In this document: in pieces, positions 1 through 63,887 of the stretch | How positions within the stretch are numbered: the first letter of the stretch is position 1 | Layout of the letters: each line of letters starts with the position of its first letter | Source of the DNA: Candidatus Alcyoniella australis | GTDB lineage: Bacteria; Lernaellota; Lernaellaia; JAVCCG01; Alcyoniellaceae | Direction of reading: 5' to 3' | DNA length: 63,887 nucleotides | NCBI GenBank assembly: GCA_030765605.1 | Contig: JAVCCG010000157.1 | Coordinates: 1 to 63,887, forward strand | The notes under the pieces: generated by a model | The model's database searches: none | The model's input: the letters and a program-made list of their open reading frames with translations, nothing else | What the model was told of the DNA's origin: nothing | Made by a program: the position numbers and the translations under genes

Positions 1-156
1 AGTTTATGAAAACCCTGAGGCAATGCGCCGCTCGCCCCACACACAAAGATCGATTTCTCGATCTTTACCCCCTCTCCCCAACATCTTCCTACGCGGGGAG
101 GCTCGTGGCGCTGCGACCAGCGTGCTTTGCGAGTTTTGTGGCGGCTCGAAGCCGCC
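1..156 (-). repeat. Dispersed hairpin repeat, partial copy at the window edge
   Basis: On the minus strand this begins directly after the ccsA stop codon with a perfect 7-bp stem and 3-base loop (positions 140-156). It continues to a second hairpin with 9-bp arms and a 4-base loop (45-66), then a conserved tail running to the window edge. The same arrangement and tail occur in the opposite orientation at 61239-61597. The stems differ in sequence between copies but stay paired. A short open frame (6-194) across it is a by-product of the repeat. Confidence 0.85.
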
Positions 157-1455
157 CTAGGCGTAGGCGTGCAGACCGGCGATCAGCAGGTTGACCCCAA
201 GGTAGGTGAAGAGCACCGAGAGGAAGCCGATAATCGAGATATAGGCCGTGCGTACGCCGGTCCAGCCCTGGGTTACGCGGGTGTGCAGATAGATGGCGTA
301 GATCAGCCATGTGATCAGGCTCGAGGTCTCTTTGGGGTCCCACGACCAGTAGGTGCCCCAGGCCACGTTGGCCCAGACCGCGCCGGTGACGATCACCAAC
401 GTCATGATCGGAAACGCCACGACCACCGCGCGATACGAGAGCATGTCCAGCCGCTGGGCGTCGGGCAGCGCCTCTCGCAGACCGTTGCTCGACAGCTTGA
501 GCACAAAGACCAGCACCACGGCCAGCCAGCCCACCAGCAGCATCGCCAGGCGGTAGGGGTTGCCCGACATGCCCACGTCGTTGCGGCTGTTCAGCACGTA
601 GACATAGACTGCCGCGGCAGCGCTCAGGGCGATCAGCGCCAGGCCCAGCACGCCCCAGCCCACGCGCTCGGAGCGCTGGTCGTTGTCAAAGGCGCGGCTG
701 ACGCCGAAAGCAGCCGCCGCAAACAGGAACAGGGCGAACGCCCCGAGCAACCAGGGCCCGGGCGCGTGGATCGGCACCCAGCGCTCGGAGACCATGGCCA
801 ACTCTCCGGGCATGGCGATCAGGCTGTTGGCGGGCATGCAGATCCCCTGGCCCGAGCGGTCGAAGATCTCGAGGCTGCTGGCCATGGCGGCCACTGCCGC
901 GCCGACCAACGATGTGGTCAGGCCGAAGCCCACAAGCCGGGTGCGCACCTTATAGAGATAGAGCAGCGAAAATCCGAAAGCCACCAGAAACGCGGCATAG
1001 CCGATGCCCGCGGTGGCCACGTGGATGTGCAGCCAGACGCTTTGCAGCGCAGGCATCAGCGGCCTGACTCCGTGGCCGGGTTGCAGGCTGGCCACGCCCA
1101 TGGCCACGAACGCCAGGGGAATCACGAACGCCCCGGCCACGCGGACCTTATGGCGCCACTCCACCACCAGGTAGACCAGCACGATCCCCCAGGCGAAGAA
1201 CACCAGCGATTCGTACATATTGGTGAACGGCGGGTGGTCCCAGCCCATTGAGATCCAGCGCAGGGCCAGGCCCACGGTCTGGGCCGTCACTCCGGCTGCG
1301 GCCGCCCCCACACCCAGCAGCCACGACCAGCGGCTGCGGCGGGCGAGGTGGATCACGTAGGCCACTGTTGAGAGCAGGTAGGCCGCGGCCGCGAAGTTGA
1401 AAAACTGGATCGAGGGGCCCAAAAGCTGCGGGTGGGATAGCAGGTCGAGATTCAT
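157..1455 (-). CDS. ccsA: Cytochrome c biogenesis protein CcsA (System II haem handling)
   Basis: A 432-residue polytopic membrane protein. With ResB it forms the System II synthase that exports haem and attaches it to apocytochrome c outside the inner membrane. The tryptophan-rich haem-handling (WWD) motif is visible near residues 365-378 (AWGTYWSWDPKETSS), followed by two more hydrophobic segments at the C-terminus. An N-terminal extension of several membrane segments matches the longer CcsA proteins of deltaproteobacteria. Its ATG overlaps the resB stop as ATGA, so the pair is probably translationally coupled. The dispersed repeat starts immediately after its stop codon. The family call is secure. 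Confidence 0.93.
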   Translation of the reverse strand: MNLDLLSHPQLLGPSIQFFNFAAAAYLLSTVAYVIHLARRSRWSWLLGVGAAAAGVTAQTVGLALRWISMGWDHPPFTNMYESLVFFAWGIVLVYLVVEWRHKVRVAGAFVIPLAFVAMGVASLQPGHGVRPLMPALQSVWLHIHVATAGIGYAAFLVAFGFSLLYLYKVRTRLVGFGLTTSLVGAAVAAMASSLEIFDRSGQGICMPANSLIAMPGELAMVSERWVPIHAPGPWLLGAFALFLFAAAAFGVSRAFDNDQRSERVGWGVLGLALIALSAAAAVYVYVLNSRNDVGMSGNPYRLAMLLVGWLAVVLVFVLKLSSNGLREALPDAQRLDMLSYRAVVVAFPIMTLVIVTGAVWANVAWGTYWSWDPKETSSLITWLIYAIYLHTRVTQGWTGVRTAYISIIGFLSVLFTYLGVNLLIAGLHAYA

Positions 1456-2786
1456 GCCTTTAGCTCCGCGGCCAGTTGCTCGAGTTTTTGAGCCATGGTG
1501 TCCTGGTACTTGTTCGATCGGCCGGTGAGATACAACTTGTTTCCCTCCAGCCGGGCGTAGTAGTGACGGTGCGGCACGCCAAAGACGATCAACAGGCCGA
1601 CCATGAACAGCACGAAGCTCAGGTAGACCACTGAAACTCCCGGGTCGTAGCCGACCTCGAGCCCGGTGTATTGCACCGAACGCGGCGTGATCGAGGTCCG
1701 CGCGTCAGGTCGGTCGGCGTCGTGTTCCGGGTAGTGAAACAGCAGCAGCGCGCGCTCGACGAACCCGTCGGGATGTTGCAGCGCCAGCTCCAGGCGCGGC
1801 CCGTAGAGCGGATCCTCGCGAAACGACAGCGGCACCAGCACCAGCGGCGAGTCGGGCACGGCCAGCGGGCCGTGAGCCTCGGACTCGAACGAGACCTGGT
1901 AGGTGCGGCCGCTGGCCTTGTCCTCGATCTGCAGCAGGGTCGTATTGCCGTAATTGTTCTGGTACAGGGTGAAGCCGTTGGGCGCCTTGTAGGGCCGGTT
2001 GACCTCGACCATCGTCCTTTCCGGCGGCTCGCCGGGACGCTCGATCAGCAGATGCGAGAGGTAGTCGCTGACCTCCTGGGTCCCGGGGTAGAGATTGATT
2101 TTGAAGCTTTCACAGCTGACTTTGAATCCCAGATCGATCGGTTCGCCGCTGTCGCGGTCGTAAAAGAACTCGGTCGATCCGCCCTCGGGCAGGTTGATCA
2201 TCCCGCGCTGGCCGTAAAGCACGCCGATCATTGCGCCTACAGCCAAAACCAGCACCGCCAGATGAATCATGTACACGCCGAAGCGGCCCAGCCGTCCGCG
2301 CTCCACGGCATAGTAGACCGCGCTGTCTTGCTCGAGCTTGCGCAGCGTGCCGTGCCGCGCCAGCCGGGACTCCAGCCCCTCCAGCGCCGTCTGCCCCAGA
2401 CGCACCTCGACCAGGTTGCTAAACGCGCCCTGCGCAGTGCGGTCGAGCTTGAGCATCGGCGCGCGAAGCGAGCGCAGCAGCTTGGTCAGCCGATCAATGG
2501 AGCAGGCGATGATATTGACCAGCATCAACACGATCAGCGTCACGAACGGCAGCGAGCGGAACACGTCGTAAGGATTGAGGTAATTGGCGATTGCCAGCGC
2601 CAGGGGCATTTGGTCGCCGCCGGCCTGCAGCGTCTGGCGGTAATCCATTGCCGCTTGCTCGAACAGCTCGCCGTGGGGCACCCAGATCATTCCCGGCCGC
2701 TGGGGAATGAGCACGCCGACCAGGCACATCGCCGTGAAGATCAACAGCAACCAGACCGAGAGCTTAAGTGATGACAATACCTTCAA
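1452..2786 (-). CDS. resB: ResB-like cytochrome c biogenesis protein
   Basis: A 444-residue ResB-family protein, the partner of CcsA in System II. It has early membrane segments (about residues 10-30 and 78-95), a third near 165-190, a large extracytoplasmic domain and a last segment near 395-415, the usual ResB topology. Translation appears to start at a TTG, giving MKVLSSLKLS, with a GGAG about ten bases upstream. An ATG slightly further upstream is out of frame. It is first in a two-gene operon with ccsA and is divergent from the gene at 2941, with about 155 bases between them for both promoters. Confidence 0.9.
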   Translation of the reverse strand: MKVLSSLKLSVWLLLIFTAMCLVGVLIPQRPGMIWVPHGELFEQAAMDYRQTLQAGGDQMPLALAIANYLNPYDVFRSLPFVTLIVLMLVNIIACSIDRLTKLLRSLRAPMLKLDRTAQGAFSNLVEVRLGQTALEGLESRLARHGTLRKLEQDSAVYYAVERGRLGRFGVYMIHLAVLVLAVGAMIGVLYGQRGMINLPEGGSTEFFYDRDSGEPIDLGFKVSCESFKINLYPGTQEVSDYLSHLLIERPGEPPERTMVEVNRPYKAPNGFTLYQNNYGNTTLLQIEDKASGRTYQVSFESEAHGPLAVPDSPLVLVPLSFREDPLYGPRLELALQHPDGFVERALLLFHYPEHDADRPDARTSITPRSVQYTGLEVGYDPGVSVVYLSFVLFMVGLLIVFGVPHRHYYARLEGNKLYLTGRSNKYQDTMAQKLEQLAAELKA

Positions 2787-2940
2787 CGGCGGCGGTCTCC
2801 ATCCCCTCGGGGGTCGTTTTTAACGACTGTCATAGGCGTAATAATCAGCATACCGAGTTCGCGTATCTAACCTTAAAGGTGGACTGTCGTCAATCACCTG
2901 GATTATCCTCTGGGACAGACCGTCCATTGTAGGGAGTCCG

Positions 2941-3441
2941 ATGAGCAGCACGACCAAAAATCGATCGCGCCGCATCCTGCCCAGGCCCGGCCGGCTGTTG
3001 CGACTGCTGCTGATCAGCGTGATCATCGTGGGGATGCTGTTGATGGTCTCGGTGATGCTGCCTTTCGACTGGGTGCTTCAGGCCTACTTGTGGTATAAAG
3101 ACGGGATAATCGAGCGCGACACAGACAACAACGGGGTCGTAGACTACCTGGAGACCTGGAGCAACGGCGAGCTGATCTCGTCGCAATGGGATACTGACAA
3201 CGACGGACGTTTCGACACCTTCGCCACCTACCAGGACGATAAGGTGGTCATCTTTGAGATAGACTTTAACCGCGACGGGCGGATAGATTACAGGGAATAT
3301 CGAGACGATCGAGGCGATGCGCGATATCAAATCGACAAGGATTACGACGGAGTATTCGAAACCGACGAAGGCTCCCTCCAATCCGATGCGCTCGACCTCG
3401 GCGGTTTGGCGCTTCCCCGAACCGGGGACTTGCTTCAGTAA
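2941..3441 (+). CDS. Membrane-anchored protein with four calcium-loop-like repeats
   Basis: A 166-residue protein of no named family. A basic N-terminus precedes one strong membrane segment (about residues 20-40). The rest, probably outside the membrane, carries four evenly spaced Asp-rich loops of the DxDxDG type: DTDNNGVVDY, DTDNDGRFDT, DFNRDGRIDY and DKDYDGVFET. Such loops bind calcium in EF-hand, dockerin and thrombospondin type-3 proteins, so calcium binding is a reasonable inference. GGGAG lies just upstream of the ATG. The next gene follows after nine bases, so they are probably co-transcribed. Function unknown. Confidence 0.75.
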   Translation: MSSTTKNRSRRILPRPGRLLRLLLISVIIVGMLLMVSVMLPFDWVLQAYLWYKDGIIERDTDNNGVVDYLETWSNGELISSQWDTDNDGRFDTFATYQDDKVVIFEIDFNRDGRIDYREYRDDRGDARYQIDKDYDGVFETDEGSLQSDALDLGGLALPRTGDLLQ

Positions 3442-3450
3442 GGGATGATC

Positions 3451-4866
3451 ATGGGACAGCTCAAGAACCCCAAGGAAAACATCAAGAGCCTTACCGATCA
3501 CGTTGATAAAGAGATCGAGGCCGACATCAGAAAGCTCAAGCGGACCAGTTCAGCGTTGGCGCTGATGGGCACCGTCGTGGTCCTGCTGATCGTCGCCTTG
3601 CTGATCTACACCATCAACCGCAACGATCGGCTCAACCTGAGCAATCCGCTGGTTGTCGTGGCGGCCAAGGCCGACTGCTACGAGTCGCCCGATCCCGAGA
3701 GCGAAAAGGTCCAGACTTTCCAGGCCGGAGACGAGCTGCTGGCGCGGGACTACGACCAGGGCTGGTACAGGGTCAATAAGCTCAACGGCGAGGGTACGGC
3801 CGAACAGGTCGGCGGCTGGGTGCGCGAGGACAACATTATCACGCGCGAACTACACGACCTGCGCGTGCAGACGATCCAGCACATGGGCTCGCCGATCAAA
3901 ATCCTCAACGAGCGCATCTCCTACGATCCCACGACCGGCGGCGATTTCGAGCTTCGGGGCACGTTCCGCAATATAATCGCCCTGCCGCTGGACCACGTGC
4001 GCCTGCTGGTCTCGTTCTCGCAGCGCCGGGGCGACGAGCGCCAAAACGAGGGCCCGTTGCAGCTGCCCGCCGACGTCACCGATGACGGCCGCGAGGCCGA
4101 GGAATTCGACGAGGTCGCGCACAAGCCGGGCACCGGCGCCGAGAAGGAAATCCCCACGATGATCACACGCGAGGAGGATTTCTTCATCGACAATCAGCTG
4201 CCGGCGCAGGGCTCCGAGCCGTTCGTGTTCCAAGCCCAGATCGAGGACGGCAACATCGAGTTCAAACGTTGGGACGTCCAACTGGACAACTACCCGGTCC
4301 AGCTGACCTATGTCGACAACGACTTGGTCTACGACGACACCGGCTACTTCAAACTGCACTACACCCTGAGCAACCGCACCGACCTGCCGCTGTCGAACAT
4401 CCGGGTCAAGGTGGTGTTCGAAGACCCGGAGACCAATACGCTCTACGTCTACTCCCAGCGCGTGTGCCAAACCATCGGGTTGAAAAAGGGAGTCGATCGC
4501 AGCTTCGACTTCGAGGGGCTGGTCGAGCGGACCGAGGACGAACAGCTCGCCGAATCCCCGCTGGTCTGGAAGGGCGTGCGCGTGCTGGCCGAACCGATCG
4601 AGATCTACGATCCGCGCTGGCTCGCCGACGAGATCGGCAACTTCACGCTGTTCGCCAAACTGCGCAACAACACCAACCTCCCGGTGCAGAACGTCAGGGT
4701 CAAGGTCAACTTCTTCGACCAGAACCGCGAGCTGGTGGACTACAAGTCCTCGTACTTCGCCACCAACAAGCCGCTGGTCTTCGGCGAGCCGCAGGAGATC
4801 GTGTTCCGCGGCACCTTCACCCGCAACTACCGTTACAAGTCACTGCGGGTCGAGGGCTTCAAATAG
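3451..4866 (+). CDS. Membrane-anchored protein with an SH3-like domain
   Basis: A 471-residue protein with a charged N-terminal stretch, one membrane segment (about residues 35-55) and a large extracytoplasmic part. Residues about 65-120 resemble a bacterial SH3 domain (exposure of WYRV and GGWVRED-type strands). Two or three beta-rich repeats follow; segments around residues 290 and 390 share a D-x-G-x-F-x-L-x-x-x-L-x-N-x-T pattern (GYFKLHYTLSNRT and GNFTLFAKLRNNT), like internal duplicated immunoglobulin-like domains. An in-frame ATG six bases upstream touches the AAGGG; the one used here has proper spacing. It pairs with the calcium-loop gene before it. No specific function can be assigned. 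Confidence 0.75.
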   Translation: MGQLKNPKENIKSLTDHVDKEIEADIRKLKRTSSALALMGTVVVLLIVALLIYTINRNDRLNLSNPLVVVAAKADCYESPDPESEKVQTFQAGDELLARDYDQGWYRVNKLNGEGTAEQVGGWVREDNIITRELHDLRVQTIQHMGSPIKILNERISYDPTTGGDFELRGTFRNIIALPLDHVRLLVSFSQRRGDERQNEGPLQLPADVTDDGREAEEFDEVAHKPGTGAEKEIPTMITREEDFFIDNQLPAQGSEPFVFQAQIEDGNIEFKRWDVQLDNYPVQLTYVDNDLVYDDTGYFKLHYTLSNRTDLPLSNIRVKVVFEDPETNTLYVYSQRVCQTIGLKKGVDRSFDFEGLVERTEDEQLAESPLVWKGVRVLAEPIEIYDPRWLADEIGNFTLFAKLRNNTNLPVQNVRVKVNFFDQNRELVDYKSSYFATNKPLVFGEPQEIVFRGTFTRNYRYKSLRVEGFK

Positions 4867-5008
4867 GCGGCTGCCCCAAACAGCTCAACTTCGGGTCGGC
4901 TGCAAGGTCGGCCCGTTTTCGCTCTATGTGGCATCATGGCTTGGAAACGGCACGGCCGTTGGATGACAATTCTCGCTTTGGCAACCAAGCTGATCGGAGA
5001 AAATAGTC

Positions 5009-6118
5009 GTGCAAAGTGTGATCGATTACTTCCTGGACCTACAGCACATCTCGAGCCTGGGCGTGTTCACCGTTGGCATCCTGAGCTTTTTCACGCCCTG
5101 CGTACTGCCGCTGGTTTTCAGCTACCTGACCTTCATCTCCGGGGTAAGCTTCGACGAGCTGACCGCCGAACGACGATCGGGCGGAACCCTGGGCAAGGTG
5201 CTGCTGAACACCGTGCTGTTCATCCTGGGCTTCTCGGTTGTATTCCTGATCGTCGGCGGACTGGCCGGCGCCCTGGGCGAGCTGATCCGGCAATACCAGG
5301 CGGCGATCTACATCATCGCCGCGGCGCTGGTGGTCGTGCTGGCGCTGCATATCATGGGCGCGTTCAAGCTTAAATTCCTGATGACCGAACACCGGATTCA
5401 GGTGCAAAACAAGGTGCTGGGACCGATCGGCTCGTTCATCGTGGGCTTCACCTTCGCCTTTGCGCTGAGCCCCTGCCTCTCGGGGATCGTGATCGCAATC
5501 ATCCCGCTGGCCGTGACCGAGGAGAGCTTCATCGGCGGCCTGACCACGATGGCGATCTTCTCCGCGGGCCTGGGCATGCCGTTTCTGCTCACCGCGCTGT
5601 TCGTCAATCAGGCGATGAAGTTCTTCGGCAAAATGCGCACGCACTACCGCGCGGTGGAAATCGTCAGCGGCCTGATCCTGATCCTGCTCGCCGCCTATTT
5701 GGCGCTGACCGGCATCAAGGCCATGGGCCAGATCGAGTTCCAGGATCTGGAGGGCAAACGCGTGGTGCAGTCGGACTATCGCGGCGATCCGCTGCTGATG
5801 GTGTTCTTTGCCTCGTACTGCGCACCGTGCATCAACGAGGTGCCCGAGCTCAACCGGCTGCACGCCGAATACGGCCCGCAGGGGCTGCAGGTTGTGGGCG
5901 TGAACTACAACGAGGACGCGTCGATCGCCGAGGGGTTCCGCGAGGAGCACGGCGTGGGCTATCCGGTGCTGCTCTCGGGCGAGGAGGGATTGCCCGCGAT
6001 GGGCGGCTCCTCCCTGCCCTTCCTGGTGCTGATCGACGAACGCGGCAGGACCGTGGGTACGGCCAGTCGGGCCGAGGAACGCAAGAAGTTGATCGAGCAA
6101 ATTCCCGACCTGTTGTAA
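5009..6118 (+). CDS. CcdA-TlpA fusion: thiol-disulfide transporter with thioredoxin domain
   Basis: A 369-residue protein with two joined parts. Residues about 1-235 are a CcdA/DsbD-type membrane domain with the paired intramembrane cysteines (FFTPCVLPL and ALSPCLSGI). Residues about 245-369 are a TlpA/ResA-like thioredoxin with a CAPC active site (SYCAPCINEVPEL). CcdA passes electrons from cytoplasmic thioredoxin across the membrane, and TlpA/ResA reduces apocytochrome c cysteines before haem attachment; here donor and acceptor are one chain. With ccsA and resB this completes a System II set within 6 kb. Start is GTG with GGAG eight bases upstream. The stop overlaps the xseA ATG by one base. 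Confidence 0.9.
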   Translation: MQSVIDYFLDLQHISSLGVFTVGILSFFTPCVLPLVFSYLTFISGVSFDELTAERRSGGTLGKVLLNTVLFILGFSVVFLIVGGLAGALGELIRQYQAAIYIIAAALVVVLALHIMGAFKLKFLMTEHRIQVQNKVLGPIGSFIVGFTFAFALSPCLSGIVIAIIPLAVTEESFIGGLTTMAIFSAGLGMPFLLTALFVNQAMKFFGKMRTHYRAVEIVSGLILILLAAYLALTGIKAMGQIEFQDLEGKRVVQSDYRGDPLLMVFFASYCAPCINEVPELNRLHAEYGPQGLQVVGVNYNEDASIAEGFREEHGVGYPVLLSGEEGLPAMGGSSLPFLVLIDERGRTVGTASRAEERKKLIEQIPDLL

Positions 6119-7476
6119 TGGAATATTTCCCGGGTTCCGAGCGCTCGCAGCCGTTGCCGGTGGCCCAGCTGGTGGCGCTGGTGCGCCGCGGCCTGGAACA
6201 GACCTTCGACGACGTGGCGGTCCAGGGCGAGATCCGCGACCTGCGGCGTCCGGCCTCGGGCCACTGCTACTTCACCCTCGCCGGCGAGGGCGCCCAGATC
6301 CGCTGCGTGCTGTTCCGCAGCCGCGCGCGGCTGCTGCGCTTTGAGCCGGGCGACGGCCAGAGCGTAATCGTGCGCGGCCAGGTTACGGTCTACGACGCGC
6401 GCGGCGATTTGCAGATTTTGGCCGAATACATCGAGCCCACGGGCGTGGGCGCGATGATGCTCGCGCTGGAGCAACTCAAGGCCCGGCTGTCGGCCGAAGG
6501 GCTGTTCGACGCCGATCGTAAGCAACCGATCCCCGATCTGCCCCAGGCCGTGGGCGTGGTGACCAGTGCCACGGGCGCGGCGATCCGCGACATTCTGAAC
6601 ACCATCGAGTCGCGCTTTCCCGGGCTTCCGGTTGTTCTCAGCCCGACGCTGGTTCAGGGCCAGGGCGCGGCCGAGCAGATCGCCGGGGCGCTTCAGCGAC
6701 TGGTCGATCATGCACCGGAGGTCGAGGTGATAATCGTCGGCCGCGGCGGCGGCAGCTTCGAAGATCTGTTCGCGTTTAACGAGGAGTCGGTGGTGCGGGC
6801 CATCGCGCGTTGCCCGCTGCCGGTGATCTCGGCCGTGGGGCACGAGATCGACTGGACCCTGAGCGACCTGGTGGCGGACGAACGTGCGGCCACGCCCACT
6901 GCCGCGGCCCAACGCGCGGTTGCAAACCGCGCAGAGGTCGAGGAATCGATCGAAAATTCGCGATCACGCGCCTATGATCGCCTGCGCGGGATGATCGACG
7001 GACAACGCGACGCGGTAAACGCGCTGAGCTCGCGGCTGCTCGACCCGCGCAAGCTGGTGCAACGCACCTCTCAACGTCTCGACGACCTGGGGGCGTTGAT
7101 CGAATCGGCGATGCGCGGCCGGGTTCAGCGCCTGGACGAGCGCTGCAGCGGAATGTCCGCACGCGTCGCGGCCTCGTCGCCGGACCGCCGAACGCGCAGC
7201 GTGGCGCTGTTGGTGCAGGCGCGTTTCCAACGGCTGATCCGCGCGGCACAAGTTCGCATCGAGCGCCAGTCCGCGCTGCGCAGCAGCCTTGATTCGCGCT
7301 TGCAAGCGGCCGGACCGCCGGCGGTTATCAAGCGCGGCTACGCCCTGGTGCGCGGGCCGGACGGCAAGCCGCTACGCGACGCGTCCGCGCTGCGTGTCGG
7401 CGACGCGGTGCACGTCTCCCTGGCGCGCGGCGCGTTCGGCGCATTGGTTCAAGACGTGGAGGTCGACGATAACTGA
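6118..7476 (+). CDS. xseA: Exodeoxyribonuclease VII large subunit
   Basis: A 452-residue XseA, the catalytic subunit of ExoVII, which degrades single-stranded DNA into oligonucleotides in repair. The N-terminal OB-fold (about 10-105) is followed by the catalytic domain with VGVVTSATGAAIRDI, the GRGGGSFEDLFAFN motif and AVGHEIDWTL, all typical of the family. A helical, coiled-coil-rich region and the C-terminal KRGYALVR segment complete it. The open frame extends upstream inside the CcdA-TlpA gene, but homology starts at the ATG that overlaps that gene's stop (TAATG). xseB follows 78 bases later. Confidence 0.97.
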   Translation: MEYFPGSERSQPLPVAQLVALVRRGLEQTFDDVAVQGEIRDLRRPASGHCYFTLAGEGAQIRCVLFRSRARLLRFEPGDGQSVIVRGQVTVYDARGDLQILAEYIEPTGVGAMMLALEQLKARLSAEGLFDADRKQPIPDLPQAVGVVTSATGAAIRDILNTIESRFPGLPVVLSPTLVQGQGAAEQIAGALQRLVDHAPEVEVIIVGRGGGSFEDLFAFNEESVVRAIARCPLPVISAVGHEIDWTLSDLVADERAATPTAAAQRAVANRAEVEESIENSRSRAYDRLRGMIDGQRDAVNALSSRLLDPRKLVQRTSQRLDDLGALIESAMRGRVQRLDERCSGMSARVAASSPDRRTRSVALLVQARFQRLIRAAQVRIERQSALRSSLDSRLQAAGPPAVIKRGYALVRGPDGKPLRDASALRVGDAVHVSLARGAFGALVQDVEVDDN

Positions 7477-7554
7477 TCCGGTGACGGCCGTTTGCGCGGC
7501 CGCGGATCGGCACAGTATATTTGCCGTGCAACCAACGGCGGCGGGGGCTGTCTG

Positions 7555-7800
7555 ATGAAGAAGAACAATCAAGATCAGGAACGGCTGGCCGACCAGATCG
7601 CCCGGCTGGAACAGATCGTGGAAAAACTCGAGGACGACGAGATCGACATCGAGGAGGCAATGGCCGCGTTTGAGGAGGGTGTCAAACTCTCACGGCGCTG
7701 CCTTGACAAGCTCGATCTGATCTCAAAACGCGTTGAACAGCTGGTGAAAACCGAAAACGGCGTGGAACGCCGGCCACTGGACCCGGAACCCGAACAATAG
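7555..7800 (+). CDS. xseB: Exodeoxyribonuclease VII small subunit
   Basis: An 81-residue acidic, helical protein matching XseB ([19 protein letters not shown] and [12 protein letters not shown]), which binds several copies to the XseA coiled coil. The frame is open further upstream, but the first ATG that fits the family is this one, with a GGCGGGGG run ahead of it. It lies between xseA and dxs; the xseA-xseB-dxs order (often with ispA) is common in bacteria and supports the call. Confidence 0.95.
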
Positions 7801-7810
7801 AGACCGATCG

Positions 7811-9730
7811 ATGAACCTGCTCGAACGCATCAAAAGCCCGCGCGAGCTCAAGCTGATTCCCGAGGAACGGCTGCCCGAGCTGGCCGAGGAGATCAGAGAG
7901 CTGATCGTCCAGACCGTCAGCCGCACCGGCGGGCACCTGGCCTCCAACCTGGGCGTGGTCGAGCTGACATTGGCGATCCACTACGTTTTCGACGCGCCTC
8001 ACGACCGGCTGATCTGGGACGTGGGGCACCAGGCCTACACCCACAAGCTGCTCACCGGACGCGCCGAACGCTTCGGCACCCTGCGCAAACACGACGGGCT
8101 CTCGGGTTTCCCGCATCGCGATGAGAGCGAGTACGACCTGTTCACCGTGGGCCACAGCGGCACCTCGATTTCCGTAGGCCTGGGGCTGAACGAGGCGCTC
8201 AAGCTCGCCGGACGCGGCGAGGACGTGGTGAGCGTGATCGGCGACGGCTCGATGACCGCGGGGCTGGCCTTCGAGGGGCTGAACCAGGCCGGGCACCTGG
8301 GCCGTCGAATCATCATCGTGCTCAACGACAACGAGATGAGCATCAGCCCCAACGTCGGCGCGCTGCAAAGCTACATCTCGCGCAAGATGTCCGGCCCGTT
8401 CTATACGCGCATCCGCCGACGGCTCAAGGCGATGCTCAAAAACATTCCGGCCATTGGCGATGACGTGTTCCACATCTCGAAAAAGCTCGAGGATTCGTTC
8501 AAGGGCTTCATGACCCCCGGCCTGCTGTTCGAGGCGCTGGGCTTTGAGTACTTCGGCCCGATCGACGGCCACAACACCCACGACCTGATCGAGACTTTCC
8601 GCAACGTGCGGCACCTGGACAACCCGGTGCTGGTCCACGCGGTGACGCGCAAGGGCAAAGGCTACGCGCCGGCCGAGGCCGACCCCGCGCGCTACCACGG
8701 CATCGGACCGTTCGACCCGGCCAACGGCGAGCCGCGCTCCAAGCCCGGACCGCCGAGCTACACCCAGGTCTTTTCCGATGCAATCTGCGAGCTTGGCGCG
8801 CGCGACGAGCGGATCGTGGCAATAACCGCGGCCATGCCCCAGGGCACGGGCCTGGAGCTTTTCTCCCAGCGCTTTCCACGCCGGACCTACGACGTGGGGA
8901 TCGCCGAGCAGCACGGCATCTGCTTTGCCGCCGGGCTGGCGCGGGCCGGGCTGCGTCCGGTGGCCGCGATCTACTCGACCTTTTTACAGCGCGCCTACGA
9001 CCAGGTCGTGCACGACGTTTGTTTGCAAAACCTGCCGGTGGTCTTTGCCGTTGACCGCGGCGGCCTGGTCGGCGCCGATGGCCCCACGCACCACGGCGCG
9101 TTCGACCTCTCGTACCTGCGGCACATCCCGAACATAACGCTGATGGCGCCCAAGGACGAAGAGGAGCTGCGGCATATGCTCTACACCGCGCTGCAGCACG
9201 AAGGCCCGGTTGCGCTGCGCTACCCGCGCGGCGCAGGCATGGGCGTCAAGCCCAGTGCGCAGTTCAAAGCGCTGCCCATCGGACGCGGGGAGTGGCTGCG
9301 CCGCGGCCAAGACGCGGGCATCGTGGCCCTGGGCCCGCGCGCGCACCAAGCATTGGCCGTGGCCGAACGGTTGGCCGAACAAAACGTGGACTGCGCGGTG
9401 TTCAACGCACGCTTTGTCAAACCCCTGGACAGCGACGCGATCTGCGAGCTGGCGCGCTCCACCGGCCGACTGGTCACACTCGAGGACAACGCCTTGGCCG
9501 GAGGTTTTGGCAGCGCAGTACTCGAGCTGCTGGCCGACCAGGGGCTTTGCAACGTGCGGGTTACGCGGCTTGGAATCCCCGACCGCTTCATCGCGCACGG
9601 CGACGGCGAACAGCTCGCCCTTGACTGCGGCCTGGACGACGAACACCTGCTAAATGCGGTACTCGAGCTGGTCGAACGACCCCGCGATAAGGCTCGCCGC
9701 GACTCCTCCACTGGAAACAACGTAGCGTAA
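7811..9730 (+). CDS. dxs: 1-deoxy-D-xylulose-5-phosphate synthase
   Basis: A 639-residue, full-length DXS. It condenses pyruvate and glyceraldehyde 3-phosphate using thiamine diphosphate, the first step of the MEP isoprenoid pathway. Visible are the N-terminal [20 protein letters not shown] block, the thiamine-binding GDGSMTAG with downstream NDNEMSIS, the central transketolase domain ([15 protein letters not shown]) and YPRGAG before the C-terminal domain. It starts ten bases after xseB. The MITE-like element begins about 70 bases after its stop. Confidence 0.98.
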
Positions 9731-9798
9731 CCCGCACCGGCCTTGCCCGTGAGCGCCAATCCGGGTTTAATCTGGTCCGCTATGACTCCTCGCGACAA

Positions 9799-9978
9799 GC
9801 CTGGATTATTCATGATGGTTCGTAGACGAGGCGTGCAAAATGCCGCAAGAACTAGAAAGCCGAGTCGATACGCCGCAGGCGTACCCGCTGTGGTACGTCG
9901 AGGATGGATCGGCGAGGATGACGCAGTTGTTGTGAGCAGATTGTGCGCAGCAGTAGAAGCTTCATGAATAATCCAGGC
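9799..9978. mobile_element. MITE-like foldback element with 17-bp perfect inverted ends
   Basis: Positions 9799-9815 and 9962-9978 are perfect inverted repeats (GCCTGGATTATTCATGA and its complement), ends included. About 146 bases lie between them, with a small internal hairpin (TACGCC-GCA-GGCGTA, 9869-9883). No transposase is encoded. AA flanks both ends, a possible short target duplication. The size, terminal repeats and intergenic position fit a non-autonomous miniature transposable element. The right end contains the tlyA start codon and its first codons. An open frame over the element (9743-9967) has no recognisable product. Confidence 0.7.
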
Positions 9979-10710
9979 AAGGTCCGACTCGACGCGCTGC
10001 TCGTGGAACGCGGCCTGGCCCAGAGCCGCGCGCGCGCCGTTGCGCTGATCATGGCCGGTCGGATAATTGTCGGCGACAAGCGTTGCGACAAGCCCGGGAC
10101 CGCCGTGGCCGCGAACGCGGCGTTGCGCCTGCGCGGCGATGACATCCCATTCGTCAGTCGCGGCGGACTCAAATTGCAGTCCGCGCTGGACGGCCTGGAG
10201 ATCGACGTGACGGGGCTTGATTGCCTGGACGTGGGAATCAGCACCGGGGGCTTCAGCGACTGCGTGCTGCAACGCGGCGCAGCCCGGATCGTGGGCATCG
10301 ACGTGGGGTACGGCCAGCTCGCGCAAAAGCTTCGCGACGATCCGCGCGTGACCGTGTTCGAGCGCACCAACGTGCGCAACTTCGATTCCTCACGCATGCC
10401 CTGGCCCGCGGACCTGGCGCTGATCGACGTCAGCTTCATCGGCCTGAGCCTGGTGCTGCCCGCCGTGCTGCGCTGCCTCAAGCCCGACGGACGCGTGCTG
10501 GCGATGATCAAACCGCAGTTCGAGGTCGGACGCGGACAGGTCGGCAAGGGCGGCGTGGTGCGCGACCCGGCCCTGCGTCAACAGGCTGTCGATGCGGTGC
10601 TCAGCGCAGCCGCCAAGCTCGGGCTGAAACCTCTGGGCCAGTTCGAGAGCACGGTGCCCGGACCCAAGGGCAACGTCGAGACCTTCGTGCTGCTGGGACG
10701 CATGCGATGA
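9964..10710 (+). CDS. tlyA: TlyA-family rRNA 2'-O-methyltransferase
   Basis: A 248-residue protein with an N-terminal S4 RNA-binding domain (about 7-65; RLDALLVERGLAQSRARA) and an FtsJ-like methyltransferase domain with the S-adenosylmethionine motif DVGISTGGFSDC and KPQFEVG. TlyA proteins methylate 16S and 23S rRNA ribose, and some have haemolysin activity. Homology starts at about the seventh residue. The ATG and the codons for NNPG lie inside the right terminal repeat of the MITE-like element, and no good ribosome binding site precedes it. The last base of its last codon starts the ATG of the next gene (ATGA overlap). Confidence 0.92.
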   Translation: MNNPGKVRLDALLVERGLAQSRARAVALIMAGRIIVGDKRCDKPGTAVAANAALRLRGDDIPFVSRGGLKLQSALDGLEIDVTGLDCLDVGISTGGFSDCVLQRGAARIVGIDVGYGQLAQKLRDDPRVTVFERTNVRNFDSSRMPWPADLALIDVSFIGLSLVLPAVLRCLKPDGRVLAMIKPQFEVGRGQVGKGGVVRDPALRQQAVDAVLSAAAKLGLKPLGQFESTVPGPKGNVETFVLLGRMR

Positions 10711-11834
10711 GCGTGCGCGTGCTGCACACCGCGGACCTGCACCTGGGCGCGAGCATGGTGCAGTTCGGCGAGTTCGCTGATCAGCGTCGCGATGATTTCG
10801 CGGCGACCTTCGAGCGCATCGTGGATCGCGCCATCGAGGGCCAGGCCGATATACTGGCGATCGCCGGCGACCTGTTCGACCGCAACGCCGCGCCGCAACG
10901 GGTGATCGAGCGCGTGCGCCGCGGCTGTGAGCGTCTTGAGGCCGCGGGAGTGGTCTGCGTGCTGGTCCCCGGCACCCATGACGGCGTGGACGCCTCCGAC
11001 GCGATCTACCGCACGATCAACCTGCCCGGCGCAATCGTGCTGATGGACCCGCGCTGCGAATCGCCGGTCCCGCTGACCGTGCGCGACCAGCGGATCAACC
11101 TCTACGGCCTGGCCGCTCGTCCCGGCACGGAAAACCCGCTGTCGAGTATGGCCCGCCGCGATCTGCCCGGCCTGCACCTGGGTCTGCTGCACGCCACCCT
11201 GGTGCGTGCTCCGCAATGGCAGGTGCCCACGCGCGACGTGCCGGTAACCGCCGAACAGTTGGCCGATCTGGGCCTGGACTACGTGGCCCTGGGGCATTTA
11301 CACCGCCAACAAACTGTGGAGCACGAGGGTCGGCTGGTGGCCGCCTACTGCGGCAGCCCCGAGGGCAAGGATTTCACCGAGAACGGGCCGCGCGCTTTTC
11401 TGTGGGTCGAACTCTCCGCCGGAGGGGCCCGGATCCAGAGCGAGAACTGCCAGACCAGGCAGCTCGCCGCGGTGGAGGTCGAACAAAGCGACGTCGAATC
11501 GCTGGACCAGGCCGTGGACGCGGCGGTCACAGCCTGCGGCGAGGCTTCGATCTGCCGCGTGACTCTGCGCGGCTCCCCTCCGCTCGAGCTCGATTTGGCC
11601 GGGCTGCGTCAGCGCCTGGAGGCGCGGCTGGACTACCTGGAACTGATCGACGATACGCTGAGCATCTCAACGCGCGAGCTGGAGCGGCTCGGGGCCGAGC
11701 GCACGGTGCGCGGCGCGTTCGTGCAACGCATGGCCCAGCGGCTGGAGTCCGCTGCGGACGATCAACAGCGCGAGCTGCTGACCCTGGCCACGCGGCTGGC
11801 GCTGGTCGAGTTCAAACGCGGGGACCAGACGTGA
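10707..11834 (+). CDS. DNA repair exonuclease, SbcD/YhaO/Mre11-like
   Basis: A 375-residue calcineurin-like metallophosphoesterase. Visible metal-binding motifs are HTADLHLG (residues about 6-13), AGDLFDRN, GTHDG in place of the usual GNHD, and the late LGHLHRQQ. It is the nuclease half of an Mre11-Rad50-like complex acting on DNA ends. The ATGA overlap with tlyA and the coupled overlap with the ATPase downstream indicate an operon. Lengths fit the YhaO/YhaN subgroup better than the larger classical SbcCD. Confidence 0.88.
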   Translation: MSVRVLHTADLHLGASMVQFGEFADQRRDDFAATFERIVDRAIEGQADILAIAGDLFDRNAAPQRVIERVRRGCERLEAAGVVCVLVPGTHDGVDASDAIYRTINLPGAIVLMDPRCESPVPLTVRDQRINLYGLAARPGTENPLSSMARRDLPGLHLGLLHATLVRAPQWQVPTRDVPVTAEQLADLGLDYVALGHLHRQQTVEHEGRLVAAYCGSPEGKDFTENGPRAFLWVELSAGGARIQSENCQTRQLAAVEVEQSDVESLDQAVDAAVTACGEASICRVTLRGSPPLELDLAGLRQRLEARLDYLELIDDTLSISTRELERLGAERTVRGAFVQRMAQRLESAADDQQRELLTLATRLALVEFKRGDQT

Positions 11835-13990
11835 GACTGGTCAGCGTGCGCCTCGACGCCTTTGGCGCGCTGCGCGGCGCGCAGTACGAATTCGCGCCGG
11901 GGCTGAATCTGGTGCTGGGACCCAACGAATCGGGCAAGTCGACCATTGTCGAAGCGGTGTTCGGCGTGCTGTTCGGCTTCAAATCCAACCGCGAGCGATT
12001 TCTGCCCAGGCCCGGCGGCGGCGAATATCAGGCCGGTCTGGCCATCCAAAGCGCGGGCCGCTTGCTCGAGATCACGCGCGACTTTTCCAGCAACCAACTG
12101 CGTGTGATCGAACGCATCAACAACGAGGAACATTTACTACTGAACGAGAAGATCAGCCCCAGCGGCCGCTCGTCCGACCGCGAGCAATACCTGGACCTGC
12201 TGCAGCAGACCCTGGGATTGAGCGACCCACAGCTGTTTCGCGCCCTGGTGTTGATCGGCCAAGAGAAGCTGCTGGGCTCGTGGCAGGACGGCGCTTCGGG
12301 GATTCGCACGCTGTTGGCCGGCGCTGCCTCCCGCGGCAGCGACGAGGTGCTCGACGCGCTGGAACAGCAATACTTCGAGCTGACCTTGTTCGACGTCGAG
12401 GGCCGCAAACGGATGCGCAATCCGCGCAAAATCGAGCTGCTCCAATCCCAGATCGAGTCGCGACGCGAGGCGCTGGACCATGCGCAGCGTGCGTTGGACA
12501 AACGCCAGCAGTTGGGCGTGCAGCGTTCGCAAATGCGCGAACAGCTTGTCGCAAAGCGAACCGAGCTTGACTCCCACGAGCTGCTGGCCAAACGCGGGGC
12601 CGAGCTGTTGCGGCTGCAAAAGGATCTGGCGGAAACCGAGCGGCTGCACGCGGAACTCTACAAAGAGCGTTTGCAACTGGTCGACGCGCTCAACGATTTA
12701 GCCGCCACAAACGCGGCCCTGGCCGGGTTAAGCGACGTGACTGCGCTGAGCGCCGTGGATTTCGAATCGGCCGGCAAGCTGGCCGCGGACGCCCAGGCCA
12801 TCGGCCGCGAACAACGCGGGCTCGACCGCATCGGCGAACAACTCGAGGCGATTAATCCTCAGCCTGCCCTCTCCGCCGCAATGGTCAGCGTTGCGACCGC
12901 AATCGGTGCGGGATTGGGCTTGGCCCTGCTCCCCTCGCCCTGGTCGTGGGTCGCTGCTATTGCATTGCTATGCGTTCCGGGAACACTGTGGGTCCGCCTG
13001 GTCGTGCTGCGCCGCTCGGCGCGCAACGCAACGCAACAACTCACCCAGAGTTTGTCACAGGCCCGTGAGGCGTGCGCAGAACTCGAAGCGCAGTACGAGC
13101 ATGATCTCGAGGCGCTGCCCTCCGCGATCCGCCTTTCCCTCGACGATCTGAGCATCGTGCGCGCCCGCTATGAGCAGGCCCGCGATCTAACGCTTAAACG
13201 CGAGCAGGCCGCCGCGCTGGTTGCGGGACGCCCGGATGACGAACAGCTACAGCAGGCCCTGGCCAAGCTCGGCCGTGAGCTGGACGTGCACAAGGCTCGC
13301 ATTGATTCGTTCGTCGCCCAAACCCCGCAGCTCAGCGGCGTGGATCAGCGCGCGGTGCTCCAAGCAGACCGCGATGCGGCCGCGTGCAGACAACGCATCG
13401 AGGAGTTTGAGCAGCAGTTGCGCTCGGTCGAGTCCGACTTCACAGTGGCCTCGGTGGGGCTGATTGATCGGCAGTCGGCCGAAGAAGAGATCGTCGAGCT
13501 CGACCAGCGTCTGGCACGGGACAAGCGACGCGCTCAGGCGCTGCTGCTGGCGCGCGAGGTGCTGGCCGAGGCAATTGAGGAGTTCCGCTCCCTGAGCGTG
13601 GCGCGCGTTGGCGAGGCCATCGGCAGCCGGTTCGAGCGCTGCACCGCCGGGCGCTATTGCGGCGTTGAGATGGACGAGCAGTTCAACCCTTTGCCGCTGC
13701 TGCGCGGTAAAGTGCAACTCGATGTCGAACAGCTCTCGGCCGGGGCCCGCGATCAGCTTTACCTCTGCGCCCGGCTGGCGGTGCTCGACGATCTATCGGG
13801 CGACGCGGGTCTGCCGCTGATCCTCGACGACCCGCTGGTGCACTGCGATCGCAAACGGCGGACCGCGCTGCTTGAGCTGTTGCGCGAGCTGGCCGACCGA
13901 CAGCAGCTAATCGTGCTCAGCCACGACGAGTCGTTGGCCGAGCTCACGCCGGGGGCCAATCTAATCAGGCTCGGGACCGATCGACAATGA
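11831..13990 (+). CDS. SbcC/YhaN/Rad50-like SMC-type ATPase
   Basis: A 719-residue ATPase pairing with the nuclease upstream. Walker A is GPNESGKST (about residue 35). Long coiled coil surrounds a hydrophobic patch near residues 360-385, the position of transmembrane-like segments in YhaN-type proteins. The ABC signature region (LSAGARDQLYLCARLA) and Walker B (LPLILDDPLVHCD) with a late LSHDES histidine lie at the C-terminus. Homology begins at a GTG overlapping the nuclease stop (GTGA); the frame is open far upstream inside that gene but that part is not coding. Probable role: ATP-driven processing of DNA ends. Confidence 0.88.
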   Translation: MRLVSVRLDAFGALRGAQYEFAPGLNLVLGPNESGKSTIVEAVFGVLFGFKSNRERFLPRPGGGEYQAGLAIQSAGRLLEITRDFSSNQLRVIERINNEEHLLLNEKISPSGRSSDREQYLDLLQQTLGLSDPQLFRALVLIGQEKLLGSWQDGASGIRTLLAGAASRGSDEVLDALEQQYFELTLFDVEGRKRMRNPRKIELLQSQIESRREALDHAQRALDKRQQLGVQRSQMREQLVAKRTELDSHELLAKRGAELLRLQKDLAETERLHAELYKERLQLVDALNDLAATNAALAGLSDVTALSAVDFESAGKLAADAQAIGREQRGLDRIGEQLEAINPQPALSAAMVSVATAIGAGLGLALLPSPWSWVAAIALLCVPGTLWVRLVVLRRSARNATQQLTQSLSQAREACAELEAQYEHDLEALPSAIRLSLDDLSIVRARYEQARDLTLKREQAAALVAGRPDDEQLQQALAKLGRELDVHKARIDSFVAQTPQLSGVDQRAVLQADRDAAACRQRIEEFEQQLRSVESDFTVASVGLIDRQSAEEEIVELDQRLARDKRRAQALLLAREVLAEAIEEFRSLSVARVGEAIGSRFERCTAGRYCGVEMDEQFNPLPLLRGKVQLDVEQLSAGARDQLYLCARLAVLDDLSGDAGLPLILDDPLVHCDRKRRTALLELLRELADRQQLIVLSHDESLAELTPGANLIRLGTDRQ

Positions 13991-14012
13991 TCTTTCGTCT
14001 TGCGGGAGAACT

Positions 14013-15413
14013 ATGAAAATCAGAGTACTGATCGCGCTGATTGTGGTCGCGGCCCTGGCCGGACTGACCTACTACCTCTCGCAGCCCGCGGACGTGCAGC
14101 CCGAACCAACGCCCGTGCAGGGGCCCGAACGGCTGCTGTCGCTGGATCCCGAGGCTGTACGACACATCGAGATCGCGCGCGGCCAAAGCGCCATCGAGCT
14201 ACAACTGAACGATGAGGAGCAGTGGCTTTTAGTCAAACCGGTCGCGGCTGCCGCGGACCAGACCGTGGTGCGCAGTCTGGTCAACACCCTGCGCTACATG
14301 GGGCGCCCCGAGCCGATAGTCGACGCGGGCGAGCTCGAGCAATTCGGCCTGGGCCAAGACGCCGCGGTTTTAACCCTGGACGACGGGCAAAGCTCGCAGA
14401 GCATCAGCTTCGGCGATCGCGCGCCACTGGACCGCGGGATCTACGTATTCAATCACAACGACCAGCGGGTCTACCTGGTGCCGCCGGAGTTCGAGCGCTA
14501 CCTGGTCTACGGCGCGATTGACTTCCGCGACCGCCGGGTCTTCCCGGTGGCGCCCGACCAACTGGTCGAAATCAAGATCGAGCGCGGCCGCAGGCTGCTC
14601 GAGCGCTGTGTTCTGTCCAAGGCCGACGGCACCTGGCGGGTGGTCGAGCCCTTTCCCGCACTGGCCGATGGCGCGCGGCTGGTGTCGCTGGCCAACCTGC
14701 TGACCAGGTTGCAGGTCGAGCGCTATCTGGAACAAGACGAGGCGCGCCCCATGGAACGCGCTTTGCGCCGGCCCGACGCGCGGCTGAGCATATCGGCCAC
14801 GGACGATGCGGGCCGGATCGTCGAGCTGCGGACGTCGCTGCTTATCCGGGATGATCAGATCATCGCCAGGCCCGAGGGCGCGGATCAGACCTACGCACTC
14901 AAAGCTGACGCGCTGGATAAAATCCTTGTCAACAGCGTCGAGTTGGCCGACAGAGGGCTGCTCTCACCCAACCTGGAGAGCGTGGAGCGCATCGACTTGC
15001 AATTCCCACAACAGTCAATTAGACTCTCGCGCTCCGAGGGGGAGTTCGTCAGCGAATCCGACGAATTCACTGTCGATCCGCATAAAGTGCGCTCCCTGCT
15101 CGACAGCTTGCAGTTGACCTCCTGGGCTGAACCGGTCGGACCGGCGGTAACGGCGCGCAGTCTGCGTCGAGTCGGTCTGAATCGTCCGGACCTGGAGGTC
15201 GTGCTGTACGACGCGGAGGGGAACGCCCTGGCGCACCTAAAGGTTGGACGGCCGCTACGCGGTCAACGCCGGGTGAGTCTAGGCGACCCGCCGTACATTT
15301 ACCTGCTGCAACCCGACTCCCTGGCGGGCTTGGCAAGTTCGGTCGCGGACCTCGCTTTAATCGAGCGCGCTCCCGAGGCCACGGAGGAATCGCATGGCGA
15401 GAATAACGGTTGA
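14013..15413 (+). CDS. DUF4340 domain-containing envelope protein
   Basis: A 466-residue protein with an N-terminal membrane anchor (about residues 4-25) and repeated DUF4340-type beta modules, for example [15 protein letters not shown] and [21 protein letters not shown]4340 proteins usually lie beside GldG-like genes and gliding-type ABC permeases. Here the ABC genes start about 4.6 kb after its stop (20004-23276), so the partner has been separated. It starts 22 bases after the SbcC-like gene, and its end overlaps rpoZ by 20 bases. Biochemical function is not known. Confidence 0.82.
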
Positions 15414-15618
15414 AGATTGCCTGGAGCACGTCGATAACCGCTTCGCCCTGGTGGTGCTTGCGGCCCAACGGACCAAACAGATTCTCAGGGGCAGCCAGCC
15501 GCTGGTCGACGCCCCGGACAACAAAGAGATCGTTACTACTCTGCGAGAGATCGCGGCGGGCAAGGTTCGCTCCGCCGTTGATTTGGACACTATCGAAAAG
15601 GTCGCCGACGACCTGTAG
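15394..15618 (+). CDS. rpoZ: RNA polymerase omega subunit
   Basis: A 74-residue omega subunit, which aids assembly of the beta' subunit and in proteobacteria forms part of a ppGpp site. The [17 protein letters not shown] start, the [10 protein letters not shown] segment and the conserved small-helix pattern are typical. GGAGGAA sits five bases before the ATG, inside the end of the DUF4340 gene. It is followed ten bases later by a small unknown gene and then dnaJ. Confidence 0.95.
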
Positions 15619-15627
15619 AGGTTAGCC

Positions 15628-15894
15628 GTGGCTGAGAAGAACCTCGATACACTTTGTGATCTGCGCACTGTGAAGCGCAACGTCAAAAAGGGCCTGGTCA
15701 ATAAAAAAGACCACCACAAGTTCCTCAAGGGACTCAAAGACGTAGCGACCCAGGCGGAGATCATCGATAAGAACAAGATCTTCGGCGGCGAGCCGAGTAA
15801 GATCAAAGGCGCGCTGGTCGACCACCGAGTCAAACAGGTCGAGGTCCATGCGCCCGCTGACTACGACGAGCTGGCCAATATCGAGGGTGATTAA
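15628..15894 (+). CDS. Small lysine-rich protein of unknown function
   Basis: An 88-residue protein starting at GTG. It is basic in the first half (VKRNVKKGLVNKKDHHK) and acidic at the end (APADYDELANIEGD), with no signal peptide or membrane segment, so probably cytoplasmic. I do not recognise the family. Its place between rpoZ and dnaJ, with a spacing of only ten bases from rpoZ, suggests co-expression. It is followed by a short hairpin (CCCGGC and GCCGGG arms around a loop with seven T) before dnaJ. Confidence 0.65.
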   Translation: MAEKNLDTLCDLRTVKRNVKKGLVNKKDHHKFLKGLKDVATQAEIIDKNKIFGGEPSKIKGALVDHRVKQVEVHAPADYDELANIEGD

Positions 15895-15927
15895 CGCCCG
15901 GCCCGTTTTTTTGCCGGGGAATCCCAA

Positions 15928-17034
15928 TTGATTAAAAAAGACTACTACGAGGTGCTGGGAGTCGCTCGCGACGCCGAGCTCCAGCAGATTAAGAAATTGT
16001 ATCGCGAGCTGGCGATACGCTACCACCCCGACCGTAACCCAGGCGATCAAGAGTCCGAGGAGCGCTTTAAAGAGGCGTCCGAGGCCTACCAGGTGCTCTC
16101 GGACCCGGAGAAGCGCGAGATGTACAACCGCTTCGGCCACGAGGGTCTACGCGGCTCCGGATTCCAGGGATTCTCGGGCTTCGAGGACGTGTTCTCGACG
16201 TTCGGCTCGATCTTCGAGGAGTTCTTCGGCTTCGGCGAACAGCGCCGCGGCCGCAACTCCGCCCAGCGCGGCAACGACATCGGCTACGACCTGCAGATCT
16301 CCTTCGAGGAGGCTGCCTTTGGCGTTGATACCGCCATCGAGGTCAACAAGTACGATATCTGCAACACGTGCAAGGGCGCGCGCACCAAGCCCGGCACCAA
16401 GCCCGCGGCCTGTCCGACCTGCCAGGGTACGGGCCAGGTACGGCGCTCCCAGGGCTTCTTCGCCATTGCAACGGCCTGCCCGCAGTGTCGCGGCGAAGGA
16501 GTGATCATCAACGATCCCTGCCCCGACTGCCAGGGTGCGGGCCGCGTACCGCGCGTCGAAAAAATCAGCGTCAAGGTGCCCGCGGGCGTTGAGGACGGCA
16601 CGCGCCTGCGTCTGAGCGGCAAGGGCGAGAGCGGCATGCGCGGCGGCCCTGCGGGCGATTTGTACGTGCTGATCAGCGTCAAACCGCACAAGATCTTCCA
16701 GCGCCAGGGCAACGACGTGCTCTTGCGCGCGCCGATCTCCTATTCCCAAGCCGCGTTGGGTGCCGAATTCGAGGTGCCCACGCTCGAGGGTCCGGCCACA
16801 CTCAGGATCCCGCACGGCACGCAGAGCGGTCGGGTGTTCAAGCTCAAGGGCAAGGGCATCCCGCACGTGCGCGGGTACGGTCGCGGCGATCAGGTGGTGC
16901 AGGTGCTGATCGAGGTGCCGACCAAGCTCACCACCCGCCAAGAGGAGCTGCTGCGCGAGTTCGCCGAGATCGAGGGACGCCAGGTCAAGAAACACGAGTC
17001 GTTGTTCGACAGGATCAAATCCCAGCTTAATTAG
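15928..17034 (+). CDS. dnaJ: Chaperone DnaJ (Hsp40)
   Basis: A 368-residue class A J-protein, the DnaK co-chaperone. The J domain (residues 4-68) has the HPD motif (RYHPDRNPG). A Gly/Phe-rich region (about 75-105) follows, then the zinc domain with four cysteine pairs (CNTCKGA, CPTCQGTG, CPQCRGEG, CPDCQGAG) and the C-terminal substrate-binding domains. The first zinc repeat is degenerate after the second Cys. Translation appears to start at TTG, giving MIKKDYYEVLGV. Confidence 0.96.
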   Translation: MIKKDYYEVLGVARDAELQQIKKLYRELAIRYHPDRNPGDQESEERFKEASEAYQVLSDPEKREMYNRFGHEGLRGSGFQGFSGFEDVFSTFGSIFEEFFGFGEQRRGRNSAQRGNDIGYDLQISFEEAAFGVDTAIEVNKYDICNTCKGARTKPGTKPAACPTCQGTGQVRRSQGFFAIATACPQCRGEGVIINDPCPDCQGAGRVPRVEKISVKVPAGVEDGTRLRLSGKGESGMRGGPAGDLYVLISVKPHKIFQRQGNDVLLRAPISYSQAALGAEFEVPTLEGPATLRIPHGTQSGRVFKLKGKGIPHVRGYGRGDQVVQVLIEVPTKLTTRQEELLREFAEIEGRQVKKHESLFDRIKSQLN

Positions 17035-17094
17035 CTTAGATCAATGGTCTGCCAAGCCGGAACTTTCAAACGCAGGGCGTTGTCTGATTTACCA

Positions 17095-18462
17095 ATGAGC
17101 AGATGGGCGCTGATTGCGGTTATCGCGCTGACGCTTTGGTGTCTGAGCGCGACCGCCCAGACCGACGAGCGCGAAACGCCGGTAGTGCGCGCGGTGCGCG
17201 CCGCCTCGCCGGCTGTGGTCAACGTCTCCACCGAGCGCGTGGTGCGCGTTCCGGGAATGCCCGCGGCGCGCGATCCGTTCTTCGAGATGTTCTTCGGCGA
17301 CGCAATCGGCCCGCGCACGCGCAAGACCATCAGCCTGGGCTCGGGCGTGATCATCGACCCCCGGGGTTACGTGCTGACCAACGAACACGTGATCATGCAA
17401 TCCGACAAAATCAGCGTAACCCTGGCCGACGGCCGCGAGTTTGAAGCGCGCCCGATCGGCTCGGACTCGCGCCGCGACCTGGCGGTGCTTAAAATCGACT
17501 CGCCCCGCTCGCTGCCGTCCATCGCCTGCGGATCCAGCGCCGGGCTGATGATCGGCGAGACGGTGATCGCCATCGGCAATCCCTACGGTCTGAGCCATAC
17601 GGTAACCACCGGCGTACTCTCGGCCGTGGGCCGCAACGTGCGGCTGCAGAACAATCGCGTCTACTACGACTTCCTGCAGACCGACGCCTCGATCAACCCG
17701 GGCAACTCCGGCGGCGCGCTGGTCAACGTACGCGGCGAGCTGATCGGCATTACCACCGCGATTCACGACCAGGCCCAGGGCATCGGCTTTGCCGTGCCCA
17801 TCGACAAGGCCAAGCTGGCCTACGAAGACTTGATCCTCTTTGGCGAGGTGCACCAGGGCTGGATCGGCTTGCAGGCGCGGACCATCGACGCCGAACTGGC
17901 CGAGGCCTTGGGTTTGCAGGACCAGGGCGGCCTGGTAATCAGCGCCGTTGTCCGGCAGGGACCGGCCGACATCGCCGGCGTGCAGACCGGCGACATCCTG
18001 GTCGGCGTGGGCACGCAGAAAATCGTCGATCCCGATCGGCTGCGCCACGTGCTGCGCCAGATCGCCGTGGGCGAAAACGTCCGGCTCAAGCTGCTGCGCA
18101 ACGGCCGCCCGCTGAGCCTGGAAGCCAGGGCGATCGAGGTGCCGCCCGAGGCTGTCCAGGACATCGGCTGGCGACGCATGGGGCTGCGGATCGTTGCCAA
18201 CTCGCCCGAGCTGGCCGCGAGCCACGGACTGAAGATGGACCGCGGCATGCTGGTGCTCAGCGTGATGAACGGCAGCCCGGCGATGCGAGCTGGAATCGCG
18301 GCCGGAGACGTAATCCTGATGGTCAACCAGCTCGAGATCAGCCGCGGCGACGACTGGAGTCGCGCGCTGAGCAACTTAAGCTACGCCGAGGGTGCGATCC
18401 TGGTGCTGGGACGCGGCAACGTTCTGCGGCGCATCGCCCTGCCGATGATGAGTGGAGACTGA
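17095..18462 (+). CDS. htrA: HtrA/DegP-family periplasmic serine protease
   Basis: A 455-residue protease with a signal peptide (MSRWALIAVIALTLW to about residue 22). The trypsin-like domain carries the catalytic triad in TNEHV (His), SRRDLAVLK (Asp) and NPGNSGGALV (Ser). Two PDZ domains follow, around residues 260-350 and 375-450. HtrA proteases and chaperones act on misfolded envelope proteins. An ATG 51 bases upstream is in frame, but the signal peptide starts here. A small secreted protein gene follows after two bases. Confidence 0.94.
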   Translation: MSRWALIAVIALTLWCLSATAQTDERETPVVRAVRAASPAVVNVSTERVVRVPGMPAARDPFFEMFFGDAIGPRTRKTISLGSGVIIDPRGYVLTNEHVIMQSDKISVTLADGREFEARPIGSDSRRDLAVLKIDSPRSLPSIACGSSAGLMIGETVIAIGNPYGLSHTVTTGVLSAVGRNVRLQNNRVYYDFLQTDASINPGNSGGALVNVRGELIGITTAIHDQAQGIGFAVPIDKAKLAYEDLILFGEVHQGWIGLQARTIDAELAEALGLQDQGGLVISAVVRQGPADIAGVQTGDILVGVGTQKIVDPDRLRHVLRQIAVGENVRLKLLRNGRPLSLEARAIEVPPEAVQDIGWRRMGLRIVANSPELAASHGLKMDRGMLVLSVMNGSPAMRAGIAAGDVILMVNQLEISRGDDWSRALSNLSYAEGAILVLGRGNVLRRIALPMMSGD

Positions 18463-18464
18463 GC

Positions 18465-18956
18465 ATGAAAATCGTCGTATCGTCCCTGCTGTTGATCGTC
18501 CTGGCCTGCGGCCTGGCCCTGGCAGCGGACCTCGATTTCGAGGGTTTGCTCGGCATGCGCTGGGCCGATTCGCTGCTGGGACGTGCGGACCTCACGCAGC
18601 TGTACACCGTGCGCGGCTCGACAACCGCCTACGCTCCGGAGCACGCACCGCAGAGTTTTATGGGCCTTCGGGTCGACGACGTCACGATCTGGGGCTGTTC
18701 CGAGCGTCTGTTCGGCGCCACTGTGGTGCTGGCCGACCCGGCCGATATGCCGGCTCTCAAGCGCGAGCTGGTGACGCTGCTCGGCCCGCCCGCGCCCACT
18801 TCGGCAAACCGCGGCGAGCTTTTCAAAGACGGCGTACGCGCCCGCGTGGACGAGCGCACCAGCAGTGTCTACATCACCCACGAACCGACCCGCGAGCAGT
18901 ACTGCCCGCCGCCGCAGGCCCCGCAACAGCCCATCAAGCGGCCGATCAACCGTTAG
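18465..18956 (+). CDS. Small secreted protein of unknown function
   Basis: A 163-residue protein with a clear signal peptide (about residues 1-20, ending in ALAADLDF) and a proline/glutamine-rich tail. The mature part (LDFEGLLGMRWADSLL and onward) does not match a family I know. It starts two bases after htrA, so it is probably co-translated and could be a periplasmic accessory or substrate of the protease, which is inference only. Confidence 0.7.
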   Translation: MKIVVSSLLLIVLACGLALAADLDFEGLLGMRWADSLLGRADLTQLYTVRGSTTAYAPEHAPQSFMGLRVDDVTIWGCSERLFGATVVLADPADMPALKRELVTLLGPPAPTSANRGELFKDGVRARVDERTSSVYITHEPTREQYCPPPQAPQQPIKRPINR

Positions 18957-18970
18957 CCCGAATTCTTCAT

Positions 18971-19008
18971 GGTAATAAAAATCCCCCGGAGGCGACTGCC
19001 CCCGAGGG
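18971..19008 (-). terminator. Rho-independent terminator of the DUF4190 gene
   Basis: On the minus strand, 25 bases after the stop of the gene at 19033-19842, an 11-bp stem with two G-U pairs (arms 18998-19008 and 18983-18993, four-base loop) is followed by ATTTTTATT. It lies in the convergent gap after the plus-strand gene ending at 18956. Confidence 0.75.
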
Positions 19009-19032
19009 AGAGTTTGCGTCGTCGGTCTGCGG

Positions 19033-19842
19033 TCAGTCGACCGTGGTCGAAACGTAGACCTGCAGGCAGTCCGAGTAGGTGATGCACACGTCGAAGTTGC
19101 CCGCCCAGGTGCCTCGCTGCGCAGCGTTGCAGGTGAAGCTGACCTCGCGTGAACCGCTGGCCGGGATCGTGGTCTTCATCGAGTAGCTCATCGAGTTGTC
19201 CACCGGAATGTGGAACGGCTCCATGGTCGAGGCCGGATTGGAAGCGGTGATGGTAATCCCCGCGAGGTACTCGTCGTGCACGTCCACGCTGTCCAGCGAC
19301 AGGGCGCTGCCCTTGCTGTTGGCCAGGTTGAGCACCACCAGGAACGAGTCGCCCTGGTTGACCGAGCTCGGCGCGGTGAAGCTGCCCGTGAGGTAATTCA
19401 GATCCGCGGCCGTGGCCTGATCGAACAGCGTCTGGTAATCATCGCCGCCGGTCGTGGTTACGCCAATATTCTGGTCCATGTTGCCGAACGTATCCGTGGC
19501 CATCTGCTCGGCGTAGATCGCCGAGATTCCGCCGACGATGCCGAAGATGATCGTCACCAGCAGCATGATCGAACCGATGACGATACCGGCGATGGCCATG
19601 CCCTTGCCACCGCGATTTTGCGGATCGGCGTTGATGCGCTTGACCGCAATGATGCCCAGGATGATCGCCGGGATGCCGGTCAGGCAGCCCAGGCAGAAGC
19701 TCAGGATACCCAGCACCAATGCGCCGATCGCCATCCCGTCGGCGCTCGGCCCGACCCCGATAGGCGTTGCAACGCCTCCGGGCGTCAGCGGCGGCGCGGG
19801 CGGCGGCGGCGGTACATACTGTGCGTTCTGATCGTAGCTCAT
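19033..19842 (-). CDS. DUF4190 domain-containing membrane protein
   Basis: A 269-residue protein. A Pro/Gly-rich cytoplasmic-looking N-terminus is followed by two hydrophobic segments (about 45-70 and 90-120) of the DUF4190 type (LGILSFCLGCLTGIPAIILG, and a GKGMAIAGIVIG block), then an extracytoplasmic beta-rich domain of about 150 residues with repeated NPAS/TITAS-like strands. The ATG has GGAGG eight bases upstream; a further upstream ATG in frame has no ribosome site. Function unknown. It is divergent from the ABC operon. Confidence 0.8.
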   Translation of the reverse strand: MSYDQNAQYVPPPPPAPPLTPGGVATPIGVGPSADGMAIGALVLGILSFCLGCLTGIPAIILGIIAVKRINADPQNRGGKGMAIAGIVIGSIMLLVTIIFGIVGGISAIYAEQMATDTFGNMDQNIGVTTTGGDDYQTLFDQATAADLNYLTGSFTAPSSVNQGDSFLVVLNLANSKGSALSLDSVDVHDEYLAGITITASNPASTMEPFHIPVDNSMSYSMKTTIPASGSREVSFTCNAAQRGTWAGNFDVCITYSDCLQVYVSTTVD

Positions 19843-19915
19843 TAAATTAACCTCCGTATGCAAACAGCAATCCAAGATAAGCTAACATCATCCGTAGCCC
19901 GGAGCCATATCCGGC

Positions 19916-19974
19916 CCGGAATATTCATCAATAATCCGGACTAACTTGACAGCGTGGCGTTGCCTGATTACCTT
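19916..19974 (+). promoter_or_regulatory. Hairpin and sigma70-like promoter before the ABC operon
   Basis: A near-perfect inverted repeat (19916-19939, CCGGAATATT and AATAATCCGG arms) lies beside TTGACA (19946-19951), a 17-base spacer and TACCTT (19969-19974), which would drive the ABC operon at 20004. The right arm TTCATCAATAATCCGG resembles the end of the MITE-like element at 9799-9978. Confidence 0.5.
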
Positions 19975-20003
19975 CGCGCGCAGGGTCGGACACCCCCGAT
20001 AAT

Positions 20004-20936
20004 ATGAGGTTCGGTTTGATTCGTATCGAGAACCTGAGCAAGAGCTACGGGCCGTTCGAGGCGGTCAAGGGACTGAACCTCGAGGTGCGGCCCGGCGAGA
20101 TCCTCGGGTTCCTGGGCCCCAACGGCGCGGGCAAGACCACCACCATGCGCATGCTCACCACCTTCCTGCCCCCCGGCTCGGGCACGGCCAAGGTCGCGGG
20201 CCACGACATCGTATCCGAGCCCGAAAAAGTGCGGCGGGTAGTGGGCTACCTGCCCGAGCATCCTCTATTGTACGACGACATGAAGGTCCACGAGTATCTG
20301 CGCTTTGTCGCGGCGATCCACCGCGTGCCCGGCCGCCGGCGCTCGGCGGCCATCGAGCGCGTGGTCGAGCTCGCGGGGCTGGGCGAGGTCATTGGCCAAC
20401 TGATCCGCACACTGAGCAAGGGCTTCCGCCAACGCGTGGGACTGGCGCAGGCGCTGGTCAGCGACCCGCCGGTACTGATTCTCGACGAGCCGACCATCGG
20501 CCTGGACCCGGGTCAGATGCACACGATCCGCGAGCTGATCAAGTCGCTGGCCGTAAGCCATACCGTGATCTTCTCCAGTCACATTTTGCCCGAGGTGGTG
20601 GCCGTGGCCTCGCGGGTGGCGATCATCCACCACGGCGCACTGGTGGCCTGCGACGCGGTCGAATCGCTGGCCAAACGCTTTGACACCGGCGATCAGCGGC
20701 TACTGCTCGAACTCAGCCGCCCGGTGCCCGAGGCGGGCAAGATCCTCGGCGCCCTGCCCTCGGTCGAGCAGATCGAGGAACAGGGGAACGGACGCTACGT
20801 GTTGACCGCACCCTCCTCCGAGCCGATGGGGCCCGACGTGAGCCTAGCTGTGCTGCAACACGGCTGGGGCATCGCCCAGATGCGGCAGATGCGGCCCACG
20901 CTCGAGGAAATCTTCATCAAGCTCACGGCGGAGTAG
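20004..20936 (+). CDS. ABC transporter ATP-binding protein (GldA-like)
   Basis: A 310-residue ATPase of the ABC-2 exporter type. Walker A is GPNGAGKTT, signature LSKGFRQRVG, Walker B LILDEPTIGLDP with SSHILPEV as the switch His region. A C-terminal extension of about 80 residues follows, as in GldA/NosF-like proteins. It is the first of three genes with an ABC-2 permease and a GldG-like protein. A TTG a few codons in, preceded by GAGG, is a possible alternative start. Confidence 0.92.
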   Translation: MRFGLIRIENLSKSYGPFEAVKGLNLEVRPGEILGFLGPNGAGKTTTMRMLTTFLPPGSGTAKVAGHDIVSEPEKVRRVVGYLPEHPLLYDDMKVHEYLRFVAAIHRVPGRRRSAAIERVVELAGLGEVIGQLIRTLSKGFRQRVGLAQALVSDPPVLILDEPTIGLDPGQMHTIRELIKSLAVSHTVIFSSHILPEVVAVASRVAIIHHGALVACDAVESLAKRFDTGDQRLLLELSRPVPEAGKILGALPSVEQIEEQGNGRYVLTAPSSEPMGPDVSLAVLQHGWGIAQMRQMRPTLEEIFIKLTAE

Positions 20937-20940
20937 CACA

Positions 20941-21723
20941 ATGGGCGCAACCCTCACCATCGCGCGCAAGGAGCTGGGAACGTTGTTCACCCAGCCGATC
21001 GCCTACGTGGTGCTGGTCTGCTTTCTGATGCTCTCCGGCCTGTTCTTCTTCCTGATCCTCCAGGAATACGGCGCGGCGCTGCAGGAGTACGGCTGGCAGA
21101 TGCCCGAGCTCAACGTCACCGAGTACGTGCTGTCCGAGTTCTTCGGACTGCTGAGCGTACTGATCCTGTTCATCATCCCCTTCGTCACCATGCGCACCTA
21201 TGCCGAGGAGCGCAAACAGGGGACCGACGAGCTGCTGCTCACCGCGCCGATCCGCGTCGAGCAGGTGGTCTGGGGCAAGTTTCTGGGCACGCTGATTTTC
21301 TTCTGCATCGCCCTGGCCCTGACCCTGCCCGGGCCGCTGCTGCTGCGGCGGCTCTCCGATCCGGACCTGGGCGTGATGCTCAGCGGCTATTTGGGACTGT
21401 TGCTAATGGGCGGCGCGTTCATTGCCACGGGCTGTTTCATCTCATCGCTGACCAAGAACCAGATCGTGGCCGCGGTGCTGACCTTTGCCGCGTTTCTGAT
21501 GCTGTGGATCGTCTCGGCCCTAGGCGAACACCTGGCCTCCGATCCCTCGCCGCTGATCTTCCGGCTCTCGCAGCTTTTAAGCTACATCTCGCTCAACGAC
21601 CACTTCCCGGACTTCATCAACGGGCTGATCGACACACGACACCTGGTCTACTTCGTCAGCTTCATTTTGCTGTTCAACTTCCTCTCGCAGCGCAGCCTGG
21701 AGTCGGCCCGATGGCGCGCTTAA
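20941..21723 (+). CDS. ABC-2 type permease (GldF-like)
   Basis: A 260-residue membrane protein with six hydrophobic segments (about 20-40, 65-85, 110-135, 145-170, 180-200, 235-255), the ABC-2 permease topology. The EERKQGTDELLLTAPI loop between segments 2 and 3 is characteristic of GldF/NosY-like permeases. It follows the ATPase by four bases, and its end overlaps the GldG-like gene by 13 bases. The transported substrate is unknown. Confidence 0.9.
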   Translation: MGATLTIARKELGTLFTQPIAYVVLVCFLMLSGLFFFLILQEYGAALQEYGWQMPELNVTEYVLSEFFGLLSVLILFIIPFVTMRTYAEERKQGTDELLLTAPIRVEQVVWGKFLGTLIFFCIALALTLPGPLLLRRLSDPDLGVMLSGYLGLLLMGGAFIATGCFISSLTKNQIVAAVLTFAAFLMLWIVSALGEHLASDPSPLIFRLSQLLSYISLNDHFPDFINGLIDTRHLVYFVSFILLFNFLSQRSLESARWRA

Positions 21724-23276
21724 GCGGCGGCATGCTGTTCAAGGTGCTCCAGGCCGAGGGGCTGATCCTGCTGGTCTTCGGCGTAATCAACCTGCTGTTC
21801 GTGCCGCAGACGATTTTGCTCTCGCTGGGATTCCTCGGGCTGGGGCTGGTGCTGTTAATCGCGGGCACTGTCGCGCGGCTGGCCTCCCTGGGCCAGTGGA
21901 TCAGCAGCGCCCGCTCGCGTTTCGCGTTGTACAGCCTGCTCTACACGCTGCTGGTGCTGGCCGGCCTGGGCCTGGTCAACTTTCTCAGCGCGCGCCACTT
22001 CAACCACAGCTGGGATCTGACCGGCGCCCAGGTCAACACGCTGAGCGCGCGCACCGACGAGGTGCTGGGCAAACTCGACGCGCCGGTGCAGGTGCTGGCG
22101 TTCTTCCCCGACTCCGACCCCTACAAGCCCGACGCCCAGCGCGTACTCGGGCTGTACGAACGCGCCTCGGAACAGGTGCAGGTGCGCTTCATCGACCCGA
22201 TCCGCAACCCGCTGCTCGCCCGGCAGTACGGCCTGGACGAGCACACGGGCTTGGCCGTGCTCTACAACGATTCGCGCCACGTGCTTGAGCAGCCGGACGA
22301 GGCGCAGATCACCAATGCGATCCTCAACGTCACCCAGGGCGAGCGCGGCGCGGTCTACTTTCTCCAGGGTCACGGCGAGGCGCCGCTTCAACGACCCGCC
22401 GAGCAGACGCAGCAGCAGCGCAGCATGCAGTCGGCCGCCGATCGGCTACGCAACGAGAACTATCAAGTCGCGCCCCTGGACCTGCTGACCGCCGGAGATG
22501 TGCCGAGCGACGCCCGGGCGCTGGTGATCGCCGGGCCGACCCAGCAGCTCGCCCAAAGCGAGTTGCGCGCGATCTCCGACTACCTGTCCGGCGGCGGACG
22601 TTTGCTGACGATGCTCGAACCGATGATCATCAGCGGACTCGAGCCACTGCTGTCCGACTACGGCGTGGACCTGCCCGACTGCGTAATCATCGAGGAGAGC
22701 CTGCGGCTGTTCCAGGGCCCGACCCTGGGCATCGAGTTCATCGCCACTGACGCGGCCTCGCACGCCATCACATCCAAGGTGCGCGACGGCGTGGTGTTCG
22801 TGCTGGCGCGCGCCGTAATCCCAAAACAGACCAAGCCCGAAAGCACCTACGTCACCGCCCTGATCAGCTCGGGCAAATCATCGTGGGCCGAGACCGACCT
22901 AGTTGCCTTGATGCAGCAACAGCAGATCGAGCTGGGCGAGTTGGATCTGGCCGGACCCGTGTCGCTGGCCGCGGCGATCGAACGCCTGCAGCCCGGCGGC
23001 GCACAAACGCGGATAGTGGTGGTCGGCGACTCGGATTTCGCGGGCGACGAGCTGATCACCCTGGGGCGCGACAACGCCTCGCTGTTTGTCAACGCGCTGA
23101 GCTGGCTTTGCGAATCCGAGCCGATCGAGGTCATCCCCAACCGCTACCAGAGCAGCGCGTTCATGCTTCAGCCGGCCCAGGCCGGGCTGCTGTTCTACGC
23201 CATCGTGTTTGTGATTCCCCAGCTGCTGACTCTGCTGGGCATTGCATTGATCGGCGTGCGCCGACTCAGCCGCTAA
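21711..23276 (+). CDS. GldG-like ABC-associated envelope protein
   Basis: A 521-residue protein. Membrane segments near residues 15-35, 38-55 and 70-90 are followed by a large extracytoplasmic domain with the GldG/DUF4350-type pattern (FNHSWDLTGAQVNTLS, VQVLAFFPDSDPY, VYFLQGHGEAPLQ) and a last membrane segment near 490-515. GldG-like proteins work with GldF/GldA ABC modules. The open frame extends upstream, but the ATG inside the permease end fits the topology. The stop overlaps the convergent DUF2723 gene by four bases. Its usual DUF4340 partner is at 14013-15413. Confidence 0.85.
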   Translation: MARLSGGMLFKVLQAEGLILLVFGVINLLFVPQTILLSLGFLGLGLVLLIAGTVARLASLGQWISSARSRFALYSLLYTLLVLAGLGLVNFLSARHFNHSWDLTGAQVNTLSARTDEVLGKLDAPVQVLAFFPDSDPYKPDAQRVLGLYERASEQVQVRFIDPIRNPLLARQYGLDEHTGLAVLYNDSRHVLEQPDEAQITNAILNVTQGERGAVYFLQGHGEAPLQRPAEQTQQQRSMQSAADRLRNENYQVAPLDLLTAGDVPSDARALVIAGPTQQLAQSELRAISDYLSGGGRLLTMLEPMIISGLEPLLSDYGVDLPDCVIIEESLRLFQGPTLGIEFIATDAASHAITSKVRDGVVFVLARAVIPKQTKPESTYVTALISSGKSSWAETDLVALMQQQQIELGELDLAGPVSLAAAIERLQPGGAQTRIVVVGDSDFAGDELITLGRDNASLFVNALSWLCESEPIEVIPNRYQSSAFMLQPAQAGLLFYAIVFVIPQLLTLLGIALIGVRRLSR

Positions 23277-25330
23277 GGCTCAATACCCATCCTCTGTAAT
23301 ATCTGCGGGTCCAGGGCCAGGGCGTGGTCCAGGCTGCGACGCGACTGTTCGATCCGGCCGAGCTTGCGCTGGACCTCGCTAAGCGTAACGTAGGCAGGGG
23401 GCCAGCTCGGATCGAGTTCGATAATTTGTTCAAGGATCTCGCGGCAGCGCTCGTAACGGCCCGTGTTGTAAAACGCCATTACGAACATGTTCAGCGCGTT
23501 GATGTCGTTAAACCACGGCGCGAGCTCGAAGATCCGCTGATAGCCCTCGATCGCCAACTGCGGCATCTGGTGCGCCATGTTGTAGCGCGACCAGTCCAAC
23601 CAGCCCTGGATCTCGAACATCAGCATGTCGTGCTCGTAGGTCAGGCGCAGGCTCTGGTTCACTCCGTCCTTAACCCGGCGACGATGGCCGTGGGGCCGCG
23701 CCGGTCGGTCCAGCCACAGCGGATCTGAATGGCGGTAGTCCCACATCGCACGGTCCAGGGTCTGCGGATCTGTGCGACGGATTTCCGCCAGGGTCCCGGA
23801 GGGCACCTGATAGAAGAATTGCGGCGGACCGGGAAGGTCGGTGTATATCTGGTTGAGAAAGATCCTGCGGCGCGGCAGGTTGTCGGCGATGAAAACCTGC
23901 GCCGCGCGCTGCTGGGGCATCAGCGTGTTGCTCAATGAAAAGCGCAGCTCGGGGAAACGCTTGGCCGCCCAACGCCGATACCACGGCTTGCCGAGCATCG
24001 GGTACCAGATCAGCTTGACGTCGGACCGCACGTGCTCCACGCCCTGCAGGTAGGACAGGGTCGAGCAGACCGGGTCGCCCTTGGCGATCAAAACTGCACC
24101 GCGCGGAAGCTTGTGCAGGTGGTTCATGGCAAAGTCGCGGGCGTCGTAGTTGCCGCGACGATCCACGTAGGGGAAATTTTCCAGGGCCTGGGGCAGCAGC
24201 GCGCCCAGGGCCACGACAACGCACAGTGCGGCGCTCAGCAACCGCCACCTTGCGGCCCAGCCGATCAGCGACGCGATTGCCAGGCCCAACAGCGGGGCCA
24301 GGCTGATCCAGGTCGCGATCAGCCACATGTCCCATTCGCCGCCCTTGATGTACAGCAGATCGACCACGGTCAACGGCAGCGCGGCGAGCAGGCACAACAG
24401 CAACAGCCGTGTACTTTTGAACGCCGCGATCAAGGCGCCGAGCCCGAGTAGCCCCACGGACCAGCGGTATTGCCACCACAGCTCGGTCAGCAGGTAGCCC
24501 GGCCGCTGCGGCGCGTAGCCGAAGTTGGCCTCCTTACCCACGAAGGTGCTCATGGTCACGTGCTCGATAAAGCCGCCCCAGCTCGTGACGTCGCCCATCA
24601 CCAAATAGGGATCGCCCATGGCGAACAACGGCAGCGCAACGTAGGGCAGCGCCGCGCACAGCAGCCCGATCCCCGAGGCGATCAGCACCGTGCGCACGCC
24701 GCGCCGTGTTTGGTCGCGATAAAAGCGCAGCACAAAGACAATCGCCGCAACGAGCATCAGCGGCGCGAGCAGGAACATCGATGGGTGGTTGGCCAGGCCC
24801 AGGCCGAACAGCGCGCAGGCCGCTATCAGCGAGTTTTTTGCGCGGGCACGCTCCGGACTTTTTGCATAAGCCAGGGGCACCAGCACGAAGTACAGCGTGG
24901 CGCACCACAGCAGGGCGTGGAAGGTGTAGACCTCGGCGTTGTTGGCCTGGTACCACATGCTGTAGCCCAGGGCCGCGTGCCAGCCGACGATCAGGCCCGC
25001 GGCCGCGGCCACTGAACGCGAACTCTTTTCGGCCAGCAGGTCATATACCGTGATCGCGCAGATTACGGCGGCCCCTGCCGCGCACAAGCTGGAGAACGCG
25101 GTCACCGCACGCACAAAGGGCACGAAGAACAGCAACAGCGTGCAAAGTTTGGCCAGCAGCACGTACAGCGGGAATCCCGGCTGATAGGCCACTCCCAGGT
25201 CGTGCACCGCGGCGAGGAATACGCCGCTGTCCTGCCAGAAGACCGTATCGCCGCAGGTCAGCTGATAGAGCACCAGGGCGGGCAGACCCACAGATAGGGC
25301 AATCAGCAGCTTGTCGCGGCGTGGATTCAT
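23273..25330 (-). CDS. TMEM260/DUF2723-like membrane protein with C-terminal TPR
   Basis: A 685-residue protein. The N-terminal half (to about residue 400) has about ten membrane segments of the DUF2723 type, beginning with the TFWQDSGVFLAA-like periplasmic Asp loop common to C-type glycosyltransferases (here GDTVFWQDSGVF). The middle resembles YfhO/PMT-like folds. The C-terminus carries TPR-type helices (YNTGRYERCREILEQIIELD and LDHALALDP). A polyprenyl-phosphate-sugar-dependent glycosyltransferase role is plausible; the human relative TMEM260 is an O-mannosyltransferase. Translation is best placed at MNPRRDKLLIALS; the frame upstream runs antisense into hpt. Confidence 0.82.
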   Translation of the reverse strand: MNPRRDKLLIALSVGLPALVLYQLTCGDTVFWQDSGVFLAAVHDLGVAYQPGFPLYVLLAKLCTLLLFFVPFVRAVTAFSSLCAAGAAVICAITVYDLLAEKSSRSVAAAAGLIVGWHAALGYSMWYQANNAEVYTFHALLWCATLYFVLVPLAYAKSPERARAKNSLIAACALFGLGLANHPSMFLLAPLMLVAAIVFVLRFYRDQTRRGVRTVLIASGIGLLCAALPYVALPLFAMGDPYLVMGDVTSWGGFIEHVTMSTFVGKEANFGYAPQRPGYLLTELWWQYRWSVGLLGLGALIAAFKSTRLLLLCLLAALPLTVVDLLYIKGGEWDMWLIATWISLAPLLGLAIASLIGWAARWRLLSAALCVVVALGALLPQALENFPYVDRRGNYDARDFAMNHLHKLPRGAVLIAKGDPVCSTLSYLQGVEHVRSDVKLIWYPMLGKPWYRRWAAKRFPELRFSLSNTLMPQQRAAQVFIADNLPRRRIFLNQIYTDLPGPPQFFYQVPSGTLAEIRRTDPQTLDRAMWDYRHSDPLWLDRPARPHGHRRRVKDGVNQSLRLTYEHDMLMFEIQGWLDWSRYNMAHQMPQLAIEGYQRIFELAPWFNDINALNMFVMAFYNTGRYERCREILEQIIELDPSWPPAYVTLSEVQRKLGRIEQSRRSLDHALALDPQILQRMGIEP

Positions 25331-25392
25331 CGCCTGTTTGTAGCACCCCTGCGCTTGAGCCCGCAAGGATCTGGCGTCCGGCCTTGGGGACA

Positions 25393-25398
25393 TATAAA
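25393..25398 (+). promoter_or_regulatory. -10 element close to the hpt start
   Basis: TATAAA(AT) lies twelve bases before the hpt ATG. Transcription would begin about five bases from the start codon, so the mRNA may be almost leaderless. No clear -35 element is visible, and no Shine-Dalgarno sequence lies between. Confidence 0.45.
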
Positions 25399-25409
25399 AT
25401 GCAGAGCCA

Positions 25410-25934
25410 ATGGGACTGATCAAGATCAAGGACGCAGAGCAGATCGCGCAGCGCGTGGCGCAGCTAGCGCAGCGGATCGACGCCATGCTCACACCGCCGA
25501 GCGATCCGCCGCCGCTGATGGTTGTGGTGCTCAAGGGCGCCTTCGTGTTCGCCGCCGACCTGTTGCGCGCGATGGACACCCCCTGCGCAGTTGATTTCAT
25601 GCGCGCCGCGAGCTACGGCAACGCCACAAGCAGCAGCGGCGAGGTGCGCATCACGCTCGAGCCCGAGGTGGCGCTCGAGGGACGAAGCGTGCTGCTGGTG
25701 GACGACATCTGCGACAGCGGCCGCACCATGCTTGCACTGAGCAACCGGCTACGCGAGCTCGGCGCGCAAAAGCTGATCTGCTGCGCGCTGTTTGACAAAC
25801 GCGAGCGCCGCGAGGTGCTCTTCGAGCCCGAGCTTATCGGCTTCGAGGTCGGCGACCACTTCATCGTGGGCTACGGCCTAGATCACGCCGAGGCAATGCG
25901 CCACCTCGACGGCGTCTACTACCTGGAGGCCTGA
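25410..25934 (+). CDS. hpt: Hypoxanthine phosphoribosyltransferase
   Basis: A 174-residue purine salvage enzyme that makes IMP or GMP from hypoxanthine or guanine and PRPP. The PRPP-binding motif is VLLVDDICDSGRTM and the early VVLKGAFVFAADL block and C-terminal FEVGDHFIVGYGLDHAE are typical of the family. It is short of any regulatory domain. The ROK kinase gene follows after two bases. Confidence 0.93.
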   Translation: MGLIKIKDAEQIAQRVAQLAQRIDAMLTPPSDPPPLMVVVLKGAFVFAADLLRAMDTPCAVDFMRAASYGNATSSSGEVRITLEPEVALEGRSVLLVDDICDSGRTMLALSNRLRELGAQKLICCALFDKRERREVLFEPELIGFEVGDHFIVGYGLDHAEAMRHLDGVYYLEA

Positions 25935-25936
25935 AC

Positions 25937-26905
25937 ATGCGCAGCGCGATTGCCATCGACCTGGGCGGCAGCCGTATTAAGTACGGGCTGGTCGACGAGT
26001 CCGGCAAAATCATCCAGCGCGGCTCCGAGCCCACCGGGCCGCTCGATGTAGAGCAGGTCGCGCAACGGCTGGCCCAGCGGATCAACGCTCTCAAACAGCG
26101 CGCCGCCGTACTGGGGTTGGATTGCGTGGGAGCGGGGCTGGGCGTTCCCGGCGGGATCTACGAGGACCGCGCGCGGATCAGCCAGAGCCCCAACTTCCCG
26201 GGCTGGATCGACGTGGATTTACGCTCGCCGCTGGTCGCGGCCTGCGACCTGCCGGTCTTTTTGGAGAACGACGCCAACGCGGCAGCGGTTGGCGAACACT
26301 GGATCGGCGGCGGCCGCAGCTTCAAGCACATGATGCTCTACACCCTGGGCACGGGGGTCGGCTCGGGGCTGATCCTCGATGGTCGGCTGTGGCGCGGCGC
26401 GTTCGGCATGGCCTCCGAGGCCGGGCACATCTGCGTTGATCCCGACGGCCCGGCCTGCGGCTGCGGCAGCCACGGCTGTGCCGAGCAGTTCGCCAGCGCT
26501 CCGGCCATGGTTCGGCGCGCACGGCAGTTGATCGAGCTTGGCGGCGGAAGGCTGATGCTCGAGCTGGCGGCGGGCGACCTGCAATCTATCAACGCCAAGG
26601 TCATCGCCCAGGCGGCGCTGGAGGGCGATGCGCAGGCCGCGCAGGTTTATCGCGAGGCGGGCGAGGCGTTGGGGCGCAGTTGTTCGGCGGTGCTCAACGT
26701 GCTCAACGTCGAGCTGTTCCTGTTCGGCGGCGGGGTCGGCGCGTCGTACGATCTGCTCGAAACGCACATCCGGAGCGAAATTACGCTTCGCACGTTCCGC
26801 ATTCCGGCCCAGCGCGTCAAACTCGGCCGCGCACAGCTTGGTAACGATGCGGGAATGGTCGGGGCCGCGCGCTTGGCTCTCAACAACGATCAATTCGGCG
26901 AGTAG
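25937..26905 (+). CDS. ROK-family sugar kinase (glucokinase-like)
   Basis: A 322-residue ROK kinase. The ATP-binding N-terminal motif is IDLGGSRIKYGLVD; the LENDANAAAVGEHWIGGG segment holds the sugar-binding Asn-Asp pair; and the ROK zinc site is C-G-C-G-S-H-G-C-A-E near residue 175. The GTGVGSGLILDG block is also typical. Likely phosphorylates glucose or an N-acylated sugar, but the exact substrate cannot be read from sequence. Co-transcribed with hpt. Confidence 0.9.
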   Translation: MRSAIAIDLGGSRIKYGLVDESGKIIQRGSEPTGPLDVEQVAQRLAQRINALKQRAAVLGLDCVGAGLGVPGGIYEDRARISQSPNFPGWIDVDLRSPLVAACDLPVFLENDANAAAVGEHWIGGGRSFKHMMLYTLGTGVGSGLILDGRLWRGAFGMASEAGHICVDPDGPACGCGSHGCAEQFASAPAMVRRARQLIELGGGRLMLELAAGDLQSINAKVIAQAALEGDAQAAQVYREAGEALGRSCSAVLNVLNVELFLFGGGVGASYDLLETHIRSEITLRTFRIPAQRVKLGRAQLGNDAGMVGAARLALNNDQFGE

Positions 26906-26935
26906 TATTCCCCGGGGGCTCAGTTCCCAAAATTG

Positions 26936-28297
26936 TTACTTGTTCGGCTCGTCTTTTTTCGGACGTTGCCGCTGCTTGCTCCACTCCTCGAGCCGCTCCT
27001 TGATCCTTCGCTCGTAGCCGATCTCCTTGGGCCGAAAGTAGCGCTTGTTCTTCAGCCGCTCGGGCAGGTGTTGCTGCTCGACCTGCCCGCCGTCGAAATC
27101 GTGGGCATAGCGATAGCCATCGTGGTAGCCCAGCTCCTTCATCAGGCTGGTCGGCGCGTTGCGCAGATGCAGCGGCACCTCCAGCGCGCCGTGTTGCCCA
27201 ACGTCGGCCAGGGCGCTGTTGAGCCCGGCATAGGCCGAGTTGGACTTGGGCGCGCACGCCAGGTGGACCGTGGCGTGGGCCAGCGGAATGCGCCCCTCGG
27301 GCATGCCCAGCATGTGCACGGCCTGGGCCACGGCGTTGGCGATCGGCAGGGCGTAGGGGTCGGCCAGGCCCACGTCCTCGCTGGCGAAGATCAGCAGTCG
27401 GCGGGCGATGAACAGCGGATCCTCGCCCGCGTCGATCATTCGCGCCAGGTAGTACAGCGCCGCATCGGGGTCCGAGCCGCGCATCGACTTAATGAACGCG
27501 GAGATCACGTTGTAGTGCTCGTCGCCCGATTTGTCGTAACGCCGCGCGCCCTCCCCGGCCAACGCGGCGGCCGCGGCTTTAACATCGATCAAGGGCGAGC
27601 CGTCGCGCAGCGGAAGCTTGGACGAGGCCACAACCTCCAGCGCGTTGAGCGCCACGCGCGCGTCGCCGTGGGAGGCCTCGGCGATCATCCGCAACGCCTC
27701 GGGCTCGGCCGCGATCTTCAGCGCGCCAAATCCGTGCTTTGAATCACCCAGCGCCCGCTGCACCAGCAGCTGGATCTGCTCGGCCTCCAGCGGCTCGAGT
27801 GTCATCACGCGACAGCGCGAGCGCAGAGCCGAGATCACCTCGAAGCTCGGGTTCTCGGTGGTCGCGCCGATGAGTACGATCACCCCGCTCTCCACGTGCG
27901 GCAGGAAACTATCCTGCTGCGCCTTGTTAAAGCGGTGGATCTCGTCCACGAACAACACGGTGCGCTGGCCGGTCATCCGGCCGCGATCGCGGGCCTCGGA
28001 GATCACCTTGCGCACCTCGGCCACGCCCGAGAGCACTGCGGAGAAGGAGACAAACGCCGCGCCCGTCCCCTCGGCCAAAATCCGCGCCAACGTGGTCTTG
28101 CCGCAGCCCGGCGGCCCCCAAAAGATGATGCTCGGCAGGTTGCCCGATTCCACGGCCTGTCGCAGCAGGCTTTCCGGGGCGAGCAGTTGCGTTTGTCCCA
28201 CCACCTCGTCCAGGCTGCGCGGCCGCATGCGCTCGGCCAGCGGCGCGAGGGTGTTTAGCATTCCCGAGGCGTCGAACAGATCCTTGTCGCCGGACAC
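26936..28297 (-). CDS. rarA: Replication-associated recombination protein A (MgsA/RarA)
   Basis: A 453-residue AAA+ ATPase related to eukaryotic Wrnip1/Mgs1, acting at stalled replication forks. Walker A GPPGCGKTTLA (about residue 60) and Walker B LFVDEIHRFNKAQQD are visible, as are the sensor GATTENPSFEV and the C-terminal KSMRGSDPDAALYYLARM domain. It is last in a minus-strand operon, two bases after the nucleotidyltransferase gene. Confidence 0.95.
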   Translation of the reverse strand: MSGDKDLFDASGMLNTLAPLAERMRPRSLDEVVGQTQLLAPESLLRQAVESGNLPSIIFWGPPGCGKTTLARILAEGTGAAFVSFSAVLSGVAEVRKVISEARDRGRMTGQRTVLFVDEIHRFNKAQQDSFLPHVESGVIVLIGATTENPSFEVISALRSRCRVMTLEPLEAEQIQLLVQRALGDSKHGFGALKIAAEPEALRMIAEASHGDARVALNALEVVASSKLPLRDGSPLIDVKAAAAALAGEGARRYDKSGDEHYNVISAFIKSMRGSDPDAALYYLARMIDAGEDPLFIARRLLIFASEDVGLADPYALPIANAVAQAVHMLGMPEGRIPLAHATVHLACAPKSNSAYAGLNSALADVGQHGALEVPLHLRNAPTSLMKELGYHDGYRYAHDFDGGQVEQQHLPERLKNKRYFRPKEIGYERRIKERLEEWSKQRQRPKKDEPNK

Positions 28298-28299
28298 GC

Positions 28300-29298
28300 T
28301 CAGCCCTCCTTTGCGGGCATGATCAACTGACTGTTGATAAGTCTACCACCGGGCACTCGGCTCTGCGGCAACATCACCGCGTGCTCGATCCGCGCGCCGG
28401 GCTCCACCGCGGACCCTTGGCCGATCACGACCCGCGGCCCGATTCGCGTGTTGCCCTCCACCGTACATTGCGCGCCGATCAACAACGGCGGCCGCAGCTC
28501 CGCCGCAGGATCGATCCGCGCGCTGCGATGCAGATACACTCCCGGCTGCGGGCTGCGATGATCCTCCAGCGCCCGCGTGTAGAGCCGGTCGATTTGCTCC
28601 AGCGCCCAAAGATTAGCCACGACAAACCCCTCGATCGTACCCACGTCAACGAACTCTCCCTCGTAGAGCATGGCCTGGATCAGCGCGCCGCGTTTGATCA
28701 GCGGCACGTATAAATCGCGCACCACGCCGAACACTGTTTTGCCCGCTGGCGCGTGGTCGAAAATCTGCGGCGAGAGCACGTGAACGCCCACGAACATCCC
28801 GGACTGCGCGGATTCGACGCTCGATCCGATCAGCCCGGCGATGTCGATCACGCGGCCCGCAACGTCGGTCCGCACCTCGCCGTAGCTGCGCTGCTGCGGG
28901 TGGCGCATGATCAGCAACGTGGCCAGCGCCCGGCTTTGGCAATGGAACTTGTAGAGTCGATTATAGTCCGGTCTGAGCAGGCAGTCGCTGTTCTGCACGA
29001 TGAACGGCTCGCTGCCCAGCGCTGCACGCGCCTTGAGCAATCCTCCTCCCGTGCCCAAAATCTGTGACTCGCGGCTGATCTCGATTTGCATGCCCCGGCG
29101 TTGTGCCAGTTGTTCGCTGAGCAGCTCGGGCAAATGATGCGCGTTGATCACGCAGCGCGTCACGCCCGCGGACTCCAGATCGTCGAGCACCCAGTCGATC
29201 AGCGGCCGGTTGAGCAGCGGCGCCAGCGGCTTGGGCAGCAGGTCGGTCAGTGGCCGCAGGCGCGTGCCCAGACCCGCGGCGAGGACCATCGCCCGCAT
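28300..29298 (-). CDS. Sugar-1-phosphate nucleotidyltransferase (MurU-like with beta-helix tail)
   Basis: A 332-residue nucleotidyltransferase. The signature MVLAAGLGTRLRPLT with KPLAPLLNRPLI is at the N-terminus, and a C-terminal left-handed beta-helix with hexapeptide repeats (RSARIDPAAELRPPLLIGAQ region) begins near residue 245. Adjacent to an APH-like kinase, the pair resembles AmgK-MurU of MurNAc/GlcNAc recycling, though MurU itself is shorter and lacks the helix. The start used here follows the kinase stop; an ATG 27 bases upstream, overlapping that gene, is possible. Confidence 0.85.
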   Translation of the reverse strand: MRAMVLAAGLGTRLRPLTDLLPKPLAPLLNRPLIDWVLDDLESAGVTRCVINAHHLPELLSEQLAQRRGMQIEISRESQILGTGGGLLKARAALGSEPFIVQNSDCLLRPDYNRLYKFHCQSRALATLLIMRHPQQRSYGEVRTDVAGRVIDIAGLIGSSVESAQSGMFVGVHVLSPQIFDHAPAGKTVFGVVRDLYVPLIKRGALIQAMLYEGEFVDVGTIEGFVVANLWALEQIDRLYTRALEDHRSPQPGVYLHRSARIDPAAELRPPLLIGAQCTVEGNTRIGPRVVIGQGSAVEPGARIEHAVMLPQSRVPGGRLINSQLIMPAKEG

Positions 29299-29302
29299 CG
29301 GC

Positions 29303-30373
29303 TCAGTCCCGCCATTCCCCGACATAGGGCGCCAGCAGCTCCAGCGCCTCGGCGCCGCGGGGCAGCTTGGGCAGGTTGCGCCGCACGTAGCCCAGGGTCT
29401 GTGGCACGTACTTGACCAGCGAGTCGTTCCCCTTGACGCACTGGATGTAAACGAAGCGTCCGGCGGCCTTGAGATTGCGCTGGACCGCGGCCATCTCGAA
29501 ATGCAAACGCAGCTCGCCCTGCTCCTTGCGGTCCGGCTCGTCGGCCGTGGCCCGATCGTAGTAGTCCAGCAACTGGTAGATCTGCTCCTCGGGCAGTTCG
29601 ACGTAGCTGTCGTAGAGCAAGCTCGCCAGGTCGTAGACGCGCGGCGCGAGCAGCGCGTCCTGGAAGTCGATCACCCGCATTCGTCCATCGTCGAGCAGCA
29701 TTATATTGCGGCTGTGAAAGTCGCGATGAGTGAAGACCACGGGCAGCGCGTCGAGCTCGCGGCTGTAGTGGGCGAAAATTTCCTTGACCCGCTCGCGGAC
29801 CGCGGGCTCGATTTTCACACCGCCGCGCGCCTCCACACCGTACTCGATGAAGTGCTCGAACTCCCATTGGTACATCGCAGTGTTAAAGCGCTGCTCCGTT
29901 GCCATGCAGTCCGAGCCGTCGAGCAGCTTGGTGGCGCGACGGTGGATCTGCACCAAAATGTCCAGCGCCGCGCAATACAGCTCAATGCGCCGCGCGCTTT
30001 CGACGGTCAGCGCCAGGTCCTGCAACATGACGTCGCCCAGATCCTCGAGCACCATCAGCCCCTGGACCGCGTCGTAGAGCATGACCTGCGGTACCGGGAT
30101 GCCGGCGTGCGAAAGGTGTCGGTGGATGTTGATGAACGGCAGCTCGCCGTTCTCGTCGTGGTACAGCATGACCTCCTCGGAGTGCAGCTTGTTGGGCAGA
30201 TCGAGGATCTGCATCACCACGTAGGACGAGATACGGCCGCCGCGATCGGCGCTCAGCCGGTAGTAGTTGCGGTCCGAGGCGTCGCCGGGTAAACGCGCCA
30301 GCTCCACGCCGTCGACCGCAGTACGAAACAGCCGGTTGATCAGTGAATCAAGTTGCTCGGGCTTCAAGCTCAT
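29303..30373 (-). CDS. APH-family sugar kinase (AmgK-like)
   Basis: A 356-residue aminoglycoside-phosphotransferase-fold kinase. The catalytic loop is FTHRDFHSRNIML and the metal-binding Asp is in VIDFQDALLAPRVYDLASLL. The N-terminal ELARLPGDASDRNYYRL block is shared with AmgK, which phosphorylates MurNAc/GlcNAc at the anomeric position for cell-wall recycling. The start overlaps the stop of the TIM-barrel gene by four bases (ATGA). The nucleotidyltransferase next in line could use its product. Confidence 0.85.
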   Translation of the reverse strand: MSLKPEQLDSLINRLFRTAVDGVELARLPGDASDRNYYRLSADRGGRISSYVVMQILDLPNKLHSEEVMLYHDENGELPFINIHRHLSHAGIPVPQVMLYDAVQGLMVLEDLGDVMLQDLALTVESARRIELYCAALDILVQIHRRATKLLDGSDCMATEQRFNTAMYQWEFEHFIEYGVEARGGVKIEPAVRERVKEIFAHYSRELDALPVVFTHRDFHSRNIMLLDDGRMRVIDFQDALLAPRVYDLASLLYDSYVELPEEQIYQLLDYYDRATADEPDRKEQGELRLHFEMAAVQRNLKAAGRFVYIQCVKGNDSLVKYVPQTLGYVRRNLPKLPRGAEALELLAPYVGEWRD

Positions 30374-31215
30374 TTCGTCTCCGTGAAAAAGCGCCGCCAG
30401 CATTGTTCGAGTGCTTGCAGACTTTGTTGCACCAGCGGATCCTCTACCGGCGCGCCGGCGTTGTGCGACATCACCTCGAGCACCATGTGGGCCAGCCGCG
30501 GCATGGAACCAAGCTTATCGCTTGCCTCACCCCAGTCGATATTCCCGCGGCCTGGGATCAGGTGCTCGTCGCGCTCACCGTGGTTGTCCGAGATGTGCAC
30601 CGAGAGCAGCAGATCGGATCCCGCCTCGAGTCCAGACAATAGATCCTGCTCCACGTTGAGGTGTCCCAAGTCCAGACACAGGCCGACGTTACCCGCGCCC
30701 AGGTCCTCGATCAGCTCCACCAGCCGTTCGGCCCGGCTCTCGTCGGTGATGACGTTTTCCACGCCGATGCGCACGCCCACGCGTTGTGCAACCTGCGAGA
30801 GCTCGGCGAGTGATTCGATAAAGTGCCGCACGCATTCCGGGCCGCTGTCGTCGACGCCTCCGGGGCCGTGTACGACCACCAGGTCGCTGCCCAGAAAGCC
30901 CGCGACCTCGATCGCCCTGCGGGTGGCGTCGATGGACTCTCGCAACAGAGCCTGGTCCTCGGTGGCCAAAGAGTAGAGCTTGAAATCCGGGCTGCCGAAA
31001 CGGTTGTAGAACGGCGCATGATAGGTAGCGGCTACCATGTCCATCTCGGAAAGCCAGGCGTCGAGCAGCTCGACCCGCGCGTCGTCACGCGCGTCGAAGT
31101 GTGGGGCCATGCCCCAGATCTCCACGCGCTCAAAGCCTTGGCCGCGCATGGCCTCAAGCTGGCCGCGTTCGAGTTCGTTCATGGCGAACAGATGGGTACT
31201 GACAGAAGGTTTCAA
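30370..31215 (-). CDS. Sugar phosphate isomerase/epimerase-like TIM-barrel protein
   Basis: About 281 residues of the AP-endonuclease-2/xylose-isomerase-like TIM-barrel family. Metal-site motifs include VVVHGPGG, GVENV(I)TDE and LCLDLGHLNVE, plus a SVHISDNHGERDEHLIPG block. The exact reaction is unknown. A TTG start giving MKPSVSTHLFA matches the family and has GGGG upstream; an ATG at 31299 is possible but adds 28 residues with no homology. It begins a four-gene operon ending in rarA, just across from the tRNA gene. Confidence 0.8.
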   Translation of the reverse strand: MKPSVSTHLFAMNELERGQLEAMRGQGFERVEIWGMAPHFDARDDARVELLDAWLSEMDMVAATYHAPFYNRFGSPDFKLYSLATEDQALLRESIDATRRAIEVAGFLGSDLVVVHGPGGVDDSGPECVRHFIESLAELSQVAQRVGVRIGVENVITDESRAERLVELIEDLGAGNVGLCLDLGHLNVEQDLLSGLEAGSDLLLSVHISDNHGERDEHLIPGRGNIDWGEASDKLGSMPRLAHMVLEVMSHNAGAPVEDPLVQQSLQALEQCWRRFFTETK

Positions 31216-31317
31216 TTTGACCCCGCGCAGGTGGGTTTTGTGGATACCAGAAGGATGTGCAAAAATCAACGATCGCGCTTGTAGGGCGCGAGGGGGCATG
31301 CTAGAAGATCGCGGATT

Positions 31318-31391
31318 CGGGGCGTGGCGCAGCCTGGTAGCGCGCCTGCTTTGGGAGCAGGAAGTCGGCGGTTCGAATCCGCCCGCCCCGA
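31318..31391 (+). tRNA. tRNA-Pro (anticodon UGG)
   Basis: A 74-base cloverleaf: acceptor arms CGGGGCG (31318-31324) and CGCCCCG (31384-31390) with discriminator A, D arm with AGCCTGGTAG, anticodon loop TTTGGGA with anticodon TGG, and TTCGAAT in the T loop. CCA is not encoded. It is the only tRNA in the window. Confidence 0.96.
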
Positions 31392-31444
31392 CTTTCCAAG
31401 ACCGTCAATGTTTGCACAGCGCGTACTGAGAGTGGAGACAGCCG

Positions 31445-32995
31445 ATGGGCAGCCGAATCTGGCTCGGACCTGACAGCGCCGTGGCGCAGTGGCTCGTTGA
31501 TTGGTTCTACAACAGCCCTGACGCGCAGTTCGTGATGACCTTCCTGATGATCTTCGCGCTGTTGGCCATCGGCGTGCTGTTGGTGTTCGCCATACCCCTG
31601 CGGCTGATCGTCGCGCTGCTCTCGAGCAAGCCTGATCGCTACTCCCGCGCCGGCCGCTTCATTGCGCTGGTGCTCAGCCTGATGCTGGGCGGCCTGTTCG
31701 TGCTCGGCTGGCGCGAGAACCTGCTGGCCAGCGGCGTCTGGCCCTATCTGCTGCCCACGGTCCTGGCCATTGCGGCCTGCGCAGCAATCGTCAACGCTCG
31801 ATTCAAGGGTCTGCGGCTGCTTGCCGGCTCGCTGATCCCCGCGGCCTTGGCGGTTGCGTTGACCTGCGCCCTGGGCTATGCGCTGGGCAACGGTGTGCTG
31901 TGGCCGCGCCTGGCCGGCCTGGCGCTGTGTACTGCGGTGCTGACCTTTCTGGGCGCGTTCAAACTATCCTGGCGCAGATCGCTGTCGCTGCTGCTGAGCA
32001 CGGCTGCGCTGTTTGCGCTTGGCGCCAGCGCGGTCAAACCCTCGTGCACTCTTGACCCGCTTTCAGCCCAGATGCCGCCGGGCGCGCGCTGGGAGGTGTT
32101 GACCGAGCTTCCGGCCTACGGCATGGCGCTATCGGCTGATGGACGCCTGCTCTATTACTCGCTCAAGCACCGCACAATGCCCGGGCTGTACCGCATCGAT
32201 CGTCAAAACGGCGAGATCGAAAACTACCAGCCCGAGGTCGGCTCGTGGATCGTACGGCTCGAGGTCAACCCGATCGACGGCCTGGTCTATTCCAACGGCA
32301 ATCCCACGCCGCTGGTTTTCAGCCAGCAACCACTGTCGATAGTACGCATGTTCAACCTGCCCGACAGTTTCAGCGGGCGGCGCTACAACCACATCCTGCT
32401 CGATCCCGAGGGCGGCAGGCTCTACGCCAGCGCGCGCATGCCCGGCACGATCGTAGGCTGCAATCTTGATGACTTCGAGTCGTTCGTCTCGCGCACCTAC
32501 GAAAATCAGCTCGTGGCGCCGGCCTCCATGGCCTGGGGCCCGGACCGCACAAGCCTCTACGTTGTGGAGAACCGCCGCGGCTACTTCCCCGGATTTCATA
32601 TCGCCGAGATCGACCCCGAGACCCTCGAGATCCGACGCCGGGCCTTAATCGGCCCCTACAACTACGGCCTAGCCATCGACCCGCAACGCAATATCGCCTA
32701 TGTCGGACAGCTGCTCAACGGCCTGGTGTCCATCGACCTGGAAACGCTGCAAATAATCAACGTCTTCCGCCACAGCGGGATTCGCGAGGTGGCCTTCGAC
32801 CCGATCACCGACCGGGTCTACGCGGCCGACTTCTTCAACGGACGGACTTACGCCCTGGATCCGGACAGTCTGGAGAAAATCGGCGAGCTGCGTTGCGGTT
32901 GCGAAACACGCGGATTGCTGCCCGACGGCCAGGGCAATCTACTGATCAGCTCGCGCTATGGAGTGCTCTTTGCCCCAGCCGACGCGTTCGAGTAA
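31445..32995 (+). CDS. Membrane protein with beta-propeller domain, unknown function
   Basis: A 516-residue protein. Five or six hydrophobic segments (about residues 15-205) precede an extracytoplasmic part (about 215-516) with NHL/YVTN-like repeats: LPAYGMALSADGRLLYYS, RRYNHILLDPEGGRLYASA, PASMAWGPDRTSLYVVENR and IREVAFDPITDRVYAADFF. These build a beta-propeller. GGAGA precedes the ATG by seven bases. The gene starts shortly after the tRNA and is convergent with the large envelope-protein pair. No function can be named. Confidence 0.75.
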   Translation: MGSRIWLGPDSAVAQWLVDWFYNSPDAQFVMTFLMIFALLAIGVLLVFAIPLRLIVALLSSKPDRYSRAGRFIALVLSLMLGGLFVLGWRENLLASGVWPYLLPTVLAIAACAAIVNARFKGLRLLAGSLIPAALAVALTCALGYALGNGVLWPRLAGLALCTAVLTFLGAFKLSWRRSLSLLLSTAALFALGASAVKPSCTLDPLSAQMPPGARWEVLTELPAYGMALSADGRLLYYSLKHRTMPGLYRIDRQNGEIENYQPEVGSWIVRLEVNPIDGLVYSNGNPTPLVFSQQPLSIVRMFNLPDSFSGRRYNHILLDPEGGRLYASARMPGTIVGCNLDDFESFVSRTYENQLVAPASMAWGPDRTSLYVVENRRGYFPGFHIAEIDPETLEIRRRALIGPYNYGLAIDPQRNIAYVGQLLNGLVSIDLETLQIINVFRHSGIREVAFDPITDRVYAADFFNGRTYALDPDSLEKIGELRCGCETRGLLPDGQGNLLISSRYGVLFAPADAFE

Positions 32996-33000
32996 TCGGC

Positions 33001-35232
33001 TCAGGCGGAGGCTTTGCCGCGCTGCCGGCGCAACTTGAATACCGCGACAGCGATCCCGATTACGATTCCGAACACGACCCAGCCCCAGCCGATCTCGAGC
33101 CCCGCGGGCAGACCCAGCGCCAACGCCAGCCAGAGCGCGGACAGCGCGTTGTTGCGCATTGTGCCGTGCTCACGGTCCAGACGCCGCCGAGCGTGTCCGA
33201 TGGCGCGCAGGGCCAGTTGCAGTCCGGCGACCATCGCCAGCAGCTTGAGCACCCAGGCGCCGAACGCTCCGGCATAGATCAGTTTGACCGTGGGAGCGTC
33301 CTGCATCACCAGCACCTTGATCCGGCGCAGCGGCTGCCCTGCCTGCGGTAGGCTGAACCGCGCGGGCAGACTGCCGCTGGAGGTCGTGACCTTGCGCGCC
33401 ACCTCGCCGCTGAACTCCTCCTCGGCCACGCGCTGGCGGTTGTCCAACTCGGCCATCGACTGGCGATACATCAGCATCTCGGTCTGGTCCTGCGATGGTG
33501 CCGACACTTTCAACTCGTCCGACGCGGGCGCGGAGAGCATCTTGTTCCTCCCGACCCCGAACCGTGAGAGCAATCCCAGCGGGCCGTGCGATACGACCGG
33601 CTGCAACGGCGGGTCCATGCTGCCGCCCACGTGTAGATAGTCGAAGCGCTGCGGAAGGTAGGCGGTGATCGCCATCATTGAGATCGGCAGTTCCAGAACC
33701 GGCGTTAAAAGCTCCAGCGAGCCGATGGCGTCCATCTGATCGATGGGCGTGAAGTAGATCAGCTCGACCTCGAACGGTCGCAGCTCGCCCTCGCCGGGCT
33801 CGGACTTCTTCAGCGGCACGAGTAGTCGCGCCTCGTCTTGTTCAGTGCCCCTGGATGCGATGGAGGGCTTGACCGGATTGCCGTCGACAAACGCGCTCCA
33901 GAGCACCGATCCTTGAGGCAAGAGCACCTCGAGGAACTGTTTGCGGTTGTTGCGCACCCAGTATTGAGCGCGGGTCACGCTCTTGCCGTCATCGGTCACC
34001 TGGCAGACCAGGTTGGCGTTATCCACGGCCGCCTCGAGCACCGGCGCGCTTTCGTGACGCACTACGTTCAGGGAGATCTGCGGCGGCCGCACGTAGCGGT
34101 AGCCGAAGAGAATCGGATTCTGCGCGCGCGCCACAAGTTGCGGCGGCAGTTCCTTGGGATCGACCGGCAACGCTTCGCCGATCTCGCCCGGGGTGACCTC
34201 CACGCCGCCCTGAGCCTGGACCGCCAGCACGCCGCTCTCGCGCTCCACTGAGCGCGCGTGCACCAGCGGGGTGCGCACGTCGAAGTTCGAGCTTTCAGTG
34301 CTGCGCTCGAGCCGCAGCTTGAGCAGGTAGTCGCCCTCGACCTCGAACCCGACCTGCGCCTCGAGGATTGTCGCACCATCGACTTCGAGCACTTTCCAGC
34401 CTGCGATCCCCTCGCCCTCCACCGTCGCTACCTCAAAGCCCGCGGGAAGTTCGAGCGAGAAATTCGAAACCGGCGAGTGACGCACGTTGTAGTGAACCCA
34501 GGCGTCGGCGCGCACCAGGCCCTCGTCCAGAGTCAGCAGGGTCTGCACGTCGGCCACGACCTTGGGCGGCAGCTTCTGCTCGGGCTGGGCCAGTTCGCCC
34601 TCCAGCGGAACGGTGTAGCGCAGCACCAGCCGCCGCCCTTCGGGCAGCACCGCGAGGTACGTGCCGTCGGCCACGCGCGTGCCCACCGCACCCTCGATCG
34701 TCACGTCGGTCAGCCGCTGCGGCAAATCGATCTCGACCTCCGCACCGATGCGCGGCACCAGCGGCAGCAGCGCGTTGTTCGGACCGGGTCGTTGGGGAGC
34801 TGCCGCGCGCATCAGCAGGCTCAGCTGATGCGTGCCGCGACCGTAGAGCACCAGCGCCAGTCCGTCGGATTGACGCGCCAAGGGCGCGGGGCGTCCGTCA
34901 AGCCTAGCCTGGATCAACGGCGCGTTGGCCGGCAGCACCGGCACGCTGACCCACTCGTCGCTGAATACACTCAGCTCCAAATCGATCCGCGCCTCAAGCA
35001 CCTCGCCGACCAATGCGCCGCGCACGCGCGCCACGCCCAAGCCCCAAGGCTGAGGCGGATCGGGCTGCTCAACCGGCGGTTTGGTCCGCAGCAGCTCGAT
35101 GATTTTTGCAAACTCCTCCCAGGGGACGGTCACCTGGCTGTGCGGCAACGTGGGCACGCCCGAATCGGCCAGTGCCGGCGCGACGCACAACGCTAAGAGC
35201 GCCAACACAACCAACCACGCCCGGCCCCTCAC
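33001..35232 (-). CDS. Large beta-rich envelope protein A, paralogue of the next gene
   Basis: A 743-residue protein with a signal peptide (about 1-22, ending PALADSGV). Long beta-rich modules follow, then a C-terminal membrane region (about 660-735, two to three segments) and a short basic tail. It shares motifs with the gene upstream: VTVPWEEFAKII near the N-terminus and RNNRKQFLEVLLPQGSVLW with DGNPVKP near residue 430-460. Its start overlaps the paralogue's stop by four bases (ATGA). I recognise no named family; similar proteins occur in Myxococcota and planctomycetes. Confidence 0.78.
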   Translation of the reverse strand: MRGRAWLVVLALLALCVAPALADSGVPTLPHSQVTVPWEEFAKIIELLRTKPPVEQPDPPQPWGLGVARVRGALVGEVLEARIDLELSVFSDEWVSVPVLPANAPLIQARLDGRPAPLARQSDGLALVLYGRGTHQLSLLMRAAAPQRPGPNNALLPLVPRIGAEVEIDLPQRLTDVTIEGAVGTRVADGTYLAVLPEGRRLVLRYTVPLEGELAQPEQKLPPKVVADVQTLLTLDEGLVRADAWVHYNVRHSPVSNFSLELPAGFEVATVEGEGIAGWKVLEVDGATILEAQVGFEVEGDYLLKLRLERSTESSNFDVRTPLVHARSVERESGVLAVQAQGGVEVTPGEIGEALPVDPKELPPQLVARAQNPILFGYRYVRPPQISLNVVRHESAPVLEAAVDNANLVCQVTDDGKSVTRAQYWVRNNRKQFLEVLLPQGSVLWSAFVDGNPVKPSIASRGTEQDEARLLVPLKKSEPGEGELRPFEVELIYFTPIDQMDAIGSLELLTPVLELPISMMAITAYLPQRFDYLHVGGSMDPPLQPVVSHGPLGLLSRFGVGRNKMLSAPASDELKVSAPSQDQTEMLMYRQSMAELDNRQRVAEEEFSGEVARKVTTSSGSLPARFSLPQAGQPLRRIKVLVMQDAPTVKLIYAGAFGAWVLKLLAMVAGLQLALRAIGHARRRLDREHGTMRNNALSALWLALALGLPAGLEIGWGWVVFGIVIGIAVAVFKLRRQRGKASA

Positions 35233-37532
35233 GAGTCCTGCTCCTGATCGTCGGAGCTTTTCTCGGGAGTCGTTCGATACGGCGCTCCCGCGATCGGCGG
35301 CGGCGTTTGGATCGGTGGAACGGCTGGCGGCATTGGCACGGCCTGACGCACGGTCTTGGCCCGCTTGCGCAACTCAGCGCCCAGCCGCGTAACCAGTATG
35401 CTGACCAACAAGGTCAGCAGCGTAAGCACTACGATGCAGACCAGGTCGGCCATGATGAATCCGCGCAACACTACCTGGACCGAATAGATCAGCAGTGCGG
35501 CCAGCCAGGCTGAAACGCTCGGCCGTCGCTTGAGCGGCGGCATCAGGCCGCTGCGTCCGATCAGGGTAAAGCCGATGGACAGCAGCGCGAAGAACAGCGC
35601 CAACAGACCGATCAACCTGGCCCAGGACGCCAGTTTCCGGTTGACGAAGTTGAACTCGACCAGGCCCTGCTCGCCCTCGTCCATAATGCTGCGCGTAAAT
35701 CCGAAGCGCTGGCCCTGCCAGGGAATCTGCACCTGCACCGGCAAAGCGCCCGTGCTCAGGCCGCCGCGCGACTCGATCAGGAAGTAATCGTCGTACACGT
35801 TGGACTGGCTAATCGACTTCATATCGAAGCCTCGACCGCTCTGGTCGGCGTTGATTCGCGACTTGTCCAGATCAACGTCCCAGGTCATGCCGCGCCGCGA
35901 CTCCGAACCCAGGTTGCCCTCGAAACGCATGTAGCGCCTGCCCGGCGGCAGGTAGAGCTCGACGCTGATCTGGTTGACGTACAGGTCGGGCGCGGGCAGC
36001 AGCAGTTCGCGCGTGCCCAGCACTCCGAGCTTTGTAAGCTCCTGACGCCAGATCAGTTCGACGCTGAAGGTCTGGCCCTGATCCGTGGCGCCGTCCGAGC
36101 GGGGAATCGGGATCAGAATATCGCCCTTTGCGTCGACCGCGGGTTTGACCGGCCCGCCGTCGAGGTAGGTCGCCCACAGCTCGGCGTCTTGGGGCATGCT
36201 CAGTTTGAGGTACTGGCGGCGCTTGTTGCGGATCGTCAGCTTGAGCAGGCCCACCAGGTGCCCCTCTTCCACGAGCATGATCCGCGCTTCGGCGTTCTCC
36301 ACCAGCGCGGTAAGCACCGCCTGGTCGCGGTGGCGCACGGTGGAGACCTCGGCCTTGCCGCCGCCGCGCAGATATTTGAAGCCCTCGAGCACCGGCGCGC
36401 CGTAGAGCATGCGCAGCCCGTCGGGCAGTTCGCTGGGGTCGATCGGCTGCATGCCCTCCACGTTGTCGACCATCACGCCGATGTTGGTGCGCGCGGTGAC
36501 CGCCAGGTAACCGACCATCCGGCTGATCTCGAGCGCCTCGGGCGCGCCGAGCACGAGCTTATCGCCGGCGCCCGCGTCGCCCACTTGGCGTTCGCTGAGC
36601 ACGGTCAGGCTGTAGCCGCCAACGACCTCGAATGTGGTGCGCACATCGACCAATGTTCCATCGTCGAGCTTTGAAACGTTCCAGTCGCGCACGCCCTCGC
36701 CGATCACGTCGATCACGCTCAGGCCCGCGGGCAGCTTGACCTTAAAGCTGCTCAGCGGACTGTGCAGAATTTCGTAGTTGACCTGCGTGCGGTAGCTCAA
36801 CAGCCCCTCGCCCACTGCGGCCATGGTCTCCACCGTGGCCGAGACCCGCGCCTGGCGTTCGCCGTCGTCGGCCACCAGCCGCTGGAAGCGCACCGACACC
36901 GAGTTCGAGGGCGGCAACGCGGTCAGCGCCAGGCTGCGGCCATCGCGTCGCACCACGCGCGCAACTCCGCCGGGCTCTACGCGCACGGTGTAATCCGCTC
37001 CGGGCAGCTCGACCTCGAGCCGCGTGGCCGGGGTCGGCAAAATCGCGAAGCTGAAACCGCTGGGCCCGCCGGCGGTGCTCAGCGGCACGGAGAACCGCGC
37101 CAGAGCGCGGTGCGGTCCGGGGGAATCGATGATCAGGCTCAGCCGTCCGTCGCGCACGCTGAAGTTCCCCGGACGGCCGTCGAGCAATACGCTGTCCACT
37201 GCCAGCCCCGTGGGCAGCAGCGGCACCTCGGCCCAGCCCACTGGCTTGAGCACAACCAGCTCGAGCTCGGCCTCGATCAGCACGCTGTCGCCCGAGGCCG
37301 CGGCGCGGTAGATCGCGGAGGAAACCAGCGCGTCCAGCGGCGGATCGGGCAAGGGCGTCTGCTGTTTGAGCTGCAGCAGCCGGTCGAGGATCTGCTGGAA
37401 ATCGGACCAGGGGATCATCAACGCGCTGTCGGGCAGCTTGGGCATGTCCGCGGATTGGGCGGCCCCGATCGGCGCGCCGAGCATGAGCATCATCAGTACC
37501 AGCGAGAGAACCGCGATCAGCCGATGCCGCAT
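35229..37532 (-). CDS. Large beta-rich envelope protein B, paralogue of the previous gene
   Basis: A 767-residue protein with a signal peptide (MRHRLIAVLSLVLMM to about residue 25). The LPDSALMIPWSDFQQIL segment matches the paralogue's PWEEF segment, and RNKRRQYLKLSMPQDAELW with DGGPVKP repeats the second shared block. Three to four membrane segments lie near residues 635-725 (WARLIGLLALFF, AWLAALLIYSVQ, CIVVLTLLTLLV), then a Pro-rich, acidic cytoplasmic tail. The ATG chosen has GGGGG upstream. Likely a two-subunit envelope complex, which is inference. Confidence 0.78.
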   Translation of the reverse strand: MRHRLIAVLSLVLMMLMLGAPIGAAQSADMPKLPDSALMIPWSDFQQILDRLLQLKQQTPLPDPPLDALVSSAIYRAAASGDSVLIEAELELVVLKPVGWAEVPLLPTGLAVDSVLLDGRPGNFSVRDGRLSLIIDSPGPHRALARFSVPLSTAGGPSGFSFAILPTPATRLEVELPGADYTVRVEPGGVARVVRRDGRSLALTALPPSNSVSVRFQRLVADDGERQARVSATVETMAAVGEGLLSYRTQVNYEILHSPLSSFKVKLPAGLSVIDVIGEGVRDWNVSKLDDGTLVDVRTTFEVVGGYSLTVLSERQVGDAGAGDKLVLGAPEALEISRMVGYLAVTARTNIGVMVDNVEGMQPIDPSELPDGLRMLYGAPVLEGFKYLRGGGKAEVSTVRHRDQAVLTALVENAEARIMLVEEGHLVGLLKLTIRNKRRQYLKLSMPQDAELWATYLDGGPVKPAVDAKGDILIPIPRSDGATDQGQTFSVELIWRQELTKLGVLGTRELLLPAPDLYVNQISVELYLPPGRRYMRFEGNLGSESRRGMTWDVDLDKSRINADQSGRGFDMKSISQSNVYDDYFLIESRGGLSTGALPVQVQIPWQGQRFGFTRSIMDEGEQGLVEFNFVNRKLASWARLIGLLALFFALLSIGFTLIGRSGLMPPLKRRPSVSAWLAALLIYSVQVVLRGFIMADLVCIVVLTLLTLLVSILVTRLGAELRKRAKTVRQAVPMPPAVPPIQTPPPIAGAPYRTTPEKSSDDQEQDS

Positions 37533-37647
37533 CTTCGCCCCCAATTGCATGGTTGAGTCTTTTACATACTAGACCATACAACGCGCATAAAGTTCCGCCC
37601 CCGGATCAAGCCTAAACATCGTTGTGGGACCTAAGCGCCGCACGGTT

Positions 37648-37679
37648 GTTATAATGCGTTGTTGAACGTTGATTATAAC
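37648..37679. promoter_or_regulatory. Inverted repeat in the galU/envelope-protein divergent region
   Basis: GTTATAAT (37648-37655) and ATTATAAC (37672-37679) are exact inverted repeats with a 16-base spacer, located about 80 bases before galU. Each includes a TATAAT-like box, one facing galU and one facing the large envelope genes. This could be a pair of opposing -10 elements or an operator. No strong -35 element accompanies them. Confidence 0.4.
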
Positions 37680-37757
37680 GGACCATTGGGACGCTGGTTC
37701 GATTTTGCATTCGATTTGTCGATCCGATAGCGTATGCCGGAAACAAGGAGGTCAGCG

Positions 37758-38636
37758 GTGAAGATTAAAAAGGCCGTCATCCCCTGCGCTGGTCAGGGAA
37801 CGCGATTCCTGCCCGCAACCAAGGTCGTAGCCAAGGAGCTGCTGCCGGTTTACGCCAAGCCGATCATCCACTACATCGTGGAGGAGGCGGCGCTCTCGGG
37901 CATCGAACGCGTGATCTTCGTCACCAGCTCGGGCAAGGATTCGATCCTCGACTATTTCGACCACAACCTGTCGCTGCAATCGTTCCTCGAGCGCAAGGGC
38001 GACACCGAACGCCTGGCCCAGATGCGGCAACTCTCGGAGATGGTCGAGATCGTCAGCGTGCGGCAGAAGCACCAGCTGGGCCTGGGACACGCTATCTTGC
38101 AGGCCGCGGACCTGGTGGGCGACGAGCCGTTCGCCGTGCTGCTGGGCGATGACATGATCGACAGCAAGGTGCCGTGCATCAAGCAGATGATGCGTGTCTG
38201 GAACAAGTACCACAAGGCGGTGGTGGCGACCTTCCCCGTGCCGCACGATCAGGTCGATCGCTACGGGATCGTGGCCGGGCCGCGGATCGACAAGCGCGTG
38301 ATCCAGGTCAAGCAGATGGTCGAAAAGCCCAAGCCCGAAGATGCGCCGGGCAACATGGCGATCATCGGCCACTACATTTTACCGCCGCAGATCTTCCGGC
38401 TGCTCAAGAGCCAGCGCGCGGGCGTGGGCGGCGAGATCCAGCTCACCGACGCGCTGGTTCGGCTCAACCGCAGCCAGGGCGTGCTGGCCTACGAGTTCGA
38501 CGGCGACCGCTACGACGCCGGGGACGTCTTCGGCTTCATCCAGGCCAACATCATGCACGCGATGAAGGACCCGGCGATGCGGCCCAAGCTCGAAGAGCTG
38601 TTCAGGCGGATCATCAGTGACCAACCGACCGCGTGA
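37758..38636 (+). CDS. galU: UTP-glucose-1-phosphate uridylyltransferase
   Basis: A 292-residue GalU making UDP-glucose from glucose 1-phosphate and UTP. The signature VIPCAGQGTRFLPATK and KELLPVYAKPIIHYIVEEA are typical, as is GLGHAILQA. Translation starts at a GTG with AAGGAGG seven bases ahead, the best ribosome site in the window; an ATG 24 bases upstream has none. Its stop lies inside the priA start region (priA GTG 19 bases upstream), indicating co-translation. Confidence 0.94.
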   Translation: MKIKKAVIPCAGQGTRFLPATKVVAKELLPVYAKPIIHYIVEEAALSGIERVIFVTSSGKDSILDYFDHNLSLQSFLERKGDTERLAQMRQLSEMVEIVSVRQKHQLGLGHAILQAADLVGDEPFAVLLGDDMIDSKVPCIKQMMRVWNKYHKAVVATFPVPHDQVDRYGIVAGPRIDKRVIQVKQMVEKPKPEDAPGNMAIIGHYILPPQIFRLLKSQRAGVGGEIQLTDALVRLNRSQGVLAYEFDGDRYDAGDVFGFIQANIMHAMKDPAMRPKLEELFRRIISDQPTA

Positions 38637-41085
38637 GTCTTCCAAGGGACGGCTGGTAGAAGTCGCGATCCTCTCAAAGGTAGAGCGCACATTCACCTAC
38701 ATCGTCGGCGACGAGCTCGCCGATACCGAGCTCGACTACCGCCGGGTGCTGGTGCCCCTGGGACGTCGGCTGGTGACCGGAATGGTGATCGGCCCCGGCG
38801 TGCCCGTGGCCGAGGTGACGATGAAGGAGGTGCGCGACGTGCTCGACCCCGAGCCGCTGATCACCCCCGAGCTGCTCGAGCTGGCGCGTTTCGCCGCGAG
38901 CTACTACGTCGCGCCGCTGGGCGAGGTGCTGCGCACGATGCTGCCGCCGGGAGTCAACGTCGAGAGTTACCGCGCCCTGGAGCTCACCGAGCTGGGGCGT
39001 GCGGCGATGCACAATGCGCCGGACAAGCTCGAACGCGCGCTGCTCGCCTTGGCCTCGCGCGGGCCGCGCTCGGCCCAGAGCCTGATCAAAGCGGTACACG
39101 GTGCACGTCACCGCCACCTGTTGCAGATGCAGCGCCAGGGCTGGATCGAGCCCATCGAGCGGCTCAAGCCCAGCGTCAGGCCGCGTAGCGCGCGGGTGGT
39201 GACCCTCAGCGCCGAGGGTGCGGAACTCGACGTGGAGCAACTGGTCCACCGCGCGCCGCGTCAAGCCGCGGTGCTCGCCGCGCTGGCCGGCGGCGGCGGA
39301 CGGATCTTCGCCGCGGAGCTGGCGCGGATCATCGGCCCCTGCGCCGCGAGCCTGCGTACGCTGCGCGACAAGGGGCTGATCGAGTTTCACAACGAAGACG
39401 CGCCGCGCGGCCCCGAGGCCTGCGCCGACCTGGCGGCGGACGAGCCCGCACAGCTCAGCGACGAGCAGCAAATGGCGCTGGACCAGCTCGAGCCGGCGTT
39501 GGAGAAACGCGAGTTTCGGCCCTGTCTGCTGCGCGGAGTGACCGGCTCGGGCAAGACCGAGATCTACGTGCGGTTGACGCAGCGTGCGCTGGAGCTGGGT
39601 CTATCGGCCTGCGTGATCGTACCCGAAATCTCGCTGACCCCGCAGCTGGTCAGCCGCTTCGCCTGCCGCATCGAGGGCCAAATCGCGGTGCTGCACTCGG
39701 GATTGACGCCATCGGAACGGCTGGCTTCCTGGCGCTCGATCCTCTCGGGCAAGGTGCGGCTGGTGATCGGCGCGCGTTCCGCGCTGTTCGCGCCGCTGCG
39801 CGACCTGGGGCTGGTGGTGGTCGACGAGGAACACGAGACCTCGTTCAAGCAGGAGGACGGCGTGGCCTACAACGCCCGCGACCTGGCGCTGGTCGCGGCG
39901 AGGCAGGCCGGGGCGCTGGCGGTGCTCGGATCAGCCACGCCGAGCCTGGAGAGCTTGTACAACGTGCAGCGCGGCAAACTCGAGCCGTTCGTGCTCAGCA
40001 AACGCATCGACGATCGGCCGTTGCCCGAGATTCGGGTGATCGACATGCAGGGGCGGCCGCCCGATCCTCAAGGCGCGGCTCCGGCGCTGAGTGACGAGCT
40101 GATCGCCGGATTGGAAAACACTCTGCGAGCCGGGCGCCAGTCGATCCTGTTCATCAACCGTCGCGGGTCGGCCGGGTTCGTGCTTTGCGCCCAGTGCGGC
40201 CACGTGCCGAGCTGCCGCAACTGCTCGATCAGCCTGGTGCTGCATCGCAGCACCTCGCGACTGCACTGCCACTATTGCGACCAGGTTCAGGACGCGCCGA
40301 CCAAGTGCCCGCAATGCGGCGGCACGCAGTTCGTATTCGGCCCGCCGGGCACCCAGTCGGTGCAGCAGCAGGTCGAGGAGCTGTTCCCAAAAGCCCGCGT
40401 GTTGCGCCTGGACCGCGACACGACCCGCGGCCGCGCCGGGTACGAACGCGCGCTGGGCTCATTTGCCCGCGGCGAGCACGACGTGATGATCGGCACACAG
40501 ATGGTGGCCAAGGGGCATGATTTCCCCAACGTCACGCTGGTCGGCGTGCTGCTGGCCGACCAGTCGCTGGCCCTGCCCGACTTTCGCGCGGCCGAGCGCA
40601 CCTATTCGCAGTTGGTGCAGGTCTCGGGCCGCGCCGGACGCGGCGACGACGCGGGCCTGGTGCTGTGGCAGACCTACGCGCCGGAACACTACGCGATCAA
40701 GGCCGCGGCGGCCCACGACCTCATCGGCTTGCTCGATTGCGAGCTTCAGATGCGCCGCGAGGCGGACTATCCGCCGTTTGGCAGGCTGGCGTTGGTCAGG
40801 CTCTCGGCCACCAGCCCGATCAAGGCCGCGGACTATGCCAACGCCCTGGCCGAGATCGCGCGGGTGCTGGCCAGGCGCAGCGCGGGCTGGATCGACGTGC
40901 TGGGTCCGGCCCCGGCGCTGGTGAGCAAAGTCCGCGGGCGCTATCGCTGGCAGGTGCTGCTGCGCGGCCGGGGAACCAAGGCGCTTTCGCCGTTCGTCTC
41001 TCAGCTCTTGCGACGGGCGGCCAAATCGATCAAAATCAGTGGCGTACGTATTCAACCCGACGTTGACCCGATTTCTATGTTCTGA
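38617..41085 (+). CDS. priA: Primosomal replication protein N' (PriA helicase)
   Basis: An 822-residue superfamily-2 3'-5' helicase that restarts stalled replication forks. Walker A is GVTGSGKTEIYV and the DEEH box is VVVDEEHETSF. The zinc-binding region near residues 525-570 has eight cysteines (CAQCGH, CRNC, CHYC, CPQC). The DNA-binding N-terminal and C-terminal VLGPAPALV regions are present. Translation appears to start at a GTG overlapping galU by 20 bases. priA next to def-fmt is a common order, here split by two signalling genes. Confidence 0.95.
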   Translation: MTNRPRESSKGRLVEVAILSKVERTFTYIVGDELADTELDYRRVLVPLGRRLVTGMVIGPGVPVAEVTMKEVRDVLDPEPLITPELLELARFAASYYVAPLGEVLRTMLPPGVNVESYRALELTELGRAAMHNAPDKLERALLALASRGPRSAQSLIKAVHGARHRHLLQMQRQGWIEPIERLKPSVRPRSARVVTLSAEGAELDVEQLVHRAPRQAAVLAALAGGGGRIFAAELARIIGPCAASLRTLRDKGLIEFHNEDAPRGPEACADLAADEPAQLSDEQQMALDQLEPALEKREFRPCLLRGVTGSGKTEIYVRLTQRALELGLSACVIVPEISLTPQLVSRFACRIEGQIAVLHSGLTPSERLASWRSILSGKVRLVIGARSALFAPLRDLGLVVVDEEHETSFKQEDGVAYNARDLALVAARQAGALAVLGSATPSLESLYNVQRGKLEPFVLSKRIDDRPLPEIRVIDMQGRPPDPQGAAPALSDELIAGLENTLRAGRQSILFINRRGSAGFVLCAQCGHVPSCRNCSISLVLHRSTSRLHCHYCDQVQDAPTKCPQCGGTQFVFGPPGTQSVQQQVEELFPKARVLRLDRDTTRGRAGYERALGSFARGEHDVMIGTQMVAKGHDFPNVTLVGVLLADQSLALPDFRAAERTYSQLVQVSGRAGRGDDAGLVLWQTYAPEHYAIKAAAAHDLIGLLDCELQMRREADYPPFGRLALVRLSATSPIKAADYANALAEIARVLARRSAGWIDVLGPAPALVSKVRGRYRWQVLLRGRGTKALSPFVSQLLRRAAKSIKISGVRIQPDVDPISMF

Positions 41086-41114
41086 TAATTGTTTGACTTA
41101 GCGGATAGGTATTA

Positions 41115-42258
41115 ATGTCGGAAAAAAGACACACAATTCTGATCGTTGACGATGAGCAGGAGAACCTCGATCTGCTCGAGGCTACGTTGCGCCGCGACAA
41201 CAAGATCTTGAAGGCGCGCAATGCCGAGGAAGCGCTGCTGCACCTGGACAGCGATGAGATCCACATGATCATCACCGACCAGCGCATGCCCGGCATGCAG
41301 GGCACCGAGCTGCTCGCGCGCACCACCGAGGCCTACCCGGACATGATCCGCATGTTGATAACCGGCTACGACGACGCACGCACGGCCATCGATGCGATCA
41401 ACCAGGGCCGCGTGCATCGCTACGCGTCCAAGCCCTGGGACCCGCGCGAAATTAAAAAGGTGGTCGAGCTTGAGCTGGAGCGCTACGACCTGAAGATGCG
41501 CAACATCATGCTCACCGACGACCTGCTGCGCATCAACAAGGAGCTGGTCGAAAAGAACGATGAGATCGAGGCCCAGCGCGCCAAGCTCGAGAAGATGGCC
41601 GAGGAGTTCCGCCGCCAAAAAGACATCGCGGTCGAGATGAGCGAGAAGTTCGCCCAGGCCAACCTCGAGCTGCTGCGCGCCCAAGAGGAGATCCGCCAGA
41701 AAAACCTCAAGCTCGAGGCCGCCAACAAGAAGCTTCAACACCTCTCGATCACCGACGGACTGACCGGCTTTTACAATCATCGCCACATGCAGACGCTGCT
41801 CGAGGCCGAGATCGGCCGCGCCAAACGCTACGACCTGAAGATGTCGCTGCTGATGCTCGACCTGGACAAGTTCAAGGACATCAACGACAACTACGGCCAC
41901 CTGTTCGGCGACGCGGTGCTCAAGCGCGTGGCCGACATCATCCGCAGCAACATCCGCGAGACCGACCTGCCCAGCCGTTACGGCGGCGACGAGTTCCTGA
42001 TGATCCTGCCGCACACCGGGCTCAAGCGCGCGCAACAGATGGCCCAACGGATCCACGCCGATATTCGCGGCTACAGCTTCGTCTCCTCCAAGGGTTCGGC
42101 CAACGTTACGGTCAGCGTCGGGATTTCGGGCTACCCTAATCCCGAGGTCTGGACCAAGGACGACCTGATCCGCATGGCCGACTCGGCGATGTACGAGGCC
42201 AAGAACAGCGGACGGGACCGGATCACATCCTTCGGCGACGAGGATCTTGACGAGAGCG

Positions 42259-42284
<26 letters not shown>
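41115..42284 (+). CDS. Response regulator with diguanylate cyclase (REC-GGDEF)
   Basis: A 389-residue two-part regulator that makes the second messenger cyclic di-GMP. The receiver domain (about 5-120) has the phosphoacceptor Asp55 in IITDQRMPGM. A long charged coiled coil (about 140-215) joins it to the GGDEF domain with the intact active-site motif GGDEF at residues 290-294 and the inhibitory I-site RETD at 281-284, five residues earlier. It should be enzymatically active and feedback-regulated. The downstream sensor kinase gene overlaps its end and is its likely partner. Confidence 0.93.
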
Positions 42285-44136
<1,852 letters not shown>

Positions 44137-44145
44137 GATTTTACA

Positions 44146-44658
44146 ATGGCGCTACGCGAGGTAATCACCCATCCCGACCCAAGGTTGAGCAGGCCCAGCG
44201 ATCCGCTCCCCGAGGTCAACGACGAGGTGCGCAAACTATTGCGCGACCTAGCCGAGACGATGTACGCCGCGCCCGGTGTGGGCCTGGCCGCCCCCCAGCT
44301 CGGGGTCAACCTGCGCGCGGTGGTGATCGACATCGGACCGGTCGATCAGGGAGGATCGGGCCTGATTCAGATCGTCAACCCGGTGATCGAAAGCTCCGAG
44401 GGGAGCATCTCCTGGGATGAGGGCTGCCTGTCGGTGCCGGGGATGAACGAGGAGGTCCAGCGCGCCGTGCACGTGGTGGTCAGCGGGCTGGACATCAACG
44501 GCGAACCGCTACGCTACGACGTCGAGGACTTTCTGGCCGTGGCCTTCCAGCACGAGATCGACCACCTCGACGGCCTGCTGTTCTTCGAGCGGCTCAGCCC
44601 GCTCAAACGCAAGCTGCTGCTCAAGGAGTACCGCAAGCAACAGCTTGAAAACGAATAG
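44146..44658 (+). CDS. def: Peptide deformylase
   Basis: A 170-residue metalloenzyme removing the formyl group from nascent N-termini. All three motifs are visible: GVGLAAPQ (I), EGCLSVPG (II) and QHEIDHLDG (III), with the Cys and two His binding Fe or Zn. It starts nine bases after the kinase. Its end shares sequence with the fmt region, the usual def-fmt pair. Confidence 0.97.
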
Positions 44659-44674
44659 ACCCGCCTTGCCTGGC

Positions 44675-45622
44675 ATGCAAACTCAACCCTGGAAAATAGT
44701 CTTTTTCGGCACCGACGCGGTCTCACGGGTGGTGCTCGATGCCCTGTTTGAGGGGCCGGATCGCGTGGTGGCCTGCGTCAGCCAGCCCGACCGGCCGGCC
44801 GGACGCGGCCGCAATCTTCATCCGACCCAGGTTAAAATCGTGGCCCAGACCAAGGGCCTGCCCCTGCGTCAGCCCGAACGGATGCGCGACCCGGAGCTGG
44901 TTCAGTGGCTGCAGTCGTTCAACGCCGAGCTGTTCGTGGTGGCCGCCTTCGGCCGGATTCTCAAACCCGAGCTGCTGCAGATTCCGCTTCACGGTTGTCT
45001 CAACGTGCACACCAGCCTGCTGCCCAAGTATCGCGGCGCCGCGCCGATCCAGTGGGCCGTGGCCAACGGCGAGCAGGTCAGCGGCGCGACGATCATGCTG
45101 ATGGACCAGGGGATGGATACCGGACCGCTGCTGCTGCAGCGCGAGCTTGCCATCGGGCCGCACGAGACTGCCCAGCAGCTCACCGTGCGCCTGGCGGCCC
45201 TGGGCGCCGCGCTGCTGCCCGAGGCGATCAAAGGGCTCAAGGCCGGGACCCTCGAGCCCGTGCCCCAGGAAGAATCCCTATCGAGCGCTGCGCCGATTTT
45301 GCGCAAGTCCGACGGTCTGATCGACTGGTCGCTGAACGCCGCGCTGATCGCCTCGCGCCTGCGCGGATTCACGCCCTGGCCCGGCTGCTACACATATCTC
45401 GACGGCAAGCTGCTCAAAGTGATCGAGGCCTGCGCCGAGTCCGACTGCGATCCGGCCCAGCCCGGGACGGTTCTTAAAAGCGAGGCCTCAGGATTGCTGG
45501 TGGCCTGCGGCCGCGGCTGCCTGCGCATCACTCGCCTGCAGCTCGAGGGGCGCAAGCCGTTGGAGTGCTGCACGTTCCTCAGCGGCTGCCACGTCGATCC
45601 GGGAACCGAACTAGGCGACTGA
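44675..45622 (+). CDS. fmt: Methionyl-tRNA formyltransferase
   Basis: A 315-residue enzyme that formylates initiator Met-tRNA using 10-formyl-tetrahydrofolate. It shows IVFFGTDAVSRVVL, the folate-binding SLLPKYRGAAPI block and MDQGMDTGPLLLQ; a C-terminal OB-like domain begins near residue 205. The ATG giving MQTQPWKIVFFG fits the family; the frame opens at a TTG inside the def end, 30 bases upstream. Convergent with the epimerase gene. Confidence 0.95.
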   Translation: MQTQPWKIVFFGTDAVSRVVLDALFEGPDRVVACVSQPDRPAGRGRNLHPTQVKIVAQTKGLPLRQPERMRDPELVQWLQSFNAELFVVAAFGRILKPELLQIPLHGCLNVHTSLLPKYRGAAPIQWAVANGEQVSGATIMLMDQGMDTGPLLLQRELAIGPHETAQQLTVRLAALGAALLPEAIKGLKAGTLEPVPQEESLSSAAPILRKSDGLIDWSLNAALIASRLRGFTPWPGCYTYLDGKLLKVIEACAESDCDPAQPGTVLKSEASGLLVACGRGCLRITRLQLEGRKPLECCTFLSGCHVDPGTELGD

Positions 45623-45633
45623 ATAGGAAGCCG

Positions 45634-45653
45634 CCGCGAGTTGAATTTCGCGG
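45634..45653. terminator. Short hairpin between convergent fmt and epimerase genes
   Basis: CCGCGA (45634-45639) and TCGCGG (45648-45653) form a 6-bp stem with an 8-base loop in the 31-base convergent gap, partly touching the stop of the minus-strand gene. There is no T tract, so it is a weak terminator candidate at best. Confidence 0.3.
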
Positions 45654-46652
45654 TTAGCCTGTCGGGTAGTGCTCGCGATACCAGTCGATGGTGCGCTGCA
45701 ACCCTTGGGCAAAGCCCACGGTCGGGTCGTAGCCGAACACCTGTTTGGCGTGCGCATTGGACCAATGCAAATCGCACGAGGCGACCTTAATGCGGTAGAG
45801 GGTCAGCGGCGGCCCGGCCTTGGAGCGCACCAAGTGCGCGCCCAGGTGCATCGCCCCGGCCAGCGGCACCAGCAGCGGATAGGGCAAACTCAGCTTGGAT
45901 TGCTTGAAGTCCAACGCATCGCAGATCGCCGTTGCGTACTCGCGCCAGCTAATCGCGCCGTCGTCGGCCAGCACGAACGTTCCACCGGCCGCCTCCTCGC
46001 TCTTGGCCGCGCGCACCATTCCCGCGGTCAGGTTCTCCACGTAGGAGTAGCAGAAGCGTCCGCGGCCGCCGTTGACAAAACCGAACTGCCCCTTGCGCAA
46101 GGCGTCGACCATCGGCACGAAGGCCATGCGATCCCACGGCCCGAAGATCACCATCCCCGGCCGGACGATGGTGGTCTGGATCAGCCCGCGATCCTGGTAG
46201 TCGCGCACAATGCGCTCGGCCGCGATCTTGCTCGTGGCGTAGGGCGGATAGGTCGCGTCGCACGGCGCGTTCTCGTCGGCCTCGAAGTAGGGTCGGTACT
46301 TGTGCACGGCCAGGGAGCTCATCTGCACGAAGCGCTCGACCCCGGCGTCGATCGCCGCCTGCAGCACGTTGCGCGTGCCGTCGCGGTTAACGGCGAAGAA
46401 CAGCTTGGCCGGGCCCCAGTCGCGGGGGATCGCCGCCAAGTGGAACACCGCGTCCACACCCTTGAACGCCGCGCCGAAGCTCTGCGGGTCGGTGATGTCC
46501 GCGCCGTAGAATTCGTGTTCCACGCCCTGAAGCGCGTCGTGCGGCGTTGTGGGCAGATCGAGCACGCGCACCTGCCATCCGCCGCGCACCAGAGTGCGCA
46601 CCAGTTGTGAGCCGATGAAGCCCCTGCCGCCGGTTACTAAAGCCTGTGGCAT
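45654..46652 (-). CDS. NAD-dependent epimerase/dehydratase (extended SDR)
   Basis: A 332-residue short-chain dehydrogenase of the extended type. The cofactor-binding glycine motif is GGRGFIGS at the N-terminus, and the catalytic Tyr-x-x-x-Lys is YATSK near residue 137. The last 60 residues resemble sterol or sugar epimerases. The substrate cannot be read from sequence. Convergent with fmt, and 52 bases ahead of the stop of the next minus-strand gene. Confidence 0.88.
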   Translation of the reverse strand: MPQALVTGGRGFIGSQLVRTLVRGGWQVRVLDLPTTPHDALQGVEHEFYGADITDPQSFGAAFKGVDAVFHLAAIPRDWGPAKLFFAVNRDGTRNVLQAAIDAGVERFVQMSSLAVHKYRPYFEADENAPCDATYPPYATSKIAAERIVRDYQDRGLIQTTIVRPGMVIFGPWDRMAFVPMVDALRKGQFGFVNGGRGRFCYSYVENLTAGMVRAAKSEEAAGGTFVLADDGAISWREYATAICDALDFKQSKLSLPYPLLVPLAGAMHLGAHLVRSKAGPPLTLYRIKVASCDLHWSNAHAKQVFGYDPTVGFAQGLQRTIDWYREHYPTG

Positions 46653-46704
46653 CGTTCCCTCTCCGTTGTAAATCGAGCAACTATCCCGGGACTTCGCGGA
46701 ATGC

Positions 46705-47634
46705 TCAGCCCACGGGCTCGGGCAGCGGCTGCTCCGTGGCGATTACAGTCTGTTCCACCTCAAGGTGTTCGATGTTGCGCAGCTCCATGAACGCCAAAGT
46801 GTAAAAGCTCGACGAATAGGTTTTAAACCCGGCGATCAAGGGGAAGAGCAACACCATTCCGGGCAGCATCACCAGGAACGACAGGTAGCTCTGGGTGCCG
46901 ACCATCAGGGCGATCGCGCCGATCATGAACGGGCAGAGCACGATCATCGAGGCCACGGCGAATCCCATGCCGAAGCCGATCATAATTAAGATGTTGAGCA
47001 CCGTGGGGCCGGGCTTGCGTTTGGTCAGCCCCCAACCGGCCTTGAGTCCCGGGATCACCTGCATGTCCTCAAGCACGATGAAACGCAGACCCCAGGCCAT
47101 GATCGGCATCAGCAGAACCATTGTCGCCATGAACGCAAACATAACCATCAGCCCGATCAGCGCGCCGATTACGATCCCCAGCACCTCGTTGATTGTGAAG
47201 TAGAGGGCCGCGCCGATTCCGACGCACAGTCCGATCAGCAGCATGAAACACAGCACCAGCGCCAGCACCAGCAGCCACAGCCGGAAGATGCGGCCGAAGT
47301 ACGTCTTGCCCGCCTGCCAGGTCTCGCCGAAGCTGCTGCTGTTGCCCGCGGCAATGTGCCGCACGCGGTCGACCAGCCCGCCGGTGCAGACCCAGCTGAG
47401 AATTAGCGCGGTAATGGCGAAGAGCAGCACCAGCGCGCCCACGCCGATCATTAACGCGATCTCAAACTCGTTGAGCGAGCCCATGCTCGATTGATCCATC
47501 GGCATGTTGAAGCCGCCGTTGCAGCCGCCCGAACCGCCGTAGGAGAAGAAGCCGAAAAACCAGAGATACTTGTGCTTCCAGGTAATCTCCCAGGCGCGCT
47601 TGATCACTCGTTTGTACGGAAACGGTACACTCAT
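46705..47634 (-). CDS. Multi-pass membrane protein of unknown function
   Basis: A 309-residue protein with about six hydrophobic segments (about 55-85, 110-155, 160-190, 205-235, 245-270). The N-terminal VIKRAWEITWKHKYLWFFGF pattern, a Gly-rich loop and two NxxPxxSMGSL-type repeats resemble DUF7544/YIP1-like glycerophosphoryl-diester membrane domains, but no firm family can be named. The ATG chosen has GGAGG seven bases upstream. Divergent from the radical SAM gene. Confidence 0.7.
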   Translation of the reverse strand: MSVPFPYKRVIKRAWEITWKHKYLWFFGFFSYGGSGGCNGGFNMPMDQSSMGSLNEFEIALMIGVGALVLLFAITALILSWVCTGGLVDRVRHIAAGNSSSFGETWQAGKTYFGRIFRLWLLVLALVLCFMLLIGLCVGIGAALYFTINEVLGIVIGALIGLMVMFAFMATMVLLMPIMAWGLRFIVLEDMQVIPGLKAGWGLTKRKPGPTVLNILIMIGFGMGFAVASMIVLCPFMIGAIALMVGTQSYLSFLVMLPGMVLLFPLIAGFKTYSSSFYTLAFMELRNIEHLEVEQTVIATEQPLPEPVG

Positions 47635-47750
47635 CTGCGGCCTCCGCTGTTTGTCGACTACTGCTCGCATCATATGAAACCGCTTTATTGATGGTCAAGG
47701 ACGCCGAGGATTACTGCCGACGGTCGGCGTGGGGTATACAATCTGCGGCC

Positions 47751-48587
47751 ATGGAATTCAATCGCACCCTGCGCGAGGTCGAGGCCCAGATCGAAACGCT
47801 GCGCGCCAAAGTACCGATGCTGCGCACCCACGGTACGAATCAGGCGTACAGCAGCGGGCCGCTGGTCCCCAGCTGCCGGATCTGCATCAGGCAAGCCTAC
47901 ATGTCGTTCCGGCTGGGCATGCGCTGCAACGCGAGCTGCGACTTCTGCTTTCTCCAAACCCTTAAAGCGAACGCGCCCGACGACGGGGTCGAGTTGCGTC
48001 AGACCCAGTGGCAAGAGTTCGAGCGCCACCTGGACCGGATCGAGGGCGTGGCGTTCACCGGCGGCGAGCCGCTGCTGTATATCGACGCCCTTGAACTGCT
48101 GATCCCGCGCATGCGCAAACTCAAGCCCGGGCTCTACGTCTGGGTCTACACCAACGGGCTGCTGGCCGACGACCGCACGTTGGACCGTCTGGCCAAGATG
48201 CGCATCGACGAGCTGCGCTTCAACGTGGCGGCCTCCGACTACGACCCGGTGGTGATCGACCAGGTGGGCCAGGCCCGCAGGCGCTTCAAGCGCGTGGTGG
48301 TCGAGGTGCCCTCCTACCCGCAGCAACGCGAGCCGCTGCTCGCGGCGTTGGCCGACTTCGAGCGGGTGGGCATTGACCAGCTGAACCTGCAGGAGTTGTG
48401 GGTGACCGACGCCAACGTGGCGCGCCTCAAGGGCGAGGGCTACCAATCCGGATTGCTGTTCGCCAAAAAGTTTTTTCTATATGGCAGTCGAGCGCTGACC
48501 TACGAGGCAATGCTGCTCTGCACCCAGCGTCACTACTCCTACAGTGTCAACGACTGCTCGGCCGCGCGCTTCGGCCCGGCGAAGTAA
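47751..48587 (+). CDS. Radical SAM protein of unknown specificity
   Basis: A 278-residue radical SAM enzyme. The iron-sulfur motif CxxxCxxC is C-N-A-S-C-D-F-C near residue 62-69. Two more cysteines lie just before it (SCRIC), and a late Cys pair (LLCTQRHYSYSVNDCS) could bind an extra cluster. The GGE-type motif FTGGEPLLYIDA follows. Substrate unknown. A TATACAAT box ends about nine bases before the ATG, so the transcript may be leaderless; an earlier in-frame ATG lies before the box. Confidence 0.85.
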   Translation: MEFNRTLREVEAQIETLRAKVPMLRTHGTNQAYSSGPLVPSCRICIRQAYMSFRLGMRCNASCDFCFLQTLKANAPDDGVELRQTQWQEFERHLDRIEGVAFTGGEPLLYIDALELLIPRMRKLKPGLYVWVYTNGLLADDRTLDRLAKMRIDELRFNVAASDYDPVVIDQVGQARRRFKRVVVEVPSYPQQREPLLAALADFERVGIDQLNLQELWVTDANVARLKGEGYQSGLLFAKKFFLYGSRALTYEAMLLCTQRHYSYSVNDCSAARFGPAK

Positions 48588-48608
48588 AGATCGGCACCTT
48601 TGAGGCTT

Positions 48609-48639
48609 AAAAAAAGGGCCGCCCATTTGGGCGGCCCTT
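48609..48639 (-). terminator. Rho-independent terminator of the acyl-CoA dehydrogenase gene
   Basis: Perfect 11-bp stem (48614-48624 with 48629-48639) and four-base loop, followed on the minus strand by seven T. It lies 25 bases after the stop of the gene at 48664-50478 and may also stop the convergent radical SAM transcript. Confidence 0.9.
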
Positions 48640-48663
48640 GTAGTCGATAACTGATTGCAGTTG

Positions 48664-50478
48664 CTAGAGCACGACCTCGATCACGCTGCGGTCGCCGCTG
48701 GCCATGGAGTCGGCCAGACCGATGTTCTCGGGCAGCAGCTGGGTGGTGAAGAACTTGGCGGTCTCGACCTTACCCAGGTAGAACTTGACCTCGTCGTCGG
48801 ACTCGGCCAGTGCGGCCCACTTGGTCGCGTCAGCCTCTTTGGCCGCCAGCTTCTCAGCGGCGATCTTGGCCTGCTTTAGCAGCAGAGCGGCGATCACCAC
48901 GTTGCCGAACAGCTTGAGATACGGCGTGGCGTGGCTCACCGGGTAGAGCTGGTCGTCGCGCATCATGCCGAAGTTCATCGTGACCTCGGCCAGCTTGTCG
49001 CGATAGCCGCCCAGGGAGGTGACGTACTTGCCCAGCAGCTCGTCGTCGCTGTTGCCGTCGATGAACGTGGCCAGATCCATCAGGTAGTTCATCAGCAGCA
49101 TGCCGCCCTTGGCGCCGACCTTGCGGCCGATCAGGTCCAGGGCCTGGATGCCGTTGGTGCCTTCGTAGATCGAGTTGATGCGCTGGTCGCGCATGTGCTG
49201 CTCCAGCGGGTACTCCTGGCAGTAGCCGTATCCGCCGAGAACCTGCACGCCCAGCGAACAGGTGGTGAAGCCCTGGTCGGTGGAGTAGGCCTTGCAGATC
49301 GGGGTCAGCAGCTCGACGAAGCCCTTGTACTTGTCGTCGCCGCTGGTCTCGAACTTGTCTCCGAAGTAGGCGCACTCGAACAGCAGTGCGCGGCAGCCCT
49401 CGGAGTAGGCCTTCATGGTCAGAAGCATGCGCTTGATGTCGGGGTGAACGATGATCGGCACGCGCGCGGCGTCGGCGTCCTTCATGTCGCGGATGTCGGT
49501 GCCCTGGATGCGCTCCCGGGCGTAGTCCAGCGCCTCGCGGTAGGAGGCCGCGGCCAGGGACATTCCCATCATGCCAACGCCGATGCGGGCTTCGTTCATC
49601 ATCAGGAACATGTACTTGATCCCGGCGAACTCCTCACCGATCAGCCAGCCTTCGCAATCGTTGTTGTCGCCGAAGTTCAACGTACAGGTGGATGAGCCGT
49701 TGATGCCCATCTTGTGCTCGATGTTGGTCACGTTGACGTCGTTGGAGCCGCCGACCGCGCCGTTCTCATCGACTTTGTTCTTGGGGATCAGGAACAGGCT
49801 GATGCCCTTGATGCCCGAGGGGGCGCCGGGCGTGCGAGCCAGCACCAAGTGGATGATGTTCTCGGTCAGGTCGTGATCGCCCGAGGAGATGAAGGTCTTG
49901 GTGCCGGTGATCTTCCAGAGGTCGGACCCCTCGACCTTCTTGGCTGTGGTCTTGGTGTCGCCCACTGCCGATCCGGCGCCGGACTCGGTGAGGCACATCG
50001 TGCCCGCCCACTTGCCGGTGTACATATTTTCGCAGAAGGTATTCTTCATCCAGTCGGTGCCGTGAGTCTCGATCACATGGGCCGCGGAGTTGGTCAGGCC
50101 CGGGGTCATCGAGAACGCGGTGCAGCCGGCGAGGAAACGCTCGGAGCAGGCCACTCCGATTACGTTGGGCAGGCCCTGTCCGCCGAACTCAGGGTTGTGG
50201 GTCATGCCGATCCAGCCGCCCTCGCGGTATTGCTCGTAGGCCTCTTTGAATCCCGGCGGCATGTAAACCTGGCCGTCCTCGATTTTGCAACCGATACGGT
50301 CGGAGTCCTCGTTGAGCGGCGCGAGCAGGTTCTTGGAAACCTTGCCGGCCTCCTCGAGGATCATCTTAAAATCATCGACCTCGAAATCGGCGAATTTCTC
50401 GGTCCCACACAGGTCTTCGATGCCCAACTGCTCAAAGAGCACAAAGTTGACATCACGTTCTTCAATCGTGAAAGGCAT
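48664..50478 (-). CDS. Acyl-CoA dehydrogenase (FadE-like, long form)
   Basis: A 604-residue flavoprotein that introduces the alpha-beta double bond in acyl-CoA. Visible are FAD-binding MCLTESGAGSAVGD and WKITGTKTFISSGDHD, the helical C-terminal domain and YEGTNGIQALDLIGRK, which holds the catalytic Glu of this subgroup. A C-terminal extension of about 130 residues is typical of FadE5/12-like enzymes. GGAGGA lies eight bases before the ATG. It is alone in its unit, with a TGACTG-AA-CAGTCA palindrome upstream. Confidence 0.95.
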   Translation of the reverse strand: MPFTIEERDVNFVLFEQLGIEDLCGTEKFADFEVDDFKMILEEAGKVSKNLLAPLNEDSDRIGCKIEDGQVYMPPGFKEAYEQYREGGWIGMTHNPEFGGQGLPNVIGVACSERFLAGCTAFSMTPGLTNSAAHVIETHGTDWMKNTFCENMYTGKWAGTMCLTESGAGSAVGDTKTTAKKVEGSDLWKITGTKTFISSGDHDLTENIIHLVLARTPGAPSGIKGISLFLIPKNKVDENGAVGGSNDVNVTNIEHKMGINGSSTCTLNFGDNNDCEGWLIGEEFAGIKYMFLMMNEARIGVGMMGMSLAAASYREALDYARERIQGTDIRDMKDADAARVPIIVHPDIKRMLLTMKAYSEGCRALLFECAYFGDKFETSGDDKYKGFVELLTPICKAYSTDQGFTTCSLGVQVLGGYGYCQEYPLEQHMRDQRINSIYEGTNGIQALDLIGRKVGAKGGMLLMNYLMDLATFIDGNSDDELLGKYVTSLGGYRDKLAEVTMNFGMMRDDQLYPVSHATPYLKLFGNVVIAALLLKQAKIAAEKLAAKEADATKWAALAESDDEVKFYLGKVETAKFFTTQLLPENIGLADSMASGDRSVIEVVL

Positions 50479-50530
50479 GCCCGCTTCCTCCTCAGAAATA
50501 GGTACGGCGGTTGATGATAATTACGATGTC

Positions 50531-50544
50531 TGACTGAACAGTCA
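50531..50544. promoter_or_regulatory. Perfect palindrome upstream of the acyl-CoA dehydrogenase
   Basis: TGACTG-AA-CAGTCA, 14 bases, lies about 50 bases before the acyl-CoA dehydrogenase start. The length and spacing are like operators of TetR-family repressors of fatty-acid genes. No regulator gene is nearby, so binding is inferred. Confidence 0.5.
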
Positions 50545-50586
50545 ACCCAACGGAGTTTAGCAGAGAGCCCCGGCAGGCGCAACCTA

Positions 50587-50653
50587 AAATGAATGGGGGC
50601 TCATTCATTTCCCGGTGCCACAAATTGACAGCTATCAAGCCCTCTGCTATGAA
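50587..50653 (+). promoter_or_regulatory. Promoter and operator of the maltodextrin operon
   Basis: AAATGAATG (50587-50595) and CATTCATTT (50602-50610) form a perfect inverted repeat with a six-base centre. It is followed by TTGACA (50625-50630), an exact 17-base spacer and TATGAA (50648-50653), a good sigma70-type promoter pointing to the porin gene at 50692. The operator is close enough to the -35 element to suit a repressor or activator. The region is divergent with the dehydrogenase gene. Confidence 0.7.
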
Positions 50654-50691
50654 TCGTGTGATCTTTCCAGGCCCCTCTTTTTGCATTTGAT

Positions 50692-52122
50692 ATGAAATAT
50701 TTACGAAGATCGATAATCAGCGGCCGACTCCCGATGCGCAGCCTGTTCGCCCTGTTGCTGATGCTGCCGCTCACGGCCGTCGTGGCCCAAGACGCGGACC
50801 CCAACGGGCTGGGACGCGGGTTCCACTTCGGCTCCTACGGCCGGGTGCAGTTCACTTCGGACCTCGACGGCCACCCCGGACGCGAGATCAACGTGGTCAG
50901 CCACGGCCCGCGCCTGGCCGAGGAGAGTTACGTTGAGCTCGACTTCGGCTACGGCCTGGCCCGTCCCGATCTGGCTGTGGATTTGCAATTCACCCTGGCG
51001 CTGTTCGAGCCGTTCTACCATTACTCGGGGGACGCGCAGCAGTACCTTGCCGTGCGCAACCTCTACGCCGAGGCCTCGCAGTTCCTGCCGCGCCTGAGCC
51101 TGTGGGTCGGCAGCCGGATGTATCGCGGCGACGACGTGTACCTTCTGGATTGCTGGCCGCTGGACAACCTCAACACCATCGGCGGCGGCGTGGGATTCGC
51201 CGACTGGGGGCTGGACCTGCGCGCGCACATGGGCGTCAACCGACTGAACAACGACTACCAGTTGCAGACGATCGAGATTCCCAACGCGGGCTTCGGCAGC
51301 TCCGAATACACAATCCTCGACCGCCAGCGCTGGATCTACAGCCTGCGCAGCGCCTACCGCCTCAGCGCCCTGCCCGCACCGCTTGGCATGGACTTCGTGC
51401 TCTACGGCGAGTTTCACCGCCTGCCCCAGGGCGAGCGCATTCCGCCCGAGCTGATCGAGGACCAGGTGCCGGATTACGACCCGGAGGATATCAAGGACAA
51501 GCTGCCCCAGGAGAGCGGGTACAAGCTCGGCGGCGAGGTGAGCCTGATTGGCATCCCGCCGCAAGGCTTTATCAAGCTCTTCGTGGCCTACGCCGCGGAC
51601 CTGGCGGCCTACGGCGAGTGGGGCGTGCCCTGGGGCCTGAACACCAACGGCAAGACCCGCGGCGCGTCCGAGCTGACGCTGGCGCTCTCGGGCAACTGGG
51701 AGAGCCGCTGGGTGGGGGTGATGCTCGGGGCCGAGGCGCGGCGCTTTGAGGACGCCGACCCCAACGAGTTCGACATCGACGACTACTGGGAGGGCGTGGC
51801 CGTGCTGAGGCCGATCGTCTACATCACCGATCATTTTCATCAGGGGCTCGAGATCAGCTATCAGCAGCACTACCCGTTCGGCCTGGACCCGTCCACGGAC
51901 GAGCAGGAGGTGCCCGAGGTCTGGCAGCTGAGCGTGCTCGAGCTTTTAAGCTGGGATCGCGGCAACTACGCGAGGCCGCAGTTCCGCCTGGTCTACACCT
52001 TAAGCAAGCTCAACTCCGCCGCGCGCCGACGTTTCCCCGAGGGCGACACGCGCCGCAACGACGAGCTGCAACACTTCATCGGCCTGGGGGTTGAGTGGTG
52101 GTTCGACTCCAGCTACCGCTGA
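50692..52122 (+). CDS. Maltoporin (LamB)-like outer membrane channel
   Basis: A 476-residue beta-barrel protein with a signal peptide (about 14-34, ending AVVAQDADP). Features shared with carbohydrate porins include GFHFGSYGRVQF at the start, the RMYRGDDVYLLDCWPLDNLN block and a final aromatic residue pattern (EWWFDSSYR). It likely admits maltodextrins to the periplasm, consistent with the genes that follow. The end overlaps the first amylase by 28 bases. A second in-frame ATG at the signal peptide start (MRSLFALLLML) is possible. Confidence 0.8.
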   Translation: MKYLRRSIISGRLPMRSLFALLLMLPLTAVVAQDADPNGLGRGFHFGSYGRVQFTSDLDGHPGREINVVSHGPRLAEESYVELDFGYGLARPDLAVDLQFTLALFEPFYHYSGDAQQYLAVRNLYAEASQFLPRLSLWVGSRMYRGDDVYLLDCWPLDNLNTIGGGVGFADWGLDLRAHMGVNRLNNDYQLQTIEIPNAGFGSSEYTILDRQRWIYSLRSAYRLSALPAPLGMDFVLYGEFHRLPQGERIPPELIEDQVPDYDPEDIKDKLPQESGYKLGGEVSLIGIPPQGFIKLFVAYAADLAAYGEWGVPWGLNTNGKTRGASELTLALSGNWESRWVGVMLGAEARRFEDADPNEFDIDDYWEGVAVLRPIVYITDHFHQGLEISYQQHYPFGLDPSTDEQEVPEVWQLSVLELLSWDRGNYARPQFRLVYTLSKLNSAARRRFPEGDTRRNDELQHFIGLGVEWWFDSSYR

Positions 52123-54026
52123 TCGCGCTGCTGTGCCTGGCGCTGCTTTGCACCGCGGGGTGCAAGCCGTACGAAAGCAACGACCCGGACGCTGACGACG
52201 ACTTTGGCGACGATGACGATGCGGGCGAGCGTGTGGTGATCTACGAGCTGGTGGTGCGGCTGTTCGGCAACGTCACGCAAAATCCGGAAACCGACGGCGA
52301 CATCCTGACCAACGGCGTGGGGCGCTTCGAGTCGATCGACGATACTGCTCTGCAATCGCTGTCCGATTTGGGCGTGACCCACCTGTGGCTGATGGGCGTG
52401 CTGCAGCAGGCCAGCAACACCGACTACTCGACCCTGAGCTCGCCCCAGCCCGCGGACGACCCGGACATCCTCAAGGGCAAGGCAGGCAGCTTCTACGCAA
52501 TCAAGGACTACTTCGACGTCTGCCCGGATTACGCCCTGGACCCGGAGAACCGGATTGGCGAGTTCGAGGATCTGATCGAGCGCGTGCACGACCACGGAAT
52601 GCGGGTGGTGATCGACCTGGTGCCCAACCACGTGGCGCGCTCCTACGCCTCGGACGTGCGGTCGGACCTCGACTTCGGCGCGGGGGACGAGCGCTCGCTG
52701 TTCTTCGGCCAGCAAAACAATTTCTTCTACCTGGTCGATCCGCCGGGCCAGGCTCTCTCGATCCCCGAACCCTCAAACTGGGAGCGGCCGCCGGGGGCCG
52801 ATGGCACCTTCGATCTCGAGAACAACGACGGCGATCCGCCGAACGACGTGCCGAAAGTCACGGGCAACAACCAGACCTCGCCGACTCTCAGCGAGTACGA
52901 CTGGTACGAGACAATCAAGCTCAACTACGGCTACAACTTCGTCGATGGCTCGTACCTCTACGAGCCGACCCCCGACACCTGGCTCAAGCTCGACGCGATC
53001 GTCGCCTATTGGCAGGGCCTGGGAATCGACGGCTTCCGCTGCGACTTCGCGCACTACGTTCCACTAGAGTTCTGGACCTGGTTGATTGAACGCGCCCGGG
53101 CACGTGATTCGGACGTCTTTTTCTTTGCCGAGGCCTACAACTCATCCGACGCTGTGCCCGGCTTCTCGTTCACCGAGATAATCAAGAGCGGGTTCGACGC
53201 GATCTACGACGATAGCGGCTACGACACGACCAAGGGCGTACTGTGCTGCGGCAAGTGGGCCAACGACCTCGACGAGCAGTGGCCCGACGACTTCCTCGCG
53301 CCGCGCGTGGTGCGCTATGCCGAGAACCACGACGAGCGGCGGCTGGCCTCGGACCTGGTGAGCGGCGAGAATCCCGACGACTCGGGCGCAGGCTCGATCG
53401 AGGCCGGGTTCGCGATCAGCGCCCTGCTCTTTTTACAGGCCCAAGGCCCGCTGCTACTCTACAACGGCCAGGCCGTGGGCGAGCCCGGCGCGGGCGTCGA
53501 GGGTTTCTCGGGCGAGGACGGCCGGACCACGATCTTCGACTATTGGTCCATGCCGCAGGTCGCGGCCTGGGTCAACAACTTCGCCTTTGACGGCGGCGGC
53601 CTGGATGGGCAGCACCGCGATCTGCGCGCGGACTACGCCGCGCTGATCGAGCTCGCCGCGCGTCCGGTGTTCGTGCAGGGCAGCTTCTACTCGCTGCAAA
53701 ACAGCAACAAGGACGACTGGCGCTACGGCGGATCAGGCCAGTGGGTCTACTCCTATCTGCGTTACCTACCGCAACGCTCCGAGAGCTACCTGATCGTGGT
53801 CAACCTCTCGGACCAGACCCACGCCTTCAACCTCAAGCTGCCGCAGCAGGCGTTGCAGTTCATGGGGTTCGACGAGCAGCAGGGCACGCTGACCTTCACC
53901 GACCAGCTCGACGAGCTGGCCGACGAGCCGACCATCGAAAGCCGCCGCGCCGCGGACCTCGGTATTGAGCTGACCCTCGATCCCTATCGCGTGCGCGCCT
54001 TTCGGATCGTCCAACACAAGGACTGA
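52095..54026 (+). CDS. GH13 alpha-amylase lipoprotein 1
   Basis: A 643-residue glycoside hydrolase family 13 enzyme. The lipobox is CTAGC (residues about 19-23), then an Asp-rich linker. The four GH13 regions are visible: VIDLVPNHVAR (I), GFRCDFAH with the nucleophile Asp (II), FFAEAYN with the acid Glu (III) and ENHDERR (IV). A C-terminal beta-domain follows. It probably cleaves starch or maltodextrins at the cell surface or in the periplasm. Start is GTG inside the porin end; a second GTG is adjacent. Confidence 0.9.
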   Translation: MVVRLQLPLIALLCLALLCTAGCKPYESNDPDADDDFGDDDDAGERVVIYELVVRLFGNVTQNPETDGDILTNGVGRFESIDDTALQSLSDLGVTHLWLMGVLQQASNTDYSTLSSPQPADDPDILKGKAGSFYAIKDYFDVCPDYALDPENRIGEFEDLIERVHDHGMRVVIDLVPNHVARSYASDVRSDLDFGAGDERSLFFGQQNNFFYLVDPPGQALSIPEPSNWERPPGADGTFDLENNDGDPPNDVPKVTGNNQTSPTLSEYDWYETIKLNYGYNFVDGSYLYEPTPDTWLKLDAIVAYWQGLGIDGFRCDFAHYVPLEFWTWLIERARARDSDVFFFAEAYNSSDAVPGFSFTEIIKSGFDAIYDDSGYDTTKGVLCCGKWANDLDEQWPDDFLAPRVVRYAENHDERRLASDLVSGENPDDSGAGSIEAGFAISALLFLQAQGPLLLYNGQAVGEPGAGVEGFSGEDGRTTIFDYWSMPQVAAWVNNFAFDGGGLDGQHRDLRADYAALIELAARPVFVQGSFYSLQNSNKDDWRYGGSGQWVYSYLRYLPQRSESYLIVVNLSDQTHAFNLKLPQQALQFMGFDEQQGTLTFTDQLDELADEPTIESRRAADLGIELTLDPYRVRAFRIVQHKD

Positions 54027-54030
54027 GCCG

Positions 54031-55830
54031 ATGAGCAATATTCGTTTGCGCCTGACCCTGATCGCCGGATTGGCCGCGGTTGCGCTGCTGCTGTGCGCCT
54101 GCCCCGACCTCTCGCCGGTGACCGAGGATTGGGATGTTTCGACCCACGTCGATGATTGGCGCGACGAGGTGATCTACCAGCTGATGGTCGACCGTTTCGC
54201 CGACGGCGACCCGAACAACAACTACAACGTCAACCCCTACGCACCGGCCGCGTACCACGGCGGCGACTGGCAGGGGGTGATCGACCGCCTGGACTACATC
54301 CAGGAGCTGGGTGTGACCACGCTGTGGATCACGCCGGTTGTGAAAAACGTCGAGGAGGACGCCGGGGTCTCCTCGTACCACGGCTATTGGACCCAGGACT
54401 TCACCCAGGTCAATCCGCACTTCGGCGACCTGGCCAAGCTGCGCCAGATGGTCGACGAATGCCACGCACGCGGGATCAACGTGATCCTCGACATCGTGGT
54501 CAACCACATCGGCCAGCTTTTCTACTACGACATCAACCTCAACGGTCGGCCCGACGAGACGCTCTACGGCTCGGGCAGCGGCTCGGACCTGACGCGCGTC
54601 AGCGAGTGGGACCCGGATTGGGATCCGCGCGGAATCCACGCCTACACCTCGATGGGCGAGTCCGGTTTGGCGCCGACGATCTTCGTCTACCAGCCGGACA
54701 TCAACCGCGTGCCGCCCCAGCCATCGGGCTTCCAGAATCCCAACTGGTACAACCGCTGCGGCCGGGTGATCGACTGGAACGACTTCGACCAGGTGGTGCG
54801 CGGCGACTTCCCCGGCGGGCTCAAGGACCTCAACACGAGCCACCCCGACGTGCGTCTGGCGCTGGTCAACGCCTTCAGCGACTGGATCGCCAAGGCTGAT
54901 CTCGACGGGTTCCGCATCGACACGCTCAAGCACGTTGAGCACGGCTTCTGGCAGGTGTTCTGCCCCAACGTCCGGCGGCGCGCGGCGCGGATGGGCAAGC
55001 GCAATTTCCTGATGTTCGGCGAGGCGTTCGACGGCGACGACGAGCTGATCGGCTCGTACACCTTCAACGAGGAGGTCGACTCGGTCTTCTACTTCAGCCA
55101 GAAGTTCACGGTAATCGACGGCGTGATCAAGGGCGGCAACCCCACCAGCGAAATCGAGAGCCTGCTCGATCAGCGCGGCGAGCACTACTCGGGCGTGCCC
55201 AATCCCCGCGGCCCGACCGACTCCTACGGCGACGGCTTGATCGCCGAGCAACTGCTGATCAACTTCATCGACAACCACGACCTACCGCGTTTCCTTTACG
55301 GCTTCCCCAACACCTCGGCGCTGCACCAGGCGTTGATCTACATCTTCAGCATGCAGGGCATCCCCTGCGTCTACTACGGCACGGAGCAGCAGTTCGAGGG
55401 CGGCAACGACCCGTCCAACCGCGAGGACCTGTGGAGCAGCGGCTACTCAACCGGCGGCGAGACCTTCCGCGTGATCCGCAAGCTTGCACAGATCAGACGC
55501 GAGCTGGCTCCGCTACGTCGCGGCGATTTACGCATCCGCTGGTCCACCGAGCGCAACGGCTCAGAGCAGGACGCCGGAATCTTCGCCTTTGAGCGCGTGT
55601 ACGACGGCCAGGCGGTGCTGGTGGTGCTCAACTTCTCCGACGACCATTCATCCCAGACCTCGGCCACGGACTTTGAGGGCGATGACATGCAGACCTCGTT
55701 CAACGCGGGCACGGTGCTGGTCAACGTCTGGCCCGACGCGGACGCGGCCGACGAGTTCGTGGTGGGCGATGAGGGCAAACTGCGGATCACTGTTCCGGCG
55801 CGCGGCGCTAAAATTTTGATCGCCGACTGA
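54031..55830 (+). CDS. GH13 alpha-amylase lipoprotein 2
   Basis: A 599-residue GH13 enzyme, different in domain detail from its neighbour. The lipobox is LLCAC near residue 25. GH13 regions: VILDIVVNHIGQ (I), GFRIDTLKH (II), MFGEAFDGDD (III) and FIDNHDLPRF (IV). The insert with DVNPYAPAAYHGGDW-like residues resembles cyclomaltodextrinase-type or maltogenic enzymes. It starts four bases after the first amylase. Having two different surface or periplasmic amylases suggests stepwise trimming of starch. Confidence 0.9.
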   Translation: MSNIRLRLTLIAGLAAVALLLCACPDLSPVTEDWDVSTHVDDWRDEVIYQLMVDRFADGDPNNNYNVNPYAPAAYHGGDWQGVIDRLDYIQELGVTTLWITPVVKNVEEDAGVSSYHGYWTQDFTQVNPHFGDLAKLRQMVDECHARGINVILDIVVNHIGQLFYYDINLNGRPDETLYGSGSGSDLTRVSEWDPDWDPRGIHAYTSMGESGLAPTIFVYQPDINRVPPQPSGFQNPNWYNRCGRVIDWNDFDQVVRGDFPGGLKDLNTSHPDVRLALVNAFSDWIAKADLDGFRIDTLKHVEHGFWQVFCPNVRRRAARMGKRNFLMFGEAFDGDDELIGSYTFNEEVDSVFYFSQKFTVIDGVIKGGNPTSEIESLLDQRGEHYSGVPNPRGPTDSYGDGLIAEQLLINFIDNHDLPRFLYGFPNTSALHQALIYIFSMQGIPCVYYGTEQQFEGGNDPSNREDLWSSGYSTGGETFRVIRKLAQIRRELAPLRRGDLRIRWSTERNGSEQDAGIFAFERVYDGQAVLVVLNFSDDHSSQTSATDFEGDDMQTSFNAGTVLVNVWPDADAADEFVVGDEGKLRITVPARGAKILIAD

Positions 55831-55833
55831 ACC

Positions 55834-56906
<1,073 letters not shown>

Positions 56907-56910
<4 letters not shown>

Positions 56911-59075
56911 GACGGCTGGCGCTAATCGCGCTGCTGTTGCTGCTGCCCACAGCGGCCTGGGCCGCGCCGATTACCCTCTGGCATTCGTACTACGGCGCTG
57001 AGCGCGACGCGCTGGAAAGCATCGTTCTTGAGTGGAACGCGGCGCACCCGGAAGATTTGGTGCGCCCCGAGTCGGTGCCCTACGAGGCCTACGCCAACAA
57101 ACTCAGCTCGGCGATCCCGCGCGGCCACGGCCCGGACCTGTTCATTTTCGCTCACGAACGCATCGGCGACTGGGCCGCCTCGGGCCTGATACAGCCCCTG
57201 GACGAGCGCCTGGACCAAGGCTCCCTCGGGCAGTTCATCCCGGCCACGGTCCAGGCCCTGCGCTATGAAGATAAACTCTACGGCCTGCCGCTGAGCTCCA
57301 AGTGCGTGGCGCTGATCCGCAACATCGCGCTGGCGCCCAACGCGCCGCAGACAACCGACGAGCTGCTGGCAATGCTGGCGCAGCTCAAGACACAGCAGCC
57401 CGAAATCTTCGGCCTGGCCTACGAGGCGGGCAGCTTCTACCACCATTCAGGTTGGCTGCACGGATTCGGCGGCGGGGCGTTCAACGAACGCGGCGAGATC
57501 GAACTCGACTCAGTGCAGAACGCGGCGTCGCTACGCTTCCTCGAGCAGCTCATCAGCGCGGGCTATATTCCCGAGGAGCCCAACGGCACGCTGGTGGCCC
57601 AACTGTTCAACTCCGGCCTGGCCGCCATGACCATCAACGGCCCGTGGTTTTTAGGACAGGTCGAGGACCGCGAATTGTTGGCCGTCAGCCCGCTGCCCAC
57701 GGTCTCGGCCACGGGACTGGCGGCCGAACCGTACATGACTGTCGAGGCGCTGCTCCTCGCAGCCGGAGCCGACGATCCCGACGCGGCGCTGCGCTTCGCC
57801 GCCTTCTTGGCCGGACCCGAGGGCGCGCGGGTGCGCGCGCTGCAGGGCAACCAACTGGTAGCCTATGCACCGCTGTACGACGATCCGAGCGTGGCGCTCG
57901 ACCCGGCGCTGCTGGGATTCGCCCGGCAGATGCAACAGGCGCGGCCGATGCCCAACTCGCCGCTGATGCGCATGGTCTGGGAGCCCGCGGCCCAGGCGTT
58001 GCGCCAGGTGCTGCGCGGCTCGGCCACGCCCGAGCAGGCCCTGGCCTCGGCCCAGCACTTGGTGAAAATCTACACCCGCGAGCCGCCTCCCGCGCGCAGC
58101 CCCCTGCCCTATTTACTGGTGCTGGCGTTGCTGGCATTGATCGGCTTGATACTGCTGGTCGTGCGCGCGCGATCGAGCAACGCGCTGTCGGAAGCGATGC
58201 AGGAGCGCTCAGCCTACGGCTATCTGCTGCCAGCGGCGTTTGCGCTGCTGCTGTTGGTGTTCATCCCGTTCGCCGTGGGCACGGCAGTCGCCTTCTTCAG
58301 CCACCGCGAGGGCGCGTTCACCTTTGTCGGCCTGGCCAATTTCACCAACATCCTCTCCAGCCGCGACTACGCGATCTCCGACCCGCTGAGCTTCTACTTC
58401 ACCCTGGCCGTGACCGTGCTCTGGACCGCGGCCAACGTGGCGCTGCACGTTAGCATCGGCCTGGGTCTGGCCCTGCTGCTGCGCGATCCGCTGCTTAAGC
58501 TGCGCGGGGTTTACCGCGTACTGCTGATCATCCCCTGGGCCGTGCCCAACTACATCACCGCGCTGATGTGGAAAGGGATGTTCCACAAGCAGTTCGGCGC
58601 GATCAACGGCATCCTCAGCCACTTCGGCTGGGAGCCCAGCTGGTTCTCGCACTTCTGGACCGCGTTCGCCGCCAACCTGTGCACCAACACCTGGCTTGGG
58701 TTCCCGTTCATGATGGTGGTCTGCCTCGGGGCGCTGGAATCGATCCCGCGCGACCTGGAGGAGGCGGCTGAAGTCGATGGCGCGACCAAGCTCACGCGCT
58801 TCCGTCACATCACCATGCCGCTGCTGCGGCCGGCGCTGGTCCCGGCGATCGTGCTGGGCAGCGTTTGGACCTTCAACATGTTCAACATCATCTACCTGGT
58901 CTCCGGCGGCGAGCCCGACGGTGCGTCGGAGATTTTAATCACCGAGGCCTATCGCTGGGCGTTCGACCGCCAGGTGCAGTACGGCTACGCCGCGGCCTAC
59001 GCCACGCTGATCTTCCTGGCGCTGCTGTGCTACGGCGCGGGCACGCGGCGGGTGCTGGGCAGGGCCGAGGGATGA
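56907..59075 (+). CDS. MalE-MalF fusion: substrate-binding protein joined to permease
   Basis: A 722-residue protein. Residues 1-19 are a signal peptide (LIALLLLLPTAAWAA). Residues about 20-395 are a full maltose-binding-protein fold (ITLWHSYYGAERD, KLYGLPLSSK, VAQLFNSGLAAMTINGPWF). A membrane segment (about 395-415) carries the chain inward; a MalF permease follows (about 430-722, six segments) with the EAA loop EEAAEVDGATKLTRFRHITM. The extra segment gives the permease its normal cytoplasmic N-terminus. So the binding domain is tethered to the channel. The start is the ATG overlapping the malK stop. Confidence 0.93.
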
Positions 59076-59920
59076 ACAACCGCAACACCCTGCGGCTGGT
59101 GGCCACGCATCTGGGCCTGGTGCTGATCTGCGTGGCAGTGCTCTACCCGGTGCTGTGGGTGGTCAAGATGGCGCTGACCCCGTCCCAGGAGATGGCGCTC
59201 TCGGCCAATCCGCTGCCCACCACGTTCAGCCTCGATAACTTTAAGGCGCTGCTCTACAGCCGCGATCTGGACGGCCGCTGGCTGTTCCCGCGCCAGGCGA
59301 TGAACTCGATCGTGGTGGCGGGCGCGACCACCTTGATCGGCCTGCTGCTGGCCACCACCGCGGCCTACGCCTTCAGCCGCTTCATGTTCCCCGGACGGCG
59401 ATTGGGACTGACCATGCTGCTGGTGACGCAGATGTTCCCCGGCGTGGTAATGGCGATCCCGCTCTATTTGCTGCTCGACCGGCTGCATCTGCTCGACTCG
59501 ATGCTCGGCCTGGCGCTGGTCTACTCGACCACCGCGGTGCCGTTCTGCGTCTGGATGCTCAAGGGCTACTTCGACACGATCCCGCGCGACCTGGAGGAGG
59601 CGGCGCTGATGGACGGCGCGCGACAGTGGACGATCTTCGTGCGCATCGTGCTGCCGCTGGCGCGTCCCGCGCTGGTGGTCACGGCGCTGTTCTCGTTCAT
59701 GACCGCCTGGAACGAGTTCATCCTGGCCGCGACGTTCCTCTCCAAAGAAACGGCCTACACCCTGCCGGTGATGCTGCAACACAACGTAGGCGACTACAGC
59801 GCGGACTGGGGCAAGTTCTCGGCGGGCGCGATTTTGGTCTCGCTGCCGGTGATGGCGCTGTTCTTCGCATTGCAGCGCCATTTGGTCGGCGGCCTGACCG
59901 CGGGCGGCGTCAAGGGCTGA
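59072..59920 (+). CDS. malG: MalG-like ABC sugar permease
   Basis: A 282-residue permease with six membrane segments and the EAA loop LEEAALMDGARQWTIFVRIV near residue 175-195. It is the partner of the MalF half of the fusion. The ATG overlaps the fusion stop by four bases (ATGA). The open frame upstream is inside the fusion gene and not coding. Confidence 0.94.
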   Translation: MNNRNTLRLVATHLGLVLICVAVLYPVLWVVKMALTPSQEMALSANPLPTTFSLDNFKALLYSRDLDGRWLFPRQAMNSIVVAGATTLIGLLLATTAAYAFSRFMFPGRRLGLTMLLVTQMFPGVVMAIPLYLLLDRLHLLDSMLGLALVYSTTAVPFCVWMLKGYFDTIPRDLEEAALMDGARQWTIFVRIVLPLARPALVVTALFSFMTAWNEFILAATFLSKETAYTLPVMLQHNVGDYSADWGKFSAGAILVSLPVMALFFALQRHLVGGLTAGGVKG

Positions 59921-59984
59921 GCGCGGCAAGCGCAATAAGCATGGAGTAAGATACTTCGTGCACAGTCATTGGGAGTAAGAAGCG

Positions 59985-61238
59985 ATGCAACGCAACAACC
60001 TCTGGACCTCGCTGCTGCTGCTGGCGCTGATCGCGGCGCTGTGCGGGTCGCTGCTGCCGACAGCCTCCTGCGACACCAAGACCAACGCCGCGCAGTCCGA
60101 CGACGCGGACGATGACGACGACGACGCGGACGCGGTCAAGGTGCTCGCGGTGCAGCCGCCCTACGGGCCGATCGAGGGCGGCACGGCCGTGGCGGTGCTC
60201 GGACGCAACTTCATTGACCAGGCGTCCGTGACTTTCGGCGATTCTGAGGCGACCGACTTCGAGTTCATCTCGGACAACGAGGTGCGCGTAAGCACGCCGC
60301 CCGCTGATTCCGCGGGCGCGGTGCGCGTGACTTTGACCAATGCCGACGGCGGCTCGGGATCGCTGGTCAACGGCTTTCGCTACGGCGGCGAGCCGGTACA
60401 GATCGACTGGTGCAACATCCAGCATCCGGACAACTACGTGGCCTATGAGTATTTCCCCTCGGGCACGATCTACGGCCGGGTCTACGTCGAGGGCTGCACC
60501 GAGGGCGGCGAGCGCTGCGCCGAACTGATCGGCGCGTTGGGCTACGGCCCCACGGGCGTCGATCCCTCGACCGACCCAACGCAGTTTGGTTGGGAGCTGG
60601 CCGAGTACAACACGGACTGGCCCGGCGACGAGGCCAAAGAGGGCGAGAACAACGACGAGTACATGGCCGTGATCCCGGCCCAGTCCGCGGGCCAATACTC
60701 CTATGCCTACCGCTTCTCCGGCGACGGCGGCCAGACCTGGACCTACTGCGACACCCGCGACGAGGGGGCCGACCCCGGATTCGACGCGGGCGCCCTGGGC
60801 CTGTTCGAAGTGCGCGACGAACTACAGGTCGACTGGTGCGTTATTGTCGAAGGTTCCCAGGCGCGCAGCACTGCGCCCGACGTGGAGAGCGACCCGATCT
60901 ACGGCCAAATCTGGATCGAGGGCATCACCGGCCGCGAGGTGAACTCGCCATGGGTCAGCGCGCAGATCGGCGTGGGGCCCACCTCGGGCCAGGGTGGCGA
61001 TCCGCAGTCGCAGCCCGCTGACTACGACTGGTTCGACGCCGAGTTCAACGGCTCGTCACTGGCGCCCGAGGACAACTCCGAGTACATGCGCGGCCTGACC
61101 CGCGCCAGCGCGGGGAGCTACGGCTACGCGTTCCGCTTCTCATCCAACAACGCGCACTCCTGGACCTACTGCGACACGGGCGATGGCTCGAACGACGGAT
61201 TCCAGCCGGGCAACATGGGGCTGCTGACCGTGGAGTAA
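59985..61238 (+). CDS. IPT/TIG-domain lipoprotein, probably last gene of the maltodextrin locus
   Basis: A 417-residue protein with a lipobox (TASC, about residue 27) followed by an Asp-rich linker. One IPT/TIG domain (about 45-130; VLAVQPPYGPIEGGTAVAVLG) precedes two copies of an extracellular domain found in deltaproteobacterial secreted proteins, visible as IYGRVYVEG and IYGQIWIEG, and SYAYRFSGDGGQTWTYCD and GYAFRFSSNNAHSWTYCD. Asp follows the lipid-bearing Cys, which in E. coli favours inner-membrane retention. A starch-binding role is possible. The dispersed repeat starts right after its stop. Confidence 0.82.
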   Translation: MQRNNLWTSLLLLALIAALCGSLLPTASCDTKTNAAQSDDADDDDDDADAVKVLAVQPPYGPIEGGTAVAVLGRNFIDQASVTFGDSEATDFEFISDNEVRVSTPPADSAGAVRVTLTNADGGSGSLVNGFRYGGEPVQIDWCNIQHPDNYVAYEYFPSGTIYGRVYVEGCTEGGERCAELIGALGYGPTGVDPSTDPTQFGWELAEYNTDWPGDEAKEGENNDEYMAVIPAQSAGQYSYAYRFSGDGGQTWTYCDTRDEGADPGFDAGALGLFEVRDELQVDWCVIVEGSQARSTAPDVESDPIYGQIWIEGITGREVNSPWVSAQIGVGPTSGQGGDPQSQPADYDWFDAEFNGSSLAPEDNSEYMRGLTRASAGSYGYAFRFSSNNAHSWTYCDTGDGSNDGFQPGNMGLLTVE

Positions 61239-61597
61239 GGGGTCGTAATGCTACGAACCACTCCGCGTCGAATGACTGAGGAGAAGAGGTAAAGATCATA
61301 AAAACGATCCTTGGCACCTTTGAGGTGCCCGCAAAACTCGCGGCAGCCGACTTTGAGTCGGTGCAAGTCTCGCGCAGGACCATAGTCTTAATGCCACGAC
61401 CCTCTCCGCGCAGGCACCTTGTAGGTGCCACAATACTCGCGGCAGCTTGGAGCTGCTGCATGGCTCGCGCAGAATCACAGTCGTAGCACCACGACCCATT
61501 CTGCGTAGAAACATTTGGGGAGAGAAGGGGTAAAGATCGTTAAAACGATCTTTGTGTGTAGGGCGAGCGGCGCATTGCCTCAGGGTTTTCATAAACT
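61239..61597 (+). repeat. Dispersed hairpin repeat with tandem 100-base units
   Basis: Starts directly after the stop of the IPT gene. A partial unit (61240-61312) is followed by a unit with hairpins at 61313-61329 and 61347-61361, then one with hairpins at 61413-61429 and 61442-61456; corresponding first hairpins are exactly 100 bases apart. The last hairpin (61532-61553, 9-bp arms) and the tail to 61597 match the inverted copy at 1-156. Stems differ between units but stay paired: inner bases of the 7-bp stem are GGCACCT or GGCGGCT with matching complements. No protein is encoded; open frames here are by-products. Confidence 0.85.
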
Positions 61598-61787
61598 ACT
61601 CACCTTGCCACCTCGATCAACACCTCTGGTCTCGACATCTCGATACGATATTCAGTTCATCGCAATCGATCAGCTTTGTTGCCCGTGGAACACGACGTCT
61701 GTCTGCCTGAGGTAATCTGATCTTGACTTTGCAGGGGGGAGGATAGAAATATATATAAAATTAATCTTATAACAAATGGAGGGATCG
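61598..61787 (+). promoter_or_regulatory. Upstream region of the first DUF1566 gene
   Basis: Non-coding, becoming AT-rich towards the gene. TTGACT (61723-61728) is followed by a G run and TATATATA (61749-61756). The second DUF1566 gene has the similar TTGACACCGCA at the same kind of distance, suggesting a shared promoter type. GGAGGG lies five bases before the ATG. Confidence 0.5.
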
Positions 61788-62348
61788 ATGAAGCGCTTAA
61801 TGTTCTTGGCCCTCGCGGCTCTGCTGTGCCTGGGTGTGGGCCTGGTTATCTTGTGCGGCGGCGGCGGAGATGACGACGACGATAGAGGCGACGACGACGA
61901 CACAGGTGACGATGACGACACCGGAGATCTGACTTGGCAGGACCCGCCGTCGAACGATGGCATGACGTGGGACGAAGCGAAAACCTATTGTGCCTATTTG
62001 AGCTTCGACGGTCACGATGACTGGCGTCTGCCGACGATCAGCGAATTGCGTTCCCTGATTCGCGGCTGCGACGCTACAGGGACCGGTGGCGCCTGTAACG
62101 GCACTGACGATTGCCTGAGCTGGACCGATTGCAGGAACGATCCATGCTTTGGCTGCGATTTCCTGGAGGGTCCCGGTTCTGGTGGGGCGTATTGGCCGGA
62201 TGGAATGTCCGGTGCAATAAGCTGGTATTGGTCGTCTTCGCCGGTCGCGGACGAAGACTACTACGCGTGGACCGTCAGTTTCATCTTCGGCTCCGTCTCC
62301 ACCTCCCTCCTCGCCAACATCGCCGTCCACGCGCGTTGCGTGCGTTAG
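61788..62348 (+). CDS. DUF1566 (Lcl-like) lipoprotein, copy 1
   Basis: A 186-residue lipoprotein. Signal peptide with lipobox VILC (about residue 23), Gly/Asp-rich linker (DDDDTG units), then a DUF1566 domain (about 55-186) with [16 protein letters not shown], four to six cysteines and the YWSSSP motif. DUF1566 domains are related to C-type-lectin folds and some are DGR targets. The last codons before ARCVR (62250-62330) vary strongly from the next two copies with fixed third bases. Ends in ARCVR. An ATG upstream in frame lacks a ribosome site; GGAGGG precedes this one. Confidence 0.88.
62250..62330 (+). other. Variable region of copy 1 (DGR-like pattern)
   Basis: 27 codons. Against the same codons of copy 2 (63142-63222), 19 differ, and 18 of these keep the third base (17 C, one T). 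Scaffold codons gac (third), tac, gcg, tgg, gtc, ttc, ggc and gtc are unchanged. The 28 bases just before (TGGTATTGGTCGTC and on) are identical. Third copy is at 63793-63870. Confidence 0.6.
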
Positions 62349-62655
62349 CCGATGCTACTCTGCGAAGTAGGCCGCTACGTAGCACGAGCCGTGAGATTGG
62401 TAATTTGATCCTTTGGTAATTTGGTAATTTTACACGCGCCGAAGGCGTAACTGAAAATCTCGAAGATCGGCGCGAGAGCCGATCGCCGCTGAGGGGAGCG
62501 TTCGGGGAGATCGTGGAAACCGAGGAGTTTGAGCATTCGGGCAAGTGCATCGAGGCGGTGGTGGCAGCTCTCACCTAAAAGTAACTTAGCCTTGACACCG
62601 CAAAGGTAGACGTGTGTATTTTAAGCTCATCCTGAATACTTTTTCGGAGGGAACG
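62349..62655 (+). promoter_or_regulatory. Intergenic region before the second DUF1566 gene
   Basis: 307 bases without a confident gene. It holds short TTGGTAATTT repeats (62396-62430), a 53-codon stretch without a start (62420-62578) that may be a decayed gene end, and a promoter-like TTGACA (62592-62597), 17-base spacer, TGTATT (62615-62620). GGAGG is at 62646-62650. Confidence 0.45.
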
Positions 62656-63240
62656 ATGAAGCGGATGCTGTTCTGGGTGCTCGCGGCGGTTCTGTGCCTT
62701 AGCGTGGGGCTGGTTATCTCGTGCAGCGGCGGCGGCGGGGATGACGACGATGATACGGGCGATGATGATACGGGCGATGACGACACCGGTGACGATGACA
62801 CAGGCGACGACGACACCGGAGATCTGACTTTGCAGAATCCGCCTTCGGACGAAGGGATGACCTGGGCCGAAGCTAAGGCCTATTGCGACGATTTGAGCTT
62901 CGACGGCCACGACGATTGGCGCTTGCCGACAATCTCGGAACTGCGCAGCCTGATTCGCGGATGCGTTTACACGGAGACCGGAGGAGACTGCAATGTAACG
63001 GACGATTGCCTAGACTCATCTTGTCGGAATGATTCCTGCGATGGCTGCGGGTACCTGGAGGGTCCCGGTTCTGGTGGGGCGTATTGGCCGGATGGAATGT
63101 CCGGTCCAATCGGTTGGTATTGGTCGTCTTCGCCGGTCGCGGGCTACGACAACTACGCGTGGGGCGTCTATTTCTACTACGGCTACGTCAGCAGCCACTC
63201 CACCGGCTACTACGACTACTACGCGCGCTGTGTTCGTTAG
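62656..63240 (+). CDS. DUF1566 (Lcl-like) lipoprotein, copy 2
   Basis: A 194-residue paralogue of copy 1: lipobox VISC, five DDDTG units in the linker, then the DUF1566 domain with [16 protein letters not shown] and YWSSSP. Its C-terminal variable region (63142-63222) is Tyr-rich (YYGYV, GYYDYY). About 50 bases before the motif (from CCTGGAGGGTCC on) are identical to copy 1, unlike the more diverged upstream half. GGAGG lies five bases before the ATG. Confidence 0.88.
   Translation: MKRMLFWVLAAVLCLSVGLVISCSGGGGDDDDDTGDDDTGDDDTGDDDTGDDDTGDLTLQNPPSDEGMTWAEAKAYCDDLSFDGHDDWRLPTISELRSLIRGCVYTETGGDCNVTDDCLDSSCRNDSCDGCGYLEGPGSGGAYWPDGMSGPIGWYWSSSPVAGYDNYAWGVYFYYGYVSSHSTGYYDYYARCVR
62740..62823 (+). 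repeat. Asp-rich 15-base tandem repeat in copy 2
   Basis: Five units of about 15 bases (GGCGATGATGATACG-type) encoding DDDTG between lipobox and DUF1566 domain. Copy 3 has a similar run of about six units (63366-63474), copy 1 fewer. Unit number differs, so slippage is likely. Confidence 0.75.
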
Positions 63241-63285
63241 CTGACCGAATGCTTATGGTCAGAGACCATTAACCCGGAGGGATCG

Positions 63286-63887
63286 ATGAAGCGCTTAATG
63301 TTCTTGGCCCTTGTGGCCCTGTTATGCCTCGGCGTGGGGCTGGTGATCTCGTGCAGCGGCGGCGGAGATGACGACACAGGGGACGATGATACGGGCGACG
63401 ACGACACCGGGGATGACGATACGGGAGACGATGATAGCGGGGATGACGATACGGGTGACGATGACGATGGCGATCTGACCTGGCAGAATCCGCCGTCGGA
63501 AGATTCCATGTCCTGGGATGAAGCGAAGACCTACTGCGCTAACTTGAGCTTTGACGGTCACGATGATTGGCGGCTGCCGACCATCAGCGAGCTGCGGTCC
63601 CTGATCCGCGGCTGCGATGCGACCGAGACCGGCGGCGCTTGTAACGTCACTGACGACTGCACTGAATCCGATTGCTGGAACAATCCATGTATAGGCTGTG
63701 AATACGGGGAGGGTCCCGGATCGGGTGGGGCTTATTGGCCGGATGAAATGACCGGTGAAATCTTTTGGTATTGGTCGTCTTCGTCGGTCGCGCACTACGG
63801 TGACCGCGCGTGGGCCGTCGGTTTCAACACCGGCTACGTCGGCGAAGATGGCACCGGTAACTACAGCGGCGCGCGCTGTGTCCGTCC
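63286..63887 (+). CDS. DUF1566 (Lcl-like) lipoprotein, copy 3 (cut by window end)
   Basis: At least 200 residues; the frame is open at the window end. Starts [16 protein letters not shown] with lipobox VISC, then an Asp-rich linker and a DUF1566 domain with [16 protein letters not shown] and YWSSSS. The first 35 bases are identical to copy 1. It reaches the ARCVR position where copies 1 and 2 stop and continues, so the C-terminus is longer. It follows copy 2 by 45 bases with GGAGGG before the ATG, so they are probably co-transcribed. Confidence 0.85.
   Translation, partial: MKRLMFLALVALLCLGVGLVISCSGGGDDDTGDDDTGDDDTGDDDTGDDDSGDDDTGDDDDGDLTWQNPPSEDSMSWDEAKTYCANLSFDGHDDWRLPTISELRSLIRGCDATETGGACNVTDDCTESDCWNNPCIGCEYGEGPGSGGAYWPDEMTGEIFWYWSSSSVAHYGDRAWAVGFNTGYVGEDGTGNYSGARCVR

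Follow-up and report, generated by a model that had tools for sequence, protein, structure and literature searches.

Three tandem lipoprotein genes close the window, the 63,887-base stretch of DNA analysed here, which is the whole of contig C157 from the MAG G000 (157 contigs, 98% complete). They are, with high confidence, the variable-protein (target) genes of a bAvd-type diversity-generating retroelement (DGR). Over a C-terminal tract of at least about 80 bp, substitutions sit at positions where genuine DGR templates have adenine, and other bases, silent ones included, are preserved. The original prediction that the genes are DGR targets is strongly supported by a test against an external template, by its controls, by relatives in the same phylum and by fragments of avd. 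Its further claim, which places the reverse transcriptase (RT) and template past the right edge, was not confirmed: the contig ends at 63887, and G000 carries no PF00078 RT, no match to a same-phylum DGR RT and no template-like copy of the variable region (VR). A complete DGR is not claimed for G000, since both RT and template were sought there and not found. The genes are thus of a known kind, well supported as DGR targets with remnants of a DGR cassette, and unusual in being orphan target cassettes.

All three genes lie on the forward strand. Copy 1 (61788..62348) encodes a lipoprotein with a D/T/G-rich linker and a C-terminal Lcl_C (DUF1566) domain (PF07603, E 3.5e-22), copy 2 (62656..63240; E 1.1e-20) is likewise an Lcl_C lipoprotein, and copy 3 (63286..63887; E 2.4e-22) is open at the contig end, so that the three tandem DUF1566 lipoprotein genes described from sequence are confirmed by a domain match in each. 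The linkers of all three are acidic and D/T/G-rich. From the codon table, the VR cores span 62250..62330 in copy 1 (27 codons preceding ARCVR), 63142..63222 in copy 2 and 63793..63870 in copy 3 (26 codons). A near-identical 5′ flank, at 62163..62249 in copy 1 and common to copies 2 and 3 in the codon alignment, precedes the VR, and the rewritten tract of copy 1 probably starts near 62201. The right end of the contig lies about 15 nt beyond the VR of copy 3, ahead of its stop codon; in relatives whose genes share the ...CGTCC ending, the stop comes one codon further on (CCT TAG or CCG TAG).

The domain is C-type-lectin-like, on the PF07603 match and a structure model, and the VR forms its C-terminal part. 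The best AlphaFold model of the copy 2 domain, built from a six-row alignment, reached a pLDDT of 77, the other four models being much poorer; its top PDB match is the Legionella Lcl C-terminal domain 8q4e (probability 1.00, E 3.5e-3), followed by weak C-type-lectin matches. LdtA of Legionella is a DUF1566-type lipoprotein varied by a DGR. Targets of the Lcl/LdtA type share with the window genes the Lcl_C domain at the protein C-terminus, with 8q4e as best structural match, but they belong to a different phylum, the relation is at family level only, and G000 has no RT. The variation probably serves to alter the binding face of adhesin- or receptor-like lipoproteins anchored at the surface. Just upstream, at 59985-61238, the window encodes an acidic-linker protein carrying an IPT/TIG domain, and the same combination of lipoprotein signal and acidic linker occurs on dozens of G000 contigs. 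The intergenic stretch upstream of copy 1 (61281-61554) holds imperfect direct repeats (70 nt at 71%, 33 nt at 88%).

The codon-position signature of the VR is sharp. Between copies 1 and 2, 19 of the last 27 codons before ARCVR differ and 18 of these keep the third base, exactly as the original prediction had it; the single NNT position (agt, tat and ggt in the three copies) and the fixed scaffold codons are also as described. Substitutions at codon bases 1/2/3 number 13/15/1 in the VR (27 codons), against 15/15/31 in the Lcl_C body (79 codons) and 0/0/3 in ARCVR (5 codons), which bears out the reversed pattern, dominated by third bases, in the gene bodies. The contrast between VR and body is significant for copies 1 and 2 (Fisher p = 3.7e-6) and for the other two pairs (4.6e-5 and 1.9e-4). 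The 5′ flank is indeed nearly identical in copies 1 and 2, with 2 third-base changes in 28 codons compared with 31 in 79 in the body. Even a serine pair (tcc/agc) differs at bases 1 and 2 alone. Among VR codons with amino-acid changes, 17 of 18 keep the third base where 8.8 are expected (P = 6e-6) from the codon usage of 39 long ORFs of the window (GC3 0.85), which argues strongly against codon bias alone; body codons with amino-acid changes show third-base identity near that expectation. Copy 3 fits the adenine-directed pattern less well because four of its codons (ggt, gaa, gat, ggt) depart at the third base, its two comparisons keeping the third base in 14 of 19 and 12 of 15 codons. Similarly, the excess of NNC codons, given the residues and codon usage, reaches significance in copies 1 and 2 (P 1e-4 and 0.004, respectively) but not in copy 3 (P 0.10). 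Judged from the three copies, most relatives and the phage templates, the template seems to have AAT, not AAC, as the codon preceding TTC, and this holds in GC-rich genomes too; the phage templates are not independent evidence on this codon, because the search pattern fixed that base.

The same signature yields a prediction about the template. Setting each varying VR base to adenine gives the 18-mer template core TGGAACGTCAATTTCAAC, which matches 56 viral contigs in IMG/VR exactly, whereas control 18-mers on the same scaffold match one contig (G-filled; among the 56) or none (C-filled). Most of the 56 matches run on as AACGGCAACGTCAACAACAA or aacggcaacgtcaacaac, AAC-rich repeats; many come from one phage group and the remainder from several distinct groups. 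All six phage loci scanned have an RT ORF, and five of them also yield a TR/VR pair whose 13-16 mismatches all lie at adenines. Compared over 42 nt with the template of phage locus L137, copies 1, 2 and 3 place 12 of 12, 9 of 9 and 10 of 12 mismatches, respectively, at template adenines, or 31 at A and 2 elsewhere when pooled (p 5e-15); with this external phage template, the variable positions do largely match template adenines. As 18 of these nucleotides had served to find the template, the 24 nt outside the search 18-mer were tested separately and gave 20 mismatches at A and 2 elsewhere (p 1.5e-8). Further phage templates point in the same direction with weaker values, one of them not significant. 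Static Lcl_C paralogs of the same genomes do not fit, with 5-12 non-A mismatches each over the same stretch. Phage DGRs with the core GCGTGGAACGTCAATTTCAACAACGGCAACGTC (IMG/VR, for example L137, L148 and L150) share the non-adenine scaffold of VR copies 1 and 2 over the first 14 codons only; beyond codon 14 their templates diverge from the window VRs, and neither a relative of the G000 Avd in viral contigs nor one of the Lcl_C target in phages was found.

Seven genomes of this small phylum, probably FEN-1099, for which the name Ca. Lernaellota is proposed (PMC13248872), were compared. The scaffold GCGTGGNNCGTCNNTTTCNNCNNCGGCNNCGTC occurs with zero mismatches at nine places in G000, G002 and G006, which are Lcl_C genes where read, and near matches exist elsewhere, as on G001:C138; no scaffold match is an A-rich template. 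Pattern and BLAST searches for a template across the seven genomes returned VRs only, and BLAST with the full predicted template likewise found no A-rich copy. No cognate core was found in the four VR-carrying genomes (G000, G001, G002, G006). Complete DGRs on G004:C11 (L105), G006:C7 (L106) and G006:C46 (L107), in the order target-VR, bAvd, RT, TR and with 12-17 A-only TR-VR mismatches, show that the phylum hosts such elements. Like the system proposed for the window they possess bAvd, RT and an A-specific TR/VR pair, but their templates encode ...NRASNRNNNRPDNTNNN, a different target type that is not Lcl_C. No DGR-specific RT model in NCBIfam matched the relatives’ RT. The RTs of G001 and G003 were rejected as DGR RTs, their sequence motifs resembling those of group II intron or other types.

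There are also remnants beside VR genes. Those of G001, G002 and G006 have a downstream non-coding tail in common; behind it comes the start of an avd, MAKYDHLPIYKKALELTVYVEDVAKNFSRYHKYTIGTRLRDACWEV, truncated or carrying stops. Searching with the avd piece located two copies in G000, on contigs C1 and C60; an Avd-like protein had been named as something to look for, and fragments are all that was found, with no intact avd in the MAG. The C1 copy is readable for about 60 codons and then seems to depart from Avd, and the C60 copy has a stop near codon 48; a 62-residue piece has E 1.7e-5 against bAvd (PF22296), a match that does not reach the curated cut-off. Across G000, G001, G002 and G006, the fragments are cut at differing points or bear stops. 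In the window, a non-coding tail after copy 1 (62386..62447, forward strand) recurs in the post-VR tails of C1, C60 and the relatives, and a remnant, ESRSPLRGAFGEIVETEEFEHSGKCIEA (62473..62557, forward strand), which has no Pfam match, is by local alignment a homologue of the DNA behind the broken avd on C1. Together, the tail and this homologue make it very likely that the window genes descend from a DGR cassette. On C1, the broken avd at the contig start is immediately followed by a HEPN_RiboL-PSP-like protein (L279, 630-1259) and then by an smc-like gene on the opposite strand. A small DUF2292-like ORF remnant occurs behind the avd fragment at target loci from two families, L280 (G000:C60, near the contig end) and L114 (G002:C33).

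The RT, together with Avd, would have reverse-transcribed a template RNA rich in AAC/AAT and made its errors at adenines; the resulting cDNA would then have replaced the VR by retrohoming at the VR's GCGCG(C/T)TG(C/T)GT end. This rewriting would be much more recent than the gene duplications, because third-base differences between copies 1 and 2 amount to 1 in 27 in the VR and 31 in 79 in the body. The RT and template themselves would sit where the assembly has a gap, be supplied in trans by an element left out of the bin, or have been lost recently. Since the cognate core is missing from four VR-carrying genomes, loss or trans supply is favoured as much as assembly gaps.

Loss of the DGR core from the lineage, which would make the VRs fossils of past mutagenesis and the genes frozen orphan targets, is a serious contender within the DGR-target explanation, though it falls short of an even chance. 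RT, template and intact Avd are all lacking from the MAG: no PF00078 match was obtained in the G000 contigs at E<=1 (control genomes gave matches), and tblastn of G000 with a same-phylum DGR RT gave none at E<=10 in this 98%-complete MAG, which is broken at this locus. The differing truncations and stops of the avd fragments in four genomes argue in the same direction, and there is precedent in Treponema denticola, whose DGR has remote and orphan targets and whose isolates keep target genes without RT and TR (PMC4891356). There, as here, targets are chromosomal, dispersed and survive where RT and template are absent; the Treponema case differs in that the cognate core is in none of the genomes of this phylum searched here, and in that several targets here bear avd stubs. 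Against fossilization, the assembly breaks at these very repeats, and the VRs of copies 1 and 2 are nearly without silent drift although the bodies have drifted, so that any loss of the DGR was recent.

Somewhat less probable, and held tentatively, is the full claim of the original prediction, an active DGR whose RT-template locus sits in the unassembled stretch past 63887 or in another gap. The VR rewriting is very recent, the contig ends 15 nt after the third VR, and C1 and C60 (the latter in reverse) both begin at the same tail base, GTGAAATTTGGTAATTTGG, which indicates that this repeat breaks the assembly. Either contig may be the continuation of copy 3. However, both start in the post-VR tail, carry a broken avd only, with no RT, and run past it into other genes; the MAG is without an RT anywhere, and the template is missing from G001, G002 and G006 as well, which is much for gaps alone to explain.

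Supply of RT and template in trans from a phage or plasmid not binned with the chromosome is unlikely, if a step behind an assembly gap. It would account for the absence of the cognate core from four VR-carrying genomes, and the template core is common to phage DGRs, but beyond scaffold codon 14 these templates no longer follow the window VRs. Neither a cognate DGR nor its target was found in viral contigs, phages or plasmids: the target protein had no match in phage or plasmid collections, and the G000 Avd had none in viral contigs or plasmids. A broader speculation, which we consider doubtful, is that target cassettes, each an Lcl_C lipoprotein gene with the conserved tail and a truncated avd, are dispersed over many chromosomal sites in the phylum, none beside an RT or template, and are rewritten in trans by a core located elsewhere, so that they spread and last independently of the retroelement.

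That no DGR was involved, and that the pattern arose from codon bias and diversifying selection acting on an adhesin, along with recombination between paralogs, is highly improbable: C is the commonest third base at this GC3 and most VR residues are of kinds having NNC codons, but the third-base identity far above expectation, the coincidence of mismatches with phage template adenines and the contrast between A-filled and control 18-mers all argue against it, leaving a codon-bias explanation strongly disfavoured even though RT and template are indeed absent from the assembled genome.

DGR surveys that begin from the RT miss targets remote from it (PMC8144416). The target genes described here were recognised by codon signature alone, and the template core predicted from that signature was then found in real DGRs; the signature can thus reveal targets that are orphaned or served in trans. 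Should the core truly be absent, the locus offers a way to test how long variation made by a DGR lasts once the element is gone, and if the core acts in trans, target number is decoupled from DGR location.

Some post-VR tails also contain hairpins. In phage DGRs, a hairpin with a 7-10 bp stem and a 4-nt GRNA loop lies 4-34 bp past the VR (PMC3240598). The tails of C1 and the relatives have 7-9 bp hairpins, some with GAA loops, but farther from the VR than in phage DGRs, and nothing convincing of this kind follows copies 1 and 2. The idea that the hairpins in the tails serve DGR-specific recognition is weakened by a similar pair on C100, where no VR is present. This pair (CCAGAGGGG..CCCCTCTGG, CCAAGGC..GCCTTGG or similar) occurs at G000:C100 8665-8721 and in the C1 tail (L279, 1-100), and its presence away from VR genes possibly marks a dispersed intergenic repeat.
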